From Novosphingobium huizhouense (GTDB taxonomy: Bacteria > Pseudomonadota > Alphaproteobacteria > Sphingomonadales > Sphingomonadaceae), in assembly GCF_020179475.1 (NCBI RefSeq), contig NZ_JAILXZ010000002.1, positions 372,001 to 436,000 of the forward strand: 64,000 nt of DNA, written 5' to 3'. Shown here in pieces: positions 1 to 64,000 of this stretch (position 1 is the stretch's first letter; every line of letters starts with the position of its first letter). Position numbers and translations under genes: made by a program. Under the pieces are notes generated by a model. The model was not told the origin of the DNA. It saw only the letters and a program-made list of their open reading frames with translations, and searched no databases.

Positions 1-1294
1 CGTAGATCGCGCTTTCGACTTCGGCGGGGTAGACGTTCTCGCCGCCCGAGATGATCATGTCCTTGATGCGATCCTGGATGTAGATGTAGCCCTCGTCGTC
101 CATGTAGGCGGCATCGCCGGTGCGCACCCAGCCGTCCTCGGACAGCGTCTTGGCGGTCGCTTCGGGCAGGTTCCAGTACCCCAGCATGTTGTTGGCCGAC
201 CGCGTCTCGATCTCGCCCACCGTTCCGCGCGGCACTTCGTTGCCCTCGGGATCGACGATGCGCACTTCGACGCCCGGATTGGCGCGCCCGGCCGAACGCA
301 TCTTGGGGCTGCCGTTCAGATCGTGGTCGTCGGGCACCAGCGAAACCACCGTGCCGGTCGTCTCGGTCATGCCGTAGCACTGCATGAAGCCCGCATTGGG
401 GATCGTCTTGCACGCCTCGCGCAGCAGCTCGAGCGGGATCGGCGCCGCGCCGTACATCACGTAGCGCAGCTTGCTGAAGTCGGTCTGCGCCGCCAGAGGA
501 TGCTGGATCAGCATCTGCAGCGCGGCCGGCACGATGAAGAAGCGGGTGATCCCCTGCCCGATCGCGGTCAGCGCGCCCTCGGCGGTGAACTCGGCGTGGA
601 TGATCCCGCGCACGCCCGCGCCGAAGGCCATCGTGCCAAGGCCCGTGCCGCCGATGTGCGCGCAGGGCATGCACACCAGGATCGCCTCGTCCTTGTCCCA
701 CTCGGCCCAGGGGAGGCCGGCCTCGAGGCTCGCCTTGCGCAGCCCGAACATGTTGCGCTGGCACAGCACCGCGCCCTTGGGGTTGCCCGTCGTGCCCGAG
801 GTGTAGAGCTGGAGGAAGGCATCCTCGGGGCCGGCCGGCGCGATCGTTTCCGCAGGCGGCGTCGCCATGATCGCGCGGCGCGCCTCGGCCTCGCCGATCA
901 CATGCTCGAGCGCGGGGCACTTGTCCTTGAGCGTTGCCGAGAGCCCGACGAACTCCTCGCCCACGACCGCCAGCTTGGTGCCGGTATCGTTGAGGATGTA
1001 GCACATCTCGGCAGGCGCCAGCCGCCAGCCGATCGGGGCCATCACCACGCCGATGCGCCCCGCGCTCAGCAGCAGCTGGAAATAGAGATCGTCGTTCTTG
1101 CCGATCCAGGCGATGCGATCGCCCTTCTTGACTCCCTTCGATTCGAGGAACCCCGCGATCCGGCGCGAGATCACCTCGAGCTCGCCGTAGGTGGTCAGCC
1201 GATCGCCCTGTTCCATCGCCACGGCATCGGGCCGGTCCTTCGCCCAATGTCTGAAGTGTTCGTCGAACGTCAGGAAATCTGCGGTCTCGCGCAT
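1..1294 (-). CDS. Acyl-CoA synthetase (AMP-binding), C-terminal end outside the window
   Basis: Adenylate-forming ligase that would activate a fatty or aryl carboxylic acid to its CoA thioester using ATP. About 431 codons are present from an ATG at 1294; the rest of the C-terminal subdomain lies beyond base 1. Visible family motifs are the P-loop YTSGTTGNPKG near residue 165, the YGMTETTG motif, the GWVRTGD motif and ISGGENVYPAEVE close to the cut edge. The substrate cannot be told from the sequence; the overall form is that of FadD-like medium/long-chain ligases. It is divergent from the entericidin gene, and the EcfG-type promoter for that gene begins 28 bases upstream of this start. Confidence 0.9.
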   Translation of the reverse strand, partial: MRETADFLTFDEHFRHWAKDRPDAVAMEQGDRLTTYGELEVISRRIAGFLESKGVKKGDRIAWIGKNDDLYFQLLLSAGRIGVVMAPIGWRLAPAEMCYILNDTGTKLAVVGEEFVGLSATLKDKCPALEHVIGEAEARRAIMATPPAETIAPAGPEDAFLQLYTSGTTGNPKGAVLCQRNMFGLRKASLEAGLPWAEWDKDEAILVCMPCAHIGGTGLGTMAFGAGVRGIIHAEFTAEGALTAIGQGITRFFIVPAALQMLIQHPLAAQTDFSKLRYVMYGAAPIPLELLREACKTIPNAGFMQCYGMTETTGTVVSLVPDDHDLNGSPKMRSAGRANPGVEVRIVDPEGNEVPRGTVGEIETRSANNMLGYWNLPEATAKTLSEDGWVRTGDAAYMDDEGYIYIQDRIKDMIISGGENVYPAEVESAIY

Positions 1295-1321
1295 TGTATC
1301 GTCCTCTCCGTGCCCGGTGGC

Positions 1322-1346
1322 GGAACCCGCCCGGGCTGCAACCGTT
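1322..1346 (+). promoter_or_regulatory. EcfG-type general stress promoter
   Basis: GGAAC at 1322-1326 is followed by exactly 16 bases and CGTT at 1343-1346. This is the consensus bound by the EcfG extracytoplasmic sigma factor that runs the general stress response of alphaproteobacteria. It points at the entericidin gene, whose ATG is about 100 bases downstream. Confidence 0.7.
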
Positions 1347-1449
1347 CTCGCTTGCGTCAAACCACTGGAGCAAGCAGCGGCGGACCCGGCCCCCTTCTCG
1401 GCGGCCCGATCCATCGCTTGTTAATTATCCGATTAAAGGAGCAAACGCG

Positions 1450-1587
1450 ATGGTTCGCAAGATGCTTTTTGCCGCCGCACTGGGTGGCCTCGTCCTCTCG
1501 GCCTCGGCCTGCAACACGGTCAAGGGCGCGGGCCAGGACCTCAAGTCCGCCAGCCAGTCGACCGAGGACGCGATCAACGGCAAATAA
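1450..1587 (+). CDS. Entericidin A/B family small lipoprotein
   Basis: A 45-residue protein with a short hydrophobic signal ending in a lipobox (LSASAC), then a small polar mature part that contains NTVKGAGQDLKSA, the hallmark of the entericidin/EcnB family. It would be a lipid-anchored envelope peptide, in other bacteria linked to stationary-phase and stress responses. The start is supported by AAAGGAG at 1435-1441. A perfect EcfG-type promoter lies upstream and a strong hairpin follows the stop codon. Confidence 0.88.
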   Translation: MVRKMLFAAALGGLVLSASACNTVKGAGQDLKSASQSTEDAINGK

Positions 1588-1611
1588 ACCCGCGATCGAA
1601 CCTTATGGCGA

Positions 1612-1643
1612 AACCCCCGCGCCGGCCATCCGGCGCGGGGGTT
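1612..1643. terminator. Hairpin between convergent genes
   Basis: A perfect 14-bp GC-rich stem (arms 1612-1625 and 1630-1643) with loop CCAT lies between the convergent ends of the entericidin gene and gcvPB. It could end transcription from both sides; there is no long T run, so the strength is uncertain. Confidence 0.65.
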
Positions 1644-1653
1644 CCTGCATTGG

Positions 1654-3216
1654 TCAGCCCTTCCACACGAGCTTGGGCTTCCTTGCCGCCAGCGTCTCGT
1701 CGAGCCGACGCCGCGGCGCAAGGTGCGGCGCGGACTTCAGCGCCTCGTCGCCGGCGCGCGCGCGTTCGGCCAGCGACCGCATCGCCCCGATGAACTGGTC
1801 GAGGCTGCGCTTGCTCTCGGTCTCCGTCGGCTCGACCAACATTGCCCCGTGGACCACCAGCGGGAAGTACACCGTCATCGGGTGGAAGCCCTCGTCGATC
1901 AGCCCCTTGGCGAGGTCGAGCGTCGAGAAGCCTTCGGCAAAGCCGTCGTCGCTGAACAGCGCCTCGTGCATGCACGGCCCCGCCGCGCCGAACGGTGCGT
2001 CGAGCACGTCGTCGAGGCTGCGCAGCACGTAGTTCGCGTTGAGCACGGCATCGCCCGAAACCTGCCGCAACCCGTCCGCGCCATGGCTCAGGATGTAGGC
2101 GAGCGCGCGCGTGTACATGCCCATCTGCCCGTGGAACGCGCACATCCGTCCGAAGGCCTGCGCGTGCCCTTCCTCGGCCGCGGTCTCCTCCTCGACCAGG
2201 CGGACAGAGCCGTCGGCCTGGCGCGCGGTGAACGGCAGCGGCCCGAACGGCGCGAGCGCCTCGGACAGCACCACCGGCCCCGAACCCGGCCCGCCGCCGC
2301 CGTGCGGGGTCGAGAAGGTCTTGTGCAGGTTGATGTGCATGGCATCGACGCCGAGGTCGCCCGGGCGGACCCGGCCGACGATCGCGTTGAAGTTGGCGCC
2401 GTCGCAATAGACGAAACCGCCCGCCGCGTGGACCGCGTCGGAGATCGTCTTGAGATCGCGTTCGAACAGGCCGCAGGTGTTGGGATTGGTGATCATCACC
2501 CCGGCTACGTCCGGCCCGAGCCTGGCAGTCAGCGCCGCCACGTCGACGCGCCCGTCGGCGGTCGCGGGAATGTTCTCGACGCGGTAGCCGGCAAAGGCCG
2601 CCGTCGCCGGGTTGGTCCCGTGCGCGCTTTCGGGCACGAGGATGACCTCGCGCGCATCGCCCCGCGCTTCCAGCGCGGCGCGGATGCACAGCAGGCCGCA
2701 CAGCTCGCCATGCGCGCCGGCCTTGGGGGTCATCGCCACGCCGTGCATGCCGGTCAGCGTGATCAGCCACTGCGCCAGCTCGTTCATCACCTTGAGCGCG
2801 CCCTGCACCGTCGACTGCGGCTGCAGCGGGTGCACGTCGGCAAAGCCCGGCATCCGCGCGACCTTCTCGTCGAGCCGCGGGTTGTGCTTCATCGTGCACG
2901 ATCCCAGCGGGAACAGGCCGAGGTCGATCGCATAGTTCTGGCGCGAAAGCCGAGTGTAGTGGCGCACCGCTTCGGGCTCGGTCAGCCCGGGCAGGTCGAC
3001 TGGCGCGCTGCGGCGCGAGGGCAGCCCACCCAGCAAGGTCTCGTCGAGGTCGTCATCGTCGAAGTCGACGCCGCAGTGCTCCAGATTGCCGATCTCGAAG
3101 ATCAGCGCTTCTTCCAGCTGCAGCGCGCGGTTGTCGGTGAAGGTTTCGATCGACGGGGCGGCGACGCCGGATGCACTGATCGACGGGCGCCAGCCCGATG
3201 GATTGATCTCGTTCAT
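1654..3216 (-). CDS. gcvPB: Glycine dehydrogenase (decarboxylating), subunit 2
   Basis: C-terminal half of the P protein of the glycine cleavage system, 520 residues. With gcvPA it decarboxylates glycine and passes the aminomethyl group to lipoylated GcvH. The PLP-binding lysine is seen in [17 protein letters not shown] near residue 299, and [11 protein letters not shown] is the usual family motif. The ATG at 3216 overlaps the gcvPA stop as ATGA, so the two subunits are translationally coupled. Upstream in-frame codons would extend into gcvPA and are ignored. A two-gene P protein is usual in many alphaproteobacteria. Confidence 0.95.
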
Positions 3217-4571
3217 GCCAGCACCTCCTCGAGTGCGGAAACAAGCGCCGCGATATCGTCCGCGCTGGTGCATTCGCTCGCCGTCACCAGCAGCCCGCCC
3301 GAAAGCGCCTCGGCGCCCGGATAAAGCCGGCCCAGCGACACCCCGCCGAGCACACCCTTGTCGGCAAGGTCGCGCACCACCGTCCTTGCATCCTTGGGAA
3401 GAACCACCGCGAACTCGTTGAAGTAACTGTCGTTCACGATCGTGACGCCCGGCACCTTCGCCAATGCCTGCGCGGTCTGCACCGCACGAATGCGGCTGAG
3501 CTTGGCCATCTTTTCCAGCCCCTTGCCGCCGAGCAAGGTCAGGTGGATCGAGAAAGCCAGCGCGCAAAGCCCGGAATTCGTGCAGATATTGCTCGTCGCC
3601 TTCTCGCGCCGGATGTGCTGCTCGCGCGTCGACAGCGTCAGCACGAAGCCGCGCTTGCCATCGGCATCGAGCGTCTCGCCGCACAGCCGGCCCGGCATCT
3701 GCCGCACGTACTTCTCGCGACAGCCGAACAGGCCGAGGTACGGCCCGCCGAACTGCAGGCCGACGCCGAGGGACTGGCCTTCGCCCACCACGATGTCGGC
3801 GCCGAGTGCGCCCGGGCTTTCGAGCAGGCCCAAGGCCACCGGCTCGGTCACCACCACGATCAGCAGCGCGCCCTTGGCCTGCGCGGCTTGCGCGATCTTC
3901 GCGAGGTCGGGAACGCGCCCCATCACGTCGGGATACTGCACCACCACGCTGGCGGTCTCGCCGTCGATGTCGGCGATGACGGCATCGTCGTCGCTCGCCG
4001 CCACCAGTTCGGGAAGCCGCGTCACCAGCCTGTCGCCGGTGAACTTCGCCATCGTCCGCGCCGTCTCGACATAGTGCGGATGCACGCCGCCCGACAGCAC
4101 CGCCTTGCTCCGCCTGGTCACGCGGCCGGCCATGGTGATCGCCTCCCAGCACGCGGTCGACCCGTCGTAGAGCGAGGCATTGGCGACATCGGTGCCGAAC
4201 AGACGCGCCACCTGCGTCTGGAACTCGAACAGCACCTGCAGCGTGCCCTGCGCGATTTCGGGCTGGTAGGGCGTGTAGGCGGTCAGGAACTCGCCGCGCT
4301 GGATCAGGTGGTCGACGCTGGCGGGCACGTGGTGGCGATAGGCGCCCGCGCCGAGGAAGAACGGCGCCTGCCCGGCGGTCAGGCTCTCGCCCGAAAGCCG
4401 CGCCATGTGGCGCTCGACCGCCATTTCGCTGGCGTGCATCGGCAGGCCGGGCACCGGACCCGCCAGGCGTGCTTCGACCGGCACGTCGGCGAACAGGTCG
4501 TCGACCGAGCCCGCGCCGACGCGCTCGAGCATGGCCGCGCGGTCGCCATCGTTGAGGGGCAGATAACGCAT
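3213..4571 (-). CDS. gcvPA: Glycine dehydrogenase (decarboxylating), subunit 1
   Basis: N-terminal half of the P protein, 452 residues starting [15 protein letters not shown]. This part carries the first PLP-fold domain and pairs with GcvPB. Landmarks include the [16 protein letters not shown] region and [20 protein letters not shown], both typical of the family. The ATG at 4571 sits 4 bases after the gcvH stop; an earlier in-frame codon would overlap gcvH and gives a non-homologous leader. Third gene of the riboswitch-controlled operon. Confidence 0.95.
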
Positions 4572-4575
4572 CGGC

Positions 4576-4947
4576 TCAAAGCTCCGCGACGTAGGCCTTG
4601 TAGGCGCCTTCATCCATCAGGTCGGCCAGTTCGCCGGCATCCGACAGCGTCATCCGCCACAGCCAGCCCGCGCCTTCGGCGTCGGAGTTGACCAGTTCGG
4701 GCTGGTCTTCCAGCGCGGCGTTGCCTTCGGTCACGCTGCCCGAGACGGGTGCATAGACATCGCTCGCCGCCTTGACCGAATCCACCACCGAGCAGCTGTC
4801 GCCCTTGCCCACGCTCGCACCGGCGGCGGGCAGTTCGACGAAGGTGATGTCGCCCAGCTGGCTCTGCGCGTACTCGGTGATCCCGACGGTCGCGGCATCG
4901 CCCTCGACCTCGATCCACTCATGGTCCTTGGTGAAATAGCGGGGCAT
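4576..4947 (-). CDS. gcvH: Glycine cleavage system H protein
   Basis: Lipoyl carrier protein of 123 residues. It shuttles the methylamine intermediate between the P, T and L proteins. The start [17 protein letters not shown] and the segment containing [16 protein letters not shown] (lipoyl-lysine in the VKA motif) are diagnostic. The ATG shares one base with the gcvT stop (TGATG), giving tight coupling. It is the second gene of the gcvT-gcvH-gcvPA-gcvPB operon. Confidence 0.96.
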
Positions 4948-6122
4948 CAGGCGGCTCCTTTGCGATGATAGCGGTGGGGTACGAAAGGCATGGGAACGAC
5001 CGTCGCGGAAAGCTTGCGTCCGCGCACGTCGATGAACAGGCTGGTGCCGGGCGCGGCATGCGCGCTCTCGACGTAGGCCATGGCGATCGGGCGCTCGAGG
5101 CTGGGCGAGAACCCGCCCGAAGTGACCGTGCCGACCGGATTGTCGCCGAGCAGCACCACCGCGCCTTCGCGCGCGGCCATGCGCCCTTCGATCGAAAGGC
5201 CGATGCGCCGGCGCGCGGGGCCTTCCATCAGCGCCTCGATCACGCGCTCGGCGCCGGGAAAACCACCCTCGGCGCGGCGGCGCTTGTTGATGCCGAAGGC
5301 AAGGCCCGCCTCGACCGGTTCGTTGTCGGCGGTCATGTCGTGGCCGTAGAGCGGCAGCCCGGCTTCGAGGCGAAGGCTGTCGCGCGCGCCCAGTCCGACC
5401 AGCCTGACCTGCGGCTGCGCGGCAATCTGGTCGGCGATCTCGGCGGCTTTCCCGGCCGGGATCGAGATTTCGAAGCCGTCCTCGCCGGTGTAGCCCGAGC
5501 GGCTGATCCACGCGTCGACGTCACCCAGCTTGCCGGCAAACGTGAACGCGGCGCCGCGCATGAAGCTCAGGTCCTCGAGCGCCTGCTCGCCGCGCACCAG
5601 CGGCGCCAGCGCCTCGGCGGCCTTCGGCCCCTGCAGCGCGAGCAACGCGCTGTCGTCGAGGTGGTTGATCGTTACCGCATCGGGCAGGATCTCGCGCAAG
5701 TGGGCGATGTCGTCCCACTTGGTCGCGCCGTTGACCACGAGATAAAAGCCGGTGCCCCAACGGGTGACCATCAGGTCGTCGAGGATGCCGCCGGTCTCGT
5801 CGAGCAGCAGCGAATAGCGCACGCCGCCCAGCGGCAGCGTCGACAGGTCGATCGGCAGCGCCGCCTCGAGCGCGGCTTCCACGCCCTCCCCCGAAATGTA
5901 GAGCTGGCCCATGTGGCTGACGTCGAACAGCCCGGCGCTGGTCCGCGTCCACACATGCTCGGCGATGATGCCTTCATACTGCACCGGCATTGCATAGCCG
6001 GCAAAGTCGACCATGCGGCCGCCGCGAGCGCGGTGCCAGGCGTCGAGCGGCAGTTCGAGCGGACCCGAAGGGACCTCCGGATCTTCGAAATCGTTCGCAG
6101 GAATGTCGTTCAAGTCGCTCAC
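4947..6122 (-). CDS. gcvT: Aminomethyltransferase (T protein)
   Basis: Transfers the methylene unit from aminomethyl-GcvH to tetrahydrofolate, releasing ammonia. Recognised by [23 protein letters not shown] and [13 protein letters not shown]. The GTG at 6122 is chosen because GGAG lies 9 bases upstream and because two other in-frame candidates (6155 and 6176) fall next to or inside the glycine riboswitch. This gives 391 residues, near the usual 370. It is the first gene of the operon. The exact start is the only doubt. Confidence 0.92.
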
Positions 6123-6162
6123 AAACGTGGACTCCGCGCGCAAGGATGGCACCATTTCCGGT

Positions 6163-6400
6163 GCCCCCTCTGTCACGGAAACCTGAGAGCTTTCCCCCGC
6201 GCCATCGCATGGCGGCGGGGTTACCCCTTCGGCGGCCCCCCCATCCGCGCCATGCGCGATGCGGGAACACTTTCCAGAGCGACGCTATCGACCCACGCGG
6301 TCCTTTTGCCTGAGAGATTCCGGGGCGGTTGCTCCTTCGGCGCCCTGCGAACCCGGCCTCCACCTGGCGGAAGCCCGAATCGCAGGAGCTCTCCCGCGCG
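6163..6400 (-). promoter_or_regulatory. Tandem glycine riboswitch (two aptamers)
   Basis: Read on the minus strand, two successive copies of the glycine aptamer are visible in the gcvT leader. Each copy has the conserved CTCTCAGG element (complement at 6309-6316 and 6182-6189) and a GCCGAAGG(A/G)G core. The first aptamer opens with GCGGGAGAGCTC near 6400; the second ends with CAGAGGGGGCACC just before gcvT. Glycine binding to such tandem RNAs turns on gcv genes, which fits the four-gene operon downstream. The placement right before the ribosome binding site would allow translational or transcriptional control. Confidence 0.93.
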
Positions 6401-6479
6401 ATCAGCGACGCACGACCCTTCGCGCATGCAGCATGGCGAAGTCAATCCGCGCGACCCGACTTTTCGGCGGAAAGGTCGC

Positions 6480-7154
6480 TCAGCGGGCCAGCAGCCGGCG
6501 GAACTCGGGGTAATGATGGATGAACCGCCCGTCCGGGCGCGCACCGACCAGCGCCACGATCACCTGCGCGAGGTCTCGCGCGCGCACCGACCGGAACCGC
6601 GCGAGGTTGCCGAGCAGCAGCGGATCGACCAGCGGGCTCGCCAGCATGCCCAGCCGTTCGGCAGGGCGCGGCGGCCCTTCCCGCTTCCCGCGCAGCAGTC
6701 CCGGGCGCAGGATGTCGAACCGGGCGAAGTGCAGTTGCGCCAGCCGTTCCTCCACCTCGCCCTTCACCGACAGGTAGAAATTGCGCGAGGAAAGCGCGGC
6801 ACCGACCGAGGATACCAGGATAAGTTGCCGCGTGCCGGCAGCCTTGGCCGCCGTCGCGCAGGTCAGCACGAGGTCGTGGTCGACGGCGCGGAACTTCGCC
6901 CGGTCGCCGCCCTGCGCCTTGATCGTGGTGCCGAGCGCGACCACCAGCGTCGGCGGCCGCGTCTCGGCGATCGCCTGCGGCCAGTGCGACGGGTCTGCCA
7001 GCAGCAGCTCGATCCGCGCGCCTTGCGGCATGGCCAACTCCCGCCGGGCGAGGCCCGACAGCGCGATGTCCGGGCGCCGGGCGCAGGCGGCGATGACCTC
7101 GCGCCCGACCAGCCCGGTCGCCCCCACCAGCATCACCCGCGCGGCATCATACAT
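6480..7154 (-). CDS. NAD(P)-binding atypical SDR / NmrA-like protein
   Basis: A 224-residue Rossmann protein with an N-terminal GATGLVG motif, of the HTATIP2/NmrA-like group of atypical short-chain dehydrogenases. It keeps LVSSVGA and a YLSVKGEVEE segment (Y-x-x-x-K arrangement). Substrate unknown. Its ATG lies 8 bases inside the 3' end of dgt, so it is probably co-transcribed with dgt and the racemase upstream. The segment between this gene and the riboswitch (6401-6479) should hold the gcv promoter, but no clear promoter motif is visible. Confidence 0.8.
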   Translation of the reverse strand: MYDAARVMLVGATGLVGREVIAACARRPDIALSGLARRELAMPQGARIELLLADPSHWPQAIAETRPPTLVVALGTTIKAQGGDRAKFRAVDHDLVLTCATAAKAAGTRQLILVSSVGAALSSRNFYLSVKGEVEERLAQLHFARFDILRPGLLRGKREGPPRPAERLGMLASPLVDPLLLGNLARFRSVRARDLAQVIVALVGARPDGRFIHHYPEFRRLLAR

Positions 7155-8319
7155 TGCGCAAACCCTCCGGGCTTTCGCCGAACAGCCTGGCGTAGCAGTC
7201 GGCGGCGTAGCGATCGGTCATCCCTGCGATGAAATCGGCGATGTGGCGGCTGCGCGCGGGCTCGGCATCGGGCAGCCGCGCGCGCCAGCCCTCGGACATC
7301 GCGGCAGGTTCGGCGCGATAGGCCTCGAACAGCCGTGCGACGACGTGCCGCGCGCGCTCGGCCGCGGCGATCTGCTCGGGATGGTAGTAGAGCCGCTCGT
7401 ACATGAACGCCTTGAGCGTGCGCTCCTCCTCGCGCATCGCCGGCGAGAAGTGGCACAGCGTGACGCCGGCGGCGCGCACGTCCTCGACCGTCCGCACCCC
7501 GCTCGCCGCGATCCGCGCCTGCGTCTCGGCCAGCACGTCGTTGACCATCCGCCCGATCTGGCCGCGCACCAGCTCGCGCTGCATCCGCTCGCGCGGGGCG
7601 CCCGGGAAGCGTTGCTCGATCGTGCGCCACTGTTCCGCCACCGAAGGCAGCTCCATCAGGTCGTCGAGCGTCAGGAACCCGGCGCGCAGGCCGTCGTCGA
7701 TGTCGTGGTTGTCATAGGCGATGTCGTCCGAGATCGCCGCCACCTGCGCCTCGAGCGAAGCGTGGCTCGCAAGATCGAGCGGGAACGCCGCGTCCAGCTC
7801 GGCCAGCGCCCAGGTCGGCGCGTGGATCGGCCCGTTGTGCTTGGCGATGCCTTCGAGCGTCTCCCACGACAGGTTCAGCCCCTCGTGCCCGCAATAGGGG
7901 CTTTCAAGCCGCATCAGCACGCGCAAGGTATTGGCGTTGTGGTCGAACCCGCCGGCATCGGCGAGCGCCGCCTCGAGCGCGTCCTCGCCGGCGTGGCCGA
8001 ACGGCGGATGGCCGATGTCGTGCGCCAGGCACAGCGCCTCGGTCAGGTCTTCGTCGAGGCCCAGCGTGCGCGCGATCACCCGGCCGATCTGCGCGACTTC
8101 CAGGCTGTGCGTCAGCCGCACGCGGTAGTGGTCGCCGTCGGGCGCGATGAACACCTGCGTCTTGTGGCGCAGCCGCCGGAACGCGATCGAATGGACGATG
8201 CGGTCGCGGTCGCGCTGGAAGGCCGAGCGGGGCCCGCGCGCCGTCTCCGGCTCGAGCCCGTATTCCCGCCCGCGCGTGCGCGCCGGGTCCGAGGCATAGG
8301 GCGCGCACGCCGTCGTCAC
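7147..8319 (-). CDS. dgt: dGTP triphosphohydrolase (dGTPase-like HD protein)
   Basis: HD-superfamily enzyme of about 390 residues that splits dNTPs, mainly dGTP, into deoxynucleoside and triphosphate. The metal site is shown by RLTHSLEV and LAHDIGHPPFGHAGE, with further histidines in GGFDHNANTLRVL. RSAFQRDRDRIVHSIAFRRL is the usual N-terminal family block. The GTG at 8319 overlaps the racemase stop as GTGA; another GTG at 8334 is possible. The family helps balance dNTP pools. Confidence 0.88.
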   Translation of the reverse strand: MTTACAPYASDPARTRGREYGLEPETARGPRSAFQRDRDRIVHSIAFRRLRHKTQVFIAPDGDHYRVRLTHSLEVAQIGRVIARTLGLDEDLTEALCLAHDIGHPPFGHAGEDALEAALADAGGFDHNANTLRVLMRLESPYCGHEGLNLSWETLEGIAKHNGPIHAPTWALAELDAAFPLDLASHASLEAQVAAISDDIAYDNHDIDDGLRAGFLTLDDLMELPSVAEQWRTIEQRFPGAPRERMQRELVRGQIGRMVNDVLAETQARIAASGVRTVEDVRAAGVTLCHFSPAMREEERTLKAFMYERLYYHPEQIAAAERARHVVARLFEAYRAEPAAMSEGWRARLPDAEPARSRHIADFIAGMTDRYAADCYARLFGESPEGLRNV

Positions 8320-9008
8320 GCGCCGAGGATCCACTCCACCGCGGCTTCGGCGTGGATGCGCGTGCCGTCGTAGATCGGCAGCACGTTGGCATCGACGTCG
8401 ATCACCATGTCGAGCTCGGTGCAGCCGAGCACCACCGCTTGCGCGCCGGCCTGGCCCATGTTGGTCAGGATCGTGCGGAACGTGCGTTCGGCGCTGCGCG
8501 TGGCGCGGCCCTGCATCAGCTCCTCGTAGATGATCCGGTCGATCTCCTCGACATTGTCCATCACCGGCGGCAGCAGCGTGACGCCGTGCTCGACCAGCCG
8601 CTTGCGGTAGAAGCTTTCGACCATCACGTTGCGCGATCCGATCAGCGCGGCGGTCTTGACGCCTGCCGCCTGCATCTTGTCGCCCACCGCGTCGGCGATG
8701 TGCAGCACCGGCACGCCGACCGCAGCGGCGATCCGGTCATAGACCTTGTGCATCGAGTTGGCGCCGATCAGGATCGCCGTCGCCCCCGCCTGTTCGAGCC
8801 GCCGCGCGCTCGCTTCGAGCACGTCGCCCGCGCGCGCCCATTCCTCGGGCGTCGACAGGCGGACGAGGTTGGTGAAGTCGAGGTTCTCGATCAGCATCGG
8901 CGCGCTGGCGAGCCTGGTCGTGCGCGCCTGCACCAGCTTGTTGATATGCTCGTAGTAGGTCCGGGTCGAAACCCAGCTCATGCCTCCGATCAGGCCAATC
9001 TTGCGCAA
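8316..9008 (-). CDS. Aspartate/glutamate racemase family protein
   Basis: A 230-residue member of the Asp/Glu racemase superfamily, interconverting L and D forms of an acidic amino acid or a related compound. The N-terminus KIGLIGGMSWVST and the two catalytic-cysteine regions (around GANSMHKV, where Asn-Ser-Met replaces the first Cys, and VLGCTELDMV) are recognisable. The loss of the first cysteine is seen in several subgroups, so racemase activity is not certain. A TTG start at 9008 is preferred because GGGGAG sits 8 bases upstream and the family starts here; codons further upstream give a non-homologous leader. Confidence 0.82.
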   Translation of the reverse strand: MRKIGLIGGMSWVSTRTYYEHINKLVQARTTRLASAPMLIENLDFTNLVRLSTPEEWARAGDVLEASARRLEQAGATAILIGANSMHKVYDRIAAAVGVPVLHIADAVGDKMQAAGVKTAALIGSRNVMVESFYRKRLVEHGVTLLPPVMDNVEEIDRIIYEELMQGRATRSAERTFRTILTNMGQAGAQAVVLGCTELDMVIDVDANVLPIYDGTRIHAEAAVEWILGA

Positions 9009-9098
9009 CGTGGAATCTCCCCGCGGGATGACGGTCCCCCCGTCCCGCCGGGGATTACGCAACCGCCGCGCGGGCGGCAAGCGGGCGCCGCGCCCCGG

Positions 9099-10115
9099 TC
9101 ACCGCCTCATCGTGGCTATCCACCGCTTCACGACCGCGATCCCCGCCGGATCGACGCTCGCCCGGCCCAGTTCGGGCATCGCCACGCCGCCCTCGGTGCT
9201 GGCCATGCGGAACGGCAGGATCGAATGCTCGGGGTCCCCCGGCACCACGTCGAACTCGAACGTGCCCGCGCCGCGTCCCGCCGCCACCGGACGCTTCATC
9301 ACGCCGGTGCGATAGGGGTCGTCCTGCTCCCAGCGCAAGTCGAGCCCCGAATTCGAGGCCGAGCCTTCCGGGTTGTGGCAATGGGCGCAGTTGGCCTCGA
9401 GATAACCGCGCGCGGCAAGCGCCACCGGCGCACCGTCGCGCTCCTCCCACACCGGCAGGCGCGTCTTGACCACCGGCACGGCATCGAGCCTGCCCGCCCG
9501 GACCTGCGCGGCGAGCCACGTCGCCGCGAGGTTGCGCGCCTTCGGCCCGATCGGCGTCACCGCGCCCGACAGCGCGTGGCATTCCTTGCACTGGTTCTTG
9601 TTGGGGATGGCATAGTCGATCGCGACCCCGGCCGGAGTCGTCAGCGCAAGCCTTGCGCCGGCCAGCGCCAACCGCGCCTCGGTCTGTTCCGCATTCCAGC
9701 GATAGGGCAGCGCCACCCAGCCCGAAGCGCGATGCAGCAGCACGCGCGTCTCGATCAGCCGGCGCTTGCCCCCGGCCGGAAAGGCGAAGGTCTTGATCAG
9801 CGCGGCGCCGACGGGCAGGTCGAGCAGCCCCTCGCCTTGCGCCCGCGCCTTCGCGCCCTTGGGCAGATAGACGAAGCGCAGCTTCTCCGCCCCGTCCGAC
9901 CACAGCGGCGTGTTGAGCCGGTAGGGCACGACCCCGTCGGCCGGAACCTGCGCCGCGGCATCGGCGAAGAAGCCGAACTCGGCCAGCGTCTGCGGGTAAC
10001 CCTCCGCCGTCACCGCCGCATCGTTCACCCGCGCGCCGTCCGCCAGCGCGTCGGGCCTCGGGCTTGCCGCGACGAGCGCGGTCAGCGCCGCGGCCAGCAG
10101 CACCAGCCGCTTCAT
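9099..10115 (-). CDS. Diheme c-type cytochrome, SO2930/HNE_0200 family
   Basis: A 338-residue secreted protein with an N-terminal signal peptide (MKRLVLLAAALTALVAA) and two heme-attachment motifs, CKECH and CAHCH, about 65 residues apart. The layout NTPLWSDGAEKLRFVYLPKG is typical of a conserved family always paired with a beta-helix protein. It would act in the periplasm as an electron carrier or oxidase of unknown substrate. The ATG overlaps the stop of the upstream beta-helix gene (ATGA), so the two proteins are made together. Confidence 0.85.
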   Translation of the reverse strand: MKRLVLLAAALTALVAASPRPDALADGARVNDAAVTAEGYPQTLAEFGFFADAAAQVPADGVVPYRLNTPLWSDGAEKLRFVYLPKGAKARAQGEGLLDLPVGAALIKTFAFPAGGKRRLIETRVLLHRASGWVALPYRWNAEQTEARLALAGARLALTTPAGVAIDYAIPNKNQCKECHALSGAVTPIGPKARNLAATWLAAQVRAGRLDAVPVVKTRLPVWEERDGAPVALAARGYLEANCAHCHNPEGSASNSGLDLRWEQDDPYRTGVMKRPVAAGRGAGTFEFDVVPGDPEHSILPFRMASTEGGVAMPELGRASVDPAGIAVVKRWIATMRR

Positions 10116-11332
10116 CGCGCGATCCGCGCCTCCAGCGCCGCCGGCGCGCCGACGCTCGCGCGGTCGACGCGCTTGACCGGCGCGGTCAGCTTGAGCGGCG
10201 AAGGCCTTGCCGCCTCGGCCGATGCGCCCTGCGCCGGGAGGTTGAGCGAGAGGCCGGGCAGCGAGGCGGCCACCATCAGCGCCTCTCCGGGCTTGCCCAG
10301 GCCATCCCACAGCACCGGCGGCAGCGCGCCGCCCAGCGCCGCCTTCAACTGCGCGCCGCCCGGAAGCTGCGGATCGTCGCCGCCCCCGCGCACGAGGTTG
10401 TCGCCCACCACCACGTTGCGCGGATAAGGATTGTAGCGCTTGTCCTCGAACGCCTTGGGATAGGCGACGACCAGCACTTGCGCGGTCGGGTTGTTCTCGA
10501 GCGTGTTGTGTTCGACCAGCACGCCGTCGTTGGCCATGACCATCACGCCGGTTCCGCGCGGCACGCCCGCAACGATGTTGCCCTTGGGCGCGAAGTTCGG
10601 CGTGTCGTTGGCGACCACGAGGTTGTTCTCGATCACCGTGTTGCCGCCGCCCATCACCGGCAGGCCGGGGAGGTCGAAGACGAGGATGCCGCCCGCGTTG
10701 CCGGTCACCATGTTGGCGGTCACCAGCGCGTTGCGGCTGTTCTCGATCTCGATCCCGGCCACATTCTCGCGCGCGATCGAATGGCGCACGGTGATGTCCT
10801 TGCTCTGTCCGACGTAGATCCCGGCATCGGACGCGCCGCGCACCACGCAGCCGTCGATCAGCACGCCCGTGCTCTGCACCGGGTAGATGCCATAGGCGCC
10901 GTTGGTCTCCTTGGGCGCGCCGCTCCATGTCACGCGGACGCGGCGATAGACCACCCGGTCCGCGCCCTTCGACTTGATCCCGTCGCCGTGTGCGTCCTCG
11001 ACCGCAAAGTCGCGCAGGGTGACGTCGTCGGACGTGACCAGCAGGCCCTCGCCCGCGCCCTTCTGCCCGGCGAAGTCGAGGACCGTCGCGTACATCCCTG
11101 CGCCCTTGACGGTCACGCCGTCGACATCGAGCGATAGCCCGTCGTCGAGCGCGAAGCGCCCGGCGCCGAGTTCTACGACATCACCCGGGTGCGCGGTGAT
11201 CAGCGCCTCCTGCAGCCGGCCTTGCGCGCCGTCCCCGGGCGCGACCGCGATCGTCCTGGCGACGGCAAGGTGGGAGATGGCGGCAAGGGCGAGCGCTCCC
11301 GCCACGGCGAGCTTCTTTTCTGGCATCCTCAT
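10112..11332 (-). CDS. Secreted parallel beta-helix repeat protein
   Basis: About 406 residues. A signal peptide (MPEKKLAVAGALALAAISHLAVA) is followed by many right-handed beta-helix turns with NxxxxN-type spacing, seen in GIYVGQSKDITVRHS and GIEIENSRNALVTANMVTGN. Such proteins bind or cleave polysaccharides, but no catalytic site is obvious. The gene precedes and overlaps the diheme cytochrome gene, the conserved pairing of this family. The ATG at 11332 is taken as the start; ATG 11326 is also possible. Confidence 0.82.
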   Translation of the reverse strand: MRMPEKKLAVAGALALAAISHLAVARTIAVAPGDGAQGRLQEALITAHPGDVVELGAGRFALDDGLSLDVDGVTVKGAGMYATVLDFAGQKGAGEGLLVTSDDVTLRDFAVEDAHGDGIKSKGADRVVYRRVRVTWSGAPKETNGAYGIYPVQSTGVLIDGCVVRGASDAGIYVGQSKDITVRHSIARENVAGIEIENSRNALVTANMVTGNAGGILVFDLPGLPVMGGGNTVIENNLVVANDTPNFAPKGNIVAGVPRGTGVMVMANDGVLVEHNTLENNPTAQVLVVAYPKAFEDKRYNPYPRNVVVGDNLVRGGGDDPQLPGGAQLKAALGGALPPVLWDGLGKPGEALMVAASLPGLSLNLPAQGASAEAARPSPLKLTAPVKRVDRASVGAPAALEARIAR

Positions 11333-11395
11333 GGCCCGAGAGAATGCGCTGACATTCGTGTAAGTCAATCGCGATCGCGCAATCGGCTCAACGCA

Positions 11396-11433
11396 GAAAG
11401 GCCCGCCACCGTGTTCGCGGTGACGGGCCTTTC
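11396..11433 (-). terminator. Hairpin terminator after pntB
   Basis: GAAAGGCCCG...CGGGCCTTTC stem with one mismatch (C opposite A) and a short loop, 21 bases after the pntB stop on the minus strand. It ends in CCTTTCTG, a weak T run. It also lies upstream of the beta-helix gene. Confidence 0.65.
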
Positions 11434-11453
11434 GAAATCGTGGCTGCCGGCGC

Positions 11454-12869
11454 TTAGTGCGCCAGCGCCTTGACGATGTCTTCGACCATCTTCTTGGCGT
11501 CGGCCAGAAGCATCATGGTCTGGTCCATGTAGAACACGTCGTTGTCCACGCCGGCATAGCCCACGCCGCCCATGGAGCGCTTGACGAAGAAGATCGTCTT
11601 GGCCTTGTCGACGTCGAACACCGGCATGCCGTAGATCGGCGAGGACTTGTCGGTCTTGGCGGCCGGGTTGACCACGTCGTTGGCGCCGATGATGAAGGCA
11701 ACGTCGGCCTGCGCGAACTCGGAGTTGATGTCCTCCAGCTCGAACACTTCGTCATAGGGCACGTTGGCTTCGGCCAGCAGCACGTTCATGTGGCCGGGCA
11801 TGCGGCCCGCCACCGGGTGGATGGCGTACTTCACGTTGACGCCTTCCTTTTTCAGCACGTCGCCCATCTCGCGCAGCGCGTGCTGCGCCTGGGACACGGC
11901 CATGCCGTAGCCCGGGATGATGATGACGTTTTCGGCTTCCTTCATCATGTAGGCGGCGTCTTCGGCGCTGCCGCGCTTCCACGGGCGCTGCTCCTTGGCC
12001 GCGCCGCCGCCGGCCGCCGCTTCCGCGCCGAAGCCGCCCGCGATCACCGACAGGAACCCGCGGTTCATCGCCTTGCACATGATGTACGAAAGGATCGCGC
12101 CCGAAGAGCCCACCAGCGCGCCGGTGATGATCATCGCGGTGTTGTGGAGCGTGAAGCCCATCGCCGCCGCGGCCCAGCCCGAATACGAGTTGAGCATCGA
12201 GACGACCACCGGCATGTCCGCGCCGCCGATCGGGATGATCAGCAGGAAGCCGATGATGAACGACAGGACGGTGATCGTCGCGATCACCCACTGGCTCTGG
12301 TCCTGCGTGAAATAGGCGACGAGGCCGAGGATCGCGATCAGCGTGCCGAGGTTCAGCACGTGGCGGCCCGGCAGCAGGATCGGCGATCCGCTCATCTTGC
12401 CCGCCAGCTTCAGGAACGCGATGATCGAACCCGAGAAGGTGATCGCACCGATGGCGATACCAAGGCCCATCTCGATCCGGCTCTGCGGTTCGATGATTCC
12501 GTCAGCGCCGGCAATGCCGAAAGCCTGCGGGTTGAGGTAGGCGGCAAGGCCCACCAGCACGGCGGCAAGGCCGACCAGCGAGTGGAACGCCGCCACCAGC
12601 TGCGGCATGTCGGTCATCTTGATCTTGCGCGCGGTGACGAAGCCCACCCCGCCGCCGATGGCGATCGCGCCTGCGATTTCCGGCAGGCTGGCGATGCCGT
12701 GCGTGACCAGCGTGGTGACCATCGCGATGGTCATGCCGATCATTCCATAGCGGTTGCCCGCGCGGCTCGTCGCCGGGCTGGAAAGCCCGCGCAGCGCGAG
12801 AATGAAGAGGACGCCCGAGACGAGGTAGGCGAGCATCGCCCACGAAGGAACGGCAGTGACGTGTTCCAT
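11454..12869 (-). CDS. pntB: NAD(P) transhydrogenase subunit beta
   Basis: Membrane and NADP(H)-binding subunit of the proton-pumping transhydrogenase, 471 residues. It uses the proton gradient to drive hydride transfer from NADH to NADP+, feeding NADPH to biosynthesis. The first half is strongly hydrophobic with about nine membrane segments; the second half holds the dIII domain with IIIPGYGMAVSQAQHALREM and the end region containing GANDVVNPAAKTDKSSPIYG. The ATG shares bases with the pntA2 stop (TGATG). Last gene of the operon. Confidence 0.96.
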   Translation of the reverse strand: MEHVTAVPSWAMLAYLVSGVLFILALRGLSSPATSRAGNRYGMIGMTIAMVTTLVTHGIASLPEIAGAIAIGGGVGFVTARKIKMTDMPQLVAAFHSLVGLAAVLVGLAAYLNPQAFGIAGADGIIEPQSRIEMGLGIAIGAITFSGSIIAFLKLAGKMSGSPILLPGRHVLNLGTLIAILGLVAYFTQDQSQWVIATITVLSFIIGFLLIIPIGGADMPVVVSMLNSYSGWAAAAMGFTLHNTAMIITGALVGSSGAILSYIMCKAMNRGFLSVIAGGFGAEAAAGGGAAKEQRPWKRGSAEDAAYMMKEAENVIIIPGYGMAVSQAQHALREMGDVLKKEGVNVKYAIHPVAGRMPGHMNVLLAEANVPYDEVFELEDINSEFAQADVAFIIGANDVVNPAAKTDKSSPIYGMPVFDVDKAKTIFFVKRSMGGVGYAGVDNDVFYMDQTMMLLADAKKMVEDIVKALAH

Positions 12870-13153
12870 CACTTCTTCTCCTTCTTCTTGTACATCGCCA
12901 GCATGCGCTCGGTCACGGCAAAGCCGCCGAAGATGTTGACCGAAGCCAGCACCACAGCGCCAAGGCCCAGCCACTTCGACACGGCAGACCCTTCCGCCGC
13001 CGAAGCCACCAGCGCGCCGACCACGATCACCGAGGAAATCGCATTGGTCACCGCCATCAGCGGCGTATGCAGCGCCGGGGTAACCGACCAGACCACGTAA
13101 TAGCCCACGAAGCAGGCCATCACGAAGATCGAGAGAATTGAGATGAAGTCCAT
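12869..13153 (-). CDS. pntAB: NAD(P) transhydrogenase subunit alpha 2 (membrane part)
   Basis: A 94-residue protein with three or four membrane segments (ISILSIFVMACFVGYYVVWS and following) that supplies the alpha-subunit transmembrane helices of a three-gene transhydrogenase. The C-terminus MLAMYKKKEKK and NIFGGFAVTERM are typical. The ATG at 13153 follows the stop of an inserted DUF559 gene by a base. Normally this gene directly follows pntAA; here about 505 bases separate the two. Confidence 0.94.
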   Translation of the reverse strand: MDFISILSIFVMACFVGYYVVWSVTPALHTPLMAVTNAISSVIVVGALVASAAEGSAVSKWLGLGAVVLASVNIFGGFAVTERMLAMYKKKEKK

Positions 13154-13154
13154 A

Positions 13155-13574
13155 TCAGCACGTGACTCCGAAAGAGTCTCCCCCTCTGGGGGAGGTGGCA
13201 GCCCGAAGGGCTGACGGAGGGGGAACTTTGCCGCACTGGGCGACGATGGAATTGGCGACTGCCTCGGGGTCGCGCAGGACCTCGGCGGCGGCAATACGCA
13301 TGACCGCGAAGCCTCGGGAACGGAGAACGGAATCGCGGACTTCATCGTGGTCCGGATTGTCGCCCATCGAATGGGCGATACCGTCGATCTCGATCACGAG
13401 ACGCGCTTGCGCGCAGTAGAAATCGACCACCATGCGACTGACGGGATGTTGGTTGCGAAACTTGAACCCCATGGGGCGGCGGCGAAGCTGTTGCCAGAGC
13501 AGCCCCTCGGGCAACGACATGAGCCGCCGCAACCTGCGGGCGGATGCCAACGCCTCGGGCGTGTGGTCTTCCAT
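13155..13574 (-). CDS. DUF559 (VSR-like) endonuclease-domain protein inside the pnt operon
   Basis: A 139-residue protein of the DUF559 family, related to very-short-patch-repair-like nucleases. Residues 9-110 hold the domain: ARRLRRLMSLPEGLLWQQLR, then FRNQHPVSRMVVDFYC, LVIEIDGIAH and SRGFAVMRI, with Asp and Glu-x-Asp in a nuclease-like layout. Its ribosome binding site (GGAGGGGGAAG) comes from a palindromic repeat just upstream, and its last 20 or so residues are read through an inverted copy of that repeat. It separates pntAA from pntAB. Role unknown; the arrangement suggests a mobile cassette. Confidence 0.85.
   Translation of the reverse strand: MEDHTPEALASARRLRRLMSLPEGLLWQQLRRRPMGFKFRNQHPVSRMVVDFYCAQARLVIEIDGIAHSMGDNPDHDEVRDSVLRSRGFAVMRIAAAEVLRDPEAVANSIVAQCGKVPPPSALRAATSPRGGDSFGVTC
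13179..13224. repeat. Palindromic repeat R1, downstream side of the DUF559 gene
   Basis: A 46-bp element made of two hairpins: TCCCCCTC/TGGGGGA-type and GCCC-GAA-GGGC (13201-13210). It is an inverted copy of the repeat at 13579-13626. Beside it, GACTC-CGAAA-GAGTC at 13164-13178 forms a third small hairpin. Confidence 0.85.
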
Positions 13575-13578
13575 CGGC

Positions 13579-13626
13579 TTCCCCCTCCGTCAGCGCTTCG
13601 CGCTGCCACCTCCCCCAATGGGGGAG
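13579..13626. repeat. Palindromic repeat R2, upstream side of the DUF559 gene
   Basis: A 48-bp inverted partner of R1. The inner stem reads GCGC-TTC-GCGC where R1 has GCCC-GAA-GGGC: both arms changed together, so the stem is kept. The copy provides the Shine-Dalgarno sequence of the DUF559 gene. Confidence 0.85.
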
Positions 13627-13660
13627 AATCCCCCGAACTGCTTCCGGTCCCCCGAACCGA

Positions 13661-14794
13661 TCACCCGAGCAGCCTCTCATGCACCACCTTGCCGCCTTGC
13701 GTCAGGCGGATGGCGGTGCCGATTTCCTCGTCGAGCACAGGCTTGCCCAAACCCTTGTCCCAGAACGCCGAGAGGAAGTTGTAGAGGTTGCGGCTGAACA
13801 GCGCCGAAGCGTCGGCCGGCAGGTGCGCGGGCGTGTTCGAATAGCCGACGATCTTTACGCCGTGCTTCACGACCACCTGGTCCGCCACAGAACCTTCGAC
13901 GTTGCCGCCTTGCGCCACGGCGAGGTCGAAGATGACCGAGCCGGGCTTCATGCTGGCGATCTGCGCGTCCGAAACCAGGCGCGGCGCAGGCCGGCCCGGG
14001 ATCAGCGCGGTGGTGATCACGATGTCCTGCTTGGCGATGTGGCTCGACACCAGCTCGGCCTGGGCCTTCTGGTATTCCTCGCTCATCTCCGTCGCATAGC
14101 CGCCGGCGCCCTCGCCCTCGATCCCGGCGACGCTCTCGACGAAGATCGGCTTGGCGCCGAGCGACTGGATCTGCTCCCTGGTGGCCGAGCGCACGTCGGT
14201 CGCCGAAACCTGCGCGCCGAGGCGGCGGGCGGTGGCGATCGCCTGCAGCCCGGCGACGCCGACGCCCATGACGAAGCACTTGGCCGCCGAAACGGTGCCG
14301 GCGGCGGTCATCATCATCGGGAAGGCGCGGCCGTAGTGGTCGGCCGCGACGAGCACCGCCTTGTAGCCGGCGAGGTTCGACTGGCTGGAGAGGATGTCCA
14401 TCGACTGCGCGCGGGTGATGCGCGGCATGAACTCCATCGCCAGTGCTTCCAGGCCGGCGGCGGCATAGGCGTCGACCCGGTCGCGGCGGCGGAAAGGATC
14501 GAGCCCTGCCGCCACCCACGCACCGGGCTTTGCCCCGGCGAGAAGCTCCGCTTCGGGCCCCTGCACGCCGAGCACGATGTCCGCACCCGTCGCCGCCGCG
14601 CCCTCGGCCACGACCTCGGCTCCTGCCGCGCGGTAGTCGTCGTCGCCGATCGACGCGGTCGCGCCGGCGCCGCTCTCGATCCGCACGACGGCGCCGAGCG
14701 CGATGAACTTCTTCACCGTCTCGGGCGTTGCCGCGACGCGCGTTTCGCCTTCCGCCCGCTCGCGCAGCACGGCGATCGTGGTTGCCCCCGCCAT
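13661..14794 (-). CDS. pntAA: NAD(P) transhydrogenase subunit alpha 1 (NAD-binding part)
   Basis: Soluble NAD(H)-binding dI subunit, 377 residues. The domain pair is clear: an N-terminal alanine-dehydrogenase-like region (ERAEGETRVAATPETVKKF) and a Rossmann region with VMGVGVAGLQAIATARRLGA. Other family blocks are RAQSMDILSSQSNLAGYKAV and SVIFDLAVAQGGNVEGS. It starts 7 bases after the stop of the small aa3-oxidase-IV-like gene and would be co-transcribed with pntAB and pntB across the DUF559 cassette. Confidence 0.95.
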   Translation of the reverse strand: MAGATTIAVLRERAEGETRVAATPETVKKFIALGAVVRIESGAGATASIGDDDYRAAGAEVVAEGAAATGADIVLGVQGPEAELLAGAKPGAWVAAGLDPFRRRDRVDAYAAAGLEALAMEFMPRITRAQSMDILSSQSNLAGYKAVLVAADHYGRAFPMMMTAAGTVSAAKCFVMGVGVAGLQAIATARRLGAQVSATDVRSATREQIQSLGAKPIFVESVAGIEGEGAGGYATEMSEEYQKAQAELVSSHIAKQDIVITTALIPGRPAPRLVSDAQIASMKPGSVIFDLAVAQGGNVEGSVADQVVVKHGVKIVGYSNTPAHLPADASALFSRNLYNFLSAFWDKGLGKPVLDEEIGTAIRLTQGGKVVHERLLG

Positions 14795-14801
14795 GACGGT
14801 C

Positions 14802-14924
14802 TTACTGGATGATCAGGACGACGAAGGCGACGATCAGCGCGATGATCGGGGTCGAGACCTTGATCATGTTGATGAAGCCTTCGTAGGTCGCCTTGGCGGC
14901 CTTGATGTCGTTTGCCGGAGCCAT
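14802..14924 (-). CDS. aa3-type cytochrome c oxidase subunit IV-like small membrane protein
   Basis: A 40-residue protein: a soluble N-terminus (MAPANDIKAAKATYEGFIN) followed by one membrane helix (STPIIALIVAFVVLIIQ). This matches the bacterial aa3-type oxidase subunit IV family, a single-helix protein. The ATG at 14924 has GAGGG about 10 bases upstream. It is the first gene of the transhydrogenase operon, a location that suggests a role with the transhydrogenase rather than with an oxidase. A longer in-frame start at 14999 is less likely. Confidence 0.8.
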   Translation of the reverse strand: MAPANDIKAAKATYEGFINMIKVSTPIIALIVAFVVLIIQ

Positions 14925-15032
14925 GTGTTCGTTTCCCTCAAAATCCCGCGCTGTAGCGCGCGCATGCTCTAACCACATGGCCTTGACGTACTCAAGCATG
15001 CGCTTGCGACGTTGCCTCGGGTGTTTCGCTTA

Positions 15033-15050
15033 ATCGGGTCTTTACCCGAT
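15033..15050. other. Inverted repeat in the divergent promoter region
   Basis: ATCGGGT-CTTT-ACCCGAT, a perfect 7-bp inverted repeat with a 4-base loop, lies between the divergent small membrane protein/pnt operon and the sigma-54 activator gene. It may be an operator or a short hairpin in a leader. Confidence 0.4.
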
Positions 15051-15139
15051 CCGTTTAACGCGGCTCCTGTCCAAATGAGGGGCTCTCCAAAAGAAGGGGC
15101 CGCCGGCACGGACACCGACTTGCGAGAGACGTTCCGACG

Positions 15140-16570
15140 ATGGCCGAGCCCGAAGATCGCCTGCTGCTGCTGATCGACAACGACCCCGCGCAGTGCCGCC
15201 TGGTCACCGCGCTGGCCGGGCGCGAGGGCTGGCGCACGATCGTGGCGCGCGATGGCGAAACCGGGATCGCCACGCTCGGCACGCGCCAGGGGATGCAGCT
15301 GGGCGCGATCATGCTCCACCAGGGAGCGGTCGGGAACGAGACCTGCGCGCTGATCGCCGAGCTCAAGGCGCGGCGCCCGGCCCTGCCGATCCTCGTCGTC
15401 ACCACCAGCTCCTCGCCGCTGCTCGCGGTCGAGGCGATGCGCGCCGGGGCGACCGACTACCTGATCAAGCCGGTCTCGCCCGACCGCCTGCTCAAGGCCC
15501 TGCGCAGCGCGACCACGCGCGAGCAGCCGGCGGCCGAGCTGCAGCCGCTGACCGAGAAGTTCGACACCGCGCTCGACTTCGATTCGATGATCGGCGCCGC
15601 GCCCGCCTTCCGCGCCGCGCTGGCGGTGGCGGCCAAGGCCGCGCGGACGCAGAACACCGTGCTGATCGAAGGCGAGAGCGGCACCGGCAAGGAGATGCTG
15701 GTGCGCGCGATGCATGCCGCAAGCCCGCGCGCCCGCGCCCCGTTGCGGATCGTCAACGCCGGCGGCATCCCGGCCAACCAGCTCGAATCCGTGCTGTTCG
15801 GCCACGAGAAGGGCGCCTTCCCCGGCGCCTTCGACCGCCAGACCGGCGCGCTCCAGCAGGCCGACGGCGGCACGCTAGTGATCGACGAGATCGAGCGCAT
15901 GCCGTCGGGCGTGCAGGAGCGCTTCGTCCAGTTCCTCGAGCGCGGCGACGTCCAGCCGATCGGCGCGCGCCATTCGTTCAAGGTCGACGTCCGCCTGCTG
16001 CTCTGCGCCAACGCCTCGCTGCGCGACCTTGCCGACGCGCGGATGTTCAGCGGCCCGCTCGCCGACGCGCTCGCCGGCCTCGTTGTCCACCTGCCGCCGC
16101 TGCGCCAGCGGGTGGCCGACATTCCCGCGCTCGCCCGCCACTTCCTCGCCCGGATCGGCGAGCAGCCCGGCCTGCGGCCGCTGGGCGTGACCGACGGCGC
16201 GCTGGCGCTGCTCTCGGCCTACGACTGGCCGGGCAACGTCCGCCAGCTCCAGGCCACGCTGTTCCGCGCCGCGGTGTTCTGCGACGGCGAGATGCTGACC
16301 GCGCAGGACTTCCCCCACCTCGCCAGCATGGTCGGCGACGCCCCGCGCCCCTCGCCCCAGATCGGCGAGGGCGCCGGCATCGTCCTGTTCACCCCCGACG
16401 GCAACCTGCGCCCGCTCGACGACATCGAGGCCGACGTCATCCGCCTCGCCATCGGGCACTACCGCGGCCGGATGACCGAAGTCGCCCGCCGGCTGGGGAT
16501 CGGACGGTCCACGCTCTACCGCAAGCTCGCCGAACTCGGCATCGATTCGGCCCCCGACCGCGCAGCCTGA
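15140..16570 (+). CDS. Sigma-54-dependent activator with degenerate receiver and GAFPGA loop
   Basis: A 476-residue protein with three parts: a receiver-like domain (residues 5-125), an AAA+ sigma-54 interaction domain (about 145-385) and a Fis-type helix-turn-helix (VARRLGIGRSTLYRKLAEL, about 445-465). Walker A is GESGTGKE and Walker B is LVIDEIERM. The receiver has His60 where the phosphorylated Asp is expected, and the sigma-54 contact loop reads GAFPGA (225-230) instead of GAFTGA. Both changes argue against a standard phospho-activated regulator. It may work without phosphorylation, or not with sigma-54 at all. Confidence 0.88.
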   Translation: MAEPEDRLLLLIDNDPAQCRLVTALAGREGWRTIVARDGETGIATLGTRQGMQLGAIMLHQGAVGNETCALIAELKARRPALPILVVTTSSSPLLAVEAMRAGATDYLIKPVSPDRLLKALRSATTREQPAAELQPLTEKFDTALDFDSMIGAAPAFRAALAVAAKAARTQNTVLIEGESGTGKEMLVRAMHAASPRARAPLRIVNAGGIPANQLESVLFGHEKGAFPGAFDRQTGALQQADGGTLVIDEIERMPSGVQERFVQFLERGDVQPIGARHSFKVDVRLLLCANASLRDLADARMFSGPLADALAGLVVHLPPLRQRVADIPALARHFLARIGEQPGLRPLGVTDGALALLSAYDWPGNVRQLQATLFRAAVFCDGEMLTAQDFPHLASMVGDAPRPSPQIGEGAGIVLFTPDGNLRPLDDIEADVIRLAIGHYRGRMTEVARRLGIGRSTLYRKLAELGIDSAPDRAA

Positions 16571-16585
16571 GGAACGCGAAAAGCA

Positions 16586-16595
16586 GGGGGGGGGG
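16586..16595. repeat. Ten-G homopolymer
   Basis: A run of ten G residues sits 16 bases after the sigma-54 activator stop, in the 194-base non-coding gap before folP. Nothing else but a terminator hairpin (16741-16758) was seen in this gap. Confidence 0.9.
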
Positions 16596-16740
16596 TGACG
16601 GGGTTTACACAGTCCTGGAGCAAAATTCCGGGCCCCGGTTCGCGCTCCCGCCCGTCGAGCCAAGTTGCTGAAGCAAAGGGGAAGTCGGTGGTCACGCGGC
16701 GATTGTGCGCAAGCCGGCCGGTGTAGGACAGCGCAAAATA

Positions 16741-16758
16741 CCTGACGCACGCGTCAGG
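16741..16758 (-). terminator. Hairpin terminator after folP
   Basis: CCTGACGC-AC-GCGTCAGG, a perfect 8-bp stem, lies 7 bases past the folP stop. On the minus strand it is followed by TATTTTGC, a short T-rich tail consistent with an intrinsic terminator. Confidence 0.7.
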
Positions 16759-16764
16759 AACGTG

Positions 16765-17880
16765 TCAACTTGCCTCGAGCTGGGAAAAGTCGGTCAGCGC
16801 GGCATCGCGCAGGCCCCGCCAGACGTGGAGCGCCTGGACCGTCTCGGCGACATCGTGGGCCCGCACCAGCTGGCACCCGGCATCGAAGGCGCGGCAGGCG
16901 AGCGCGAGCGATCCGCCAAGGCGCTGGTGCGCCGCCGCCTCGTTCGACAGCGCGCCGATCAGCCGCTTGCGGCTGGCGCCGAACAGCACCGGCTGGCCGA
17001 GCGCGTGGAACAGCGGCAGCGCGTTGACGAGCGCGAGGTTCTCGGCAAGCGACTTGCCGAAGCCGATGCCCGGATCGAGCAGGATCTTCTCGCGCGCAAT
17101 GCCGGCAGCCAGCGCGGCGTCGCGCCGCTCGCCGAGCCAGTCGAACACGTCGAGCACGACGTCGGCATAGGCGCCATCGGCGTGCAGGTCCCCTTCCCCG
17201 CCCGGCGCGTGCATCAGCACGACCGGCGCGCCCGAGCGGGCGACGACATCGAGCGTGCGCGGATCGTGGCGCATCGCCGAAACGTCGTTGACGATCTGCG
17301 CGCCTGCGGCGAGCGCCGCCTCGATCACCGAGGAGCGGCGGCTGTCGATCGAGATCGCCGCGCCGCTCGCCGCCAGCCGCTCGATCACCGGAACGACGCG
17401 GCGGACCTCGTCGCCCTCCCACACCGCGGCGGCGCCGGGCCGGGTCGATTCCCCGCCGACGTCGATCACTGAAGCGCCTGCCTCGAGCATGGCGTGGGCG
17501 TGTTCGAGCGCGGCGGCGGGATCGTCGAGGAACTTGCCGCCGTCCGAAAAGCTGTCGGGCGTGACGTTGAGGATGCCCATGACCTGCGGCTGGTCGAGCC
17601 GCACCGTGCGCTGCCCGCACTGAAGCGGCGGGTGCGCGGTGCGCAAGGCGGACCACTGCGCCTCGCCTGCTGCGGCGAGGTCATCGGGTAACCGCGCCAG
17701 CGCCTCGGCCATGTCGGGCGCGGCGACGAGCGTGCGCGCGACGATCCTGCGTCCTTCGCGCACGATCAGCGCGAAGCGGCTGGCATAGACCAGGCCCCCG
17801 GCGAGCCGGACGGCGGCGCCGTGTTCGCTCTGCGGGCTGTCGGCAAAGGCGATCGGGCGGAGATAGAGGCGCTGGGTCAT
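16765..17880 (-). CDS. folP: Dihydropteroate synthase
   Basis: Joins p-aminobenzoate to dihydropterin pyrophosphate in folate synthesis, the sulfonamide target. The core shows VMGILNVTPDSFSDGGKF, ASVIDVGGESTRPGA, SIDSRRSSVIEAAL, NDVSAMRHD, GIGFGKSLAENL and FGASRKRLIGAL. At 371 residues it is about 90 longer than usual: the first 95 residues, before the MGILNVTPDSF block, are an extra N-terminal region also seen in other alphaproteobacterial forms. It appears to be a single-gene unit with a hairpin terminator. Confidence 0.94.
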   Translation of the reverse strand: MTQRLYLRPIAFADSPQSEHGAAVRLAGGLVYASRFALIVREGRRIVARTLVAAPDMAEALARLPDDLAAAGEAQWSALRTAHPPLQCGQRTVRLDQPQVMGILNVTPDSFSDGGKFLDDPAAALEHAHAMLEAGASVIDVGGESTRPGAAAVWEGDEVRRVVPVIERLAASGAAISIDSRRSSVIEAALAAGAQIVNDVSAMRHDPRTLDVVARSGAPVVLMHAPGGEGDLHADGAYADVVLDVFDWLGERRDAALAAGIAREKILLDPGIGFGKSLAENLALVNALPLFHALGQPVLFGASRKRLIGALSNEAAAHQRLGGSLALACRAFDAGCQLVRAHDVAETVQALHVWRGLRDAALTDFSQLEAS

Positions 17881-17935
17881 GGCGCGGCTTGGTATCGCGT
17901 GGGCTGCGGTTGGGGAAGGCGTTTAGCGGGGGGTC

Positions 17936-18582
17936 GCGCAGAGGGCGCAGAGATCGCGGAGACGAAGAGAGTTTTCGCGCAAAGTTGCGAAGGCGCGAAG
18001 GGGTTCTGACCAAGTTCGAGGGCGGCGCGGGGTCGCTCGAAGGAGCGCGGCTGCGCCGCAGTTTCTGCGCGCCCCTGTCACCGGCCATCCTGAGCTTGTC
18101 GAAGGGTCGTCGTTTCGCTCGAGGTCGAGCTGGTCCGCAAGTGAAGGACAGCCCTTCGACAAGCTCAGGGCGGACGGACTTTTGTGTCCCTTTTCTTTCC
18201 CTTCTTTGCGTCTTCGCGTCTTTGCGTGCGATCAATGCTTGCAGGGTCAGCGCCGGGAGGCGAGCGCTGGAGAGACCTTTCTCACGCAAAGACGCAAAGG
18301 CGCGAAGAGGTTGCGAGTGGGCGCGCGGTTGTGTGCTGCCGGGACGTTTGCGGCTGCGCGGCTGCGCCGCTGTTTTTGCCCGCACCTGTTTGCGGCCAAC
18401 CTGAGCTTGTCGAAGGAGCGTCCTTCCCCTCAAGGTCGGCGTCAGTCCGCAAGTGATGGACAGCCCTTCGACAAGCTCAGGGCGGACGGACTGGTTTGTC
18501 CCTACCTTCCCTTCTTCGCGTCTTTGCGTCTTTGCGCGAAAACTCTCTTCTTCTCTGCGTCCCCTGCGCCCTCTGCGCGAAC
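17936..18582. repeat. Nested repeat island (about 650 bp, no gene)
   Basis: The 709 bases between folP and rlmJ hold no credible gene and are mostly repeats. The outer parts are inverted copies: 17936-18004 and 18513-18582 (both carry GAGAGTTTTCGCGCAAAG or its complement and a CGCAGAGGGCGCAG block). Inside are two direct copies of about 145 bp (18047-18190 and 18358-18501), each containing an inverted CCTGAGCTTGTCGAAGG pair around 50 bases apart. Between them is an inverted pair of CTTTGCGTC-rich segments (18200-18230 and 18278-18310). Spacing is not regular, so this is not CRISPR. Confidence 0.85.
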
Positions 18583-18589
18583 CATTCTT

Positions 18590-19420
18590 TTACCGCACCA
18601 GCCATTCGGCCTTGAGCGTGCCCTTGTGGCCTGCGGGCGCGAGGGCGGTGCGCAGGGCTTCGAGCAGGGGCAGCAGGTCTTGCGTGAAGGCATAGGGCGG
18701 GTTGACGATGAACAGGCCGGCGCCGTTGTAGATACCGGGCTGGTCGGCATCGTAGAGCCAGTGCTCCACGTTCAGGAATTTGGGGATGCCGAGCCGGCGC
18801 AGCTTTTCCTTCCAGCGTGCGTGGGCGGCGCGGTCCTTGAGCGGATACCAGATCACGGTGACGCCATGTGCCCACTTGCGATGCGCGGCGGCGAGCGTCG
18901 TGGCGATGCGCTCGCGCTCGTCGGTCTGTTCGTAGGGCGGATCGACCACGACCACGCCGCGCGGGGTTTTTGGCGGCACCATGGCCAGCCATAGCTCGTA
19001 GGCATCGCGCTGGTGCACGGCGGCGGGCGTGCCCCGCATCGCATCGCGCAGCGCCAGCGCGTCCTCGGGGTGCTTTTCGTTGAGGATCAGCGCATCCTGC
19101 GCGCGCAGTAGCTGCGACAGGAACCGAGGCGAGCCGGGATAGAGCAGCGGCTCCGGCCCCGCATTCACCGCCCGCACCGCCGCCCGATAGTCGTCGAGCA
19201 GCGGATCGGCGTCGGCAAAGGCGCGCGCGACGCCCTGCGCCGCCTCGCCGGTGCGCTGCGCCGCATCGCCGTGGAGGTCGTAGATGCCGCAGCCAGCGTG
19301 GGTGTCGATCAGGGTGAGCGCGCTGTCCTTGATCTGCAGCGCGCGCACCAGCGCGATCAGCAGGGCGTGCTTGACGACATCGGCGCTGTTGCCGGCGTGG
19401 AAGGAGTGGCGGTAGTTCAT
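18590..19420 (-). CDS. rlmJ: 23S rRNA (adenine(2030)-N6)-methyltransferase
   Basis: A 276-residue RlmJ-family enzyme that methylates A2030 of 23S rRNA. It begins MNYRHSFHAGNSADVVKHAL, the diagnostic N-terminus, and has IDTHAGCGIYDL for the S-adenosylmethionine site and VVVVDPPYEQ as the catalytic (D/N)PPY motif. The ATG at 19420 matches the E. coli length (280). It lies between the repeat island and the GIY-YIG cassette. Confidence 0.95.
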   Translation of the reverse strand: MNYRHSFHAGNSADVVKHALLIALVRALQIKDSALTLIDTHAGCGIYDLHGDAAQRTGEAAQGVARAFADADPLLDDYRAAVRAVNAGPEPLLYPGSPRFLSQLLRAQDALILNEKHPEDALALRDAMRGTPAAVHQRDAYELWLAMVPPKTPRGVVVVDPPYEQTDERERIATTLAAAHRKWAHGVTVIWYPLKDRAAHARWKEKLRRLGIPKFLNVEHWLYDADQPGIYNGAGLFIVNPPYAFTQDLLPLLEALRTALAPAGHKGTLKAEWLVR

Positions 19421-19552
19421 TTGTGACTGCGTTTGTGCGCGCGGCGACAACGCCTGGCGCGGGGGGAGGGATTGCCCGGGTAAACGTCCGGCGGAGAGCT
19501 TGAAAGCACTTCTGCGTGCGAATTGCGGAAGCCTGGCGCGCTTGGGCAGGAA

Positions 19553-19583
19553 GCGGGAACCCGGGTCAAGCCCGGGGTGACGG
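19553..19583. repeat. REP-like palindrome, single copy
   Basis: A 31-base segment with the stem CCCGGG-TCAAG-CCCGGG followed by GTGACGG. This form is common among short palindromic repeats of alphaproteobacteria. It is a different family from the palindromes that frame the neighbouring GIY-YIG gene. Confidence 0.6.
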
Positions 19584-19607
19584 AGGCAACCAATCGCACA
19601 CCCTATC

Positions 19608-19638
19608 CGTCGCCCCGTGCTCGACACGGGGCTTGGCT
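19608..19638. repeat. Left palindrome of the GIY-YIG cassette
   Basis: A 31-base palindromic repeat (GCCCCGTG-CTCGA-CACGGGGC core) matching the inverted copy at 19995-20025 at 30 of 31 positions. It lies 35 bases before the GIY-YIG start codon. Confidence 0.9.
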
Positions 19639-19672
19639 GTCCTTGCGATCTTGCGCTTGGCATGGTGGAAAA

Positions 19673-19996
19673 ATGGAAAAGGGCGGCTGGGTCTATATCA
19701 TGGCAAACCGCTTCCGCGGCGGGATGTACGTTGGCGTCACATCCGACCTAATCCGACGCGTGGGGCAGCATCGTGAGGGTTGCGGTTCGATCCACGCGAA
19801 GGACTTCGGCAAGACAAGGCTGGTCTATGCCGAGCGGCACGAAGAAATCGAGCCCGCGATCGCGCACGAAAAACTGGTCAAGAAGTGGCGCCGGGAATGG
19901 AAATTCGCCCTGATCGAGGCGGACAATCCTGATTGGTTGGACCTTTGGGAGCAGTGGTTTCCGGTGGCGGTGGCGCAAGGCGAGAGGGCGAAGTAG
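19673..19996 (+). CDS. GIY-YIG family endonuclease-like protein
   Basis: A 107-residue protein that is essentially one GIY-YIG domain: GWVYIMANRFRGGMYVGVTS carries the GIY (VYI) and YIG (YVG) elements, followed by the conserved Arg and His in LIRRVGQHREG and a Glu-containing helix (EIEPAIAHEK). This is the UPF0213/YhbQ-like size class. Start chosen at ATG 19673, where homology begins, with GGTGGA upstream. The TAG stop is the first part of the right-hand palindrome. Its framing by inverted palindromes suggests a mobile cassette; the function is unknown. Confidence 0.88.
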   Translation: MEKGGWVYIMANRFRGGMYVGVTSDLIRRVGQHREGCGSIHAKDFGKTRLVYAERHEEIEPAIAHEKLVKKWRREWKFALIEADNPDWLDLWEQWFPVAVAQGERAK

Positions 19997-20025
19997 CCAA
20001 GCCCCGTGTCAAGCACGGGGCGACG
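19995..20025. repeat. Right palindrome of the GIY-YIG cassette
   Basis: Inverted partner of the repeat at 19608-19638, with one difference in the loop. It overlaps the last two bases of the GIY-YIG stop codon. Confidence 0.9.
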
Positions 20026-20086
20026 ACAGGTAGTGGGTGGAAAGCGGACGTTGCCGCTTGCAGCCTCATCAATGTATAGCAGCGCG

Positions 20087-20503
20087 ATGTCTGACCTCGT
20101 GTTCAATCCCGGCGGTGGCTTGGTGAGCTTACCGATGAGCGTTGCAAAAGCTCGTGTCCGAGAGTTTTTTGGAGGGGACCACCAAGCGTTCATGAGGTCA
20201 TCGGGTGACACATCTTCGGATTACTGGCCGTCACTTGGCGTTTTCGCCTACTACTCGGCTGATGATAAGTTGGAGGCGCTGGAGTTTGCTGGACCGGTCA
20301 CGCCTACCTTTTTTGAGGCGACGTTAAACAACCTGTCCCGGAAAGAGGCCGTTGCAAAGCTCCTAGACTTTGACCCCAACACCCTTGTGGAAGACGACGG
20401 AGCGATTTCAAAGGCTGCTGGGCTTTCGGTTTGGTCTGCCACGAAGAATCCAGACGAGCCAATCTCATCCACGGTTACGTTCCGGGCAGGCTATTACGAT
20501 TGA
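20087..20503 (+). CDS. Orphan hypothetical protein, lower GC than neighbours
   Basis: A 138-residue acidic soluble protein with no family that I recognise. The sequence has a short FxPGGGLVSLPMSVAKARVR start and an aromatic-rich middle (DYWPSLGVFAYYSADDKLEALEF), in style resembling small immunity or SUKH-like proteins, but this is only an impression. Base composition over the gene is roughly 54 % GC against about 66 % around it, and codon use is correspondingly mixed. It lies 60 bases after the GIY-YIG cassette, so it may have arrived by transfer. No signal peptide or membrane segment. Confidence 0.7.
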   Translation: MSDLVFNPGGGLVSLPMSVAKARVREFFGGDHQAFMRSSGDTSSDYWPSLGVFAYYSADDKLEALEFAGPVTPTFFEATLNNLSRKEAVAKLLDFDPNTLVEDDGAISKAAGLSVWSATKNPDEPISSTVTFRAGYYD

Positions 20504-20561
20504 GAGAACGTCCGCAACCCGGCGAACCGCCGTTCGCCTGTGCGCCGTCCCCTCCCCCTAC

Positions 20562-21917
<1,356 letters not shown>

Positions 21918-22541
21918 TCAGAGCAGCACGAGTTGCGCGACGGGGGCGAAGCTGCGGCGGTGGAGCGGGGTCGGGCCGTGGGTGCGCAGGGCGGCGAGGT
22001 GTTCGGGGGTGCCGTAGCCGGCGTTGCGCTCCCAGCCATAGTGCGGGTGCTCGCGCGCCGCCTCGCGCATCAGGCGGTCGCGGTGTTCCTTGGCGATGAT
22101 CGAGGCGGCCGAGATGCACGGTTCGAGCGCATCGCCGCCGACGATGGCGCGGGCGGGCCAGCACCATTCGGGGCGACGGCCGTGCGGCGTGAGGTTGCCG
22201 TCGACGAGGACTTCGCCGACGGCCTCGTTGGCCAGTTGCTCGCACAAGCCCTGGACCGCGAGCGTCATCGCCAGCATCGTCGCGCCGAAGATGTTGAGGC
22301 GGTCGATGTCGGCGACGTCGACCACGCCCACCGCCCAGCGGCAGCGGCGCTTGATGCGCTCTTCGAGTTCGGCGCGGCGGGAGGGCGAGAGCTTCTTGGA
22401 ATCGTCGAGCCCCGACGGGCGCGGTTTGCACAGCACGACGGCGGCGGCGACCACGGGACCTGCCAGCGGGCCGCGGCCGGCTTCGTCGACGCCGATGGTT
22501 ACCCCGCGCGGCAGGGTGACACTTTCGGGCGCGTCGGGCAT
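21918..22541 (-). CDS. rnhB: Ribonuclease HII
   Basis: Removes RNA from RNA-DNA hybrids and single ribonucleotides from DNA. The 207-residue form starts MPDAPESVTLPRG; GVDEAGRGPLAGPVVAAAVVL carries the two first acidic catalytic residues, followed by LDDSKKLSPSRR and the SAASIIAKEHRDRLM block. An alternative ATG at 22553 overlaps the start codon of the divergent sugar dehydrogenase gene; neither start has a strong ribosome binding site. The gene is directly upstream of ccrM, with the GANTC cluster in between. Confidence 0.94.
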   Translation of the reverse strand: MPDAPESVTLPRGVTIGVDEAGRGPLAGPVVAAAVVLCKPRPSGLDDSKKLSPSRRAELEERIKRRCRWAVGVVDVADIDRLNIFGATMLAMTLAVQGLCEQLANEAVGEVLVDGNLTPHGRRPEWCWPARAIVGGDALEPCISAASIIAKEHRDRLMREAAREHPHYGWERNAGYGTPEHLAALRTHGPTPLHRRSFAPVAQLVLL

Positions 22542-22551
22542 TGGGGAAGCC

Positions 22552-23694
22552 ATGAACAGATATCCGATCCTCACCGCCCTATCGCCAATCGCGCTGCTGC
22601 TCGCAAGCTGCGGGTCGCCGACTTCGGCGCAGAACGTGGTCGAGCACGCGCCCGGCGAGGCTTCGGTGCCGATCGCGGTGACGGACGCGGGCACTTTCCG
22701 CGAGCCCTGGGCGATGGCGTTCCTCCCCGACGGCAGCGCGCTGATCACCGAGAAGGCGGGCGCGCTCAAGTGGTGGCGCGAAGGCGGCGCGGTGCGCGAC
22801 GTGGCCGGCGCGCCCCGGGTCGATCACGGCGGACAGGGAGGCCTCGGCGACGTGAAGCCCGCGCCGGATTTTGCGACGAGCGGGACGGTGTACCTGACCT
22901 GGGTCGAGGCGGGGCGCGGCGACACGCGGGGCGCGGTGCTGGGCCGCGCGACGCTGGTCGCGGGCGATGCGCCGCGGCTCGAAGGGCTCCAGGTGATCTG
23001 GCGGCAGAGCCCCAAGGTGACCGGGCGCGGCCACTTTTCGCACCGCATCGCCTTCTCGCCCGACGGCCGGTACCTGTTCCTGAGTTCGGGCGAGCGGCAG
23101 AAGTTCACGCCCGCGCAGGACCTGTCGAACAACCTTGGCAAGGTGCTGCGGCTCAACCTCGACGGGACGGCAGCGGCGGGCAATCCGTTCGAAGCCAAGG
23201 GCGGCGTATCGCGCGAGATCTGGTCCTATGGCCACCGCAACCTGCTCGGCCTGAAGTTCGACGCGCAAGGGCGGCTGTGGGACCTCGAACACGGACCGGC
23301 CGGCGGCGACGAACTGAATCTCGTCAAGGCCGGGCAAAACTATGGCTGGCCGCTGGTTTCGGACGGCGACCACTACGACGGCACGCCGATCCCGCGCCAT
23401 GCGACGCGGCCCGACCTTGCCGCGCCGGCGATCAGCTGGAACCCGGTGATCGCGCCCGGGGACTTCATCTTCGTTTCGGGCAAGGGCTTTCCCGAGTGGC
23501 AAGGCAACGCGCTGATCGCCGGGATGGGCGCGATGGGTCTGGTGCGCGTCGCGATCGACGGCGAGAAGGCGCGCGAGGTCGAGCGCATCGGGCTCGACAA
23601 CCGCATCCGCGAGATCGTCGAGGGCCCGGATGGCGCGATCTGGGTGCTGGAGGACGGCGAGACGGGCCGGTTGCGCAAGATCACGAAGCGCTGA
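22552..23694 (+). CDS. PQQ-dependent soluble aldose sugar dehydrogenase, lipoprotein form
   Basis: A 380-residue six-bladed beta-propeller enzyme of the Asd/YliI type that oxidises aldoses with PQQ. The N-terminal signal ends in LLLASC, a lipobox, so it would be membrane-anchored in the periplasm. Key parts are FREPWAMAFLPDGSALITEK, HRIAFSPDGRYLFLSSGER, GHRNLLGLKFDAQGRLWDLE and GPAGGDELNLVKAGQNYGWP, covering the catalytic His and Arg regions. GGGGA six bases upstream supports the ATG at 22552. It is followed after one base by the HAD phosphatase gene. Confidence 0.9.
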   Translation: MNRYPILTALSPIALLLASCGSPTSAQNVVEHAPGEASVPIAVTDAGTFREPWAMAFLPDGSALITEKAGALKWWREGGAVRDVAGAPRVDHGGQGGLGDVKPAPDFATSGTVYLTWVEAGRGDTRGAVLGRATLVAGDAPRLEGLQVIWRQSPKVTGRGHFSHRIAFSPDGRYLFLSSGERQKFTPAQDLSNNLGKVLRLNLDGTAAAGNPFEAKGGVSREIWSYGHRNLLGLKFDAQGRLWDLEHGPAGGDELNLVKAGQNYGWPLVSDGDHYDGTPIPRHATRPDLAAPAISWNPVIAPGDFIFVSGKGFPEWQGNALIAGMGAMGLVRVAIDGEKAREVERIGLDNRIREIVEGPDGAIWVLEDGETGRLRKITKR

Positions 23695-23695
23695 C

Positions 23696-24376
23696 ATGCC
23701 GTTCGATCCGACCCGCGTCGACACCTGGATCTTCGACCTCGACTACACGCTCTATCCGGCGTCGGCGAAAGTGTTCGAGCAGATCGACCGCAAGATGGGC
23801 CTGTTCATCGAGGACCTGCTGGGCTGCGACGCGGCCGAGGCGCGGCGCATCCAGAAGATGTACTTCCACGACCACGGCACCACGCTCGCCGGGCTGATGC
23901 ACTACCATGCGATCGACCCGCACGCGTTCCTCGACTTCGTCCACGACATTGACCTTGCCATGCTCGACGAAGCGCCTCGGCTCGAGGCGCGGCTGATGGC
24001 GCTGCCGGGGCGGCGGCTGATCTTCACCAACGGCGATGCACCCTATGCGGGCCGCGTGCTGGACAAGCTCGGCATCGGCCATTGCTTCGACGGCATGTGG
24101 GACATCTGCGCGATGGAGTACCGTCCCAAGCCCGAACCTTCGGCCTATGCCGGGATGCTGGCGGGGCTGGGCGTGACGGCGCCGGAACGCGCGGTGTTCG
24201 TCGAGGATTCGGCGCGTAACCTGTCGCCCGCCAAGGCGCTGGGGATACAGACCGTGTGGCTCGACCTGGGCAGCGAATGGGGCGACCGGGCCAAGGACGA
24301 TGCCGCGATCGACCTGGTGATCGGCGACCTGTCCACCTGGCTCGATGCGGTGCTGGCGGAGCTTGCCGTGGGCTGA
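23696..24376 (+). CDS. Pyrimidine 5'-nucleotidase (HAD family)
   Basis: A 226-residue haloacid dehalogenase phosphatase of the SDT1/pyrimidine 5'-nucleotidase group, which removes phosphate from UMP or CMP. Motif I is WIFDLDYTLYP, motif II is LIFTNGDAPYA, and motif III/IV are in PKPEPSAY and VFVEDSARNLSPAKALG. The start ATG is one base past the stop of the sugar dehydrogenase gene, so the two are likely one transcript. In sphingomonads this gene is usually next to dapD, as here. Confidence 0.9.
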   Translation: MPFDPTRVDTWIFDLDYTLYPASAKVFEQIDRKMGLFIEDLLGCDAAEARRIQKMYFHDHGTTLAGLMHYHAIDPHAFLDFVHDIDLAMLDEAPRLEARLMALPGRRLIFTNGDAPYAGRVLDKLGIGHCFDGMWDICAMEYRPKPEPSAYAGMLAGLGVTAPERAVFVEDSARNLSPAKALGIQTVWLDLGSEWGDRAKDDAAIDLVIGDLSTWLDAVLAELAVG

Positions 24377-24433
24377 CCGCTGGGCTAACCGCCGCGCCGA
24401 GATCACGAGACGCCCGAAAAGGACCGCCCTGCC

Positions 24434-25270
24434 ATGACCGCACAGCTCGAAGCCGCCATCGAAGCCGCCTGGGAGGCGCGCGCCGAGGTCACGCCCGCCA
24501 GCGCGGACGTGCGCACCGTGGTCGAACAGGCGCTCGAGCTGCTCGATGCCGGCAAGGCGCGCGTGGCCGAGAAGGTCGATGGCGAATGGCGCGTCAACCA
24601 GTGGCTGAAGAAGGCGGTGCTGCTTTCGTTCCGCCTCAACGACAATGCCGTGATCGAGCACGGCGCGGGCGGCGCGCCGGCCTTCGACAAGGTGCCCTCG
24701 AAGTTCGCAGGCTGGGGCGAGAACCGCTTCCGCGAAGCCGGCTTCCGCGTGGTGCCGGGCGCGGTCGCCCGTCGCGGCGCGCATATCGGCAAGGGCGTGG
24801 TGCTGATGCCGAGCTTCGTCAACATCGGCGCCTTCGTCGACGAAGGGACGATGGTCGACACCTGGGCGACGGTCGGTTCGTGCGCGCAGATCGGGAAGAA
24901 CGTCCACATTTCGGGCGGCGCCGGGATCGGCGGCGTGCTCGAGCCGCTGCAGGCCGGGCCGGTGATCATCGAGGATGGCGCCTTCATCGGCGCGCGTTCG
25001 GAAGTGGCCGAAGGCGTGATCGTGGGCGAAGGCGCGGTGCTGTCGATGGGCGTGTTCCTGGGCGCTTCGACCAAGATCGTCGACCGGGCCACCGGCGAAG
25101 TGCATATCGGCCGCGTGCCGCCCTATGCGGTGGTGGTGCCGGGCGCGATGCCGGGCAAGCCGCTGCCCGACGGCACGCCGGGGCCGTCGCTCTATTGCGC
25201 GGTGATCGTCAAGACGGTGGACGCGCAGACCCGCAGCAAGACCGGGATCAACGAGTTGCTGCGCGACTGA
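24434..25270 (+). CDS. dapD: 2,3,4,5-tetrahydropyridine-2,6-dicarboxylate N-succinyltransferase
   Basis: Succinylates tetrahydrodipicolinate in the lysine/diaminopimelate pathway. The 278 residues match the family exactly: an N-terminal helical domain, then left-handed beta-helix hexapeptide turns ([20 protein letters not shown]-type, starting near residue 112), the [21 protein letters not shown] block and the end [20 protein letters not shown]. It begins 57 bases after the HAD gene. A hairpin at 25290-25316 follows. Confidence 0.96.
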
Positions 25271-25289
25271 CCGGCGTCTTTCGCGAGAC

Positions 25290-25316
25290 GGTTCCTGCCC
25301 ACCGGGGACAGGAACC
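25290..25316 (+). terminator. Hairpin after dapD
   Basis: GGTTCCTG...CAGGAACC, an 8-bp stem extended by CC/GG past a mismatch, 19 bases after dapD. No T run. Its right arm overlaps the -35-like GGAAC of the next promoter candidate. Confidence 0.5.
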
Positions 25317-25335
25317 CCTTCGCGCCAGGGGCGTA
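25311..25335 (+). promoter_or_regulatory. Near-consensus EcfG-type promoter
   Basis: GGAAC at 25311-25315, 16 bases, then CGTA at 25332-25335 (consensus CGTT). It lies 53 bases upstream of the start of a small membrane protein gene paired with a DUF2945 gene. One mismatch keeps the confidence modest. Confidence 0.4.
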
Positions 25336-25336
25336 G

Positions 25337-25373
25337 GTTCGGCAACCCGGGACGCCTGTGCGTCCCGCCGAAC
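25337..25373 (+). other. Bulged hairpin in the leader of the small membrane protein gene
   Basis: GTTCGGC, a 5-base bulge AACCC, GGGACGC, loop CTGT, GCGTCCC and GCCGAAC form a 14-bp stem with a one-sided bulge. It ends two bases before the ribosome binding site AGGAGA, a position where it could affect translation. Confidence 0.5.
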
Positions 25374-25387
25374 AGGAGACGCCCGTC

Positions 25388-25591
25388 ATGGAACGCCAGG
25401 GCCCGGAAACCCACGTCACCACCGAGGAAGCCCGCAGCGGCGAGACGCCGAGCATCGTGCGCTGGGTGCTGCTGATCGGGATCACGCTCGCCATCCTCGC
25501 GCTGTCCGCGATCTGGATCACCGGCGCTGCCACCTCGCCGCAACCCGACAAGGATGGCCCGATCAGCGGGCAGGCGACCCCCGCGCCATGA
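25388..25591 (+). CDS. Small single-helix membrane protein, unknown
   Basis: A 67-residue protein with an acidic N-terminus, one membrane helix (IVRWVLLIGITLAILALSAIWI) and a short Pro-rich tail (QATPAP). No known family recognised. GGAGA 8 bases upstream supports the start. Its stop overlaps the next start (ATGA), so it is made together with the DUF2945 protein. A near-consensus stress promoter lies upstream. Confidence 0.7.
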   Translation: MERQGPETHVTTEEARSGETPSIVRWVLLIGITLAILALSAIWITGAATSPQPDKDGPISGQATPAP

Positions 25592-25809
25592 GCGGGCGCA
25601 GCTTGCGCAAGGGGACGCAGGTGCGCTGGCACTGGGGCGCGGGCAGCGCCGAGGGCAAGGTCGCCGACGTGTTCGAACGGCGCGTGTCGCGCACGATCAA
25701 GGGCAAGCGCATCACCCGCAACGGCACCGCCGACAACCCGGCGGTGCTGGTCGAGCAGGCCGATGGCGACAAGGCGCTGAAGCGCGCGTCCGAACTCGAG
25801 CTGTCGTGA
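25588..25809 (+). CDS. DUF2945 (hypervirulence-associated TUDOR-like) protein
   Basis: A 73-residue basic protein of the DUF2945 family: LRKGTQVRWHWGAGSAEGKV, then VSRTIKGKRITRNGTADNPA and VEQADGDKALKRASEL. This is the full normal length. The family is widespread in stress-related gene sets, but the activity is not known. It is translationally coupled to the small membrane protein upstream. Confidence 0.88.
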   Translation: MSGRSLRKGTQVRWHWGAGSAEGKVADVFERRVSRTIKGKRITRNGTADNPAVLVEQADGDKALKRASELELS

Positions 25810-25934
25810 CCCGCGAGGCCGCGCCGTGCGTGGCTCGCTTCGTCGCATCGAACGCGCCGGGCGCGGAACCCGGCGCGGCGCTTGCGTTGTTCGAACAGGA
25901 GGGGATAGGTTCGCGCAAGGGGAGTTGCGCTGCG

Positions 25935-26297
25935 ATGCCGGTGGGCTGGATTGTCGAACCCGAATGCCGCGACCGCCTGCTCGAGCGATTTCCGCCGCGC
26001 TATGCCCAGACGATCGCCCATCACGTGACGCGCCACGTCGAAGGCTCGGCCACAAGCCCGCTGCCGCCCAGGATTGCCCATGCCCGCGTGGTCGGCCGCG
26101 CCGACGACGGCGCCGGCTGCGAGGCGCTGGTCGTGGCGATCGATGGCAGCACCACGCGCACCGACGGCGGCACCTGGCACATCACCTGGTCGCTGGCCGA
26201 GGGGCGCGCGGCGCGGGAATCGAACACGGTGATCGCCGAGCGTGGCTGGGAGCCGGTCGACGGCGGCCCGGTCAAGCTGGAGCCCGCGGCGTGGTGA
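25935..26297 (+). CDS. Conserved hypothetical protein (120 residues)
   Basis: A soluble protein beginning MPVGWIVEPECRDRLLERFP. It shows QTIAHHVTRHVEG and a later WHITWSLAEGR, two His-x-Thr elements that recall 2H-phosphoesterase or related folds, but I cannot assign a family. GGGGAG about 10 bases upstream supports the start. A weak GGAAC-N15-CGTT match lies at 25865-25888. The downstream cupin gene follows after 46 bases. Confidence 0.65.
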   Translation: MPVGWIVEPECRDRLLERFPPRYAQTIAHHVTRHVEGSATSPLPPRIAHARVVGRADDGAGCEALVVAIDGSTTRTDGGTWHITWSLAEGRAARESNTVIAERGWEPVDGGPVKLEPAAW

Positions 26298-26343
26298 TGC
26301 GGCGGCGTTGACAGGCAGGGGCTGCGCGGCGACGGTTGCGCGC

Positions 26344-26784
26344 ATGACCAAGGCCCGCGACCTGATCGACACGCTCCGGCTCGAACCCCACCCCGAAGGC
26401 GGCTGGTATCGCCAGACCTGGCGTGGCCCCGACAACGGGTCCGGCCGGCCCACGGCAACGCTGATCCACTTCCTGCTCGAGGCGGGCCAGGCCTCGCACT
26501 GGCACACGGTCGACGCGAGCGAGATCTGGTGCTGGCACGCGGGCGATGCGGTGCGCCTCTCCATCGCGCCGGGCGATGCGGGGCCGGTGACGACGACCAT
26601 GCTCGGCCCCGACGTGCTTGCGGGACAGGCGGTGCAGCAGGTGGTGCCAAAGGGCCATTGGCAGGCCGCCGCGCCCGATCCGCAAGGGGCGCAAGGCTTT
26701 GCGCTGGTGTCGTGCGTGGTGGCGCCGGGGTTCGACTTTTCGGGCTTCGTGCTCGCGCCGCCGGGCTGGGCCCCGGGCGCGTGA
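26344..26784 (+). CDS. Cupin domain protein (DUF985 / cupin_5)
   Basis: A 146-residue single-domain cupin. The N-terminus LRLEPHPEGGWYRQTWRGP and the metal-site region ASHWHTVDASEIWCWHAGD are diagnostic of the DUF985 family. The enzyme role is unknown; related proteins bind metal ions and small molecules. The stop overlaps the GTG start of the DoxX-like gene. Confidence 0.88.
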   Translation: MTKARDLIDTLRLEPHPEGGWYRQTWRGPDNGSGRPTATLIHFLLEAGQASHWHTVDASEIWCWHAGDAVRLSIAPGDAGPVTTTMLGPDVLAGQAVQQVVPKGHWQAAAPDPQGAQGFALVSCVVAPGFDFSGFVLAPPGWAPGA

Positions 26785-27218
26785 GGGCGCGCACCGTCGC
26801 GCGCTGGCTGCTGGTGGCGTTCTACGCGCTGGCCGGCGTGCTGCACATCGCGCTGCCGCGGCCGTTCCTTGGGATCACCCCGGACTGGGTGCCCTTCCCC
26901 GCCGCGGTGATCCTGCTGACCGGCCTTGCCGAACTGGCGGGCGCGGCGGCGCTGGCGCAGGGCGCGTCGGCGCGGCTGCGGGCATGGGGCGGGATCGGGC
27001 TTGCCGCCTATGCGGTCTGCGTGTTCCCCGCCAACATCCACCACTTCGCGCTCGACATGGCGCGCAGCGACGGCGGCCTCGGCCTTGCCTACCACGTGCC
27101 GCGGATGTTCGCGCAGCCGCTGCTGGTGTGGCTGGCGCTGTGGAGCAGCGGCGCGACGGACTGGCCGTTCAGGGGGAAGGGTTCGTCATCGTCCAGAAGT
27201 GCGGACCGCGCCGGGTGA
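26781..27218 (+). CDS. DoxX-like integral membrane protein
   Basis: A 145-residue protein with four membrane segments (WLLVAFYALAGVLHIALP; AAVILLTGLAELAGAAAL; GGIGLAAYAVCVFPANIHHF; MFAQPLLVWLALW), typical of the DoxX-like family. The start is GTG at 26781, overlapping the cupin stop as GTGA. The last 16 codons overlap the convergent GNAT gene by 50 bases, so the C-terminal tail is variable and may be extra. Confidence 0.78.
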   Translation: MRARTVARWLLVAFYALAGVLHIALPRPFLGITPDWVPFPAAVILLTGLAELAGAAALAQGASARLRAWGGIGLAAYAVCVFPANIHHFALDMARSDGGLGLAYHVPRMFAQPLLVWLALWSSGATDWPFRGKGSSSSRSADRAG

Positions 27219-27771
27219 CGTCCCATTCGCGCAGAACCGTGTAGCCGAGCCGCAGGTAGAGCCCGACGTTGCTTTCGGTCGCGGTCTCGAGCACCGCGGG
27301 CAGGCCGCGCTCTGCCGCCAGCCGGTGTCCGGCGCGGATAGCGAGGCCGCCGAGGCCCTGGCCCTGGCAATCCGGGCGCACCCCGGCCATGCGCAGGTAG
27401 AACCAGTCCTCGCCCCCGGGCAGGTGCTTGCCGATCGTGCGGTCGAGCCGCTCGGCGCGCAGGATGGCGGGGCCGAGGATGCCGAGGAAGCGGACGATCG
27501 AGCGCGGGGTGAGCGGGGCGTGGGCATGGACCAGCCCCGGCGGGCGCCACAGCGTCACCGCCTCGCAGCCCGGCGTTCCGAGCACGATGGCGTTGGCAAG
27601 GTGATCGTCGACGATCCAGCCAATCAGCCGCGGCAGGCGGCGGGCCCGGGTCGCGCGGTCGGGCAGCATCCAGCACATCGCGGGATCGTCCTGGAACGCG
27701 GCGGCGAGCGTGGCGACGGCGCGGTCGCGATGCTCCGGCCCCAGGCGAATGATGCTGCGATCCATGGGCAT
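27169..27771 (-). CDS. GNAT family N-acetyltransferase
   Basis: A 200-residue acetyltransferase. The acetyl-CoA site is in LRMAGVRPDCQGQGLGGLAI, followed by VLETATESNVGLYLRLGYTV. The N-terminal part (RDRAVATLAAAFQDDPAMCW) is usual for a GNAT subgroup whose substrates are mostly unknown. Starts at 27771 and 27765 are both possible; GGGAAGGGG precedes them. Convergent overlap with the DoxX-like gene. Confidence 0.87.
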   Translation of the reverse strand: MPMDRSIIRLGPEHRDRAVATLAAAFQDDPAMCWMLPDRATRARRLPRLIGWIVDDHLANAIVLGTPGCEAVTLWRPPGLVHAHAPLTPRSIVRFLGILGPAILRAERLDRTIGKHLPGGEDWFYLRMAGVRPDCQGQGLGGLAIRAGHRLAAERGLPAVLETATESNVGLYLRLGYTVLREWDVTRRGPHFWTMTNPSP

Positions 27772-27839
27772 CCCCTTCCCTTTTGCCGGGAACATGGCAT
27801 GGGCGCAGGCGGGCGCAACGGATTTCTGCGGGACGGGCG

Positions 27840-28142
27840 ATGAGCGACGAAGACTACGTCTACGACGAGGACAGCGGCGAATGGCTGCCGGCGAGCGAAC
27901 TGGCCGCGCGGCAGGCGTCGGAAGGCGCAGTCGAAGTGCGCGATGCGGTGGGCAACCTGCTTGCCGACGGCGACCAGGTGACGCTGATCAAGGACCTCGA
28001 GGTCAAGGGCGCGGGCCAGACGCTGAAGCGCGGCACGCTGATCAAGGCGATCCGGCTGACCGGCGATGCGCAGGAGATCGACTGCAAGTTCGACGGGATC
28101 AAGGGACTGGTGCTGCGCGCCGAGTTCGTGCGCAAGCGCTAG
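27840..28142 (+). CDS. PhnA/YjdM-like protein without the zinc ribbon
   Basis: A 100-residue protein whose C-terminal two thirds match the PhnA domain (VRDAVGNLLADGDQVTLIKD, LKRGTLIKAIRLTGD, LVLRAEFVRK). The usual N-terminal zinc ribbon is absent: there are acidic and aromatic residues (MSDEDYVYDEDSGEWLP) and only one Cys (in IDCKFDGIKG). Role unclear despite the historic phosphonate name. It is convergent with the DUF4142 gene. Confidence 0.85.
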   Translation: MSDEDYVYDEDSGEWLPASELAARQASEGAVEVRDAVGNLLADGDQVTLIKDLEVKGAGQTLKRGTLIKAIRLTGDAQEIDCKFDGIKGLVLRAEFVRKR

Positions 28143-28162
28143 CCGCGTGAGAGCCGGTCGGG

Positions 28163-28807
28163 TCAGCCCGGCTGCATCTTGCGCACCATGTCGAGGTGGT
28201 GCTGGACCACGGGCGCGGTCTTGTTGGCGAAGTCCATCAGCGGCTGGGCGTCGCCGCTGTGGCCGTAGGTCTTGAGCATCTGCAGCGCCTTTTCGTGCGC
28301 GGCGAGCTGCTGGCTGGCGTAGAGCTTGCGGAAGTTGTCGCCGCTCGCAGCCTGGAGCTGATCGACCTGTGCGCGCAGGTCGGCGGGCAGCTCGGTCGCC
28401 TCGGGCAGCGTGACGCCCTGGGCCTTGCCGACGGCGGCCTTGAGTTCGGCGCTGGACCGGGTGTGGTCCTTGGTCATCATCTGCGCGAAGTCGCGCCACG
28501 GGCCGGTGACGCCCTTGGACTGCGCGATGCGCGCGCTCTGGATCTCGAACTGGTCGCTGGCGGCGGCCTGGTCGACGAAAGCCTGGCCGGTGAGCGGCAT
28601 CGCCGCGTCGGCGGCGGCGCCGGTCCCGCCGGTGTCCATGCCCGGTGCGGCGGTGGCGGCCGCGGTGTCGTCGCTCGCCTCGGTGGCGGTGCCGGTGGCG
28701 GCGTCGGTGGCGGTCGCGCCGCCTTCGCTGCGATTGCCGCAGGCGCCAAGCGCGACGACGAGCGAGAGCGGCAGGGCAAGGCGGGCGATCGGCTTGGCAG
28801 CAAGCAT
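28163..28807 (-). CDS. DUF4142 lipoprotein
   Basis: A 214-residue secreted protein. The signal ends in VVALGAC, a lipobox; an Ala/Thr/Gly-rich linker of about 45 residues follows, then a helical ferritin-like DUF4142 domain (PLTGQAFVDQAAASDQFEIQ, FAQMMTKDHTRSSAELKAAV, HEKALQMLKTYGHSGDAQPL). GGAGAAG precedes the ATG at 28807. Function not established. Confidence 0.9.
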   Translation of the reverse strand: MLAAKPIARLALPLSLVVALGACGNRSEGGATATDAATGTATEASDDTAAATAAPGMDTGGTGAAADAAMPLTGQAFVDQAAASDQFEIQSARIAQSKGVTGPWRDFAQMMTKDHTRSSAELKAAVGKAQGVTLPEATELPADLRAQVDQLQAASGDNFRKLYASQQLAAHEKALQMLKTYGHSGDAQPLMDFANKTAPVVQHHLDMVRKMQPG

Positions 28808-28959
28808 GGGGACTTCTCCGGATGGCGCGCGGGCGCGGCTGACACCTGAGCGCGCGAGGGAGAGCTTCGTTGCCGTGCCTGCGACCGGGCGGGGCGGGTT
28901 CCCGTTCAAATGTTGTTTCCGCCTTTTCAGGCACTTGGCGGAAAAGGGCGGAGTGCGCG

Positions 28960-28984
28960 GGAACGGCTGCGGCGATGTGGCGTT
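28960..28984 (+). promoter_or_regulatory. EcfG-type general stress promoter for osmC
   Basis: GGAAC at 28960-28964, exactly 16 bases, then CGTT at 28981-28984, 58 bases before the OsmC start codon. It is a perfect match to the alphaproteobacterial EcfG consensus. Confidence 0.7.
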
Positions 28985-29041
28985 GGCGCTCCGGCGATCG
29001 ATCCGCTCCGCTTCGCCCGCGCTTCAGGAAGGAATGACCCG

Positions 29042-29470
29042 ATGCCCACCAGCACCGCCTCCGCCCGCTACGAAGGTTTCGGCAAGGAGGGCAAGGGCGC
29101 GATCAGCACGCGCTCGGGCGTGCTCTCCGACCAGCCCTACGGCTTCGGCACGCGTTTCGAGGGGCAACCGGGCACCAATCCCGAGGAGCTGATCGCGGCG
29201 GCGCATGCGGCGTGCTTCACGATGGCGACGAGCTTCGCCCTGGCGCGCGCCGGCCACGCCGCAGGCACGCTCGAGACCACCTGCAAGGTGACGCTCGACC
29301 AGCAGGACGGCGGGTTCGCGATCACCCGGTCAGCGCTGGTGCTGCAGGCGAGCATCCCCGGAATCGAGGTCGCCGAGTTCGAGCGCATCGCCGACGAGGC
29401 CAAGGCGACCTGCCCGGTCTCGAAGCTGCTGACGTGCGAGATCACGCTCGAAAAGACGCTGCAAGGCTGA
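29042..29470 (+). CDS. osmC: OsmC family peroxiredoxin (organic hydroperoxide resistance)
   Basis: A 142-residue OsmC-type protein that reduces organic hydroperoxides with two cysteines: AACFTMATSFALARAG (peroxidatic) and KATCPVSKLL (resolving). TNPEELIAAAHA is the usual family motif. The gene sits behind a perfect EcfG-type promoter, which fits its stress role. A 10-bp hairpin follows. Confidence 0.93.
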   Translation: MPTSTASARYEGFGKEGKGAISTRSGVLSDQPYGFGTRFEGQPGTNPEELIAAAHAACFTMATSFALARAGHAAGTLETTCKVTLDQQDGGFAITRSALVLQASIPGIEVAEFERIADEAKATCPVSKLLTCEITLEKTLQG

Positions 29471-29483
29471 TTGCGGCGCCCAG

Positions 29484-29507
29484 CGACCTGTCCGAATGGG
29501 CAGGTCG
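29484..29507 (+). terminator. Hairpin after osmC
   Basis: CGACCTGTCC-GAAT-GGGCAGGTCG: a 10-bp stem (one T-G pair) with a GNRA-like loop, 13 bases beyond the stop. No T run follows. The remaining 240 bases to the next gene contain only the inverted repeat at 29594-29635. Confidence 0.6.
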
Positions 29508-29593
29508 GCGGATCCGGTGCATTACCTAGCCCTGCAAGCCAAACCGCGCGTGCCGTAGGGGCCCAGCGCGTGGTTCAGTCCCGATTTGCAACC

Positions 29594-29635
29594 CAATTGC
29601 ATTTCGCGCAACCGGCACGGCAGCGAATGCAATTG
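29594..29635. other. AATTGCAT inverted repeat
   Basis: CAATTGCATTTCG (29594-29606) and CGAATGCAATTG (29624-29635) form a 12-bp inverted repeat with one bulged T and a 17-base spacer, about 115 bases upstream of a small exported-protein gene. A/T-rich arms stand out against the GC-rich background; operator or leader structure. Confidence 0.5.
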
Positions 29636-29750
29636 CTCGCACCTGCAGCATCCCTATATCGCGGTGCAAACAGAACATGAATTGGGTGCTCGAAGGCAAG
29701 ATCCAGCTTCGTCGCGGAATGGTCCGCGATCGTGCACAGGGGATATTGCC

Positions 29751-30026
29751 ATGATCAAGACTTTCGCACTGGCCGCTGCCGCCCTCGTCGTTGCCGCTCC
29801 CGCCGTCGCCGGCGCCGAGACCTTCAAGCACAAGGGCGTCGAGTACAACTACACCGCCGAAAGCAAGGACGGCGAGCAGATCCTGCGCGGCACCGCCTAC
29901 TCGGGCAAGGTTCCGTTCGAACTGCGCGTGCGCAAGAAGACCGTCGAGGGCACCTTCAACAACAAGCCGGTGACCTTCTCGCTCGCCGAAGCCAAGAAGG
30001 CCGGCATCGTCGTCGACGCGCAGTAA
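29751..30026 (+). CDS. Small exported protein, unknown
   Basis: A 91-residue protein with a clean signal peptide (MIKTFALAAAALVVAAPAVAGA) and a mature part of about 69 residues with a beta-rich look (FKHKGVEYNYTAESKDGEQ and KVPFELRVRKKTVEGTFNNK). Small periplasmic proteins of this size are common in sphingomonads; I know no function. A strong terminator follows, so it is a monocistronic unit. Confidence 0.78.
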   Translation: MIKTFALAAAALVVAAPAVAGAETFKHKGVEYNYTAESKDGEQILRGTAYSGKVPFELRVRKKTVEGTFNNKPVTFSLAEAKKAGIVVDAQ

Positions 30027-30078
30027 TCTGCCCGGCGCACGCGGCGCGAGCACCTGCGCCGCGCGATCCGATACCCCG

Positions 30079-30110
30079 AAGCCCCCGCCTGGCCGCCAGG
30101 CGGGGCTTTT
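30079..30110 (+). terminator. Intrinsic terminator
   Basis: AGCCCC(C)GCCTGG-CCG-CCAGGCGGGGCT followed by CTTTT: a strong GC stem (one bulged C) with a T tail, 52 bases beyond the small exported-protein gene. Confidence 0.85.
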
Positions 30111-30195
30111 GGCATGCGCGCCACGCAGCCAGGACGCGGGAACATCGTTGGCTTTTCGCGGATTGATCGCGCGGAAGGGGCGATGGAGACGTGCT

Positions 30196-30672
30196 GTGGC
30201 GACGATCGACCCTTCCCGCCTGCCGCTGCTGCTGGTTGCCGGCGGCCTCGCCTTCGGCGGCGTCCTGGCGGCAGCGACGCCGACGCGGATGCGCGAAGCG
30301 CCCGAGCCGCCCTGGCGCCAGCTGACCGCGCCGCGCGACGGCGTGGCCCTCGCGCAGGACGACGCCGCGACCGACAGCGGCTGGTTTTCGGCGGCGACCT
30401 ACGAGGTCTTTCCCGCGCCGCGCTGGAGCCGCGCTCCGCAGGGCGAGGCCTTGCCGCCGCCGGCCGCGCGCTTCGGCGACGATGCACAGTGGCGGATGGA
30501 TGACGCCGACCTTGGCGCAGACCCTGCCGCCGACGCGCCGGAGGTGTTCGACGAAGCTCCCCCGGGCGGCGACGATCGCGCGGACAACCCCGCCGAGACC
30601 GCGGCAGATCCGGGCGGGGACGATCCCGGCGATGATTTCGGCGCGGGCGACGACGGCGCGCCCCCTGCCTGA
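30196..30672 (+). CDS. Membrane-anchored acidic protein, unknown
   Basis: About 158 residues starting at GTG (GGAG 7 bases upstream): one N-terminal hydrophobic helix (LPLLLVAGGLAFGGVLAAA), then an outside part with Trp/Phe-containing segments, ending in a disordered acidic tail rich in Asp, Gly and Pro. No family recognised. The last bases lie 6 bases from the convergent GFA-family gene. Confidence 0.65.
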   Translation: MATIDPSRLPLLLVAGGLAFGGVLAAATPTRMREAPEPPWRQLTAPRDGVALAQDDAATDSGWFSAATYEVFPAPRWSRAPQGEALPPPAARFGDDAQWRMDDADLGADPAADAPEVFDEAPPGGDDRADNPAETAADPGGDDPGDDFGAGDDGAPPA

Positions 30673-30678
30673 CGGCGT

Positions 30679-31083
30679 TCAGCCGGGCACGGTGTCGAAT
30701 TCCGGGACCGGTCCGAGATCGACCCAGGCTTGCCGGCTCCGGGTCCAGAACTGCGCCGAAGGCCGGAAGCCCGAAGTGTCGTCGAGCGTGCCCGCCTTGA
30801 CGAAGACCATGCCGGGCGCCGCCTCGACCAGCGAGAACAGCGGCGAGCCGCAGGTGCCGCAGAACTGGCGGGTCACCGCGGCGCCGCTGTCGCCCCTGTC
30901 CATGTAGACGCTGGGTTCGCCGGTAATGGCGATGGCTGCGGCGGGCACGCCGACGAGCATCGAGTAGGCGCTGCCCGCCTGCTTCTGGCAGTTCCGGCAG
31001 TGACACACTGCCTGCACCGGCGGATCGATCGCGATGGTGTAGCGGATCGCGCCGCAAAGGCATCCGCCGGTATGTTCGGCCAT
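30679..31083 (-). CDS. GFA family zinc protein (glutathione-dependent formaldehyde-activating-like)
   Basis: A 134-residue protein with the CENP-V/GFA zinc fold. Zinc ligands are in GGCLCGAIRYTI, CHCRNCQKQAGS and QFCGTCGSPL. Despite the family name, most members are not true glutathione-formaldehyde enzymes. GAAGG nine bases upstream supports the ATG at 31083. Confidence 0.9.
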   Translation of the reverse strand: MAEHTGGCLCGAIRYTIAIDPPVQAVCHCRNCQKQAGSAYSMLVGVPAAAIAITGEPSVYMDRGDSGAAVTRQFCGTCGSPLFSLVEAAPGMVFVKAGTLDDTSGFRPSAQFWTRSRQAWVDLGPVPEFDTVPG

Positions 31084-31194
31084 GGCTGGCATCCTTCCCG
31101 TAAAACCCGTTCACGCCGAGAGTGCCCCAGCGCCGGGCGGGCCGCAACCGGAATTAACCGAACGGTTAAGCCCGGTCGCACGCCGCGGGGAGGA

Positions 31195-31725
31195 TCAGTC
31201 GCCCTGAAGGAAGGCGTCGGGCACTTCGTAGTGTTCGGGGCCGGCGTCGACGATCGTGGTGTCGCCATCGCGGCGCGCGGCGACCTTGTAGCCCGACGAG
31301 CCGTCGGCCTCGTTGGTGTCGATCGAGAGGAACTTGCCGCTCTTGTCGAAGAACAGCGTGCGCGGGCGGCCATCGGCCTTGGTCACGTCGACATAGGGGC
31401 CGGTCTCGGCCTCGCGGTTGACGCCCGCCTTGCAGGTCTTGCCGCCGCCGCAGGGAATTTCAGCCGTGGCGTTGTAGTCGGTCCCGCCGACCTTGGCGTC
31501 GCCTTGGCCGTCGCCGTCCCCGGGCGTGGCGGCCGCTGCGGAAGCGGCGGCGCTTGCTGCCGGCGCAGCGTCGAGCGAGGCCTCGGCCGAAAGCGTGGCA
31601 GCAGGAGTCGCCTCGCTCTTGCCGCCCGAGCAGCCGGCGAGCGCCGTCGCCGCGAGGAGGAGCAGCGCGGAAGCGGGCCGCGCAAGATCGGGCAGGACGT
31701 ATTTGAACTGGGCAGGCATCGGCAT
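31195..31725 (-). CDS. Lipoprotein with a compact C-terminal domain, unknown
   Basis: A 176-residue protein: signal with lipobox (AATALAGC near residue 30), an Ala/Ser-rich linker (about residues 40-80), then a domain of about 95 residues containing AEIPCGGGKTCKAGV (two Cys, perhaps a disulfide) and RPRTLFFDKSGKFLSIDTNE. No family recognised. It is likely bound to a membrane facing the periplasm. Confidence 0.75.
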   Translation of the reverse strand: MPMPAQFKYVLPDLARPASALLLLAATALAGCSGGKSEATPAATLSAEASLDAAPAASAAASAAAATPGDGDGQGDAKVGGTDYNATAEIPCGGGKTCKAGVNREAETGPYVDVTKADGRPRTLFFDKSGKFLSIDTNEADGSSGYKVAARRDGDTTIVDAGPEHYEVPDAFLQGD

Positions 31726-31802
31726 TCCCCTCGATCGATCGATCCGGTGTCGCGTCCGCCGGGCAGCCTAGCGCGCGGCCTCAACCCTGTCGCCCGCCGA
31801 AA

Positions 31803-32243
31803 TCAGGCGAGCGCGGCGCGCGAGGCGGCCTCGATCCGGGCGTTCGACATGAGGCGGATGGTCGAGCTGCCCTTGGCGAGGACCTTGCCCGCGGCATCGA
31901 GCAGGTGGCCTTCGGCAAAGCAGGTCGAGCGCCCGCCCTGCTCGATCCAGCCTTCGGCGAAGACCGGACCGGGCCGCGCCGGGGCGAAAAAGCTGATCTT
32001 GAGCTCGAGCGAGATCGGCGAGACATCGAAATCGCCCCTCTCGTGATGCAGGCCGATGATAGCGTGGGCCATCGCCGCATCGATCCAGCCGCTGACGAAG
32101 CCGCCCTGCACCACTCCGCCCGAATGGCACATGTGCATGCCGGCGAGGAATTCGAGGCGCGAGCGCCCGCCGCTCATCGCCACGATGCGCTGCAGGCCGA
32201 GCGTTGCCAGCATTTCGTTGGGCGGGCTGATCGCCTCGGCCAT
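31803..32243 (-). CDS. PaaI-type hotdog thioesterase
   Basis: A 146-residue single hotdog-fold protein. GGVVQGGFVSGWIDAAMAHA is the helix with the family GG-x-x-xG motif, and LELKISFFAPARPGPVFAEG the following strands. These enzymes hydrolyse aryl- or acyl-CoA thioesters. A tandem 22-base repeat lies 55 bases upstream of its start. Confidence 0.88.
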   Translation of the reverse strand: MAEAISPPNEMLATLGLQRIVAMSGGRSRLEFLAGMHMCHSGGVVQGGFVSGWIDAAMAHAIIGLHHERGDFDVSPISLELKISFFAPARPGPVFAEGWIEQGGRSTCFAEGHLLDAAGKVLAKGSSTIRLMSNARIEAASRAALA

Positions 32244-32297
32244 GTCACTCTCTCCCTTTGTTTTTCGCCAGGTGGGAGTGCGAGACGAGGCGACCGC

Positions 32298-32341
32298 TTG
32301 TCAAGCGACAGGCCGGGCGTTGTCAAGCGACAGGCCGGATG
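32298..32341. repeat. Two-copy tandem 22-base repeat
   Basis: TTGTCAAGCGACAGGCCGG occurs at 32298-32316 and again at 32320-32338, with a period of 22 bases, between the thioesterase and RTX genes. Confidence 0.85.
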
Positions 32342-32362
32342 GGCGGGCGTCCGGCGCGGCGA

Positions 32363-33475
32363 TCAGCCGAACAGCAGGAAGTCCTGCGCGGTCAGCGTTG
32401 GCGCCCCGGTGAGGACCGCGATCTTGACCGCGGCGTCGCCGCCCGCGCCGTCGGCATCGTAATAGAGCGTGCCGCTGTCGGTATCGTAGATGAGGTGCTG
32501 CGCCCGGGTCAGCGCCTCGTCCGCGCCGCTCGTGGCGAGAAAGGCGCCGTTGGCGACGGTGCGAACCCCGTCGAATGCGTCGAACACGCCGCGGTCGAGC
32601 GAAATCGCGTCGTCTTCGGAATGGCGGAAATCGACGATCGTGTCGATGTTCGCGGCCGAGGGCGCGGTCGAGAAGACGAAGTGGTCGGCGCCGGCGCCGC
32701 CGATCAGGCGGTCGGCGCCGCCGAGGCCATCGAGCACGTCGTCGCCCGCGCCGCCGGACAGCACGTTCTTGGCGGTGTTGCCGGTGATCTCGTTGTCGAG
32801 CTTGTTGCCGGTGCCGTTGATTGCCTTTGTGGTGGTCAGCACCAGGTTCTCGAGATTGTTGCCGAGCGTCCACGAGATCGAGGATTCGACCGTGTCGGTG
32901 CCCTTGTTGCGGCTTTCGATCACGCGGTCGCCGACATTGTCGACGACGTAGGTGTCGTTGTCGCGCCCGCCATACATGATGTCGGCGCCGGCGCCCCCGT
33001 CGAGGCGGTCGTTCTTGTTGCCGCCGTAGAGGATGTCGTTGCCGCCAAGGCCGAAAAGCACGTCGTCGCCGCCGCGCCCGCTGAGCACGTCGGCGCCGGC
33101 GTTGCCGGTCAGGGTGTTTGCGGCATTGGTGCCGGTGCCGCGGTGGAACCCGGCCGTGGTGAAGGTGAGGTCCTCGAAGTTCGCATCGAGCTTGAAGACG
33201 GTGAGCCCGGTGCGCACGAGGTCGGTGCCCTGCCCCGGCTTCTCGGTCAGCTTGTCGCCCAGCGAATCGACCACATAGGTATCGTCGCCATCGCCGCCGA
33301 CCATGCGGTCGTTGCCCTTGCCGCCATCGAGCACGTCGTCGCCGAGCCCGCCGGCGAGGTCGTCGTTGCCGCCCAGGCCATAGAGAATGTCGGGCCCGTC
33401 GGTGCCGACGAGGTCGTCGTAGTTGTCGGTGCCCTTGAAGACACGCGGAGAGGCAGGTGCAGCAGCGGTAGTCAT
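32363..33475 (-). CDS. RTX (hemolysin-type calcium-binding) repeat protein
   Basis: A 370-residue acidic protein that is almost all RTX repeat: GGxGxDxLxGG nonapeptides cluster at about residues 30-65, 130-185 and 235-265, separated by DTYVVDNxGD-type linkers. The C-terminus (about residues 270-370) has FVFSTAPSAANIDTIVDFRH, the usual end domain of type I secreted proteins, and finishes with hydrophobic residues (LLFG). No enzyme domain is present. It would be exported by a type I system and fold on calcium binding outside the cell; no transporter genes lie nearby. Confidence 0.9.
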   Translation of the reverse strand: MTTAAAPASPRVFKGTDNYDDLVGTDGPDILYGLGGNDDLAGGLGDDVLDGGKGNDRMVGGDGDDTYVVDSLGDKLTEKPGQGTDLVRTGLTVFKLDANFEDLTFTTAGFHRGTGTNAANTLTGNAGADVLSGRGGDDVLFGLGGNDILYGGNKNDRLDGGAGADIMYGGRDNDTYVVDNVGDRVIESRNKGTDTVESSISWTLGNNLENLVLTTTKAINGTGNKLDNEITGNTAKNVLSGGAGDDVLDGLGGADRLIGGAGADHFVFSTAPSAANIDTIVDFRHSEDDAISLDRGVFDAFDGVRTVANGAFLATSGADEALTRAQHLIYDTDSGTLYYDADGAGGDAAVKIAVLTGAPTLTAQDFLLFG

Positions 33476-33723
33476 GTCGGACCCGTGGTGGAGCGCGCGC
33501 CCCGCAAGCGTTCGGGGCAGTGCGCCATGGGGCTGGCGTGTTGCAATCGTGCGACAGCCGTCAGGAGGGCGCGCCGGCGCAACCGGCGCAGACCTTTTTC
33601 CGCCAAGCGCAGGAACCGCCCGGGTACGGCGCGCGTATAGGCCGTTCCGGCGCGCAGACGAAGGCAGAATGACCGCAATTCCAGCACGATGGCCCGAATG
33701 GTCGGCTTCCGTCCGGCGGACCG

Positions 33724-34266
33724 TTGCGCGTGGGTGAGGTCCGTTCGTGGCTGCGCGATGCCACGCGAGAGGCGCACGCGCGCGTCGATGCCGCGTTCGC
33801 GGCGTTCCGGCTCGACGATGCCGCCTCCTATCGCCGCTTCCTGACCGCCCACGGCCAGGTCCTCGCTCCGCTGGAGCGCTGGCTCGATGCCGGCGCGCTG
33901 CTGCCGGGATGGCAGGGCCGCGCGCGGGCGGTCGACGCCGACCTGCGCGATTTCGCGGCGGAGCTGCCCGACCCGCCGAGCCTTGGCTGGCAGCACGACG
34001 AGGCGATGCGGCTGGGCGCGCTCTACGTGCTCGAGGGGTCGCGGATGGGGGCGGCCGTGCTTGCCCGCGAAGTGCCCGAGGCGTTTCCCAAGCGCTATCT
34101 CACCGCCCGCGCGGCGCCCGGGCAGTGGCAGGCGCTGCTCGCGCTGCTCGATGCGAAGGCGGCCGATCGCGGCGCTCATTGGCGCGCGCGCGCACTTGAT
34201 GGCGCGCAAAGCGTGTTCGCCCTGTTCCAGTCCGCAGCGCAGGAGGCCCAGGCTGCATACCGTTGA
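33724..34266 (+). CDS. bphO: Biliverdin-producing heme oxygenase
   Basis: A 180-residue bacterial heme oxygenase that opens heme to biliverdin, the chromophore of the phytochrome encoded next. The proximal histidine is in LRDATREAHARVD, and LYVLEGSRMGAAVLAREVP matches the distal helix. TTG at 33724 is taken as the start; GTG at 33730 is equally possible. The 3' end overlaps the phytochrome start by 14 bases and contains its AGGAGG ribosome binding site, so the two are coupled. The 248-base gap before it, shared with the divergent RTX gene, shows no clear promoter motif. Confidence 0.88.
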   Translation: MRVGEVRSWLRDATREAHARVDAAFAAFRLDDAASYRRFLTAHGQVLAPLERWLDAGALLPGWQGRARAVDADLRDFAAELPDPPSLGWQHDEAMRLGALYVLEGSRMGAAVLAREVPEAFPKRYLTARAAPGQWQALLALLDAKAADRGAHWRARALDGAQSVFALFQSAAQEAQAAYR

Positions 34267-36835
34267 CCGCCTCGACGCGCCCGTCGACCTGACCAATTGC
34301 GATCGCGAGCCGATCCATATCCTCGGCACGATCCAGCCGTTCGGCGTGCTGGTCTCGCTCGACGCCGATGGCAAGATCCGGCGGGCCTCGGCCAATCTCG
34401 CCGCCTTCGCCCGCTGCGAGGCCGGCGCGGCGCTCGACGCCCCGGCCGAAACGCTGTTCGATGCGGGCGCGCTCGCCGCGCTGCGCGAACGGATGCAGCA
34501 GCTGCGCGGCGGCGATGCGGTCGAGCGCTTGTTCGGGGTCCATCTGTTCGACCGGCGGACCGCCTACGACGTGGCCGTGCACTTTTCCGGCGACGAATTC
34601 GTGATCGAGGCCGAGCCCGCATCGGACAACGGCGCCGAAGCCGGCAACCTGATGCGCACCTTCACCGGGCGGCTGCGCCAGTCGGAGACGACGCAGGCGT
34701 TCCTGCGCGAGGCGGCGCGGCAGGTGAAGACTCTGACCGGGTTCGACCGGGTGATGGTCTACCGCTTCGACGATGCGGGATCGGGCGAGGTCGTGGCCGA
34801 GGCGCTGACGCCGGGCACCGACAGCTTCTACGGCCTGCACTACCCCGCTTCGGACATCCCGGCACAGGCGCGCCGGCTCTACTTGCGCAACATCTTCCGC
34901 GTGATTGCCGACGTGACCGCCGAGCCGGTGCCGCTGCTTTCGGCGCCGAGCGCGCGCGGCACGGCGCTGGACCAGTCGATCGGGCTGCTGCGCGCGGTCT
35001 CGCCGATCCACGTCGAGTACCTGCGCAACATGGGCGTGGGCGCCTCGCTGTCGATCTCGATCATCGTCGAGGGCAAGCTGTGGGGGCTGTTCGCCTGCCA
35101 CCACTACGGCCCGCGCCTGCCCAACCTGGCGATGCGGACGACCGCCGAGCTGTTCGGCCAGCTGTTCTCGTTCATGCTCGAGAGCCGGCTGCGCAACGAG
35201 ACCAGCGAGTACGAACTGCGCGCGCGGCGGGCAAGCGACCGGATCATGGCAACGGTCGCGCAGACGCCGCATCTGCTGGCCGATCCCGCCTGGCTCGGTG
35301 AAGTGACGTTCGAGCTGATCCCGGCGGACGGGGTGGCGGTGTTCCTCGAGGGCGAAGTGACGCTGAGCGGGCTGACCCCGACGGTCGAGCAGTGCGGGCG
35401 GATCCTCGCCTTCCTCAACGAAAATGCCGGCGGGAACGTGGTGGCGACCGAATCGATCGCAAGCCTGGTGCCCGAGGCGCAGGTCCATGCAGATGTCGCG
35501 GCGGGGATGCTGGCGATCCCGCTGTCGCGCTCGCCGCGCAACCACATCGTCCTCTTCCGGGCCGAGCAGCTGCGCACGGTGCGCTGGGCCGGTAACCCCG
35601 AGAAATCCGTAGAGCACGGCCCCAACGGCGACCGCCTGACCCCGCGCAAGAGCTTCGAGGCGTGGACCAGGCTGGTGCAGGGAACCAGCCTGCCGTTCAC
35701 CAAGGCCGAACGTCAGGTCGCCGAATCGCTGCGCAGCGGGATGCTCGAGGTGCTGCTGCGCCTGGCCGACGACGCCGCGCTCGAGCGCGAGCGGGCGCAC
35801 GACCGGCAGGAAGTGCTGATCGCCGAGCTCAACCACCGCGTGCGCAACATCCTCTCGCTGATCCGCGGGCTGATCTCGCAGACGCAGCGTTCGAGCGACA
35901 CGATCGAGGAATTCGTCACCAACCTCGACGGGCGGGTGCAGGCGCTGGCGCGCGCGCACGACCAGGTGACCCACGACCACTGGGGCCCGGCGAGCCTGAT
36001 CGAGCTGCTCGACGTGGAGGCGAGCGCCTACCTCGACGACAAGCGATCGGCGCTGGTGATGAAGGGGCCGGACATGCTGGTCGAGCCGGTCGCGTTCACC
36101 GCGCTGGCGCTGGTGTTCCACGAGCTGATGACCAATGCCGCCAAGTACGGCGCGCTGTCGGGCGATGCGCAGGGCACGGTGCTGATCGCGTGGCGGCGAG
36201 ACGCGGCGGGCGACCTGCTGCTCGACTGGATCGAAAGCGGCGGGCCGCCGGTGGCGCCACCGACGCGCCGCGGCTTCGGCTCGGTGATCATCGAGACGTC
36301 GATCCCGCACGACCTCGGCGGCGAGGCGACGATCGACTATCGCCGCCACGGCTTCGAAGCGCACTTCCGCATCCCCGCGCAGCACGTCGTCGGCACGGGC
36401 GGCACGCCCGCCGCCGAGCGCCCCCGCCCCGCCCCGCCGCGCCTCGACGAGGCCCCGCTCAAGGGGCTGAAAGTGTTGCTCGCCGAGGACAACATGATCA
36501 TCGCGCTCGATGCAGAGCAACACCTGTTCGACCTCGGCGCGGCCGACGTGATCGTGGCGCCGACCGCCGACGAGGCGCTTGCGCTGGTCGACGAAGCCGC
36601 CCCGGACTTCGCGGCGCTCGACTTCAACCTCGGCGATGCGACCAGCCTGCCGGTGGCCGAGCGACTGCGCGAGCGCGGCATTCCGTTCACGTTCATGACC
36701 GGGCTGGGCGACACGCTGGCGGTGGACGGCTTCGACAACGTGCCGCTGGTGCAGAAACCCTACAGCGCCAGCCAGATCGCCGCGGCGGCGGCGCGGGCGC
36801 TCGCTGCCGGCCAGAGCGGCGACAGCGAGCGCTGA
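34253..36835 (+). CDS. bphP: Bacteriophytochrome histidine kinase with C-terminal receiver
   Basis: A red/far-red light sensor of about 860 residues. N-terminal PAS (10-110) carries the biliverdin-binding Cys16 in NCDREPIHILGTIQPFG; GAF (135-300) has YPASDIPAQARRLYLRN and CHHYGPRLPN; PHY (315-500) has the tongue motif PRKSF near 463. An HWE-type kinase follows with His528 in ELNHRVRN and HELMTNAAKYGALS, then a receiver with Asp790. The best start is CTG 34253: AGGAGG lies 6 bases upstream and no ATG, GTG or TTG precedes Cys16 except ATG 34199, which has no ribosome binding site. A light-signalling function is well supported. Confidence 0.9.
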   Translation: MHTVDRLDAPVDLTNCDREPIHILGTIQPFGVLVSLDADGKIRRASANLAAFARCEAGAALDAPAETLFDAGALAALRERMQQLRGGDAVERLFGVHLFDRRTAYDVAVHFSGDEFVIEAEPASDNGAEAGNLMRTFTGRLRQSETTQAFLREAARQVKTLTGFDRVMVYRFDDAGSGEVVAEALTPGTDSFYGLHYPASDIPAQARRLYLRNIFRVIADVTAEPVPLLSAPSARGTALDQSIGLLRAVSPIHVEYLRNMGVGASLSISIIVEGKLWGLFACHHYGPRLPNLAMRTTAELFGQLFSFMLESRLRNETSEYELRARRASDRIMATVAQTPHLLADPAWLGEVTFELIPADGVAVFLEGEVTLSGLTPTVEQCGRILAFLNENAGGNVVATESIASLVPEAQVHADVAAGMLAIPLSRSPRNHIVLFRAEQLRTVRWAGNPEKSVEHGPNGDRLTPRKSFEAWTRLVQGTSLPFTKAERQVAESLRSGMLEVLLRLADDAALERERAHDRQEVLIAELNHRVRNILSLIRGLISQTQRSSDTIEEFVTNLDGRVQALARAHDQVTHDHWGPASLIELLDVEASAYLDDKRSALVMKGPDMLVEPVAFTALALVFHELMTNAAKYGALSGDAQGTVLIAWRRDAAGDLLLDWIESGGPPVAPPTRRGFGSVIIETSIPHDLGGEATIDYRRHGFEAHFRIPAQHVVGTGGTPAAERPRPAPPRLDEAPLKGLKVLLAEDNMIIALDAEQHLFDLGAADVIVAPTADEALALVDEAAPDFAALDFNLGDATSLPVAERLRERGIPFTFMTGLGDTLAVDGFDNVPLVQKPYSASQIAAAAARALAAGQSGDSER

Positions 36836-36844
36836 ACCGGACGA

Positions 36845-39579
<2,735 letters not shown>

Positions 39580-41085
39580 ACGATCATGTCGGCCTGCCAG
39601 TCGAGGCCGAGCCTTTGCATCATCTCGACGCGATCGGGCCCCGGCGGCGGCGGATAGGCGGCGGCGTTGCGCGTCTTGCCGCGCGCCCAGTACCACAGCA
39701 CGCCGGCGAGGTTGCGCGGGCGCTTGAGCCAGGCGTCGGGGTGTTCGAGCATGTGGAAGCCGCGCATCGCTTCGCGCAGCAGGCGCGTATCCGAGCGGAG
39801 CGCGATGCGAATGCCGTCCTCGACGAACCCGGTCGCAAGGCGCGCCTTGAGCTTGGGCGTATGGCCCGGCGTCAGGGCCTGGCGCGCGCGCTTGATCGCC
39901 GAGCGGTCCTGCTTGCGCTGGTTGAGGTAGTAGGGAAGCAGTTCGGCGTGGATCGCCTTGTGGAAGGCGAGCGAGCGTTCGGTGGGATCGGGGCTGGCGT
40001 CGAGCACCTGACGCAGCGCCTGCGCGCTCACCGCCGCGAACGAACAGCCGCGACCGTAGAGCGGATTCGTGCGCACCAGCGTATCGCCGAGCGCGAAATA
40101 GCCGCGCGCGACCGGCTTGCCGTCGACCACCAGGTCGCGCCAGCGGCTGACGAGATCACCCATGCCGATGACCTTGCTGGTCGGTTCGGCACGCGCGGCG
40201 TTGGTCCAGGGTTCGAGCCCCGGCAGCGCGAGCGTTACGGCGTGAAAGATGTCAGGGTCGACGATGCCCTGGCGCAGCACGGTCTCGACCTCGGGAATGG
40301 CGACGGTGACCGAGAAATTGCCGTTGTCGCCGGGGAAGATGCCGAACTTGATGTAGCCGAGATCGCCCGAAGCCGGCGGGTGCGCGCTGCGCTCGGGCTC
40401 GGACTGGCCGGGGCGAAGGCGGTAGTGGCGCGTGAAGTAGAGGATGCCGGCGCTCTCGTACTCCTCGCGTATCGGCGCGCCTTCGTCGATCAGCTGCTTG
40501 ATCGTGGTGCCCCCCTTGCCCGAGGCATCGACCACCAGGTCTGCCTCGATCCGCTGGCTGTCGCCGTTCCATTCGCCGACGACGCCGCGCACCTCGATCA
40601 CCCCGTCGCCCGCTTTCCGGGTGATCAGGCGGCGGACCTTGAAGCCGCAGCGAAGCTCCACGTTGGGCAGCGTCTCGACATAGCGGCGCATGGTCATTTC
40701 GAGCGTGGTGCGGCGGCTGGTGACGATGGTCAGTTCCTCGTCACCGGGCGCCGGCTGGTATGCCTGCTGCTGCGCCTCGGTCAGCATCAGCTCGAACGGC
40801 AATTCTCGCACGCCGTTGGCGAGCAGCTGGTCAAGCAGCGCGGGATGCTCCGTTTTCATGATCGTTCGCAACCGCGCGAGGAACGCGTGGCTTTGCCGTA
40901 CGTGGGCGACGCCGTTGCGCTTCCACGTGCGGAACAGCTCGTCCGGGTCCGCCGTCTCGAGCGGCCCGTCGCGTTCGAGCACGACGATCTCGCGACCCGA
41001 AGGCGCAAGCATGAGCGCGGTGCAGAGACCGCCGATCCCCGCACCGATCACCAGTACCTTTTCCGTCATGGAACGATGGGCCCCC

Positions 41086-42054
41086 TTAGCCGTCGACCAT
41101 CTTGAGAAATTCGAGGATCGCCTCGTTCACCGCCTCGGGCGCTTCCTGCTGCGTCCAGTGGCCGATGCCCGGGATCATGCGATTGATGCGCAGGTCGGTG
41201 ACCGTCTGCGGTAGCGCCGCGATCGCTGCGGCCGCCATCATCACGACCCCGTCCGCCGCGCCCGCAACGAACATCGCCGGCTGGTGGATCTGCGTCGGCG
41301 CGCCGTGCGTCAGCCGCCAGGTGAGGTCGAAATTGCGGTAGTAGTTGAGCGGTCCGCGCATCCCCGAACGGGCGAATTCGCCCGCGTAGAAATCGAGATC
41401 GGCCTCGCTCAGCCAGGCCGGCAGCACTTCCGGATCGGGCAGGTTCGACAGCAGGTCGTCGTGCTCGGACTTGGGCGGCAGCTTGGTCAGGTCGGTTTCG
41501 CCGGCGGCCATCACGAGGAACTTGCGCAAGCTGCGGCGGATGTCCTTCTCGAACTCCGCCTCGGCCACGCCCGGCTCCTGGAAGTAGAGCTGGTAGAAGA
41601 ACTGGCCCTTGAACATCTCGCGCATGGCCGGCATCGGCTGGACCGGCGAGCGCGGCATGAACGGCACCGACAGACCGCCGACCGCGCGCACCTTGTCGGG
41701 GTGGAACAGCGCGGTGGCCCAGGCAGTGGGCGCGCCCCAGTCGTGGCCGATGACCACCGCCTGCTCGTAGCCCAGCGCCGGAATCAGGCCGATGATGTCG
41801 TTGACGATCTCGACCTGGTTGTAGGCGTCGATGGCTTCGGGCTTGTCGCTCTTGCCATAGCCGCGCATGTCGGGCGCGACGACATGGTATCCGGCGGCCG
41901 CGAGCGGCGCGAACTGGTGCCGCCACGAATACCAGCTTTCGGGAAAGCCGTGGATCAGCAGCACCAGCGGCGCATCCGGCGCCCCGGCTTCGGCGATGTT
42001 GAGCGCGATCCCGTTCGTCTCGATACGGCGCTCGGTGACCCCCTCCCAGCTCAT
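41086..42054 (-). CDS. Alpha/beta hydrolase, epoxide hydrolase type
   Basis: A 322-residue protein. The nucleophile motif is GHDWGAPTAW (Asp, as in epoxide hydrolases), the oxyanion region is LLIHGFPESWYSWR, and the catalytic His is in PGIGHWTQQEAP. It would open an epoxide to a diol. The ATG at 42054 overlaps the amidohydrolase stop as ATGA, so they act in one pathway. The longer upstream reading lies inside the amidohydrolase gene and is discarded. Confidence 0.9.
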   Translation of the reverse strand: MSWEGVTERRIETNGIALNIAEAGAPDAPLVLLIHGFPESWYSWRHQFAPLAAAGYHVVAPDMRGYGKSDKPEAIDAYNQVEIVNDIIGLIPALGYEQAVVIGHDWGAPTAWATALFHPDKVRAVGGLSVPFMPRSPVQPMPAMREMFKGQFFYQLYFQEPGVAEAEFEKDIRRSLRKFLVMAAGETDLTKLPPKSEHDDLLSNLPDPEVLPAWLSEADLDFYAGEFARSGMRGPLNYYRNFDLTWRLTHGAPTQIHQPAMFVAGAADGVVMMAAAAIAALPQTVTDLRINRMIPGIGHWTQQEAPEAVNEAILEFLKMVDG

Positions 42055-43745
42055 GCCGCTTCGAGCTCCGCCGCCGCCAGCGCGGGCGGCACGATCGCGC
42101 CGCGCGCATCGGCGCTGTAGCCTTCGGCCGCGCTCCACGCGACGCCGCCGGCAACGATCACGGTGTCGACACCATGGGCGTCGCGGATATAGCGGCTGCC
42201 CTCGCCGGGCACGTCCTGGACGTAGACTTCGGCGCCGCGGTCGATCGCGGCCGGATCGAACACGACGATGTCGGCGACGAGCCCCTTGGCGAGCAGCCCG
42301 CGGTCGGGAATGCCCCAGATCGCGGCGGTGTCGGAGGTGATCTTCTTGACCGCTTCCTCGAGGCTGAGCATCCCCGCCTCGCGGACGAAGTGGCCGAACA
42401 GGTAGCCGGTATCGCCATAGGTCGAGAACGAGAGGATGTGCGCGCCGCCATCGCTCGCGCCGATGTGGACGCGCGGGTGCCGCAGCAACGGGCCGACCTG
42501 GTCGTCCTGGTTGTGGCCCATGCTCTCGGCCATGAAGTGCGCGTCGAGCTTTTCCTCGACCGAGAGGTCGATCATCGCCTCGAGCGCGGTGACGCCGCGC
42601 AGCTTGCCGATTTCGGCAAGCGTCTTGCCGACGTACTGCTGGTTGGCCTGGCTCGCGACCTGGCGCAGCTTGAGGAACGACCACAGGTCCATCATCGGCG
42701 TGGCTTCGGCGATCAGGCGTTCGCGGCTCTCGCCGCCGGCGAAGGCCGCGATGATCTCCTCGGGGCTACCGAAGCGCATGATGTTGTACCAGCCGGGCAG
42801 GCGGATGAAAATCAGGCTGGGCACGGCGAAGCTGAAGCTGATGTCGATCGGACGGGTCTGGACCTGCGGCCAGACGCGCGCGCCGCGGGCGAACTGTTCG
42901 TCGACGCGGGCCATCACCCGGTTCACCGCGGCGATGTTGTCGGCATTGACGAACAGCGGCGAGAACGTGGTCGAGATGCCGTACTTGAGCGAGATCTCGG
43001 CGAGCTGGTCGAGCCGCGCGATGGTGAGGTCGGGATCGTAGAATTCGGGCACGATCTGGAGGATGCGGTCGTATTCGGACAGCACCGCGGCGAGCGCATC
43101 GACTTCGGCCGCATCGGCATAGCGGCTGGGCACGGGCTTGAGCGTCTCGTCCATGTCGACATAGCTGGTCGACAGGCCGATCGCGCCGGCGTCGAGGCAT
43201 TCGCGCAGCAGCGCCTGCATCCCGGCGATTTCATCGGCGGTGGCGGTGCGCTCCATGGCCGCCTCGCCCATCACCCACAGGCGCAGGACGCTGTGGCCGA
43301 CGAGCTGGCCGACGTTGATCGACAGCCCCTTGCGGATGCGGGCTAGATATTCGGGGAAGGTCTCCCAATCCCACACCACGCCTTCCTTGAACGCCTTGAG
43401 CGGCATTTCCTCGATCTGGTTGAACATGCCGACCAGCTTCATCCGGTGCTCGGCCTTGAGCGGGGCGAGCGAGAGCGAGCAGTTGCCCGAGACGATCGTG
43501 GTGACCCCGTGCGAAAGCGCGGGCTTGGCGGCGCCGTCCCACAGCAGCTGGGCGTCGAAGTGGGTGTGCGGATCGATGAAGCCGGGCGCGACGACCTTGC
43601 CGGTCGCGTCGATCTCGCGCAGCGCCTTTTCCTCGACGCGGCCGATGCGGGCGATGCGATCGCCCGTGATCGCGATGTCGGCGGAAAAGGCGGGCATTCC
43701 CGAGCCGTCGACGATGCGTCCGTTGCGGATAACCAGATCGTACAT
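42051..43745 (-). CDS. N-acyl-D-amino acid deacylase-like amidohydrolase
   Basis: A 564-residue metal-dependent amidohydrolase. HTHFDAQLLWD has the first metal His pair, GVTTIVSGNCSLSLAPL the Cys found in D-aminoacylases, and VHIGASDGGAH the catalytic Asp region. Substrates in this family include N-acyl-D-amino acids and cyclic amides. GGGAG 7 bases upstream supports the ATG at 43745. It forms one operon with the hydrolase and FAD enzyme downstream. Confidence 0.88.
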   Translation of the reverse strand: MYDLVIRNGRIVDGSGMPAFSADIAITGDRIARIGRVEEKALREIDATGKVVAPGFIDPHTHFDAQLLWDGAAKPALSHGVTTIVSGNCSLSLAPLKAEHRMKLVGMFNQIEEMPLKAFKEGVVWDWETFPEYLARIRKGLSINVGQLVGHSVLRLWVMGEAAMERTATADEIAGMQALLRECLDAGAIGLSTSYVDMDETLKPVPSRYADAAEVDALAAVLSEYDRILQIVPEFYDPDLTIARLDQLAEISLKYGISTTFSPLFVNADNIAAVNRVMARVDEQFARGARVWPQVQTRPIDISFSFAVPSLIFIRLPGWYNIMRFGSPEEIIAAFAGGESRERLIAEATPMMDLWSFLKLRQVASQANQQYVGKTLAEIGKLRGVTALEAMIDLSVEEKLDAHFMAESMGHNQDDQVGPLLRHPRVHIGASDGGAHILSFSTYGDTGYLFGHFVREAGMLSLEEAVKKITSDTAAIWGIPDRGLLAKGLVADIVVFDPAAIDRGAEVYVQDVPGEGSRYIRDAHGVDTVIVAGGVAWSAAEGYSADARGAIVPPALAAAELEAA

Positions 43746-43785
43746 GTGCATTCTCCCGGAATTCTTGTTCATTCGCTATTGCTGT

Positions 43786-44034
43786 TCACGGCGCCGCCGG
43801 CGCGACGAACCGGTTGGACGAGGCGATCAGCGCGTCGCGCACCTTGTCCCAACCAAGCCCGACGAGCTGATCGGCATGATCGGCATTGGCTGCAGCCATC
43901 AGGCTGCGCGTGGCGTATTCGTCGAGCGTGACCTGCGACTTGCCGCCGTTGGCGAAGGTCAGCACGACCACGAGTTCGGCATCGCCATCGTGCGCCGCGG
44001 CGATGCGGACCTCGCTGATGGTGGCGCCGCTCAC
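43786..44034 (-). CDS. Small conserved hypothetical protein
   Basis: An 82-residue protein (ISEVRIAAAHDGDAELVVVL and LMAAANADHADQLVGLGWDK). No family recognised. It lies 40 bases before the amidohydrolase and 4 bases after the LysM-like gene, so it belongs to the same operon. The compact alpha/beta look suggests an accessory factor, but that is a guess. Confidence 0.65.
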   Translation of the reverse strand: MSGATISEVRIAAAHDGDAELVVVLTFANGGKSQVTLDEYATRSLMAAANADHADQLVGLGWDKVRDALIASSNRFVAPAAP

Positions 44035-44038
44035 CGGA

Positions 44039-44284
44039 TCAGTCGCGGTGCGGCGCTTCGACGAAGATCACGTCGCTCGGCAGGATCGGGTTGTCGCCGC
44101 GCATGCGCCCGACGCCGCCGGAAGCGCGCATGAACACGTGGAGGTTCCAGCTCTGCAGCATGCCCACCGCATCGGACTGCGCCACGTCCGGCAACTCGCG
44201 CGCGGCGATCGATTCCCAGGTATCCCCGCCCTTCGGCAGGATCGACTTGCGGACGGGCGTCAGCTCGGCGGTCAACGAAGTCAC
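44039..44284 (-). CDS. Small LysM-like protein
   Basis: An 81-residue protein. GGDTWESIAARELPDVAQSD and NLHVF...ILPSDVIFVE resemble a LysM module (a GDT start and a final P-x-D-x-I strand). No signal peptide is seen. The start is a GTG at 44284 with GGAGAG upstream; other starts are possible. It is the first gene of a minus-strand operon. The 242-base gap before the MFS gene shows no clear promoter motif. Confidence 0.6.
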   Translation of the reverse strand: MTSLTAELTPVRKSILPKGGDTWESIAARELPDVAQSDAVGMLQSWNLHVFMRASGGVGRMRGDNPILPSDVIFVEAPHRD

Positions 44285-44526
44285 GATTTCTCTCTCCACA
44301 TTGTCGCGTCGGAGGACGGACGCCACGGCGCCTGCGACTCCCCGCGCACTTATCAGATGATATAGGACCACGATTCGCGCGGCGGAGCAATCCGAAATCG
44401 CACGCGGGGCGCATCGCCGGCCCCTGCCCCGCCCCCTCCTGCGGCGCGACCGGCTCATCGCACCGCGCGAAACCTTCCCTCCGACAACGACTTGCAGGGT
44501 GAGGACGGGCGACCGGGAAAGCGACG

Positions 44527-46065
44527 ATGCTGCGGCCGCAGGCCAGGATCAGCGAAGCCGAGCGCGAGGCGGGGCTCGCCCGCATCGCCTACGAAGCGGC
44601 CTTCGCAAACACCACCGCGGCGTTGACCACCGGGGTCGTGCTGACCGCCTTCGCGCTGCACCTGGGCGCAGGCAACGCGCTGATCGGGCTGCTCGCCTCG
44701 CTGCCGTTCCTTGCCCAGCTCGCGCAGATCCCGGCGATCACGCTGGTCGAGCGGCTGCGCCGGCGCAAGGCGATCGCGGTGTGGTCGAGCGTGATCGGGC
44801 GGTCGATGCTGGGGGCGATGGCGCTGTTGCCCTTCGCCGGCGCGGCAGCCCCGGCGCTGCTGGTGGCGATGACGCTGGTGCTCTGCCTGCTGGCGGCCAT
44901 TGGGGGCTGCGCGTGGAATTCGTGGATGCGCGACTTCACGCCCGAGGACCGGATGGGCGCGGTCTTCGCGCGGCGCACCACCTGGGCGACGATCACGACC
45001 ATCGTGGCCGGCCTCGGCGCAGCGGCGCTGCTGCAGTACACCGCCCCGGGATCGCGCGCGCGGGACGGCGCGTTCGCCGCGCTCTATGCCGTGGGCTGCC
45101 TTGCCGGGCTGGCGAGCGCGGCGATCGTCGCGCGGATTCCCGAGCCGGTGATGGCGCAGGCGGGCCAGGTGACCGCACGGCTGGGCGACCTGCTGCGCGA
45201 ACCGCTGGCCGACGCCAACTTTGCCCGGCTGCTGGCGTTCCTTGCCAGCTGGCAGTTCGCCGTGAACCTCGCGACGCCGTTCTTCACCGTGTTCCTCGTC
45301 GACCAGCTGGGCTACCGCATGACCACGGTGATGGGGCTGTCGATCGCGAGCCAGCTCGCCAATGCGCTGGCCTTGCGCAACTGGGGGGCGCTGACCGACC
45401 GCTTCTCCAACAAGTCGGTCCTGCTCGTCGCCGCGCCGGTCTATATCGGCTGCATCGCCGGCATGGCGGTGGCTTCACAGATCACCGGTGCTGCGGCGCG
45501 GATCGGCTTCCTCGTCGGCCTGCACGTGCTGATGGGCGCTTCGGTCGCGGGAGTGACGCTGGCGACGACCAACATCGGGCTGAAGCTGTCACCGCGCGGG
45601 ATGGCGGCATCCTATGTCGCCGCCTCGGGCGTCACCACCGCGCTTGCCGCCGGGCTTGCCCCCATCGTCGGCGGCCTCTTCGCCGAGTTCTTCGCAGGAC
45701 GGCGGCTCGAAGTGATCGTGCGCTGGACCAACCCGGAAGGCGTGCTCTCGCTGCTCCCGCTGCGGCTCGGGCATTGGGACTTCTACTTCCTGATTTCCGG
45801 CCTGCTCGGGCTCCATGCGCTGCACCGGCTGAGCCTGGTGCGCGAGGAAGGCGAGATCGGCCAGCGCGACATGGTGCGCCACGTTCTGATCCAGGCGCGC
45901 AGTTCGGTCCACGCCTTCTCCACCGTCACCGGTTTTCGGGCGCTGACCGAAATACCGGGCAACATCGTTCGCGAAGTCCGCGTGCGTCGCCGCTTTGCCC
46001 GGCGACACGAGAGACGCGCCGCGCTGCCCGTCCCTCCCATCGCAGCAAGAGGACCGAGCCGATGA
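44527..46065 (+). CDS. Major facilitator superfamily transporter
   Basis: A 512-residue membrane protein with about twelve hydrophobic segments, for example VLTAFALHLGAGNALIGLLA, ALLVAMTLVLCLLAAIGGCA, FLVGLHVLMGASVAGVTLAT and FYFLISGLLGLHALHRL. Substrate unknown. The last 90 residues are a basic, Arg-rich cytoplasmic tail. The stop overlaps the ADH start (ATGA), so import or export is tied to the dehydrogenase reaction. Confidence 0.88.
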   Translation: MLRPQARISEAEREAGLARIAYEAAFANTTAALTTGVVLTAFALHLGAGNALIGLLASLPFLAQLAQIPAITLVERLRRRKAIAVWSSVIGRSMLGAMALLPFAGAAAPALLVAMTLVLCLLAAIGGCAWNSWMRDFTPEDRMGAVFARRTTWATITTIVAGLGAAALLQYTAPGSRARDGAFAALYAVGCLAGLASAAIVARIPEPVMAQAGQVTARLGDLLREPLADANFARLLAFLASWQFAVNLATPFFTVFLVDQLGYRMTTVMGLSIASQLANALALRNWGALTDRFSNKSVLLVAAPVYIGCIAGMAVASQITGAAARIGFLVGLHVLMGASVAGVTLATTNIGLKLSPRGMAASYVAASGVTTALAAGLAPIVGGLFAEFFAGRRLEVIVRWTNPEGVLSLLPLRLGHWDFYFLISGLLGLHALHRLSLVREEGEIGQRDMVRHVLIQARSSVHAFSTVTGFRALTEIPGNIVREVRVRRRFARRHERRAALPVPPIAARGPSR

Positions 46066-47117
46066 AAGCCGCCATCAAGACCGAGCAGGGCACCTTCCGC
46101 ATCGAAAATACCGACATGCCCGCGCTGCCCGGCCCCGACTGGGTGCTGGTGCGGGTGCGCGTAGCCGGAATCTGCGGCACCGACCTGCGCCATTGGGAAA
46201 AGCCGGAAGCTGACCTTGTCGGCCATATCATGGGCCACGAGCTGGCCGGCGACGTGGTCGCGACGGGCGATGCCGTCACCAATGTCGCGGTCGCCGACCG
46301 GGTGGTGGTGGAGACCGTTCTAGGCTGCGGACATTGCGAGTGGTGCCGGCGAGGCCAGTACAACATCTGCCCCGAGCTCTATCCCACCCGCAGCCGCTAT
46401 GTGTCGCGCGCCTACGGCCAGTTCCTCGTATCGCCGGCAAGCCACGTCTATCGCCTGCCCGACCACGTATCGTTCAAGCAGGCGGCACTGATCGACACCT
46501 TGTCGGTCTGCCTGCACGCGCAGCACCTGTCGGGCCTCGCGATCAACGATCGGGTGGCGATCGTCGGCGCGGGCCCGATCGGGCTCGGCCAGCTGCTGCT
46601 CGCCAAGGCAAGCGGCGCCGACGTGCTGATCGTCGACAAGGTCGATCATTCGCTGGCGCTGGCGCAGGAGATCGGCGCCGACGCGATCGTCAATTCCGAG
46701 CGCGACGATCCGGTCGAGGCGATGCGTGCGATGACCCACGGGCGCGGGGCGGACATCGTGTTCGAGTGCGTCGGCGGCGCGTCGATGGGCGAAACCCTCC
46801 CCTTGGCGACGAAGCTCGCACGGCGCGGCGGCAAGGTCGTGATCATCGGCGGCTTCGACGCGGGCGAACAGTCCGTGGCGCTCGAATGGCAGCGCATCCA
46901 GATGAGCGAGATCCAGCTTGTCCCGAGCGCCAGCTTCGCCTGGTGGAAGCTCGACGAGGAGCAGGGCCAGGTGTTGGAGCTTATCGGCAAGGGACGGATC
47001 GACGTGGACCCGCTGATCACCCACACCTTCCCGCTCGATCGGATAAACGAGGCCTTCCACTGCGCCAACGACAAGGCCCGCACGGGCGCGGTCTTCATCG
47101 CGGTCGAGATGGACTAG
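46062..47117 (+). CDS. Zinc-dependent alcohol dehydrogenase (MDR family)
   Basis: A 351-residue medium-chain dehydrogenase. Catalytic zinc ligands are in GICGTDLRHWEK and MGHELAGDVV, the structural zinc is in LGCGHCEWCRRGQYNICPE, and NAD binding is in VAIVGAGPIGLGQLLLAKAS. It resembles threonine or sorbitol dehydrogenases, but the substrate is unknown. The TAG stop is also the first CTAG of the inverted-repeat element that follows. Confidence 0.92.
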   Translation: MKAAIKTEQGTFRIENTDMPALPGPDWVLVRVRVAGICGTDLRHWEKPEADLVGHIMGHELAGDVVATGDAVTNVAVADRVVVETVLGCGHCEWCRRGQYNICPELYPTRSRYVSRAYGQFLVSPASHVYRLPDHVSFKQAALIDTLSVCLHAQHLSGLAINDRVAIVGAGPIGLGQLLLAKASGADVLIVDKVDHSLALAQEIGADAIVNSERDDPVEAMRAMTHGRGADIVFECVGGASMGETLPLATKLARRGGKVVIIGGFDAGEQSVALEWQRIQMSEIQLVPSASFAWWKLDEEQGQVLELIGKGRIDVDPLITHTFPLDRINEAFHCANDKARTGAVFIAVEMD

Positions 47118-47383
47118 GCCGTGAACTCATAAACGGCGCCTTCGAGGCGTCAAAATGGCGAACAGCGCGGGCCAAGGTGCCCGCCGGGAGGGCTGGTTGC
47201 CCTTCCAAGGGCGGCTTGGTTCGCGATGGAAGCCATTTTGACGTCCCTTCGGGATTTGACCAGAAGGGCCATCTGCCGCGTCGGGAAGGCTTGAAATATC
47301 GACATATTCCTGCGCCTTCCCTCCTTGCACCTGGCCCTTCTGCCTCAAACCTCGAAGGCGCCGTCTATGAGTTCACGGCCTAG
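47114..47383. mobile_element. 270-bp inverted-repeat element (MITE-like) at a shared stop codon
   Basis: The ends are 34-bp inverted repeats (47114-47147 and 47350-47383) with one mismatch. CTAG lies at each outer end, as expected for a 4-base target duplication. Inside are further perfect inverted pairs: CGTCAAAATGGC (47148-47159) with GCCATTTTGACG (47232-47243), CAGAAGGGCCA (47261-47271) with TGGCCCTTCTG (47332-47342), and GGGAAGGC (47283-47290) with GCCTTCCC (47314-47321). No transposase gene is present. The element lies exactly between two convergent genes, whose stop codons are the CTAGs. Confidence 0.82.
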
Positions 47384-47901
47384 ATCGGCGATTCCCCTAT
47401 GTAGTTTCCGGCCGAGGAATAACGGCAGACCAGGACATCCTCCGCTGCGCCATGAGCAAGCGCGCAGCCGACCTGGCCGGTGTCGCGCCAGATCAGCTGG
47501 GTATAATGGCCGACGTCGGCCATGCGCCCGGTGGTGCTGTTGTCGGGGAAGCGACCGGGCTTGAAATAGCGCTTCTCGCGCTCCCAGGCAGCGACCATCG
47601 CTTCGGGGGCAAAGGCGCCGGGGGTGCCTGCCCAGAGGTTCTCGCCGACATCGCTGCGATCCGCTTGCGAGGAGTGCTCGAAGCGACCGGTGGCGGCGAG
47701 CCGGTCGGCCCAGACCTGCGCCTGCGTGGCAAGGGCGGGGTTCCAGGCGAGCGCGGGAACGCCGGCCCGGGCACGCGCGCCGTTGTGCGCGGCGAGCAGG
47801 CGTTCGTCGAGCCCATCGCGCAGGCCGGTCGCGGCAACCGAGAGCTGCGCGCCGAGCGCCAGCACCAGAACGGCAAGAACCCTGCGGCAGCGCGGCAGCA
47901 T
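47380..47901 (-). CDS. CAP (SCP/PR-1) domain secreted protein
   Basis: A 173-residue protein with a signal peptide (VLAVLVLALGAQLSVAA) and a CAP domain: LLAAHNGARARAGVPALAWN, VGENLWAG, GHYTQLIWRDTGQVGCALA and YSSAGNYIGESP. The conserved His and Glu residues of the cleft are kept. Such proteins act outside the cell; their activity is still debated. The stop TAG (read as CTA at 47380) belongs to the end of the 270-bp element. Confidence 0.9.
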   Translation of the reverse strand: MLPRCRRVLAVLVLALGAQLSVAATGLRDGLDERLLAAHNGARARAGVPALAWNPALATQAQVWADRLAATGRFEHSSQADRSDVGENLWAGTPGAFAPEAMVAAWEREKRYFKPGRFPDNSTTGRMADVGHYTQLIWRDTGQVGCALAHGAAEDVLVCRYSSAGNYIGESPI

Positions 47902-47979
47902 CGTGCACCTCCCTTGCGGAAGGCGGCAGTTTCCTGCCTGCGCCCATAATCTTTCGTTAGTTCAGAGGGTTAACCGATA

Positions 47980-48663
47980 TCAAGGTTTGCTTGCCGGCGT
48001 TCGGGGGACGATCAGCACCCAGGCGCCGACCGGCAGCGCTCCGAACACGCGCCGGGCAAAATCGCCCGGCAACCCGACGCAGCCGTGGCTTGCATGGCCG
48101 CGCACGACGTCGCTTTCGTGGAGCGCGACCCCGTCGGCGGTGAGGCGCAGCATCCACGGCATCGGCGCGTCGTAGCTGTGCGAATAGTAGTCGCGATGCT
48201 TTTCGAGCACGCGGAACCAGCCGGTGGGGGTGGGAAAGTCGTCGGTGCCGAACACGACCACGGCTGTGCCGATCTCGTCGCCGCCGCGAAACACCGAGAT
48301 GGTCTGCGCGGCAAGGTCGACGCGCGCCCAGGCCGGACCTGCGCCCGCCCCGCTCTCGTCCCAGGTCGAAGCGCCCCAGGCCTGCGGGCCGGTGACCGGA
48401 AGCAGGCTGGCGATGGGCAGACGGGTTCCGTCGGGCGCGACTTCCACCCGGCGCTCGCGCGGGGCGAGAACGAGCCGATGGGCAGCGACAGGCGCGGATG
48501 CGACAGGCGACGGCGCGCGCGGGACCGTGGCCGGGCGCAGCGCGCGGGCTCCCGCGACGATGGCGGCCGGAAGCGCGAAGAGAACGATCGCGCGGGCGAC
48601 AGGCAGCACGACCGTGCGGGCGACGAGGCCCCGCCCGGGTCGCGCCCGGCGGCTATGCTGCAT
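47980..48663 (-). CDS. L,D-transpeptidase (YkuD-type)
   Basis: A 227-residue protein with one N-terminal membrane helix (AIVLFALPAAIVAGARAL) and a YkuD domain with the catalytic motif HASHGCVGLP. It would cross-link or anchor to peptidoglycan in the periplasm. TPTGWFRVLEKHRDYYS is also typical of the family. The start (ATG 48663) overlaps the end of the upstream PEP-CTERM gene by 11 bases. A longer in-frame start at 48720 is possible. Confidence 0.85.
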   Translation of the reverse strand: MQHSRRARPGRGLVARTVVLPVARAIVLFALPAAIVAGARALRPATVPRAPSPVASAPVAAHRLVLAPRERRVEVAPDGTRLPIASLLPVTGPQAWGASTWDESGAGAGPAWARVDLAAQTISVFRGGDEIGTAVVVFGTDDFPTPTGWFRVLEKHRDYYSHSYDAPMPWMLRLTADGVALHESDVVRGHASHGCVGLPGDFARRVFGALPVGAWVLIVPRTPASKP

Positions 48664-49261
48664 CCGCGCGGCGTAGCAGCTGCAGCTGGCGACGGCGCAG
48701 CGCAGCGCCGATCGCTCCAAAGCCGAGGATCATCAGCGCCCAGGTCGAAGGCTCGGGCACCGGACCGACCGGTCCTCCGCCGCTGCTGCCGCCACCGCTG
48801 CTGCCCCCGCCGCCGCTCGATCCGCCGGGAATGATGCCGCCGCCACCATCCGTAGGCGCGATGACCAGCGGACTGCCCTGGTCGATCAACGGAACCTCGG
48901 CGGGCGCGGCAAAGGCGATCGGCGTTTCGGGCGCTGCCGTGGCGCGTTCGACCGCGGCGGGCAGCGCCTCGTCGGGGATCGCCGGCGCCGGGGTGCGGGT
49001 GCGCGCCTCGTCGAGGACCCGCTCGTGTGGGGCCGGTCCCTGCGCTGGGCCGGCAGCGGCAAGACGGGCCTTGCTCTGCACCAGCTCGCCGCCGCGATCG
49101 CCCGGCGAGCGGCCCGCGATCAGCGCGGCAGGATCGCGCAGCGCTGCACCCACCGCCGCCAGCGTGCGCTCGACCGGAAACCCGAGCTCGACCACCGCGC
49201 CGGCCGTGCCGGTTGCCAGAAGGGCCGCAGCAAGGGTGACTTTCTGGCGTCTCGACAACAC
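48653..49261 (-). CDS. PEP-CTERM sorting-signal protein
   Basis: A 202-residue exported protein with an N-terminal signal (VTLAAALLATGTAGAVV), an Ala/Pro-rich middle and a Gly/Ser linker, ending in VPEPSTWALMILGFGAIGAA followed by RRR: the PEP-CTERM signal recognised by an exosortase. Such proteins are often linked to exopolysaccharide. No exosortase gene is seen in this window. The 231 bases upstream to the next gene are non-coding and fairly AT-rich. Confidence 0.88.
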   Translation of the reverse strand: MLSRRQKVTLAAALLATGTAGAVVELGFPVERTLAAVGAALRDPAALIAGRSPGDRGGELVQSKARLAAAGPAQGPAPHERVLDEARTRTPAPAIPDEALPAAVERATAAPETPIAFAAPAEVPLIDQGSPLVIAPTDGGGGIIPGGSSGGGGSSGGGSSGGGPVGPVPEPSTWALMILGFGAIGAALRRRQLQLLRRADAA

Positions 49262-49493
49262 GGCTCATCCCCATGACATTGTTTTTTCAGAAGTTTCTTC
49301 CAATACGGCGGACCAAGGGAAAATTTCCCGCCGGCGCAACCGTAAACTGGTCCGGAATCGATCGATAACGCGCCTTGGGCCAGCGTCTCCCTGAAATGTT
49401 AAAAACTTGAAACTAAACGAATAACCGATGGTTGATTGGGCGAACAGGACGACCGCGGCATGCCCTGCGCGGACGTTCAGGGAAGGTTTGCCG

Positions 49494-49706
49494 ATGATCA
49501 AGACGTCCCGCTTCGACTTTCGCCGCGCCGCCTGGAGCGACATTGCCGCGGCGCTGAACGGCTTGCGCGACCAGGCCTGCACGTGCGGGGCCTACGCCTA
49601 TATCCGCACCGAGCCCGGCATGCAGCGCCACATGGTGAGCAAATTGATCGCCGACCTCGACCTCGTCGACCACGTCTGCCTAGAAGGCGCGCCCCAGCTT
49701 CACTGA
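49494..49706 (+). CDS. Small hypothetical protein
   Basis: A 70-residue protein starting MIKTSRFDFRRAAWSDIAAA with a CTCGAYAYIR segment. GGAAGG about 8 bases upstream supports the ATG. No family is recognised. It is short and stands alone between the PEP-CTERM gene and the rml operon. Confidence 0.5.
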   Translation: MIKTSRFDFRRAAWSDIAAALNGLRDQACTCGAYAYIRTEPGMQRHMVSKLIADLDLVDHVCLEGAPQLH

Positions 49707-49726
49707 CAGCCGATCGCCCCGGAGGA

Positions 49727-50647
49727 TCAGGCGCTGGCGGTGCTCTGCTGCGCCGAAGCGCACGCGATGCCGCGCTCGGCGAGGATTCTCCCGACCACCA
49801 CCTCGAGCGCGTCGCGCCACGACGGCAGAGCGAAGCCGTAGTCCGCCTCGAGCCGGTGGGCATCGAGCACCGAATTGGCCGGGCGCGCGGCCGGCGTGGG
49901 GAAGGCGCTGGACGGTACGCGCCGCACCTCCGCCACCGGTCCGCCGAGACGCGCGCTCTGCGCGAAGATGGCCTCGGCGAAATCGGCCCAGGTGCAGGAT
50001 TCGCGACCCACGACGTTGACGATCTCACCGTCCGCGCGCCGTTCCGCAATCCGCGTGCGAGCGATGCGCCAAAGCGCATCGGCGACGTCGCCCGCATAGT
50101 TGGGCACGCCGCGCTGGTCCGCGACGACGTCGATCGCGTCGCGGCTTTCCGCAAGCGCAAGCATCGTGCGGACGAAGTTCCGGCCGTATTCGCTGAACAG
50201 CCAGGACACCCGCGCGATCACGTGCGCCGCGCCCGAGGCCGCGATCGCCTGCTCGCCCGCCAGCTTCGAGCGGCCATAGAGGTTGATCGGCGAAGGCGCC
50301 GCATCTTCGGCATAGGGCGTCGGCGCCCGGCCGTCGAACACGTAGTCGGTCGAGACGTGGACGAGCAGCGCCCCGACCTCGGCCGCCGCGCGCGCGAGCA
50401 CGTCTGGCGCGACGGCGTTGACCTGCATCGCGCGCGCAGGCTCGCTTTCGGCGGCGTCGACCTGGGTGAAGGCGGCGGCGTTGATCACCAACTCGGGACG
50501 ATGCGCGGCAACCAGCCGGGCGAGCGCTTCGGGGGATTCGAGGTCGATCTCGGGACGCGCGGCATAGAAAATGTCGTCGCCCGGCGCGGCGCGGTCGGCG
50601 AGGCATCGCGCCAGCTGGCCGCGGCTGCCGGTGACGATCACCCTCAC
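49727..50647 (-). CDS. rmlD: dTDP-4-dehydrorhamnose reductase
   Basis: Last step of dTDP-L-rhamnose synthesis. It is a 306-residue SDR with [14 protein letters not shown] for cofactor binding and [12 protein letters not shown] for the Tyr-x-x-x-Lys pair; [10 protein letters not shown] is typical. The start is a GTG at 50647 overlapping the rmlB stop (GTGA). It is the last gene of the operon in transcription order. Confidence 0.93.
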
Positions 50648-51717
50648 GCGACGAGCCCGAGGCGTTCGCCGCGATAGGTGCCGCTGCGGATCGGTTCCCA
50701 CCAGGCGGCATTGTCGAGATACCAGGCGATGGTCTCGCCAATCCCTTGCGCGAAAGTGCGGGTCGGGCGCCAGCCGAGTTCGCGACGGATCTTGCCGGCA
50801 TCGATCGCGTAGCGACGGTCGTGCCCCGGCCGGTCGGTGACGAAACGGATCAGGTCGCGGCGCGTCTGCGTCCCCGCAGGGGGCGGCAGCAGCGCATCGA
50901 GCGAATCGCAGATCGTGCGCACCACTTCGATGTTGCTCACCTCGGCATCTCCACCGACGTTGTAGCTTTCGCCGAGCGCGCCGTGCCGCGCGATCATCTC
51001 GAGCGCACGCACGTGGTCCTCGACATGGAGCCAGTCGCGCACGTTGCTGCCATCACCATAGACCGGCAGCGGCTTGCCCTCCATCGCGTTGAGGATGGTG
51101 AGCGGGATCAGCTTTTCGGGGAAGTGGTACGGCCCGTAGTTATTCGAGCAGTTGGACAGCACCACCGGCAGGCCATAGGTGTGGCCCCACGCGCGCACGA
51201 GGTGGTCGCTCGCCGCCTTGGATGCCGAATAGGGCGAGGACGGCGCATAGGGCGTGGTCTCGGTGAAGCGGCTGTCATCGAAGGGCAGATCGCCGAAGAC
51301 CTCGTCGGTCGAGATGTGATGGAAGCGGAAGCGCGCGCGCAACGCGTCGGGCGCGGCGGTCCAGTGCTCGAGCGCGGCATTGAGCATGCACGAGGTGCCG
51401 ACGACGTTGGTCTCGACGAAGCTGCCGGGGTTCTCGATCGAGCGGTCGACATGGCTTTCGGCCGCGAGATGCATCACGATCTCGACCGCTTCGGCGGCGA
51501 GCAGATCGCGAACCAGCCGGGTATCGCAGATGTCGCCATGGACGAAGCGCAGCAGCGGCGAGCGCGCCACCGGATCGAGCGAGGCGAGGTTGCCGGCGTA
51601 GGTCAGCTTGTCGAGCACCACGACCCGATTGCCGCTGGCGACGAGGTGGCGGACCACGGCCGAACCGATGAAGCCGGCGCCGCCGGTGACGAGGAAAGTG
51701 CGCTGTTCGTCGGACAT
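50644..51717 (-). CDS. rmlB: dTDP-glucose 4,6-dehydratase
   Basis: Makes dTDP-4-keto-6-deoxyglucose. A 357-residue extended SDR with [45 protein letters not shown] and [35 protein letters not shown] completes the signature. The ATG shares a base with the rmlC stop (TGATG). Confidence 0.96.
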
Positions 51718-52268
51718 CAGAAGGGGCTCACGAAATCGCGGAAGAAGGGAGCGGCCGCGTCCTTGTCGGAAAGGACGGGCGCGAAGGCCTTTGGCCAGGC
51801 GATACCGAGATCGGGATCGTCCCAGCGCAGCGCCATCTCGCTCTCGCGATCGTAGAAGGCGCTCGTCTTGTAGTGGACCTCGGCCTCGGCCGTTAGGGTC
51901 ATGAAGCCGTGGGCGAAGCCGGCGGGAATGAACAGCTGGTTGCCGATGTCCGCGGAAAGCTCGAGCCCTGTCCAGCGGCCATAGGTGGCAGAGCCCGGCC
52001 GCAGGTCGACGGCGACATCGAAGATCGCGCCGCGCAGCACGCGCACGAGCTTGGCCTGCGCGTGCGGCGGCGCCTGGAGATGCAGGCCGCGCACCGTGCC
52101 GGCCGCGAGCGACAGGCTCTGGTTGTCCTGGACGAAGTCGATGGTATGGCCGGTCCGCGCGAAATCGCGCGCGTTGAACACTTCGCAGAAGTAGCCGCGC
52201 GGATCTTCGCGGCGCACCGGCACGAGTTCGAACACGCCGGACAGGTCGAGAGCGCGGATCTGCGTCAT
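51717..52268 (-). CDS. rmlC: dTDP-4-dehydrorhamnose 3,5-epimerase
   Basis: A 183-residue cupin-fold epimerase. The catalytic His is in [18 protein letters not shown], and [16 protein letters not shown] plus [19 protein letters not shown] are the usual family blocks. The start codon overlaps the rmlA stop as ATGA. Confidence 0.95.
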
Positions 52269-53152
52269 GCGACGCTGCTCGCGAGGCGATCGAGGTAATC
52301 CGCATAGCCGGTGCGACCGAGGCCGCGGGCGCGCTGGCGGACGAGACTTGCGTCGATGTAGCCGAGATCGAGCGCGACTTCCTCGGGGCAGGCGATCTTG
52401 ATGCCCGTGCGGTGCTCGATCGTGCGGATGAAGGCCCCGGCGTCCTGCAGGCTTTCGTGGGTGCCGGTATCGAGCCAGGCGAAGCCGCGGCCCAGCCGCT
52501 CGATGGTGAGCGCGCCGCGCTCGAGGTAGGCCATGTTGAGATCGGTGATCTCGAGCTCGCCGCGCGGCGAGGGCTTGAGCGTGCGCGCGATCTCGCTGAC
52601 CTGCTCGTCGTAGTAGTAGAGCCCGGTGACCGCCCAGTTCGAGCGGGGAGCAGCCGGCTTTTCCTCGATCGAGGTGGCGGTGCCGGTGGCGGGATCGAAG
52701 GTGACCACGCCATAGCGCTCGGGATCCTCGACCTGGTAGGCGAAGATGCAGGCGCCGCCGCCCTGCGCGCTGCGCACCCCCGCGCGGCACTTCTCGCCGA
52801 GGCCGGCGCCGTAGTAGATGTTGTCGCCCAGGATCAGCGCTGCGGGGCCACCGTCGATGAAGCGCTCGCCGATGATGAAGGCTTCGGCCAGGCCGTTGGG
52901 CTCCGGCTGCTCGGCATAATCGATGGAGATGCCGAAGTCCTCCCCGCTGCCGAGCAGCTCGCGGAACATTGGCAGATCGCGCGGGGTCGAAATGACCAGC
53001 ACCTCGCGGATCCCGCCGAGCATCAGCGTGGTCAGCGGGTAGTAGATCATCGGCTTGTCGAACACCGGCAGCAGCTGCTTGGAGATGCTGAGCGTCGCGG
53101 GATAAAGCCGTGTCCCCTTCCCGCCTGCGAGAATGATCCCCTTCATCGCCAT
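52265..53152 (-). CDS. rmlA: Glucose-1-phosphate thymidylyltransferase
   Basis: Makes dTDP-glucose from dTTP and glucose-1-phosphate, the first step towards dTDP-L-rhamnose. 295 residues with [35 protein letters not shown] and [10 protein letters not shown], all diagnostic. First of the four rml genes in transcription order (A-C-B-D). It lies 65 bases downstream of a glycosyltransferase gene on the same strand. Starts at 53152 and 53146 are both possible. Confidence 0.96.
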
Positions 53153-53217
53153 CCACCTTTCACGAGGTGCATCGCGCGAGCGGCGACCACCGGAACAATA
53201 CGAAAGAAGCGCCGGAC

Positions 53218-54399
53218 CTAAAGGCCGAACAGCGGGCGCGGCACCGTGCGCGAAGGCGCCGCAGGAGGAGCAGGCTCGGCAGCGGCGGCCGGGCGCGCGA
53301 GTTCCACGATTGCAGCCTCAACGTGCTGGCCCCATGCGCGCCAGCTCAACGCCTGCTCGAACCGGGCCCTGGCGGCGAGGCACATCGCGCGGTAGCGGGC
53401 GGGCGAACGCCACACCGCGGCAATGCGATCGGCAATGCCCTGCGGGGTCTCCGCCGCATCGACCAGCAGGCCGCTTTCGCCATCCGCGACGATCGTTTCG
53501 ATGCCGCCGGTGCGCGCCGCGATCGACGGGCGCCCGAAGGCCGCCGCCTCGCAATAGACGAGGCCGTAGGCTTCCTGGCGGCTGAGCATGGCGAGGAACG
53601 AGCAGCGCGCATAGAGTTCGCGCAGACGAGCGAAGGCGAGCGGATCGGTCTTGTCGATGCGTCCGTGCACGTGCACTCCCTCGATACCGTCCAGTTCCGC
53701 AGGCTCGGACCCCACGATGTGCAGCTCCACATCGCGAAATTCACGCCTAAGGCATTGCCACACCGCGAAAATTCTCGACCCGCCCTTTCGTTCCCAATCA
53801 AATCCGACGAATAGCAGACGCAACGGCTCGCCACGCTGCGGCGGCTGGAAACCGGGATCTTCTTCGAGATTGGCCCCCATCGGCGCGACGCGGACCACGT
53901 CAGGATCGAGCCCGTAGTGGATGCGCGCCTCGTCGACCGCCCATTGCGATGCGAGCAGCACCCGGTCGGCGCGCGCGAGCAGCTCACGCTGGATCGCCTC
54001 GCCCTTGGCGCGCGCTCGTTGAGAAAGCCTGCGGTACTTGCCGTAGTACGACACGACCGAGGCGAAGAGGCAGTCGGCAGCGTAGACCAGCGGCCACTTG
54101 CGGTCGATGAAGGCGAGCTTGTGGGCTGCGCCGATCGCGACGACGACATCGGGTCGAAGACGCTCCAGCTCGGCCTCGATCCGGCGCGAATAGAGCCGCA
54201 CGAGGCCGGGCTGGCGACGGACCATCAGGCCGTGCCGTTCGAGCCCGCCGATGCGCTCGACCAGCCGGTCGAGGCGGGGCGTCTCGATCACCTGTGTCCC
54301 TGGAAAGCGGCGTTCGACTTCGCGCAGGGCGAAGAACGGGATGCCGCTCCACGATTGCCGCTTGAACGGCGAGGCAATCGCGACGAACACTACCCGCAC
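53218..54399 (-). CDS. Glycosyltransferase, GT4 family
   Basis: A 393-residue GT-B fold transferase. [15 protein letters not shown] starts the C-terminal donor domain and [20 protein letters not shown] is the EX7E motif region. It would transfer a sugar from a nucleotide donor to a growing glycan at the inner face of the membrane. A Pro/Ala-rich tail ends the protein. It begins at a GTG, 18 bases from the divergent GT2 gene, and is probably co-transcribed with rmlA-C-B-D. Confidence 0.9.
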
Positions 54400-54417
54400 C
54401 GGGCGAATCCTCCCCGC

Positions 54418-55488
54418 GTGCGGAAAAATGCCCGCGCTGTTTCAAGGAGTTGGACAACGCCCGCGATCATCTCAGGCGCGCCGCTGATCTCGGTGATCGT
54501 GCCGATGTTCGATGCAGCGACGACGATCGAAGCGACCTTGCGCTCGGCGCTCGGGCAGAGCCATCGCGAACTCGAGATCGTGGTGGTGGACGATGGATCG
54601 CGCGATGCGGGCGCGAAGATCGTTGAAGCGATCGCCGCACAGGACCCGCGCCTGCGCCTGCTGCGCCAGGACAATGCCGGCGTCGCCGCGGCGCGCAATG
54701 CCGCGCTGGCCGCCAGCTCGGGCGAGTTCGTCGCCTATCTCGACGCCGATGACCTGTGGGCCCCGGACAAGCTCGCGCTGCAGCTCGCCGCGCTGCGGGC
54801 CGCGCCGGATGCTGCGCTCGCCTATGCCTGGTTCCGGCGGATCGACGGACAGGACCGGATCCTGCCGCCCTCGCCCCATCCGTTCGTCGAGGGACGCGTG
54901 CTGCACCGGCACCTTGCCTGGAACTTCATCGCCAACGGCAGCGCCTTGCTGGTGCGCGGCAACGTGGCGCGGCGGATCAGCTTCGATCCGGACCTGCGCT
55001 CGGGCTGCGAGGATTACCTGCACCAGCTGCGGATCGCGCTGGACCACCCATTCGCCTGCGTGCCGCAGTTCCTTGTCGGCTACCGCCGTTCGCCCGGATC
55101 GCTGTCCGCCTCGCGCCGCACGATGGAGCTGGCGCATCTGGCGATGTTCGACCGGATTGGGCCGTTGCTTCCGGCCAGTGCGCGACCGGTCCTTGCCCGG
55201 CGTCGCGCCGAGATGCACGCGCGGCTTGCACGCGATGCGCTGCGCCGTGCAAGGTTCGGCGAGAGTGCGCGACGCTGTGCCGCCGCGCTCCGCGCCGATC
55301 CCGTCGAAGCCTTGCGCAACACGGGGGCCGCGGGCCTGACCCGGCTGGCCGCCGGCACCGGGCGGCTCGCGCCCGGACCTGCCTTCGCCGAGGCCGACCC
55401 GACCGTTGCCGACGGGCCCTGGGTCACCCGACAGGCGGCAGGTTATCTGCGCCGGTTGCAGCATTACGACGACCACATGCCGTCCTGA
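54418..55488 (+). CDS. Glycosyltransferase, GT2 family; start uncertain
   Basis: About 356 residues from GTG 54418. The GT-A core is clear: LISVIVPMFDAATTIEATLR, IVVVDDGSRDAGAK, LRQDNAGVAAARNAAL and YLDADDLWAPDK (metal-binding DXD type). No in-frame ATG precedes the conserved core. GTG 54418 has no ribosome binding site, while AAGGAG at 54444-54449 is spaced 7 bases from an in-frame ACG at 54457, so a near-cognate start is conceivable. It is a close paralog of the enzyme at 58391. Confidence 0.85.
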   Translation: MRKNARAVSRSWTTPAIISGAPLISVIVPMFDAATTIEATLRSALGQSHRELEIVVVDDGSRDAGAKIVEAIAAQDPRLRLLRQDNAGVAAARNAALAASSGEFVAYLDADDLWAPDKLALQLAALRAAPDAALAYAWFRRIDGQDRILPPSPHPFVEGRVLHRHLAWNFIANGSALLVRGNVARRISFDPDLRSGCEDYLHQLRIALDHPFACVPQFLVGYRRSPGSLSASRRTMELAHLAMFDRIGPLLPASARPVLARRRAEMHARLARDALRRARFGESARRCAAALRADPVEALRNTGAAGLTRLAAGTGRLAPGPAFAEADPTVADGPWVTRQAAGYLRRLQHYDDHMPS

Positions 55489-55508
55489 CGCGAAGGCTGC
55501 GTAACCGG

Positions 55509-56597
55509 TCAGGCGCCACCCGCCGCCGCGATCGGCGCGACTAGGGGCTGCGCATCGTCAACTTCGCGAGCGCGATCGCCGCCCTCGTCCTTCTCCCCAT
55601 CCTCGTCGTCGCCGTCGACAAGCCGGATCGGGCTGGGCGGCTCGGTGTTGGCGCCGCCTTCGATTTGCGAGCGGAACCAGTCGAGCGTCCGGCGGACGCC
55701 GTCTTCGTAGCTGGTCCTGGCGACCCAGCCCGGCAGCACCTGCCGGCAGATCGTCAGGTCGGGGCGGCGGTTGGTGGGATCCTGCGGGACCGGCGGGCAG
55801 AACTCGAGGCGGACGCCGGGAACGATGCTGGCGATGAACTCGGCGACTTCGAGCACCGAGATCTCGCGGTCGTTGCCGATGTTGAGCGGGCCCTGGTAGT
55901 CGATCTGGTCGAGCCAGAAGAAGCGCTCCATCGCATCGACGATGTCCTCGACGTAGCCCCAGCTACGCGACTGCGCGCCATCGCCATAGACCGTGAGCAC
56001 GCCCGAGGTGAGCGCCTGGCTGAGGAAATTGGAAACCGCGCGGCCATCGTCGGGACGGGTGCGGGGTCCGTAGACATTGAACAGGCGCACGATGCGGGCC
56101 TCGATCCCGCGGGTGCGCTGGCACTCGAACAGCAGCGATTCGGTGCAGCGCTTGCTCTCGTCGTAGGACGAGCGCGGGCCGGTGCAGTCGACCGAGCCGC
56201 GGTAGCTTTCGGGCTGCGGAGTGATCAGCGGATCGCCGTAGACCTCCGAGGTGGACGTGAACGAGATCCGGCCGCGAGGCTTGAGCATCTCGACCAGGTG
56301 CATGCCGCCGATGAGATTGGCGCTGATCGTGCGGATCGGTTCGCGCATGTACCACGGCGGCGAGGCCGGCGAGGCGAGGTGGATGATCTCGTCGAACTTT
56401 TCGGCAGTGGCGAACGTCTCGATGTCCTGGTTCACCAGCTTGAGCCGGGGATCACGGATATGGGCGAGGTTCTCGGGCAGGCCGGTCCAGTAATTGTCGA
56501 CGACGACCAGAGTGTCGAAATCGGATCGCCGGCAGAGACGCTCGACGATGTACGATCCGATGAAACCGGATCCCCCCGAAACCAGTATCTTCCTCAT
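55509..56597 (-). CDS. UDP-glucuronate decarboxylase-like NAD-dependent epimerase
   Basis: A 362-residue extended SDR: KILVSGGSGFIGSYIVERL, HLASPASPPWYMREPIRT, FTSTSEVYGDP, RSSYDESKRCTESL (Tyr-x-x-x-Lys) and VRLFNVYGPR. The ASPASPPxY block is that of UDP-xylose synthases, which convert UDP-glucuronate to UDP-xylose. The last 40 residues are an acidic tail (GDDEDGEKDEGGDRAREVDD) not usual for the family. Convergent with the GT2 gene, 20 bases away. Confidence 0.88.
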   Translation of the reverse strand: MRKILVSGGSGFIGSYIVERLCRRSDFDTLVVVDNYWTGLPENLAHIRDPRLKLVNQDIETFATAEKFDEIIHLASPASPPWYMREPIRTISANLIGGMHLVEMLKPRGRISFTSTSEVYGDPLITPQPESYRGSVDCTGPRSSYDESKRCTESLLFECQRTRGIEARIVRLFNVYGPRTRPDDGRAVSNFLSQALTSGVLTVYGDGAQSRSWGYVEDIVDAMERFFWLDQIDYQGPLNIGNDREISVLEVAEFIASIVPGVRLEFCPPVPQDPTNRRPDLTICRQVLPGWVARTSYEDGVRRTLDWFRSQIEGGANTEPPSPIRLVDGDDEDGEKDEGGDRAREVDDAQPLVAPIAAAGGA

Positions 56598-56892
56598 AAA
56601 CGAATTATCCCCGAGAGCGCCTGACCGACACGAAGTCGATACGCCGAAAAACGGCACGATGCTGAAGAACAGCAATTGCTGTGGCCAAATAGCGGCCACG
56701 CGAACCCTTGGCTGATACGCTCTTATGAGTGCGAACTTAACGCAGCCCTTCCCAAGATTACAAATTTTTTATTTTTTCAATAGCTTGGAACTCGATGCCA
56801 CACGCCGTGTTTGTTACGGGGCTGCCGGCGGCGGGTGGGAGCGTCAGGCTCCGCCGATCCCACCTGCCTGCGGCGCCCGCAGGGAACGAACG
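56598..56892. promoter_or_regulatory. AT-richer intergenic region with divergent promoters
   Basis: The 295 bases between the divergent epimerase and acetyltransferase genes are the most AT-rich stretch of the locus: a T-run segment AATTTTTTATTTTTTCAATA at 56763-56782. They must hold the promoters of both units, including the long glycosyltransferase-exporter operon, but no clean -35/-10 pair can be chosen. Confidence 0.5.
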
Positions 56893-57519
56893 ATGACAAG
56901 CGCTCTTCGCAATCTTGCCGAAAAGGTGTGGCTTTGGCGCCAGCGCCGAAGCCAGTTCGACAACTTGCGTCTGCGTAAGTGGTTCCGACAAAAGCAAAGA
57001 ATCGACGTCGGGCTCTACAGCTACGGCTGTTTCGACCAGTGGCGGATGCCGGGTCCGCTGATCATCGGGCGCTACTGCTCGATCGCCAACACCGTCCGCT
57101 CGGCGCCGATCAACCATCCCTTCGAGGCGCTGACCACCCATCCGGTGCTGTACGAGGCGCGGTTCGGCGTGGTCCCCCGCGACATCGCGTACGACGATCC
57201 GCAAGTGATCGAGGACGATGTCTGGATCGGCCACAACGCGATCATCCTGCCCTCGTGCCGCCGGGTAGGGCGCGGCAGCATCATCGGCGCCGGCGCCATC
57301 GTCACTCGCGACGTCGCGCCCTACACGATCGTCGCAGGCAATCCCGCGCGCGTATTGCGCCAGCGCTTCGAGCCTGCGCTGATCGAGGCGATCGAGGCGA
57401 GCCGGTGGTGGGAGCTCGATCCGCCGGCGCTGGCGAGGCTCGCGGCCGAGGACGACAGCGTGCTGCACCATCCGACCGTGGCGAACATCGAGGCCCGCTT
57501 TGCGAAGGTCCGGCATTGA
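56893..57519 (+). CDS. Hexapeptide-repeat acetyltransferase (CatB-like)
   Basis: A 208-residue left-handed beta-helix acyltransferase: GPLIIGRYCSIANTVRSAP, NHPFEALTTHP (active-site His region), VIEDDVWIGHNAIILPSC, GRGSIIGAGAIVTRDVAPYT and IVAGNPARVLRQRF. It would acetylate a sugar of the polysaccharide. Its stop overlaps the next ATG, so it is the first gene of the glycosyltransferase-exporter operon. Confidence 0.9.
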   Translation: MTSALRNLAEKVWLWRQRRSQFDNLRLRKWFRQKQRIDVGLYSYGCFDQWRMPGPLIIGRYCSIANTVRSAPINHPFEALTTHPVLYEARFGVVPRDIAYDDPQVIEDDVWIGHNAIILPSCRRVGRGSIIGAGAIVTRDVAPYTIVAGNPARVLRQRFEPALIEAIEASRWWELDPPALARLAAEDDSVLHHPTVANIEARFAKVRH

Positions 57520-58394
57520 TGCCCCCGCGCGCCTCGGTCATCGTCCCGCATTACAACGACCTCGACGGGCTCGACCGTTGCCTCGCCGCATTGTCCCGGC
57601 AGACGCTGCCGCGGGACGACTACGAAATCGTCGTGGCCGATAACGACAGCCCGGTGCCCGCGGCTGAACTGAAGCGCGTCATCGCGGATCGCGCCCGGCT
57701 AGTGACCGCCTACGAGCGCGGCGCGGGTCCGGCGCGCAACACGGGCGTGCAGGCAAGCGAAGCGCCGCTGCTTGCCTTCACCGACGCCGATTGCATCCCC
57801 GAACCGGACTGGCTCGAAGCGGGCCTGCGCGGCCTCGACCGGCTCGATGTCGTCGGCGGCCGGGTCCGCGTGGCGACGACGCCCGGGCGCGAACTTACCG
57901 GCGCCGAGGGGTTCGAACTGGTCTTCGCCTTCGACAATCGCGCCTACGTCGAAACCAAGGGTTTCACCGTCACCGCCAACATGTTTTGCCGGCGCGCAAC
58001 GTTCGACACCGTCGGCGCCTTCCGCAACGGCGTCCCCGAGGACGCCGACTGGGGCCACCGCGCGGTGCGGCATGGCTTCAGCATCGGCTATGTGGCCGAG
58101 GCGTGCGTGTGGCACCCGGCGCGGGCGGACTGGACGCAGTTGCAGCGCAAGTGGGAGCGGCTCAACCGCGAGGCCTATGCGGCGACCGAAGGCCGCAAGT
58201 GGCGGCTTCTCAACTGGCGGCTGCGCGCGCTCGCGCTTCCCGCATCGGTGCTTTTCCATGCGCCGCGCGTGCTGGGGCACGACGCCCTGCCCGACTGGCG
58301 GGCGCGGATGGTGACGCTGGCGGCGCTGGCGCGGATCCGGCTGTGGCGGATGAAACACGCGCTGCAACTGGCGTCGGACGGCGCAGTCGCGTGA
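57519..58394 (+). CDS. Glycosyltransferase, GT2 family
   Basis: A 291-residue inverting GT-A enzyme: ASVIVPHYNDLDGLDRCL, EIVVADNDSPVP, RGAGPARNTGVQ and LAFTDADCIPEPDW. The C-terminal third (residues 215-291) is basic with amphipathic helices that may bind the membrane. It overlaps the acetyltransferase by TGATG and the next gene by GTGA. Donor and acceptor unknown. Confidence 0.9.
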   Translation: MPPRASVIVPHYNDLDGLDRCLAALSRQTLPRDDYEIVVADNDSPVPAAELKRVIADRARLVTAYERGAGPARNTGVQASEAPLLAFTDADCIPEPDWLEAGLRGLDRLDVVGGRVRVATTPGRELTGAEGFELVFAFDNRAYVETKGFTVTANMFCRRATFDTVGAFRNGVPEDADWGHRAVRHGFSIGYVAEACVWHPARADWTQLQRKWERLNREAYAATEGRKWRLLNWRLRALALPASVLFHAPRVLGHDALPDWRARMVTLAALARIRLWRMKHALQLASDGAVA

Positions 58395-59407
58395 GCATGG
58401 CGCAAGACGACGAGCTGATCAGCGTGATCGTCCCGGCCTACAACGCCGAGACGACCCTGATCGAGACGCTGCGCAGCATTTCGGCGCAAAGCCATGCCGC
58501 GATCGAAGTGCTGGTGATCGACGATGGATCGAGCGACCGCACGGCCGAGCTCGCCGAGCGCTATGCGCGCGAGTACGACCAACGGGTTCGCACGGTCCGG
58601 CAGGACAATGCAGGCGTCGCGGCGGCGCGCAACAAGGGCGCGGCGCTGGCGCGATCCGACCTCCTCGCCTTCGTCGACGCCGACGATCTCTGGGCCCCGG
58701 ACAAGCTGGCGCGCCAGCGCGCGGTGCTGGAGGCCGCGGGGCCCCAGGCGGGGCTTTGCTACACCTGGTACGCGATGATCGATGCCGAGAGCCGCATCTT
58801 CTATTGCGAGGACTTCGTCGAGCGGTCGGGCTGGTTGCTCGACGCGCTGCTGATCACCAACTTCATCGGCAACGGCAGCTCCGCGCTGGTGCGCCGCGCG
58901 GCATTCGAGGCCGCGCGCGGGTTCGATCCCGCCCTGCGCGCGGCCGGCGCGCAAGGCTGCGAGGACATCCTGTTCTATTGCCGCGTCGCCGAGCATTACG
59001 CCATCGTCGTCGTCCCGGACTACCTTGTCGGCTATCGCCAGTATCGCGAGAGCATGTCGGGCGATCTTGCCGCGATGCTGCGCTCGTGGCTGCTGGTGGT
59101 CGACGAGATGCGTGCCCGCCATCCCGGCAAGGAGCGCCTGCTGCGCGAGGGCGTGCGGCGCTATGGCCGCTGGCTGGTGCGACGCGCGATTCACTGGCGC
59201 AGGCCGGTTGTCCTTACCCGCATCCTCGCACGTCTCGCCCTCGCCTACCCGGCCATCGGCGCAAGACTGGCGCTGGTGGAAGCGCCGCGGACCTTCTACG
59301 ACCGGGTTCGTCCCGCCGCAGATGCCGCCGCCGCTGAAGGCCGGCCCGCACCGCGCGCACGCTTTGCGATCGGCGCGGACTACCTAGCGGCGAGCACACC
59401 TGCATGA
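58391..59407 (+). CDS. Glycosyltransferase, GT2 family (paralog of the 54418 gene)
   Basis: A 338-residue GT-A enzyme. LISVIVPAYNAETTLIETLR, VLVIDDGSSDRTAELAER, VRQDNAGVAAARNKGAA and FVDADDLWAPDKLARQR match the gene at 54418 nearly word for word, as does the acceptor-side block NFIGNGSSALVRRAAF and GCEDILFYCRVAEHY. GTG 58391 overlaps the previous stop; ATG 58397 is also possible. Third gene of the operon. Confidence 0.9.
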   Translation: MSMAQDDELISVIVPAYNAETTLIETLRSISAQSHAAIEVLVIDDGSSDRTAELAERYAREYDQRVRTVRQDNAGVAAARNKGAALARSDLLAFVDADDLWAPDKLARQRAVLEAAGPQAGLCYTWYAMIDAESRIFYCEDFVERSGWLLDALLITNFIGNGSSALVRRAAFEAARGFDPALRAAGAQGCEDILFYCRVAEHYAIVVVPDYLVGYRQYRESMSGDLAAMLRSWLLVVDEMRARHPGKERLLREGVRRYGRWLVRRAIHWRRPVVLTRILARLALAYPAIGARLALVEAPRTFYDRVRPAADAAAAEGRPAPRARFAIGADYLAASTPA

Positions 59408-60219
59408 CCCGCGCAACCGCAGCGAGCGCAGTGTCGCCCTCCTCCCCTTCGACGCGAAGCCTGCAGCAGCGCCTTGACCTGCTGGTCCAGCTCGTGCTGC
59501 GCGATCTGAAGGTGCGCTACCAGCGTTCGTTGATCGGGATCGGCTGGTCGCTGCTCAAGCCGCTGAGCCAGTTGATCGTGTTCTCGATCGTGTTCACCCG
59601 CGTGCTGCCGCTCAACATCGAGAACTACACGACCTTCGTGTTCACCGGGGTGCTGGCGTGGACCTGGTTCAGCGGGTCGATGACGGCAGCGGTGGGATCG
59701 GTCACCGCGAACAAGACGCTGGCAATGCGGCCCGGATTCCCATCAGTGCTGCTGCCGACCCTGGTGGTGGCGAGCCAGGGCATCCATTTCGTGCTGGCGC
59801 TGCCGCTGCTGCTGCTGTGCGCGGCGATCGACACAGGCTCGCTCGCGCTTGTGCCGCTGCTGGCGCTGCCGTTGGTGGTCGCGCTCCAGGCGCTGCTGAC
59901 GCTGGGGATCGCCTACCTGCTGGCAGCGCTTCACGTCTATTTCCGCGATGCCGAGCACCTGACCGGGATCGCGATGATGCTGGGCTTCTACGTCACGCCC
60001 GTGTTCTACCGCCCGATCCCGGCGGGAGCCGACCTCGAGTTGCTGACCACGGCCAATCCGCTCGCCTGGCTGCTGCGCTGCTATCGCGAGGTGCTGGTAT
60101 CACACCACCTGCCGCCCGCGATGACCATGGCCGAACTGCTTGCGGTCAGCGTGCTCGCATTCGGGATCGGCCTCGCCGTCTTCCGCCGCGCGGCGCTGCG
60201 CTTCGACGAGGCGCTGTGA
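59404..60219 (+). CDS. wzm: ABC-2 type polysaccharide export permease
   Basis: A 271-residue integral membrane protein with six membrane segments; LVLRDLKVRYQRSLIGIGWS is the usual N-terminal amphipathic start of ABC-2 polysaccharide permeases, and TPVFYRPIPAGADLELLTTA the loop before the last helices. With the downstream ATPase it exports a finished glycan across the inner membrane. The start overlaps the previous gene (ATGA). Confidence 0.92.
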   Translation: MTRATAASAVSPSSPSTRSLQQRLDLLVQLVLRDLKVRYQRSLIGIGWSLLKPLSQLIVFSIVFTRVLPLNIENYTTFVFTGVLAWTWFSGSMTAAVGSVTANKTLAMRPGFPSVLLPTLVVASQGIHFVLALPLLLLCAAIDTGSLALVPLLALPLVVALQALLTLGIAYLLAALHVYFRDAEHLTGIAMMLGFYVTPVFYRPIPAGADLELLTTANPLAWLLRCYREVLVSHHLPPAMTMAELLAVSVLAFGIGLAVFRRAALRFDEAL

Positions 60220-61454
60220 TGCGCGGTGCGATTACCGTCTCGAACCTCGGCAAGCGCTACCGCAAGCACGATCGCGGTCGCCCGAGTTCGCTCAAGGGGC
60301 GGATCCTCTCGGGCTACAAGCAGCAGGCGCAGAGCGCGTTCTGGGGCGTACGCCATGTGACGTTCTCGGTCCCGCCGGGGCGGGCCGTGGGGATCGTCGG
60401 CACCAACGGCGCGGGCAAATCGACCTTGCTGCGCCTGATCGGTGGGGTCGGCCTGCCCGACGAAGGCAGCGTGACGATCGAGGGTCGCATCGGCGCCCTG
60501 CTCGAGATCGACGCGGGCCTGACCGAGGACCTGACCGGCCGGGAGAACGTCCGTCTGCTTGGGGTCATTGCCGGCCTGCTGCGCAGCGAGATCGACGAAC
60601 GGATGGACGCGATCATCGCCTTTTCCGAACTCGCCACCTTCATCGACGAGCCGGTTCGCACCTACAGCACCGGGATGCGCATGCGGCTGGCGTTCTCGGT
60701 CGCGATCCACACCGGCCCCGACGTGTTGCTGGTCGACGAAGTTCTCGCCGTCGGTGACCAGGCCTTCCAGCGCAAATGCATCGCGCGCATCCGCGAGATG
60801 CAGGCAGGGGGCTGCACCATCCTGTTGGTCTCGCACGACGAAGCCCAGATCCGCACGATCTGCAGCGATGTCCTGTTCATGCGCGAGGGACGCGTGCTGG
60901 CCTATGGTCCGCTCGACGCGACGATGGCGCGGTACAGCCAGACGCAGGCGCCCGACGCCCCGACTGCCCCGGCACACGGCGGCGAAGAGCGTGGCGCGCG
61001 CGGGCCGATCGCGCTGGAGAGGATTGCCGTGCACGACGACCGGGGCCGCCCGGTCGCCACGATCGCCAGCGGCGAAGCGGTGATGCTCCATGCACAGGTC
61101 CGGCAAAACGGGCTGGCGCTCGGCCCGATCGTCGGCTTCGCGATCCACGATGCGCAGGGCACGGTGTGCCTGCAGACCAACACTGCGCTCGGCGGCGTCT
61201 CGCTGGGGGCCTTCGAGAACCTCGCGGTATCGCTGCGGATGGAACGGCTCGACCTAGCGCCCGGCGCCTACACCGTTTCGGCCGGACTCTATTCGGGCGA
61301 CTGGCAGACGATCTTCGATTTCGTCAACGAGGCCGCCCGCTTCGATGTGGTCGGTGCGCAAGTCGAGGCCGGAGTCGTCGCACCGCCGATGACGTGGAGG
61401 ACCGGGGCGCCCGCCGACCAGCAGCACGCTGCAGGGACAGAGGCCGCGGAATGA
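60219..61454 (+). CDS. wzt: ABC polysaccharide export ATPase
   Basis: A 411-residue protein with an ATPase half and a C-terminal carbohydrate-binding half. Walker A is GIVGTNGAGKSTLL, the signature region is YSTGMRMRLAFSVA, Walker B is VLLVDEVLAVGDQAF, and the switch His is in LLVSHDEAQI. After about residue 260 a Wzt C-terminal beta-sandwich follows (VHDDRGRPVATIASGEAVML; RMERLDLAPGAYTVSAGLYS). Such domains read the end of the glycan before export. The start overlaps the wzm stop. Confidence 0.94.
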   Translation: MRGAITVSNLGKRYRKHDRGRPSSLKGRILSGYKQQAQSAFWGVRHVTFSVPPGRAVGIVGTNGAGKSTLLRLIGGVGLPDEGSVTIEGRIGALLEIDAGLTEDLTGRENVRLLGVIAGLLRSEIDERMDAIIAFSELATFIDEPVRTYSTGMRMRLAFSVAIHTGPDVLLVDEVLAVGDQAFQRKCIARIREMQAGGCTILLVSHDEAQIRTICSDVLFMREGRVLAYGPLDATMARYSQTQAPDAPTAPAHGGEERGARGPIALERIAVHDDRGRPVATIASGEAVMLHAQVRQNGLALGPIVGFAIHDAQGTVCLQTNTALGGVSLGAFENLAVSLRMERLDLAPGAYTVSAGLYSGDWQTIFDFVNEAARFDVVGAQVEAGVVAPPMTWRTGAPADQQHAAGTEAAE

Positions 61455-62623
61455 GCTACGCGGTGCTCGAGCTCGATCTTGCCGATCTGCCCGATCGTCT
61501 CGACGTCGATCCGCGCCACGACGGGGCTGCGATCCTGCTGCGGGTCGCCGGCAGGATCGCTGGTCAGGCCATCCTGGGACTTCCGCTTGGTGACGCCGAC
61601 GCGCCCTTGCGGGATGTGCTGCTGGCGCACGCCGATTGCACCGCCTGGGAGTCCTGGCTGGCCTGGCGCCTGGGCGTTCCCGACGACAGCCCGCCGCGCG
61701 GCGCGCCGGTCACCGGAACGATCGCGATCTGCACCCGCGACCGGCCCGACGACCTCGCCACCTGTCTCGAAGGGTTGATGCAGATGGCAGGCGAGGCGCC
61801 GATCCTGGTGATCGACAACGCACCGCGGACGGACGAGAGCCGCGCGGTGGTCGCGCGTCATCCGGCAGTCCGCTACGTCGTCGAACCGCGCCCCGGCCTC
61901 GACAATGCGCGCAACCGCGCCTTTGCCGAGACCTCGACCGACGTGGTCGCGTTCATCGACGACGATGCGCGCCCGGATCGGCACTGGTTCGCGCAGCTTC
62001 TCGCCGGCTTTGCCGACTCGACGGTGCTTGCGGTGACCGGGCTCACCCTGGCGAGCGAGCTCGAGACCGAGGCGCAGATCGCCTTCCAGCGCATCGGCGG
62101 CCTGTCGCGCGGCTTCCGCCGCCGCGAATTCGACGCCGGTTCGTGCGATCCCTTCTTCGCCTGGGAAGCGGGCGTGGGCGCGAACATGGCCGTGCGGCGC
62201 AGCGCGCTCGACCTCGTCGGTCCGTTCGATCCCGCACTCGATGCGGGCTCCGCATCGCTGGCCGGGGGGGACTTCGACCTGTTCCGGCGGATCATCGGGC
62301 ACGGCTATCGCATCGTCTACGACCCGCAGGCGCTCAACTGGCACCGTCACCGGCGCACGCTCGACGAATTGGCGCACCAGGTCTTTTCCTACGAAGCAGG
62401 CGCGTTCGCGATCGTCACCAAGACGCTGCTGAAGGAGCGCAACCCCAGCGCCGCGACTTTCGCCGCGCGCTGGTTGCGCCACCACTTCGCGGCGCGCCTG
62501 CGGGAGCGGCGCGCCCCGGCGCTGCCCGAACGCGAGGTCGATTATACGCGGCTGCAGGGGCGCGGCGCGGCGAGCGGGCCGGGGCGATACCTGCGCGCGC
62601 TGCGGCAGGTGCGCCATGGCTGA
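61451..62623 (+). CDS. Glycosyltransferase, GT2 family, with extra N-terminal region
   Basis: A 390-residue protein. Residues 1-85 are a separate acidic region (MSYAVLELDLADLPDRLD) with no clear match; the GT-A core starts at GTIAICTRDRPDDLATCL and has VIDNAPRTDESRAVV, RPGLDNARNRAFAE and AFIDDDARPDRHW. GGDFDLFRRIIGHGYRIVYD is the acceptor-side motif. The start overlaps the Wzt stop (ATGA). Confidence 0.88.
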   Translation: MSYAVLELDLADLPDRLDVDPRHDGAAILLRVAGRIAGQAILGLPLGDADAPLRDVLLAHADCTAWESWLAWRLGVPDDSPPRGAPVTGTIAICTRDRPDDLATCLEGLMQMAGEAPILVIDNAPRTDESRAVVARHPAVRYVVEPRPGLDNARNRAFAETSTDVVAFIDDDARPDRHWFAQLLAGFADSTVLAVTGLTLASELETEAQIAFQRIGGLSRGFRRREFDAGSCDPFFAWEAGVGANMAVRRSALDLVGPFDPALDAGSASLAGGDFDLFRRIIGHGYRIVYDPQALNWHRHRRTLDELAHQVFSYEAGAFAIVTKTLLKERNPSAATFAARWLRHHFAARLRERRAPALPEREVDYTRLQGRGAASGPGRYLRALRQVRHG

Positions 62624-63947
62624 CCCCGCGATCAGCATCGTCGTCCCTTCGCACAACCGGCGCGACCTGCTGGCGGCGTTGTTCGCGGCGCTTGCGGCGC
62701 AGGCGCCGGGCACGCCGGCGTTCGAGGTGATCGTGGTCGCCGACGGGTGCCGCGACGACACCGTCGCCTGGCTCGGCGCGCAGCGCGAGGATTTCGTACA
62801 CAGGGTGATCGAAACGCCGGGGCGCGGTCCCGCCTTCGCCCGCAATCGCGGCGCCGAACTGGCCCGCGGCGCGATCCTGCTGTTCCTCGACGACGACGTG
62901 ATGCCTTCGCCGGGGCTCGTCAGCGCCCATGCCGCGATGCACCGGCGGGAGGCCGGGACCGCGGTGATCGGCCCCTATCCCCCGTGGCCGCACCCCGGCG
63001 AGGACATCTTCCGGGCGCGCATCCGCGCGAGCTGGCTCGAGCACTTCGCCGCGCTGCGCCGTCCCGGACACCGTTTCGGCTTCCGAGACCTGCTGACCGG
63101 AAACCTTTCGATCGCGCGCAGCCTTTGGCGCGAGATGGGCGGGCTCGACGAGGCCTTCGCAAGGGCGCGCGAGGATCACGAACTGGGCGTGCGGCTGATC
63201 CGCGAGGGCGTGCCGATCCGCTACTGCGACGAGGCCTTCGCCTGGCACCACGAACACCTGACCTCGAGCCTGCGCCGCGCGTTCCAGCGCGCCAGCGACG
63301 AAGGGCGCTCGGACGCGCTGCTTGCGCTCAAGCACCCGCACCTGCGGCGGTCGCTGCCGGTAACGCGCACCGCGATGGTCCCGCGCCGCCGCATCACCCG
63401 GACGCTGTTGCTGGGGCGCAAGGGCGCCGTCGCGCTGCGGCTCAACCCGGTCGCCATCGCCGCGCTGCGCGCGCTCGAGAAGGTCGGGTCGCGGCAGAGG
63501 CACCGGCGGCTGTTCAATGCGCTGCACAGCCTCTCGTACCATCGCGCGGCGGGCGAGGTGCTGGGCGGACACTGGTGGAAGATCTTCCCCGACGAGGCCC
63601 CGACCGAACCGGGCCTGCGGATCGACCTGCAGCAAGGCCTCGCTGCTGCCGAAGCCGCGCTGGACCGGGCTCGCCCGGCGAGCGTGCTGGTTACGTGCGG
63701 CGACGCCGAGATCGCCCGGCTGCCTGACGTGCCGGGCTACGAACCGTGGGCGGGACGCCATCTGCGCCAGGCGCTGCTCGAGCGCGCAAAGCCCGCGCGC
63801 CTTCTCGAAGCGCTCGACGGTCGGGATGCGACAACGCTGCCGAAGCTGCTCGAGCCGGCAGCGCCCAGCTTCTTCCACACCGCGGGCTTCAACGCCTTCG
63901 TCCACGAAAACGCGCTGCAGTGGGCGCGCGCCAGGAACCGGACATGA
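62616..63947 (+). CDS. Glycosyltransferase, GT2 family, with long C-terminal region
   Basis: A 443-residue protein. The GT-A core (1-235) shows ISIVVPSHNRRDLLAALFAA, IVVADGCRDDTVAW, GPAFARNRGAELARG and LLFLDDDVMPSPGL, with REDHELGVRLIREG as acceptor motif. The rest (about 240-443) is a helix-rich, Arg-rich region of unknown role. It overlaps the previous gene by 8 bases. Confidence 0.88.
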   Translation: MADPAISIVVPSHNRRDLLAALFAALAAQAPGTPAFEVIVVADGCRDDTVAWLGAQREDFVHRVIETPGRGPAFARNRGAELARGAILLFLDDDVMPSPGLVSAHAAMHRREAGTAVIGPYPPWPHPGEDIFRARIRASWLEHFAALRRPGHRFGFRDLLTGNLSIARSLWREMGGLDEAFARAREDHELGVRLIREGVPIRYCDEAFAWHHEHLTSSLRRAFQRASDEGRSDALLALKHPHLRRSLPVTRTAMVPRRRITRTLLLGRKGAVALRLNPVAIAALRALEKVGSRQRHRRLFNALHSLSYHRAAGEVLGGHWWKIFPDEAPTEPGLRIDLQQGLAAAEAALDRARPASVLVTCGDAEIARLPDVPGYEPWAGRHLRQALLERAKPARLLEALDGRDATTLPKLLEPAAPSFFHTAGFNAFVHENALQWARARNRT

Positions 63948-64000
63948 CGATCGCACGACTCCCCGAAGCCGCCCTCGCGCCCAGCTCGCCGATTGCGGTG
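63944..64000 (+). CDS. Next gene of the polysaccharide operon, cut by the window edge
   Basis: Only 19 codons are present: MTIARLPEAALAPSSPIAV. The ATG overlaps the stop of the previous gene (ATGA), so it continues the operon. The function cannot be told; by position another glycan gene is likely. Confidence 0.6.
   Translation, partial: MTIARLPEAALAPSSPIAV

Follow-up and report, generated by a model that had tools for sequence, protein, structure and literature searches.

Why does a nuclease gene lie between pntAA and pntAB, and do the palindromes on either side of it belong with it? The question is raised by a locus of Novosphingobium huizhouense within a 64,000-nucleotide stretch of DNA, hereafter called the window, in which pntAA, a DUF559 gene, and pntAB follow one another in that order on the minus strand. 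The features of the locus are as follows.

12869..13153, minus strand: pntAB, the downstream host gene (start codon at 13153 and junctions of relatives; putative name from the original prediction)
13155..13574, minus strand: DUF559 (PF04480) nuclease gene, 139 aa (open reading frame list and Pfam match)
13174..13225, minus strand: inverted family-A palindrome downstream of the DUF559 gene (inverted-repeat comparison)
13233..13550, minus strand: DUF559 domain, residues 9–114 (Pfam match, alignment, and model)
13579..13630, plus strand: family-A palindrome upstream of the DUF559 gene (inverted-repeat comparison)
13661..14794, minus strand: pntAA (transhydrogenase alpha), the upstream host gene (open reading frame list and tblastn against relatives; putative name from the original prediction)

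The original prediction described a DUF559 gene set between pntAA and pntAB with inverted two-hairpin repeats around it, and the coordinates, the PF04480 match of the open reading frame (103 bits, E 1e-29), and the complementarity of the repeats agree with that description. The two arms, 13174–13225 and 13579–13630, are 52 nt each and 90% complementary, and the chance expectation for the two arm matches in the window is 0.00. The repeats were also said to supply the gene with its ribosome binding site and its C-terminus, and both are seen directly in the sequence: GGAGG (13584–13588) lies inside the upstream repeat, 9 nt 5' of the DUF559 ATG, and the downstream repeat codes for about residues 117–134 (PPPSALRAATSPRGG), the Pfam match having ended at residue 114. 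The inner stems read GCCC-GAA-GGGC in one copy and GCGC-TTC-GCGC in the other on the plus strand, and pairing is kept by paired changes, again as predicted. No defence genes neighbor the DUF559 gene at this site.

From its predicted structure (mean pLDDT 82) and conserved residues, the window protein appears to be a compact PD-(D/E)XK nuclease of the Vsr/EDxHD-homing type. The fold and the conserved acidic and histidine residues are those of PD-(D/E)XK / Vsr-EDxHD members; E23, D51, E62-x-D64, and H68 are among the residues that do not vary across a 34-row alignment. A fold search returned, in this order, the DUF559 protein 3hrl, the catalytic domain of the homing endonuclease I-Bth0305I (3r3p, E 4e-5), and then PvuRts1I (5hmC restriction enzymes) and Vsr; a profile search gave the same first two, with I-Bth0305I at E 7e-4. 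By both sequence profile and fold, I-Bth0305I is the nearest solved nuclease outside DUF559, but it is intron-borne, whereas the window protein is a stand-alone, palindrome-framed protein of 139 aa. Vsr and Caulobacter VsrA are likewise of the PD-(D/E)XK type and VsrA is itself a DUF559 protein, although the fold match to E. coli Vsr (1vsr) is weaker (rank 13, E 0.02). Searches of NCBIfam and PADLOC with the DUF559 protein gave nothing beyond weak or sub-cut-off matches, those in PADLOC being to a homing endonuclease model and DpdF. The protein is maintained, because dN/dS among close pairs of relatives is 0.04–0.26.

The compensatory change seen between the two window copies is general across the genus in palindrome families A and B. 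In the genus-wide set of 47 distinct family-A copies, pairing holds in 98.8% of stem cells, and the stems contain 54 double-changed cells compared with 12.5 in shuffles. Covariation is 0.517 in family A (0.122 shuffled) and 0.433 in family B (0.135 shuffled). The palindrome search pattern fixed some bases of the flanking arms, so that conservation of those arms is not independent evidence. The upstream palindrome (13579–13630) folds as single-stranded DNA with a z of -4.66, and a search of Rfam gave no match. In asymmetric elements, the third arm matches the purine arm of the hairpin better as a mirror than as a direct copy in 144 cases and worse in 50. Among fully matched third-arm/purine-arm pairs, the counts are G>G 760, A>A 135, and A>T 91. 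Such mirroring (G on G; A or T on A) is the rule for purine-motif intrastrand triplexes, the triplex itself being a prediction. The second loop is 1–4 nt in many elements of the C–F types; at that position, a hairpin of about 20 nt serves as the linker in family A, as in the window. In another alphaproteobacterial family, an inverted element of roughly 100 nt with a longer internal stem (GCGATTTCAGCATCTTAG...CTAAGTGCTAGAAATCGC) lies around a DUF559 gene (L189, genome G216), and a stem similar to that of this element occurs at L310.

The linkage of DUF559 nucleases with palindromes extends well beyond this locus. The genome containing the window has about 15–19 family-A copies and four DUF559 genes. 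DUF559 matches and their flanks were drawn from 60 same-genus genomes, with inverted repeats scored between both flanks; inverted palindromes frame 75 of the first 91 genes and 79 of 132, and none of 179 displaced control positions is framed, which bears out the expectation that the repeat would be found beside other DUF559 genes. At least six palindrome sequence families, labelled A–F, frame the genes of the genus, and palindrome family goes with nuclease protein clade: the family label requires 23 changes on the DUF559 protein tree compared with 75.8 when shuffled, and family E palindromes correspond to one branch. Some 40 DUF559 genes in the genus lack palindromes. Most of these code for proteins with LKERAR or LHERAR starts, and the linkage therefore belongs to particular clades.

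Presence of a nuclease also goes with presence of its palindromes. B palindromes occur in 27 of 27 genomes with an A/B nuclease versus 11 of 33 without (p 1.4e-8), E palindromes in 7 of 7 with an E nuclease versus 9 of 53 without (p 3e-5), and C palindromes in 8 of 10 with a C nuclease versus 7 of 50 without (p 9e-5), these p-values being inflated by genome relatedness. Mismatched nuclease/palindrome pairs are the better control: two of three show no association (p 0.78 and 0.22), and the third, which sets the C nuclease against E palindromes, gives a borderline result (Fisher p 0.08, rank test p 0.013). Some genomes of the genus, e.g., G046, hold palindromes without the matching nuclease. G046 has 29 family-A palindromes and no DUF559 match, with some of the copies in a tandem array near C1:60232-60942, as in an orphan population.

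Viewed from the repeat side in nine genomes, 28 of 29 close palindrome pairs are inverted, and all eight pairs of opposite-strand neighbors 250–700 nt apart contain DUF559 and nothing else. The same palindromes are scattered genome-wide as singles and inverted pairs. Framing, clade specificity, co-occurrence, and this census thus all speak against a population of repeats unlinked to DUF559, and we regard the linkage of nuclease and palindrome as demonstrated with high confidence. It is also found elsewhere in Proteobacteria. Palindromes frame 13 of the 30 top DUF559 loci of a phylum-wide sample, and 49 of 78 loci (48 of 77 minus one N-masked artefact) in a named scan whose narrow DUF559 alignment favors a single portion of the family; the control positions of that scan are framed in 2 of 837 cases. 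The framed loci of the named scan are in records titled Mesorhizobium, Bradyrhizobium, Xanthomonas, Dyella, Herbaspirillum, Thiocapsa, and others.

The cassettes are gained and lost. Across 30 same-genus species, the pnt junction is empty (7–20 bp) in 12, among them the sister G048 (14 bp), contains a DUF559 cassette in nine, and is in a different state in the others, so that the empty pntAA-pntAB junction anticipated in relatives does exist. Eight changes of junction state are needed on the tree of the host locus, hairpin scars are left at the junction in G003 and G046, and a single origin for all pnt cassettes is neither favored nor rejected (p-AU 0.248). The junction looks like an insertion hot spot because unrelated small inserts occur there in relatives. 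These inserts, of the size of small open reading frames, are at L055, L076, L078, L081, and L082 (G009, G005, G024, G056, and G008).

The window's genome has two further palindrome-framed cassettes, and these are missing in the sisters G048 and G033, where the flanks abut or nearly so. G009 has two copies of one cassette lineage in different places; they share 85% identity, and their homology does not extend past the outer ends of the palindromes. Empty sites, scars, and this second-site copy are at odds with an insertion equally old in all relatives. The sister species G015 and G027 are polymorphic for palindromes, single and paired; a D-family inverted pair is present in G027 and absent in G015. 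In the regions G015:C26 and G027:C1 (L238-L263), the two sisters fill the same intergenic slots differently, with a palindrome of the DUF559 type in one species where the other has a CGTCATTGCGAG-type REP. No target-site duplication was seen at two empty sites or in the G015/G027 comparison. This lack would fit repair-type copying better than strand transfer by a transposase, the sites being old. Because most cassettes have long occupied their sites and evolve under purifying selection, they may be domesticated.

Based on the linkage, the turnover, and the nearest folds, the DUF559 nuclease and its cognate palindrome probably form one selfish unit of the REP/RAYT kind, served by a Vsr-like nuclease as originally proposed. 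In the most likely mechanism, the palindrome would be recognized in its folded form by the nuclease, which would also drive the spread of the palindrome. Recognition would follow extrusion as a hairpin, a cruciform, or a purine-motif triplex, as might happen in single-stranded DNA at a replication fork, and the nuclease would nick or cut there. New copies of the palindrome, or of the cassette as a whole, would then arise at other intergenic positions through repair from an existing copy and not through strand transfer of the transposase type, in keeping with the absence of target-site duplications from the sites that were compared. Such a unit would insert between genes, and at pnt it would bring its own ribosome binding site into a co-directional operon.

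Other readings of the same association have to be weighed. DUF559 could be a Vsr-like nuclease kept by the cell for mismatch repair or damage response, with the palindromes acting as regulators or terminators copied by something else. The low dN/dS and the palindrome-free group of the genus favor a host function of this kind, as does Caulobacter VsrA (CCNA_02930), the one DUF559 protein for which genetic work was found, which induces the SOS response in the absence of its partner, the ScmA methylase (PMC12907096). It would nevertheless leave the clade-specific, genome-wide palindrome populations, their co-occurrence with the nucleases, and the patchy gain and loss unexplained, and we consider it unlikely, though the strongest of the alternatives. 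Somewhat less likely still is hitch-hiking, in which DUF559 genes do no more than insert between palindromes already in place, these being fragile and hot spots of recombination. Intergenic slots do swap repeat family between sister species, unrelated small open reading frames do occur at the pnt junction of relatives, and BoxC loci are reported to be unstable among E. coli strains (PMC4666352); against this, all eight cassette-size inverted pairs hold DUF559 and no other gene, and each clade of the protein is associated with a palindrome family of its own.

That the enzyme is a defence or toxin-like nuclease, with palindromes as its markers or sinks, seems improbable. The PADLOC matches that suggest it are weak and partial-domain, and the pnt site lacks defence neighbors. 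To our knowledge, dispersed palindrome populations are not expected of known defence systems. Hairpins are common near gene ends, and the framing could in principle reflect chance proximity of ordinary terminators; this is refuted by the controls (0/179 and 2/837), which leave it a negligible probability. A selfish nuclease-palindrome unit remains the reading that we prefer.

How does such a unit compare with known repeats? REP/REPIN sequences and their RAYT (TnpA_REP) enzymes are similar in that short palindromes occur as singles and inverted pairs in genome-wide populations, a dedicated enzyme gene lies inside inverted copies, pairing is clade-specific, and stem changes are compensatory. They differ in that the enzyme here is a DUF559 Vsr/EDxHD-type nuclease, not a Y1/HUH transposase, and in that the GTAG tag is missing and the arms are G-rich mirror repeats. 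Membership in REP/RAYT is excluded, the enzyme being of another superfamily (PF04480 match, nuclease fold, not Y1/HUH). CGTC-tagged REPs are also alphaproteobacterial palindromes without a known enzyme, and they share intergenic slots in a sister species. Their stems start AT/AT and have 4–5 nt loops as described in PMC3733652, whereas the family-A consensus is AG/CT with 3 nt loops, which rules out that family A is a CGTC-tagged REP.

In design, the palindromes resemble the BoxC/PIT/TM intrastrand-triplex repeats (PMC4666352), which share the hairpin with a fold-back third strand, the inverted pairs, and the intergenic location; family C is nearly identical to the TM sequence. Families A and B differ in having an internal hairpin where BoxC/PIT/TM has a second loop of 1–6 nt. 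Holder et al. 2015 found no mobility activities near these repeats and considered their origin unclear (PMC4666352), whereas the palindromes described here are linked to DUF559; triplex folding in vitro was reported for E. coli BoxC only. We found no report tying DUF559 to any repeat in the open-licence literature, as far as its available texts go, and one may exist elsewhere; nor did that literature yield a mention of ycjD together with BoxC, triplex, or palindromic repeats.

The gene ycjD of E. coli K-12 is a DUF559 gene in the RefSeq annotation. BoxC copy no. 9 of the 23 in that genome lies 168 bp from ycjD, and the 3' end of the gene coincides in part with another BoxC-like hairpin. The gene ycjD apparently belongs among the nucleases that travel with matching hairpin repeats. 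It is present in 3,365 of 5,426 complete E. coli genomes and absent in about 38%. In a sample of 59 E. coli strains, repeat matches are fewer in those without ycjD, in a pattern that follows lineage. The fabI-sapF slot is not a clean empty site, because both ycjD-lacking strains examined have an efflux operon there. It is a tentative proposal, somewhat short of an even chance, that in Proteobacteria, including E. coli, the BoxC/PIT-type triplex repeats represent the scattered copies of a mobile unit. Its enzyme, a DUF559 nuclease, would recognize the palindrome in folded form and spread it through breakage and repair, and the class would be unrelated to RAYTs.

How BoxC/triplex repeats spread is recognized as a puzzle, and a DUF559 partner, if true, would give them an enzyme. 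DUF559, a family whose name says no more than that its function is unknown, would gain a testable substrate, and REP-like systems would have arisen more than once, from unrelated nucleases. Together, the evidence suggests that DUF559 genes and their cognate palindromes are a so far unrecognized kind of selfish repeat-plus-enzyme system, and ycjD makes the idea testable in the laboratory strain K-12.

Some further observations concern E. coli BoxC and ycjD. BoxC copy number among the sampled strains looks bimodal, at about 10–26 versus 1–4. Two Campylobacter phage records (MG065686.1 and MG065691.1) contain exact E. coli BoxC sequences, possibly as host DNA contamination. In E. coli ETEC6 (NZ_CP041627.1), ycjD is interrupted by IS1.
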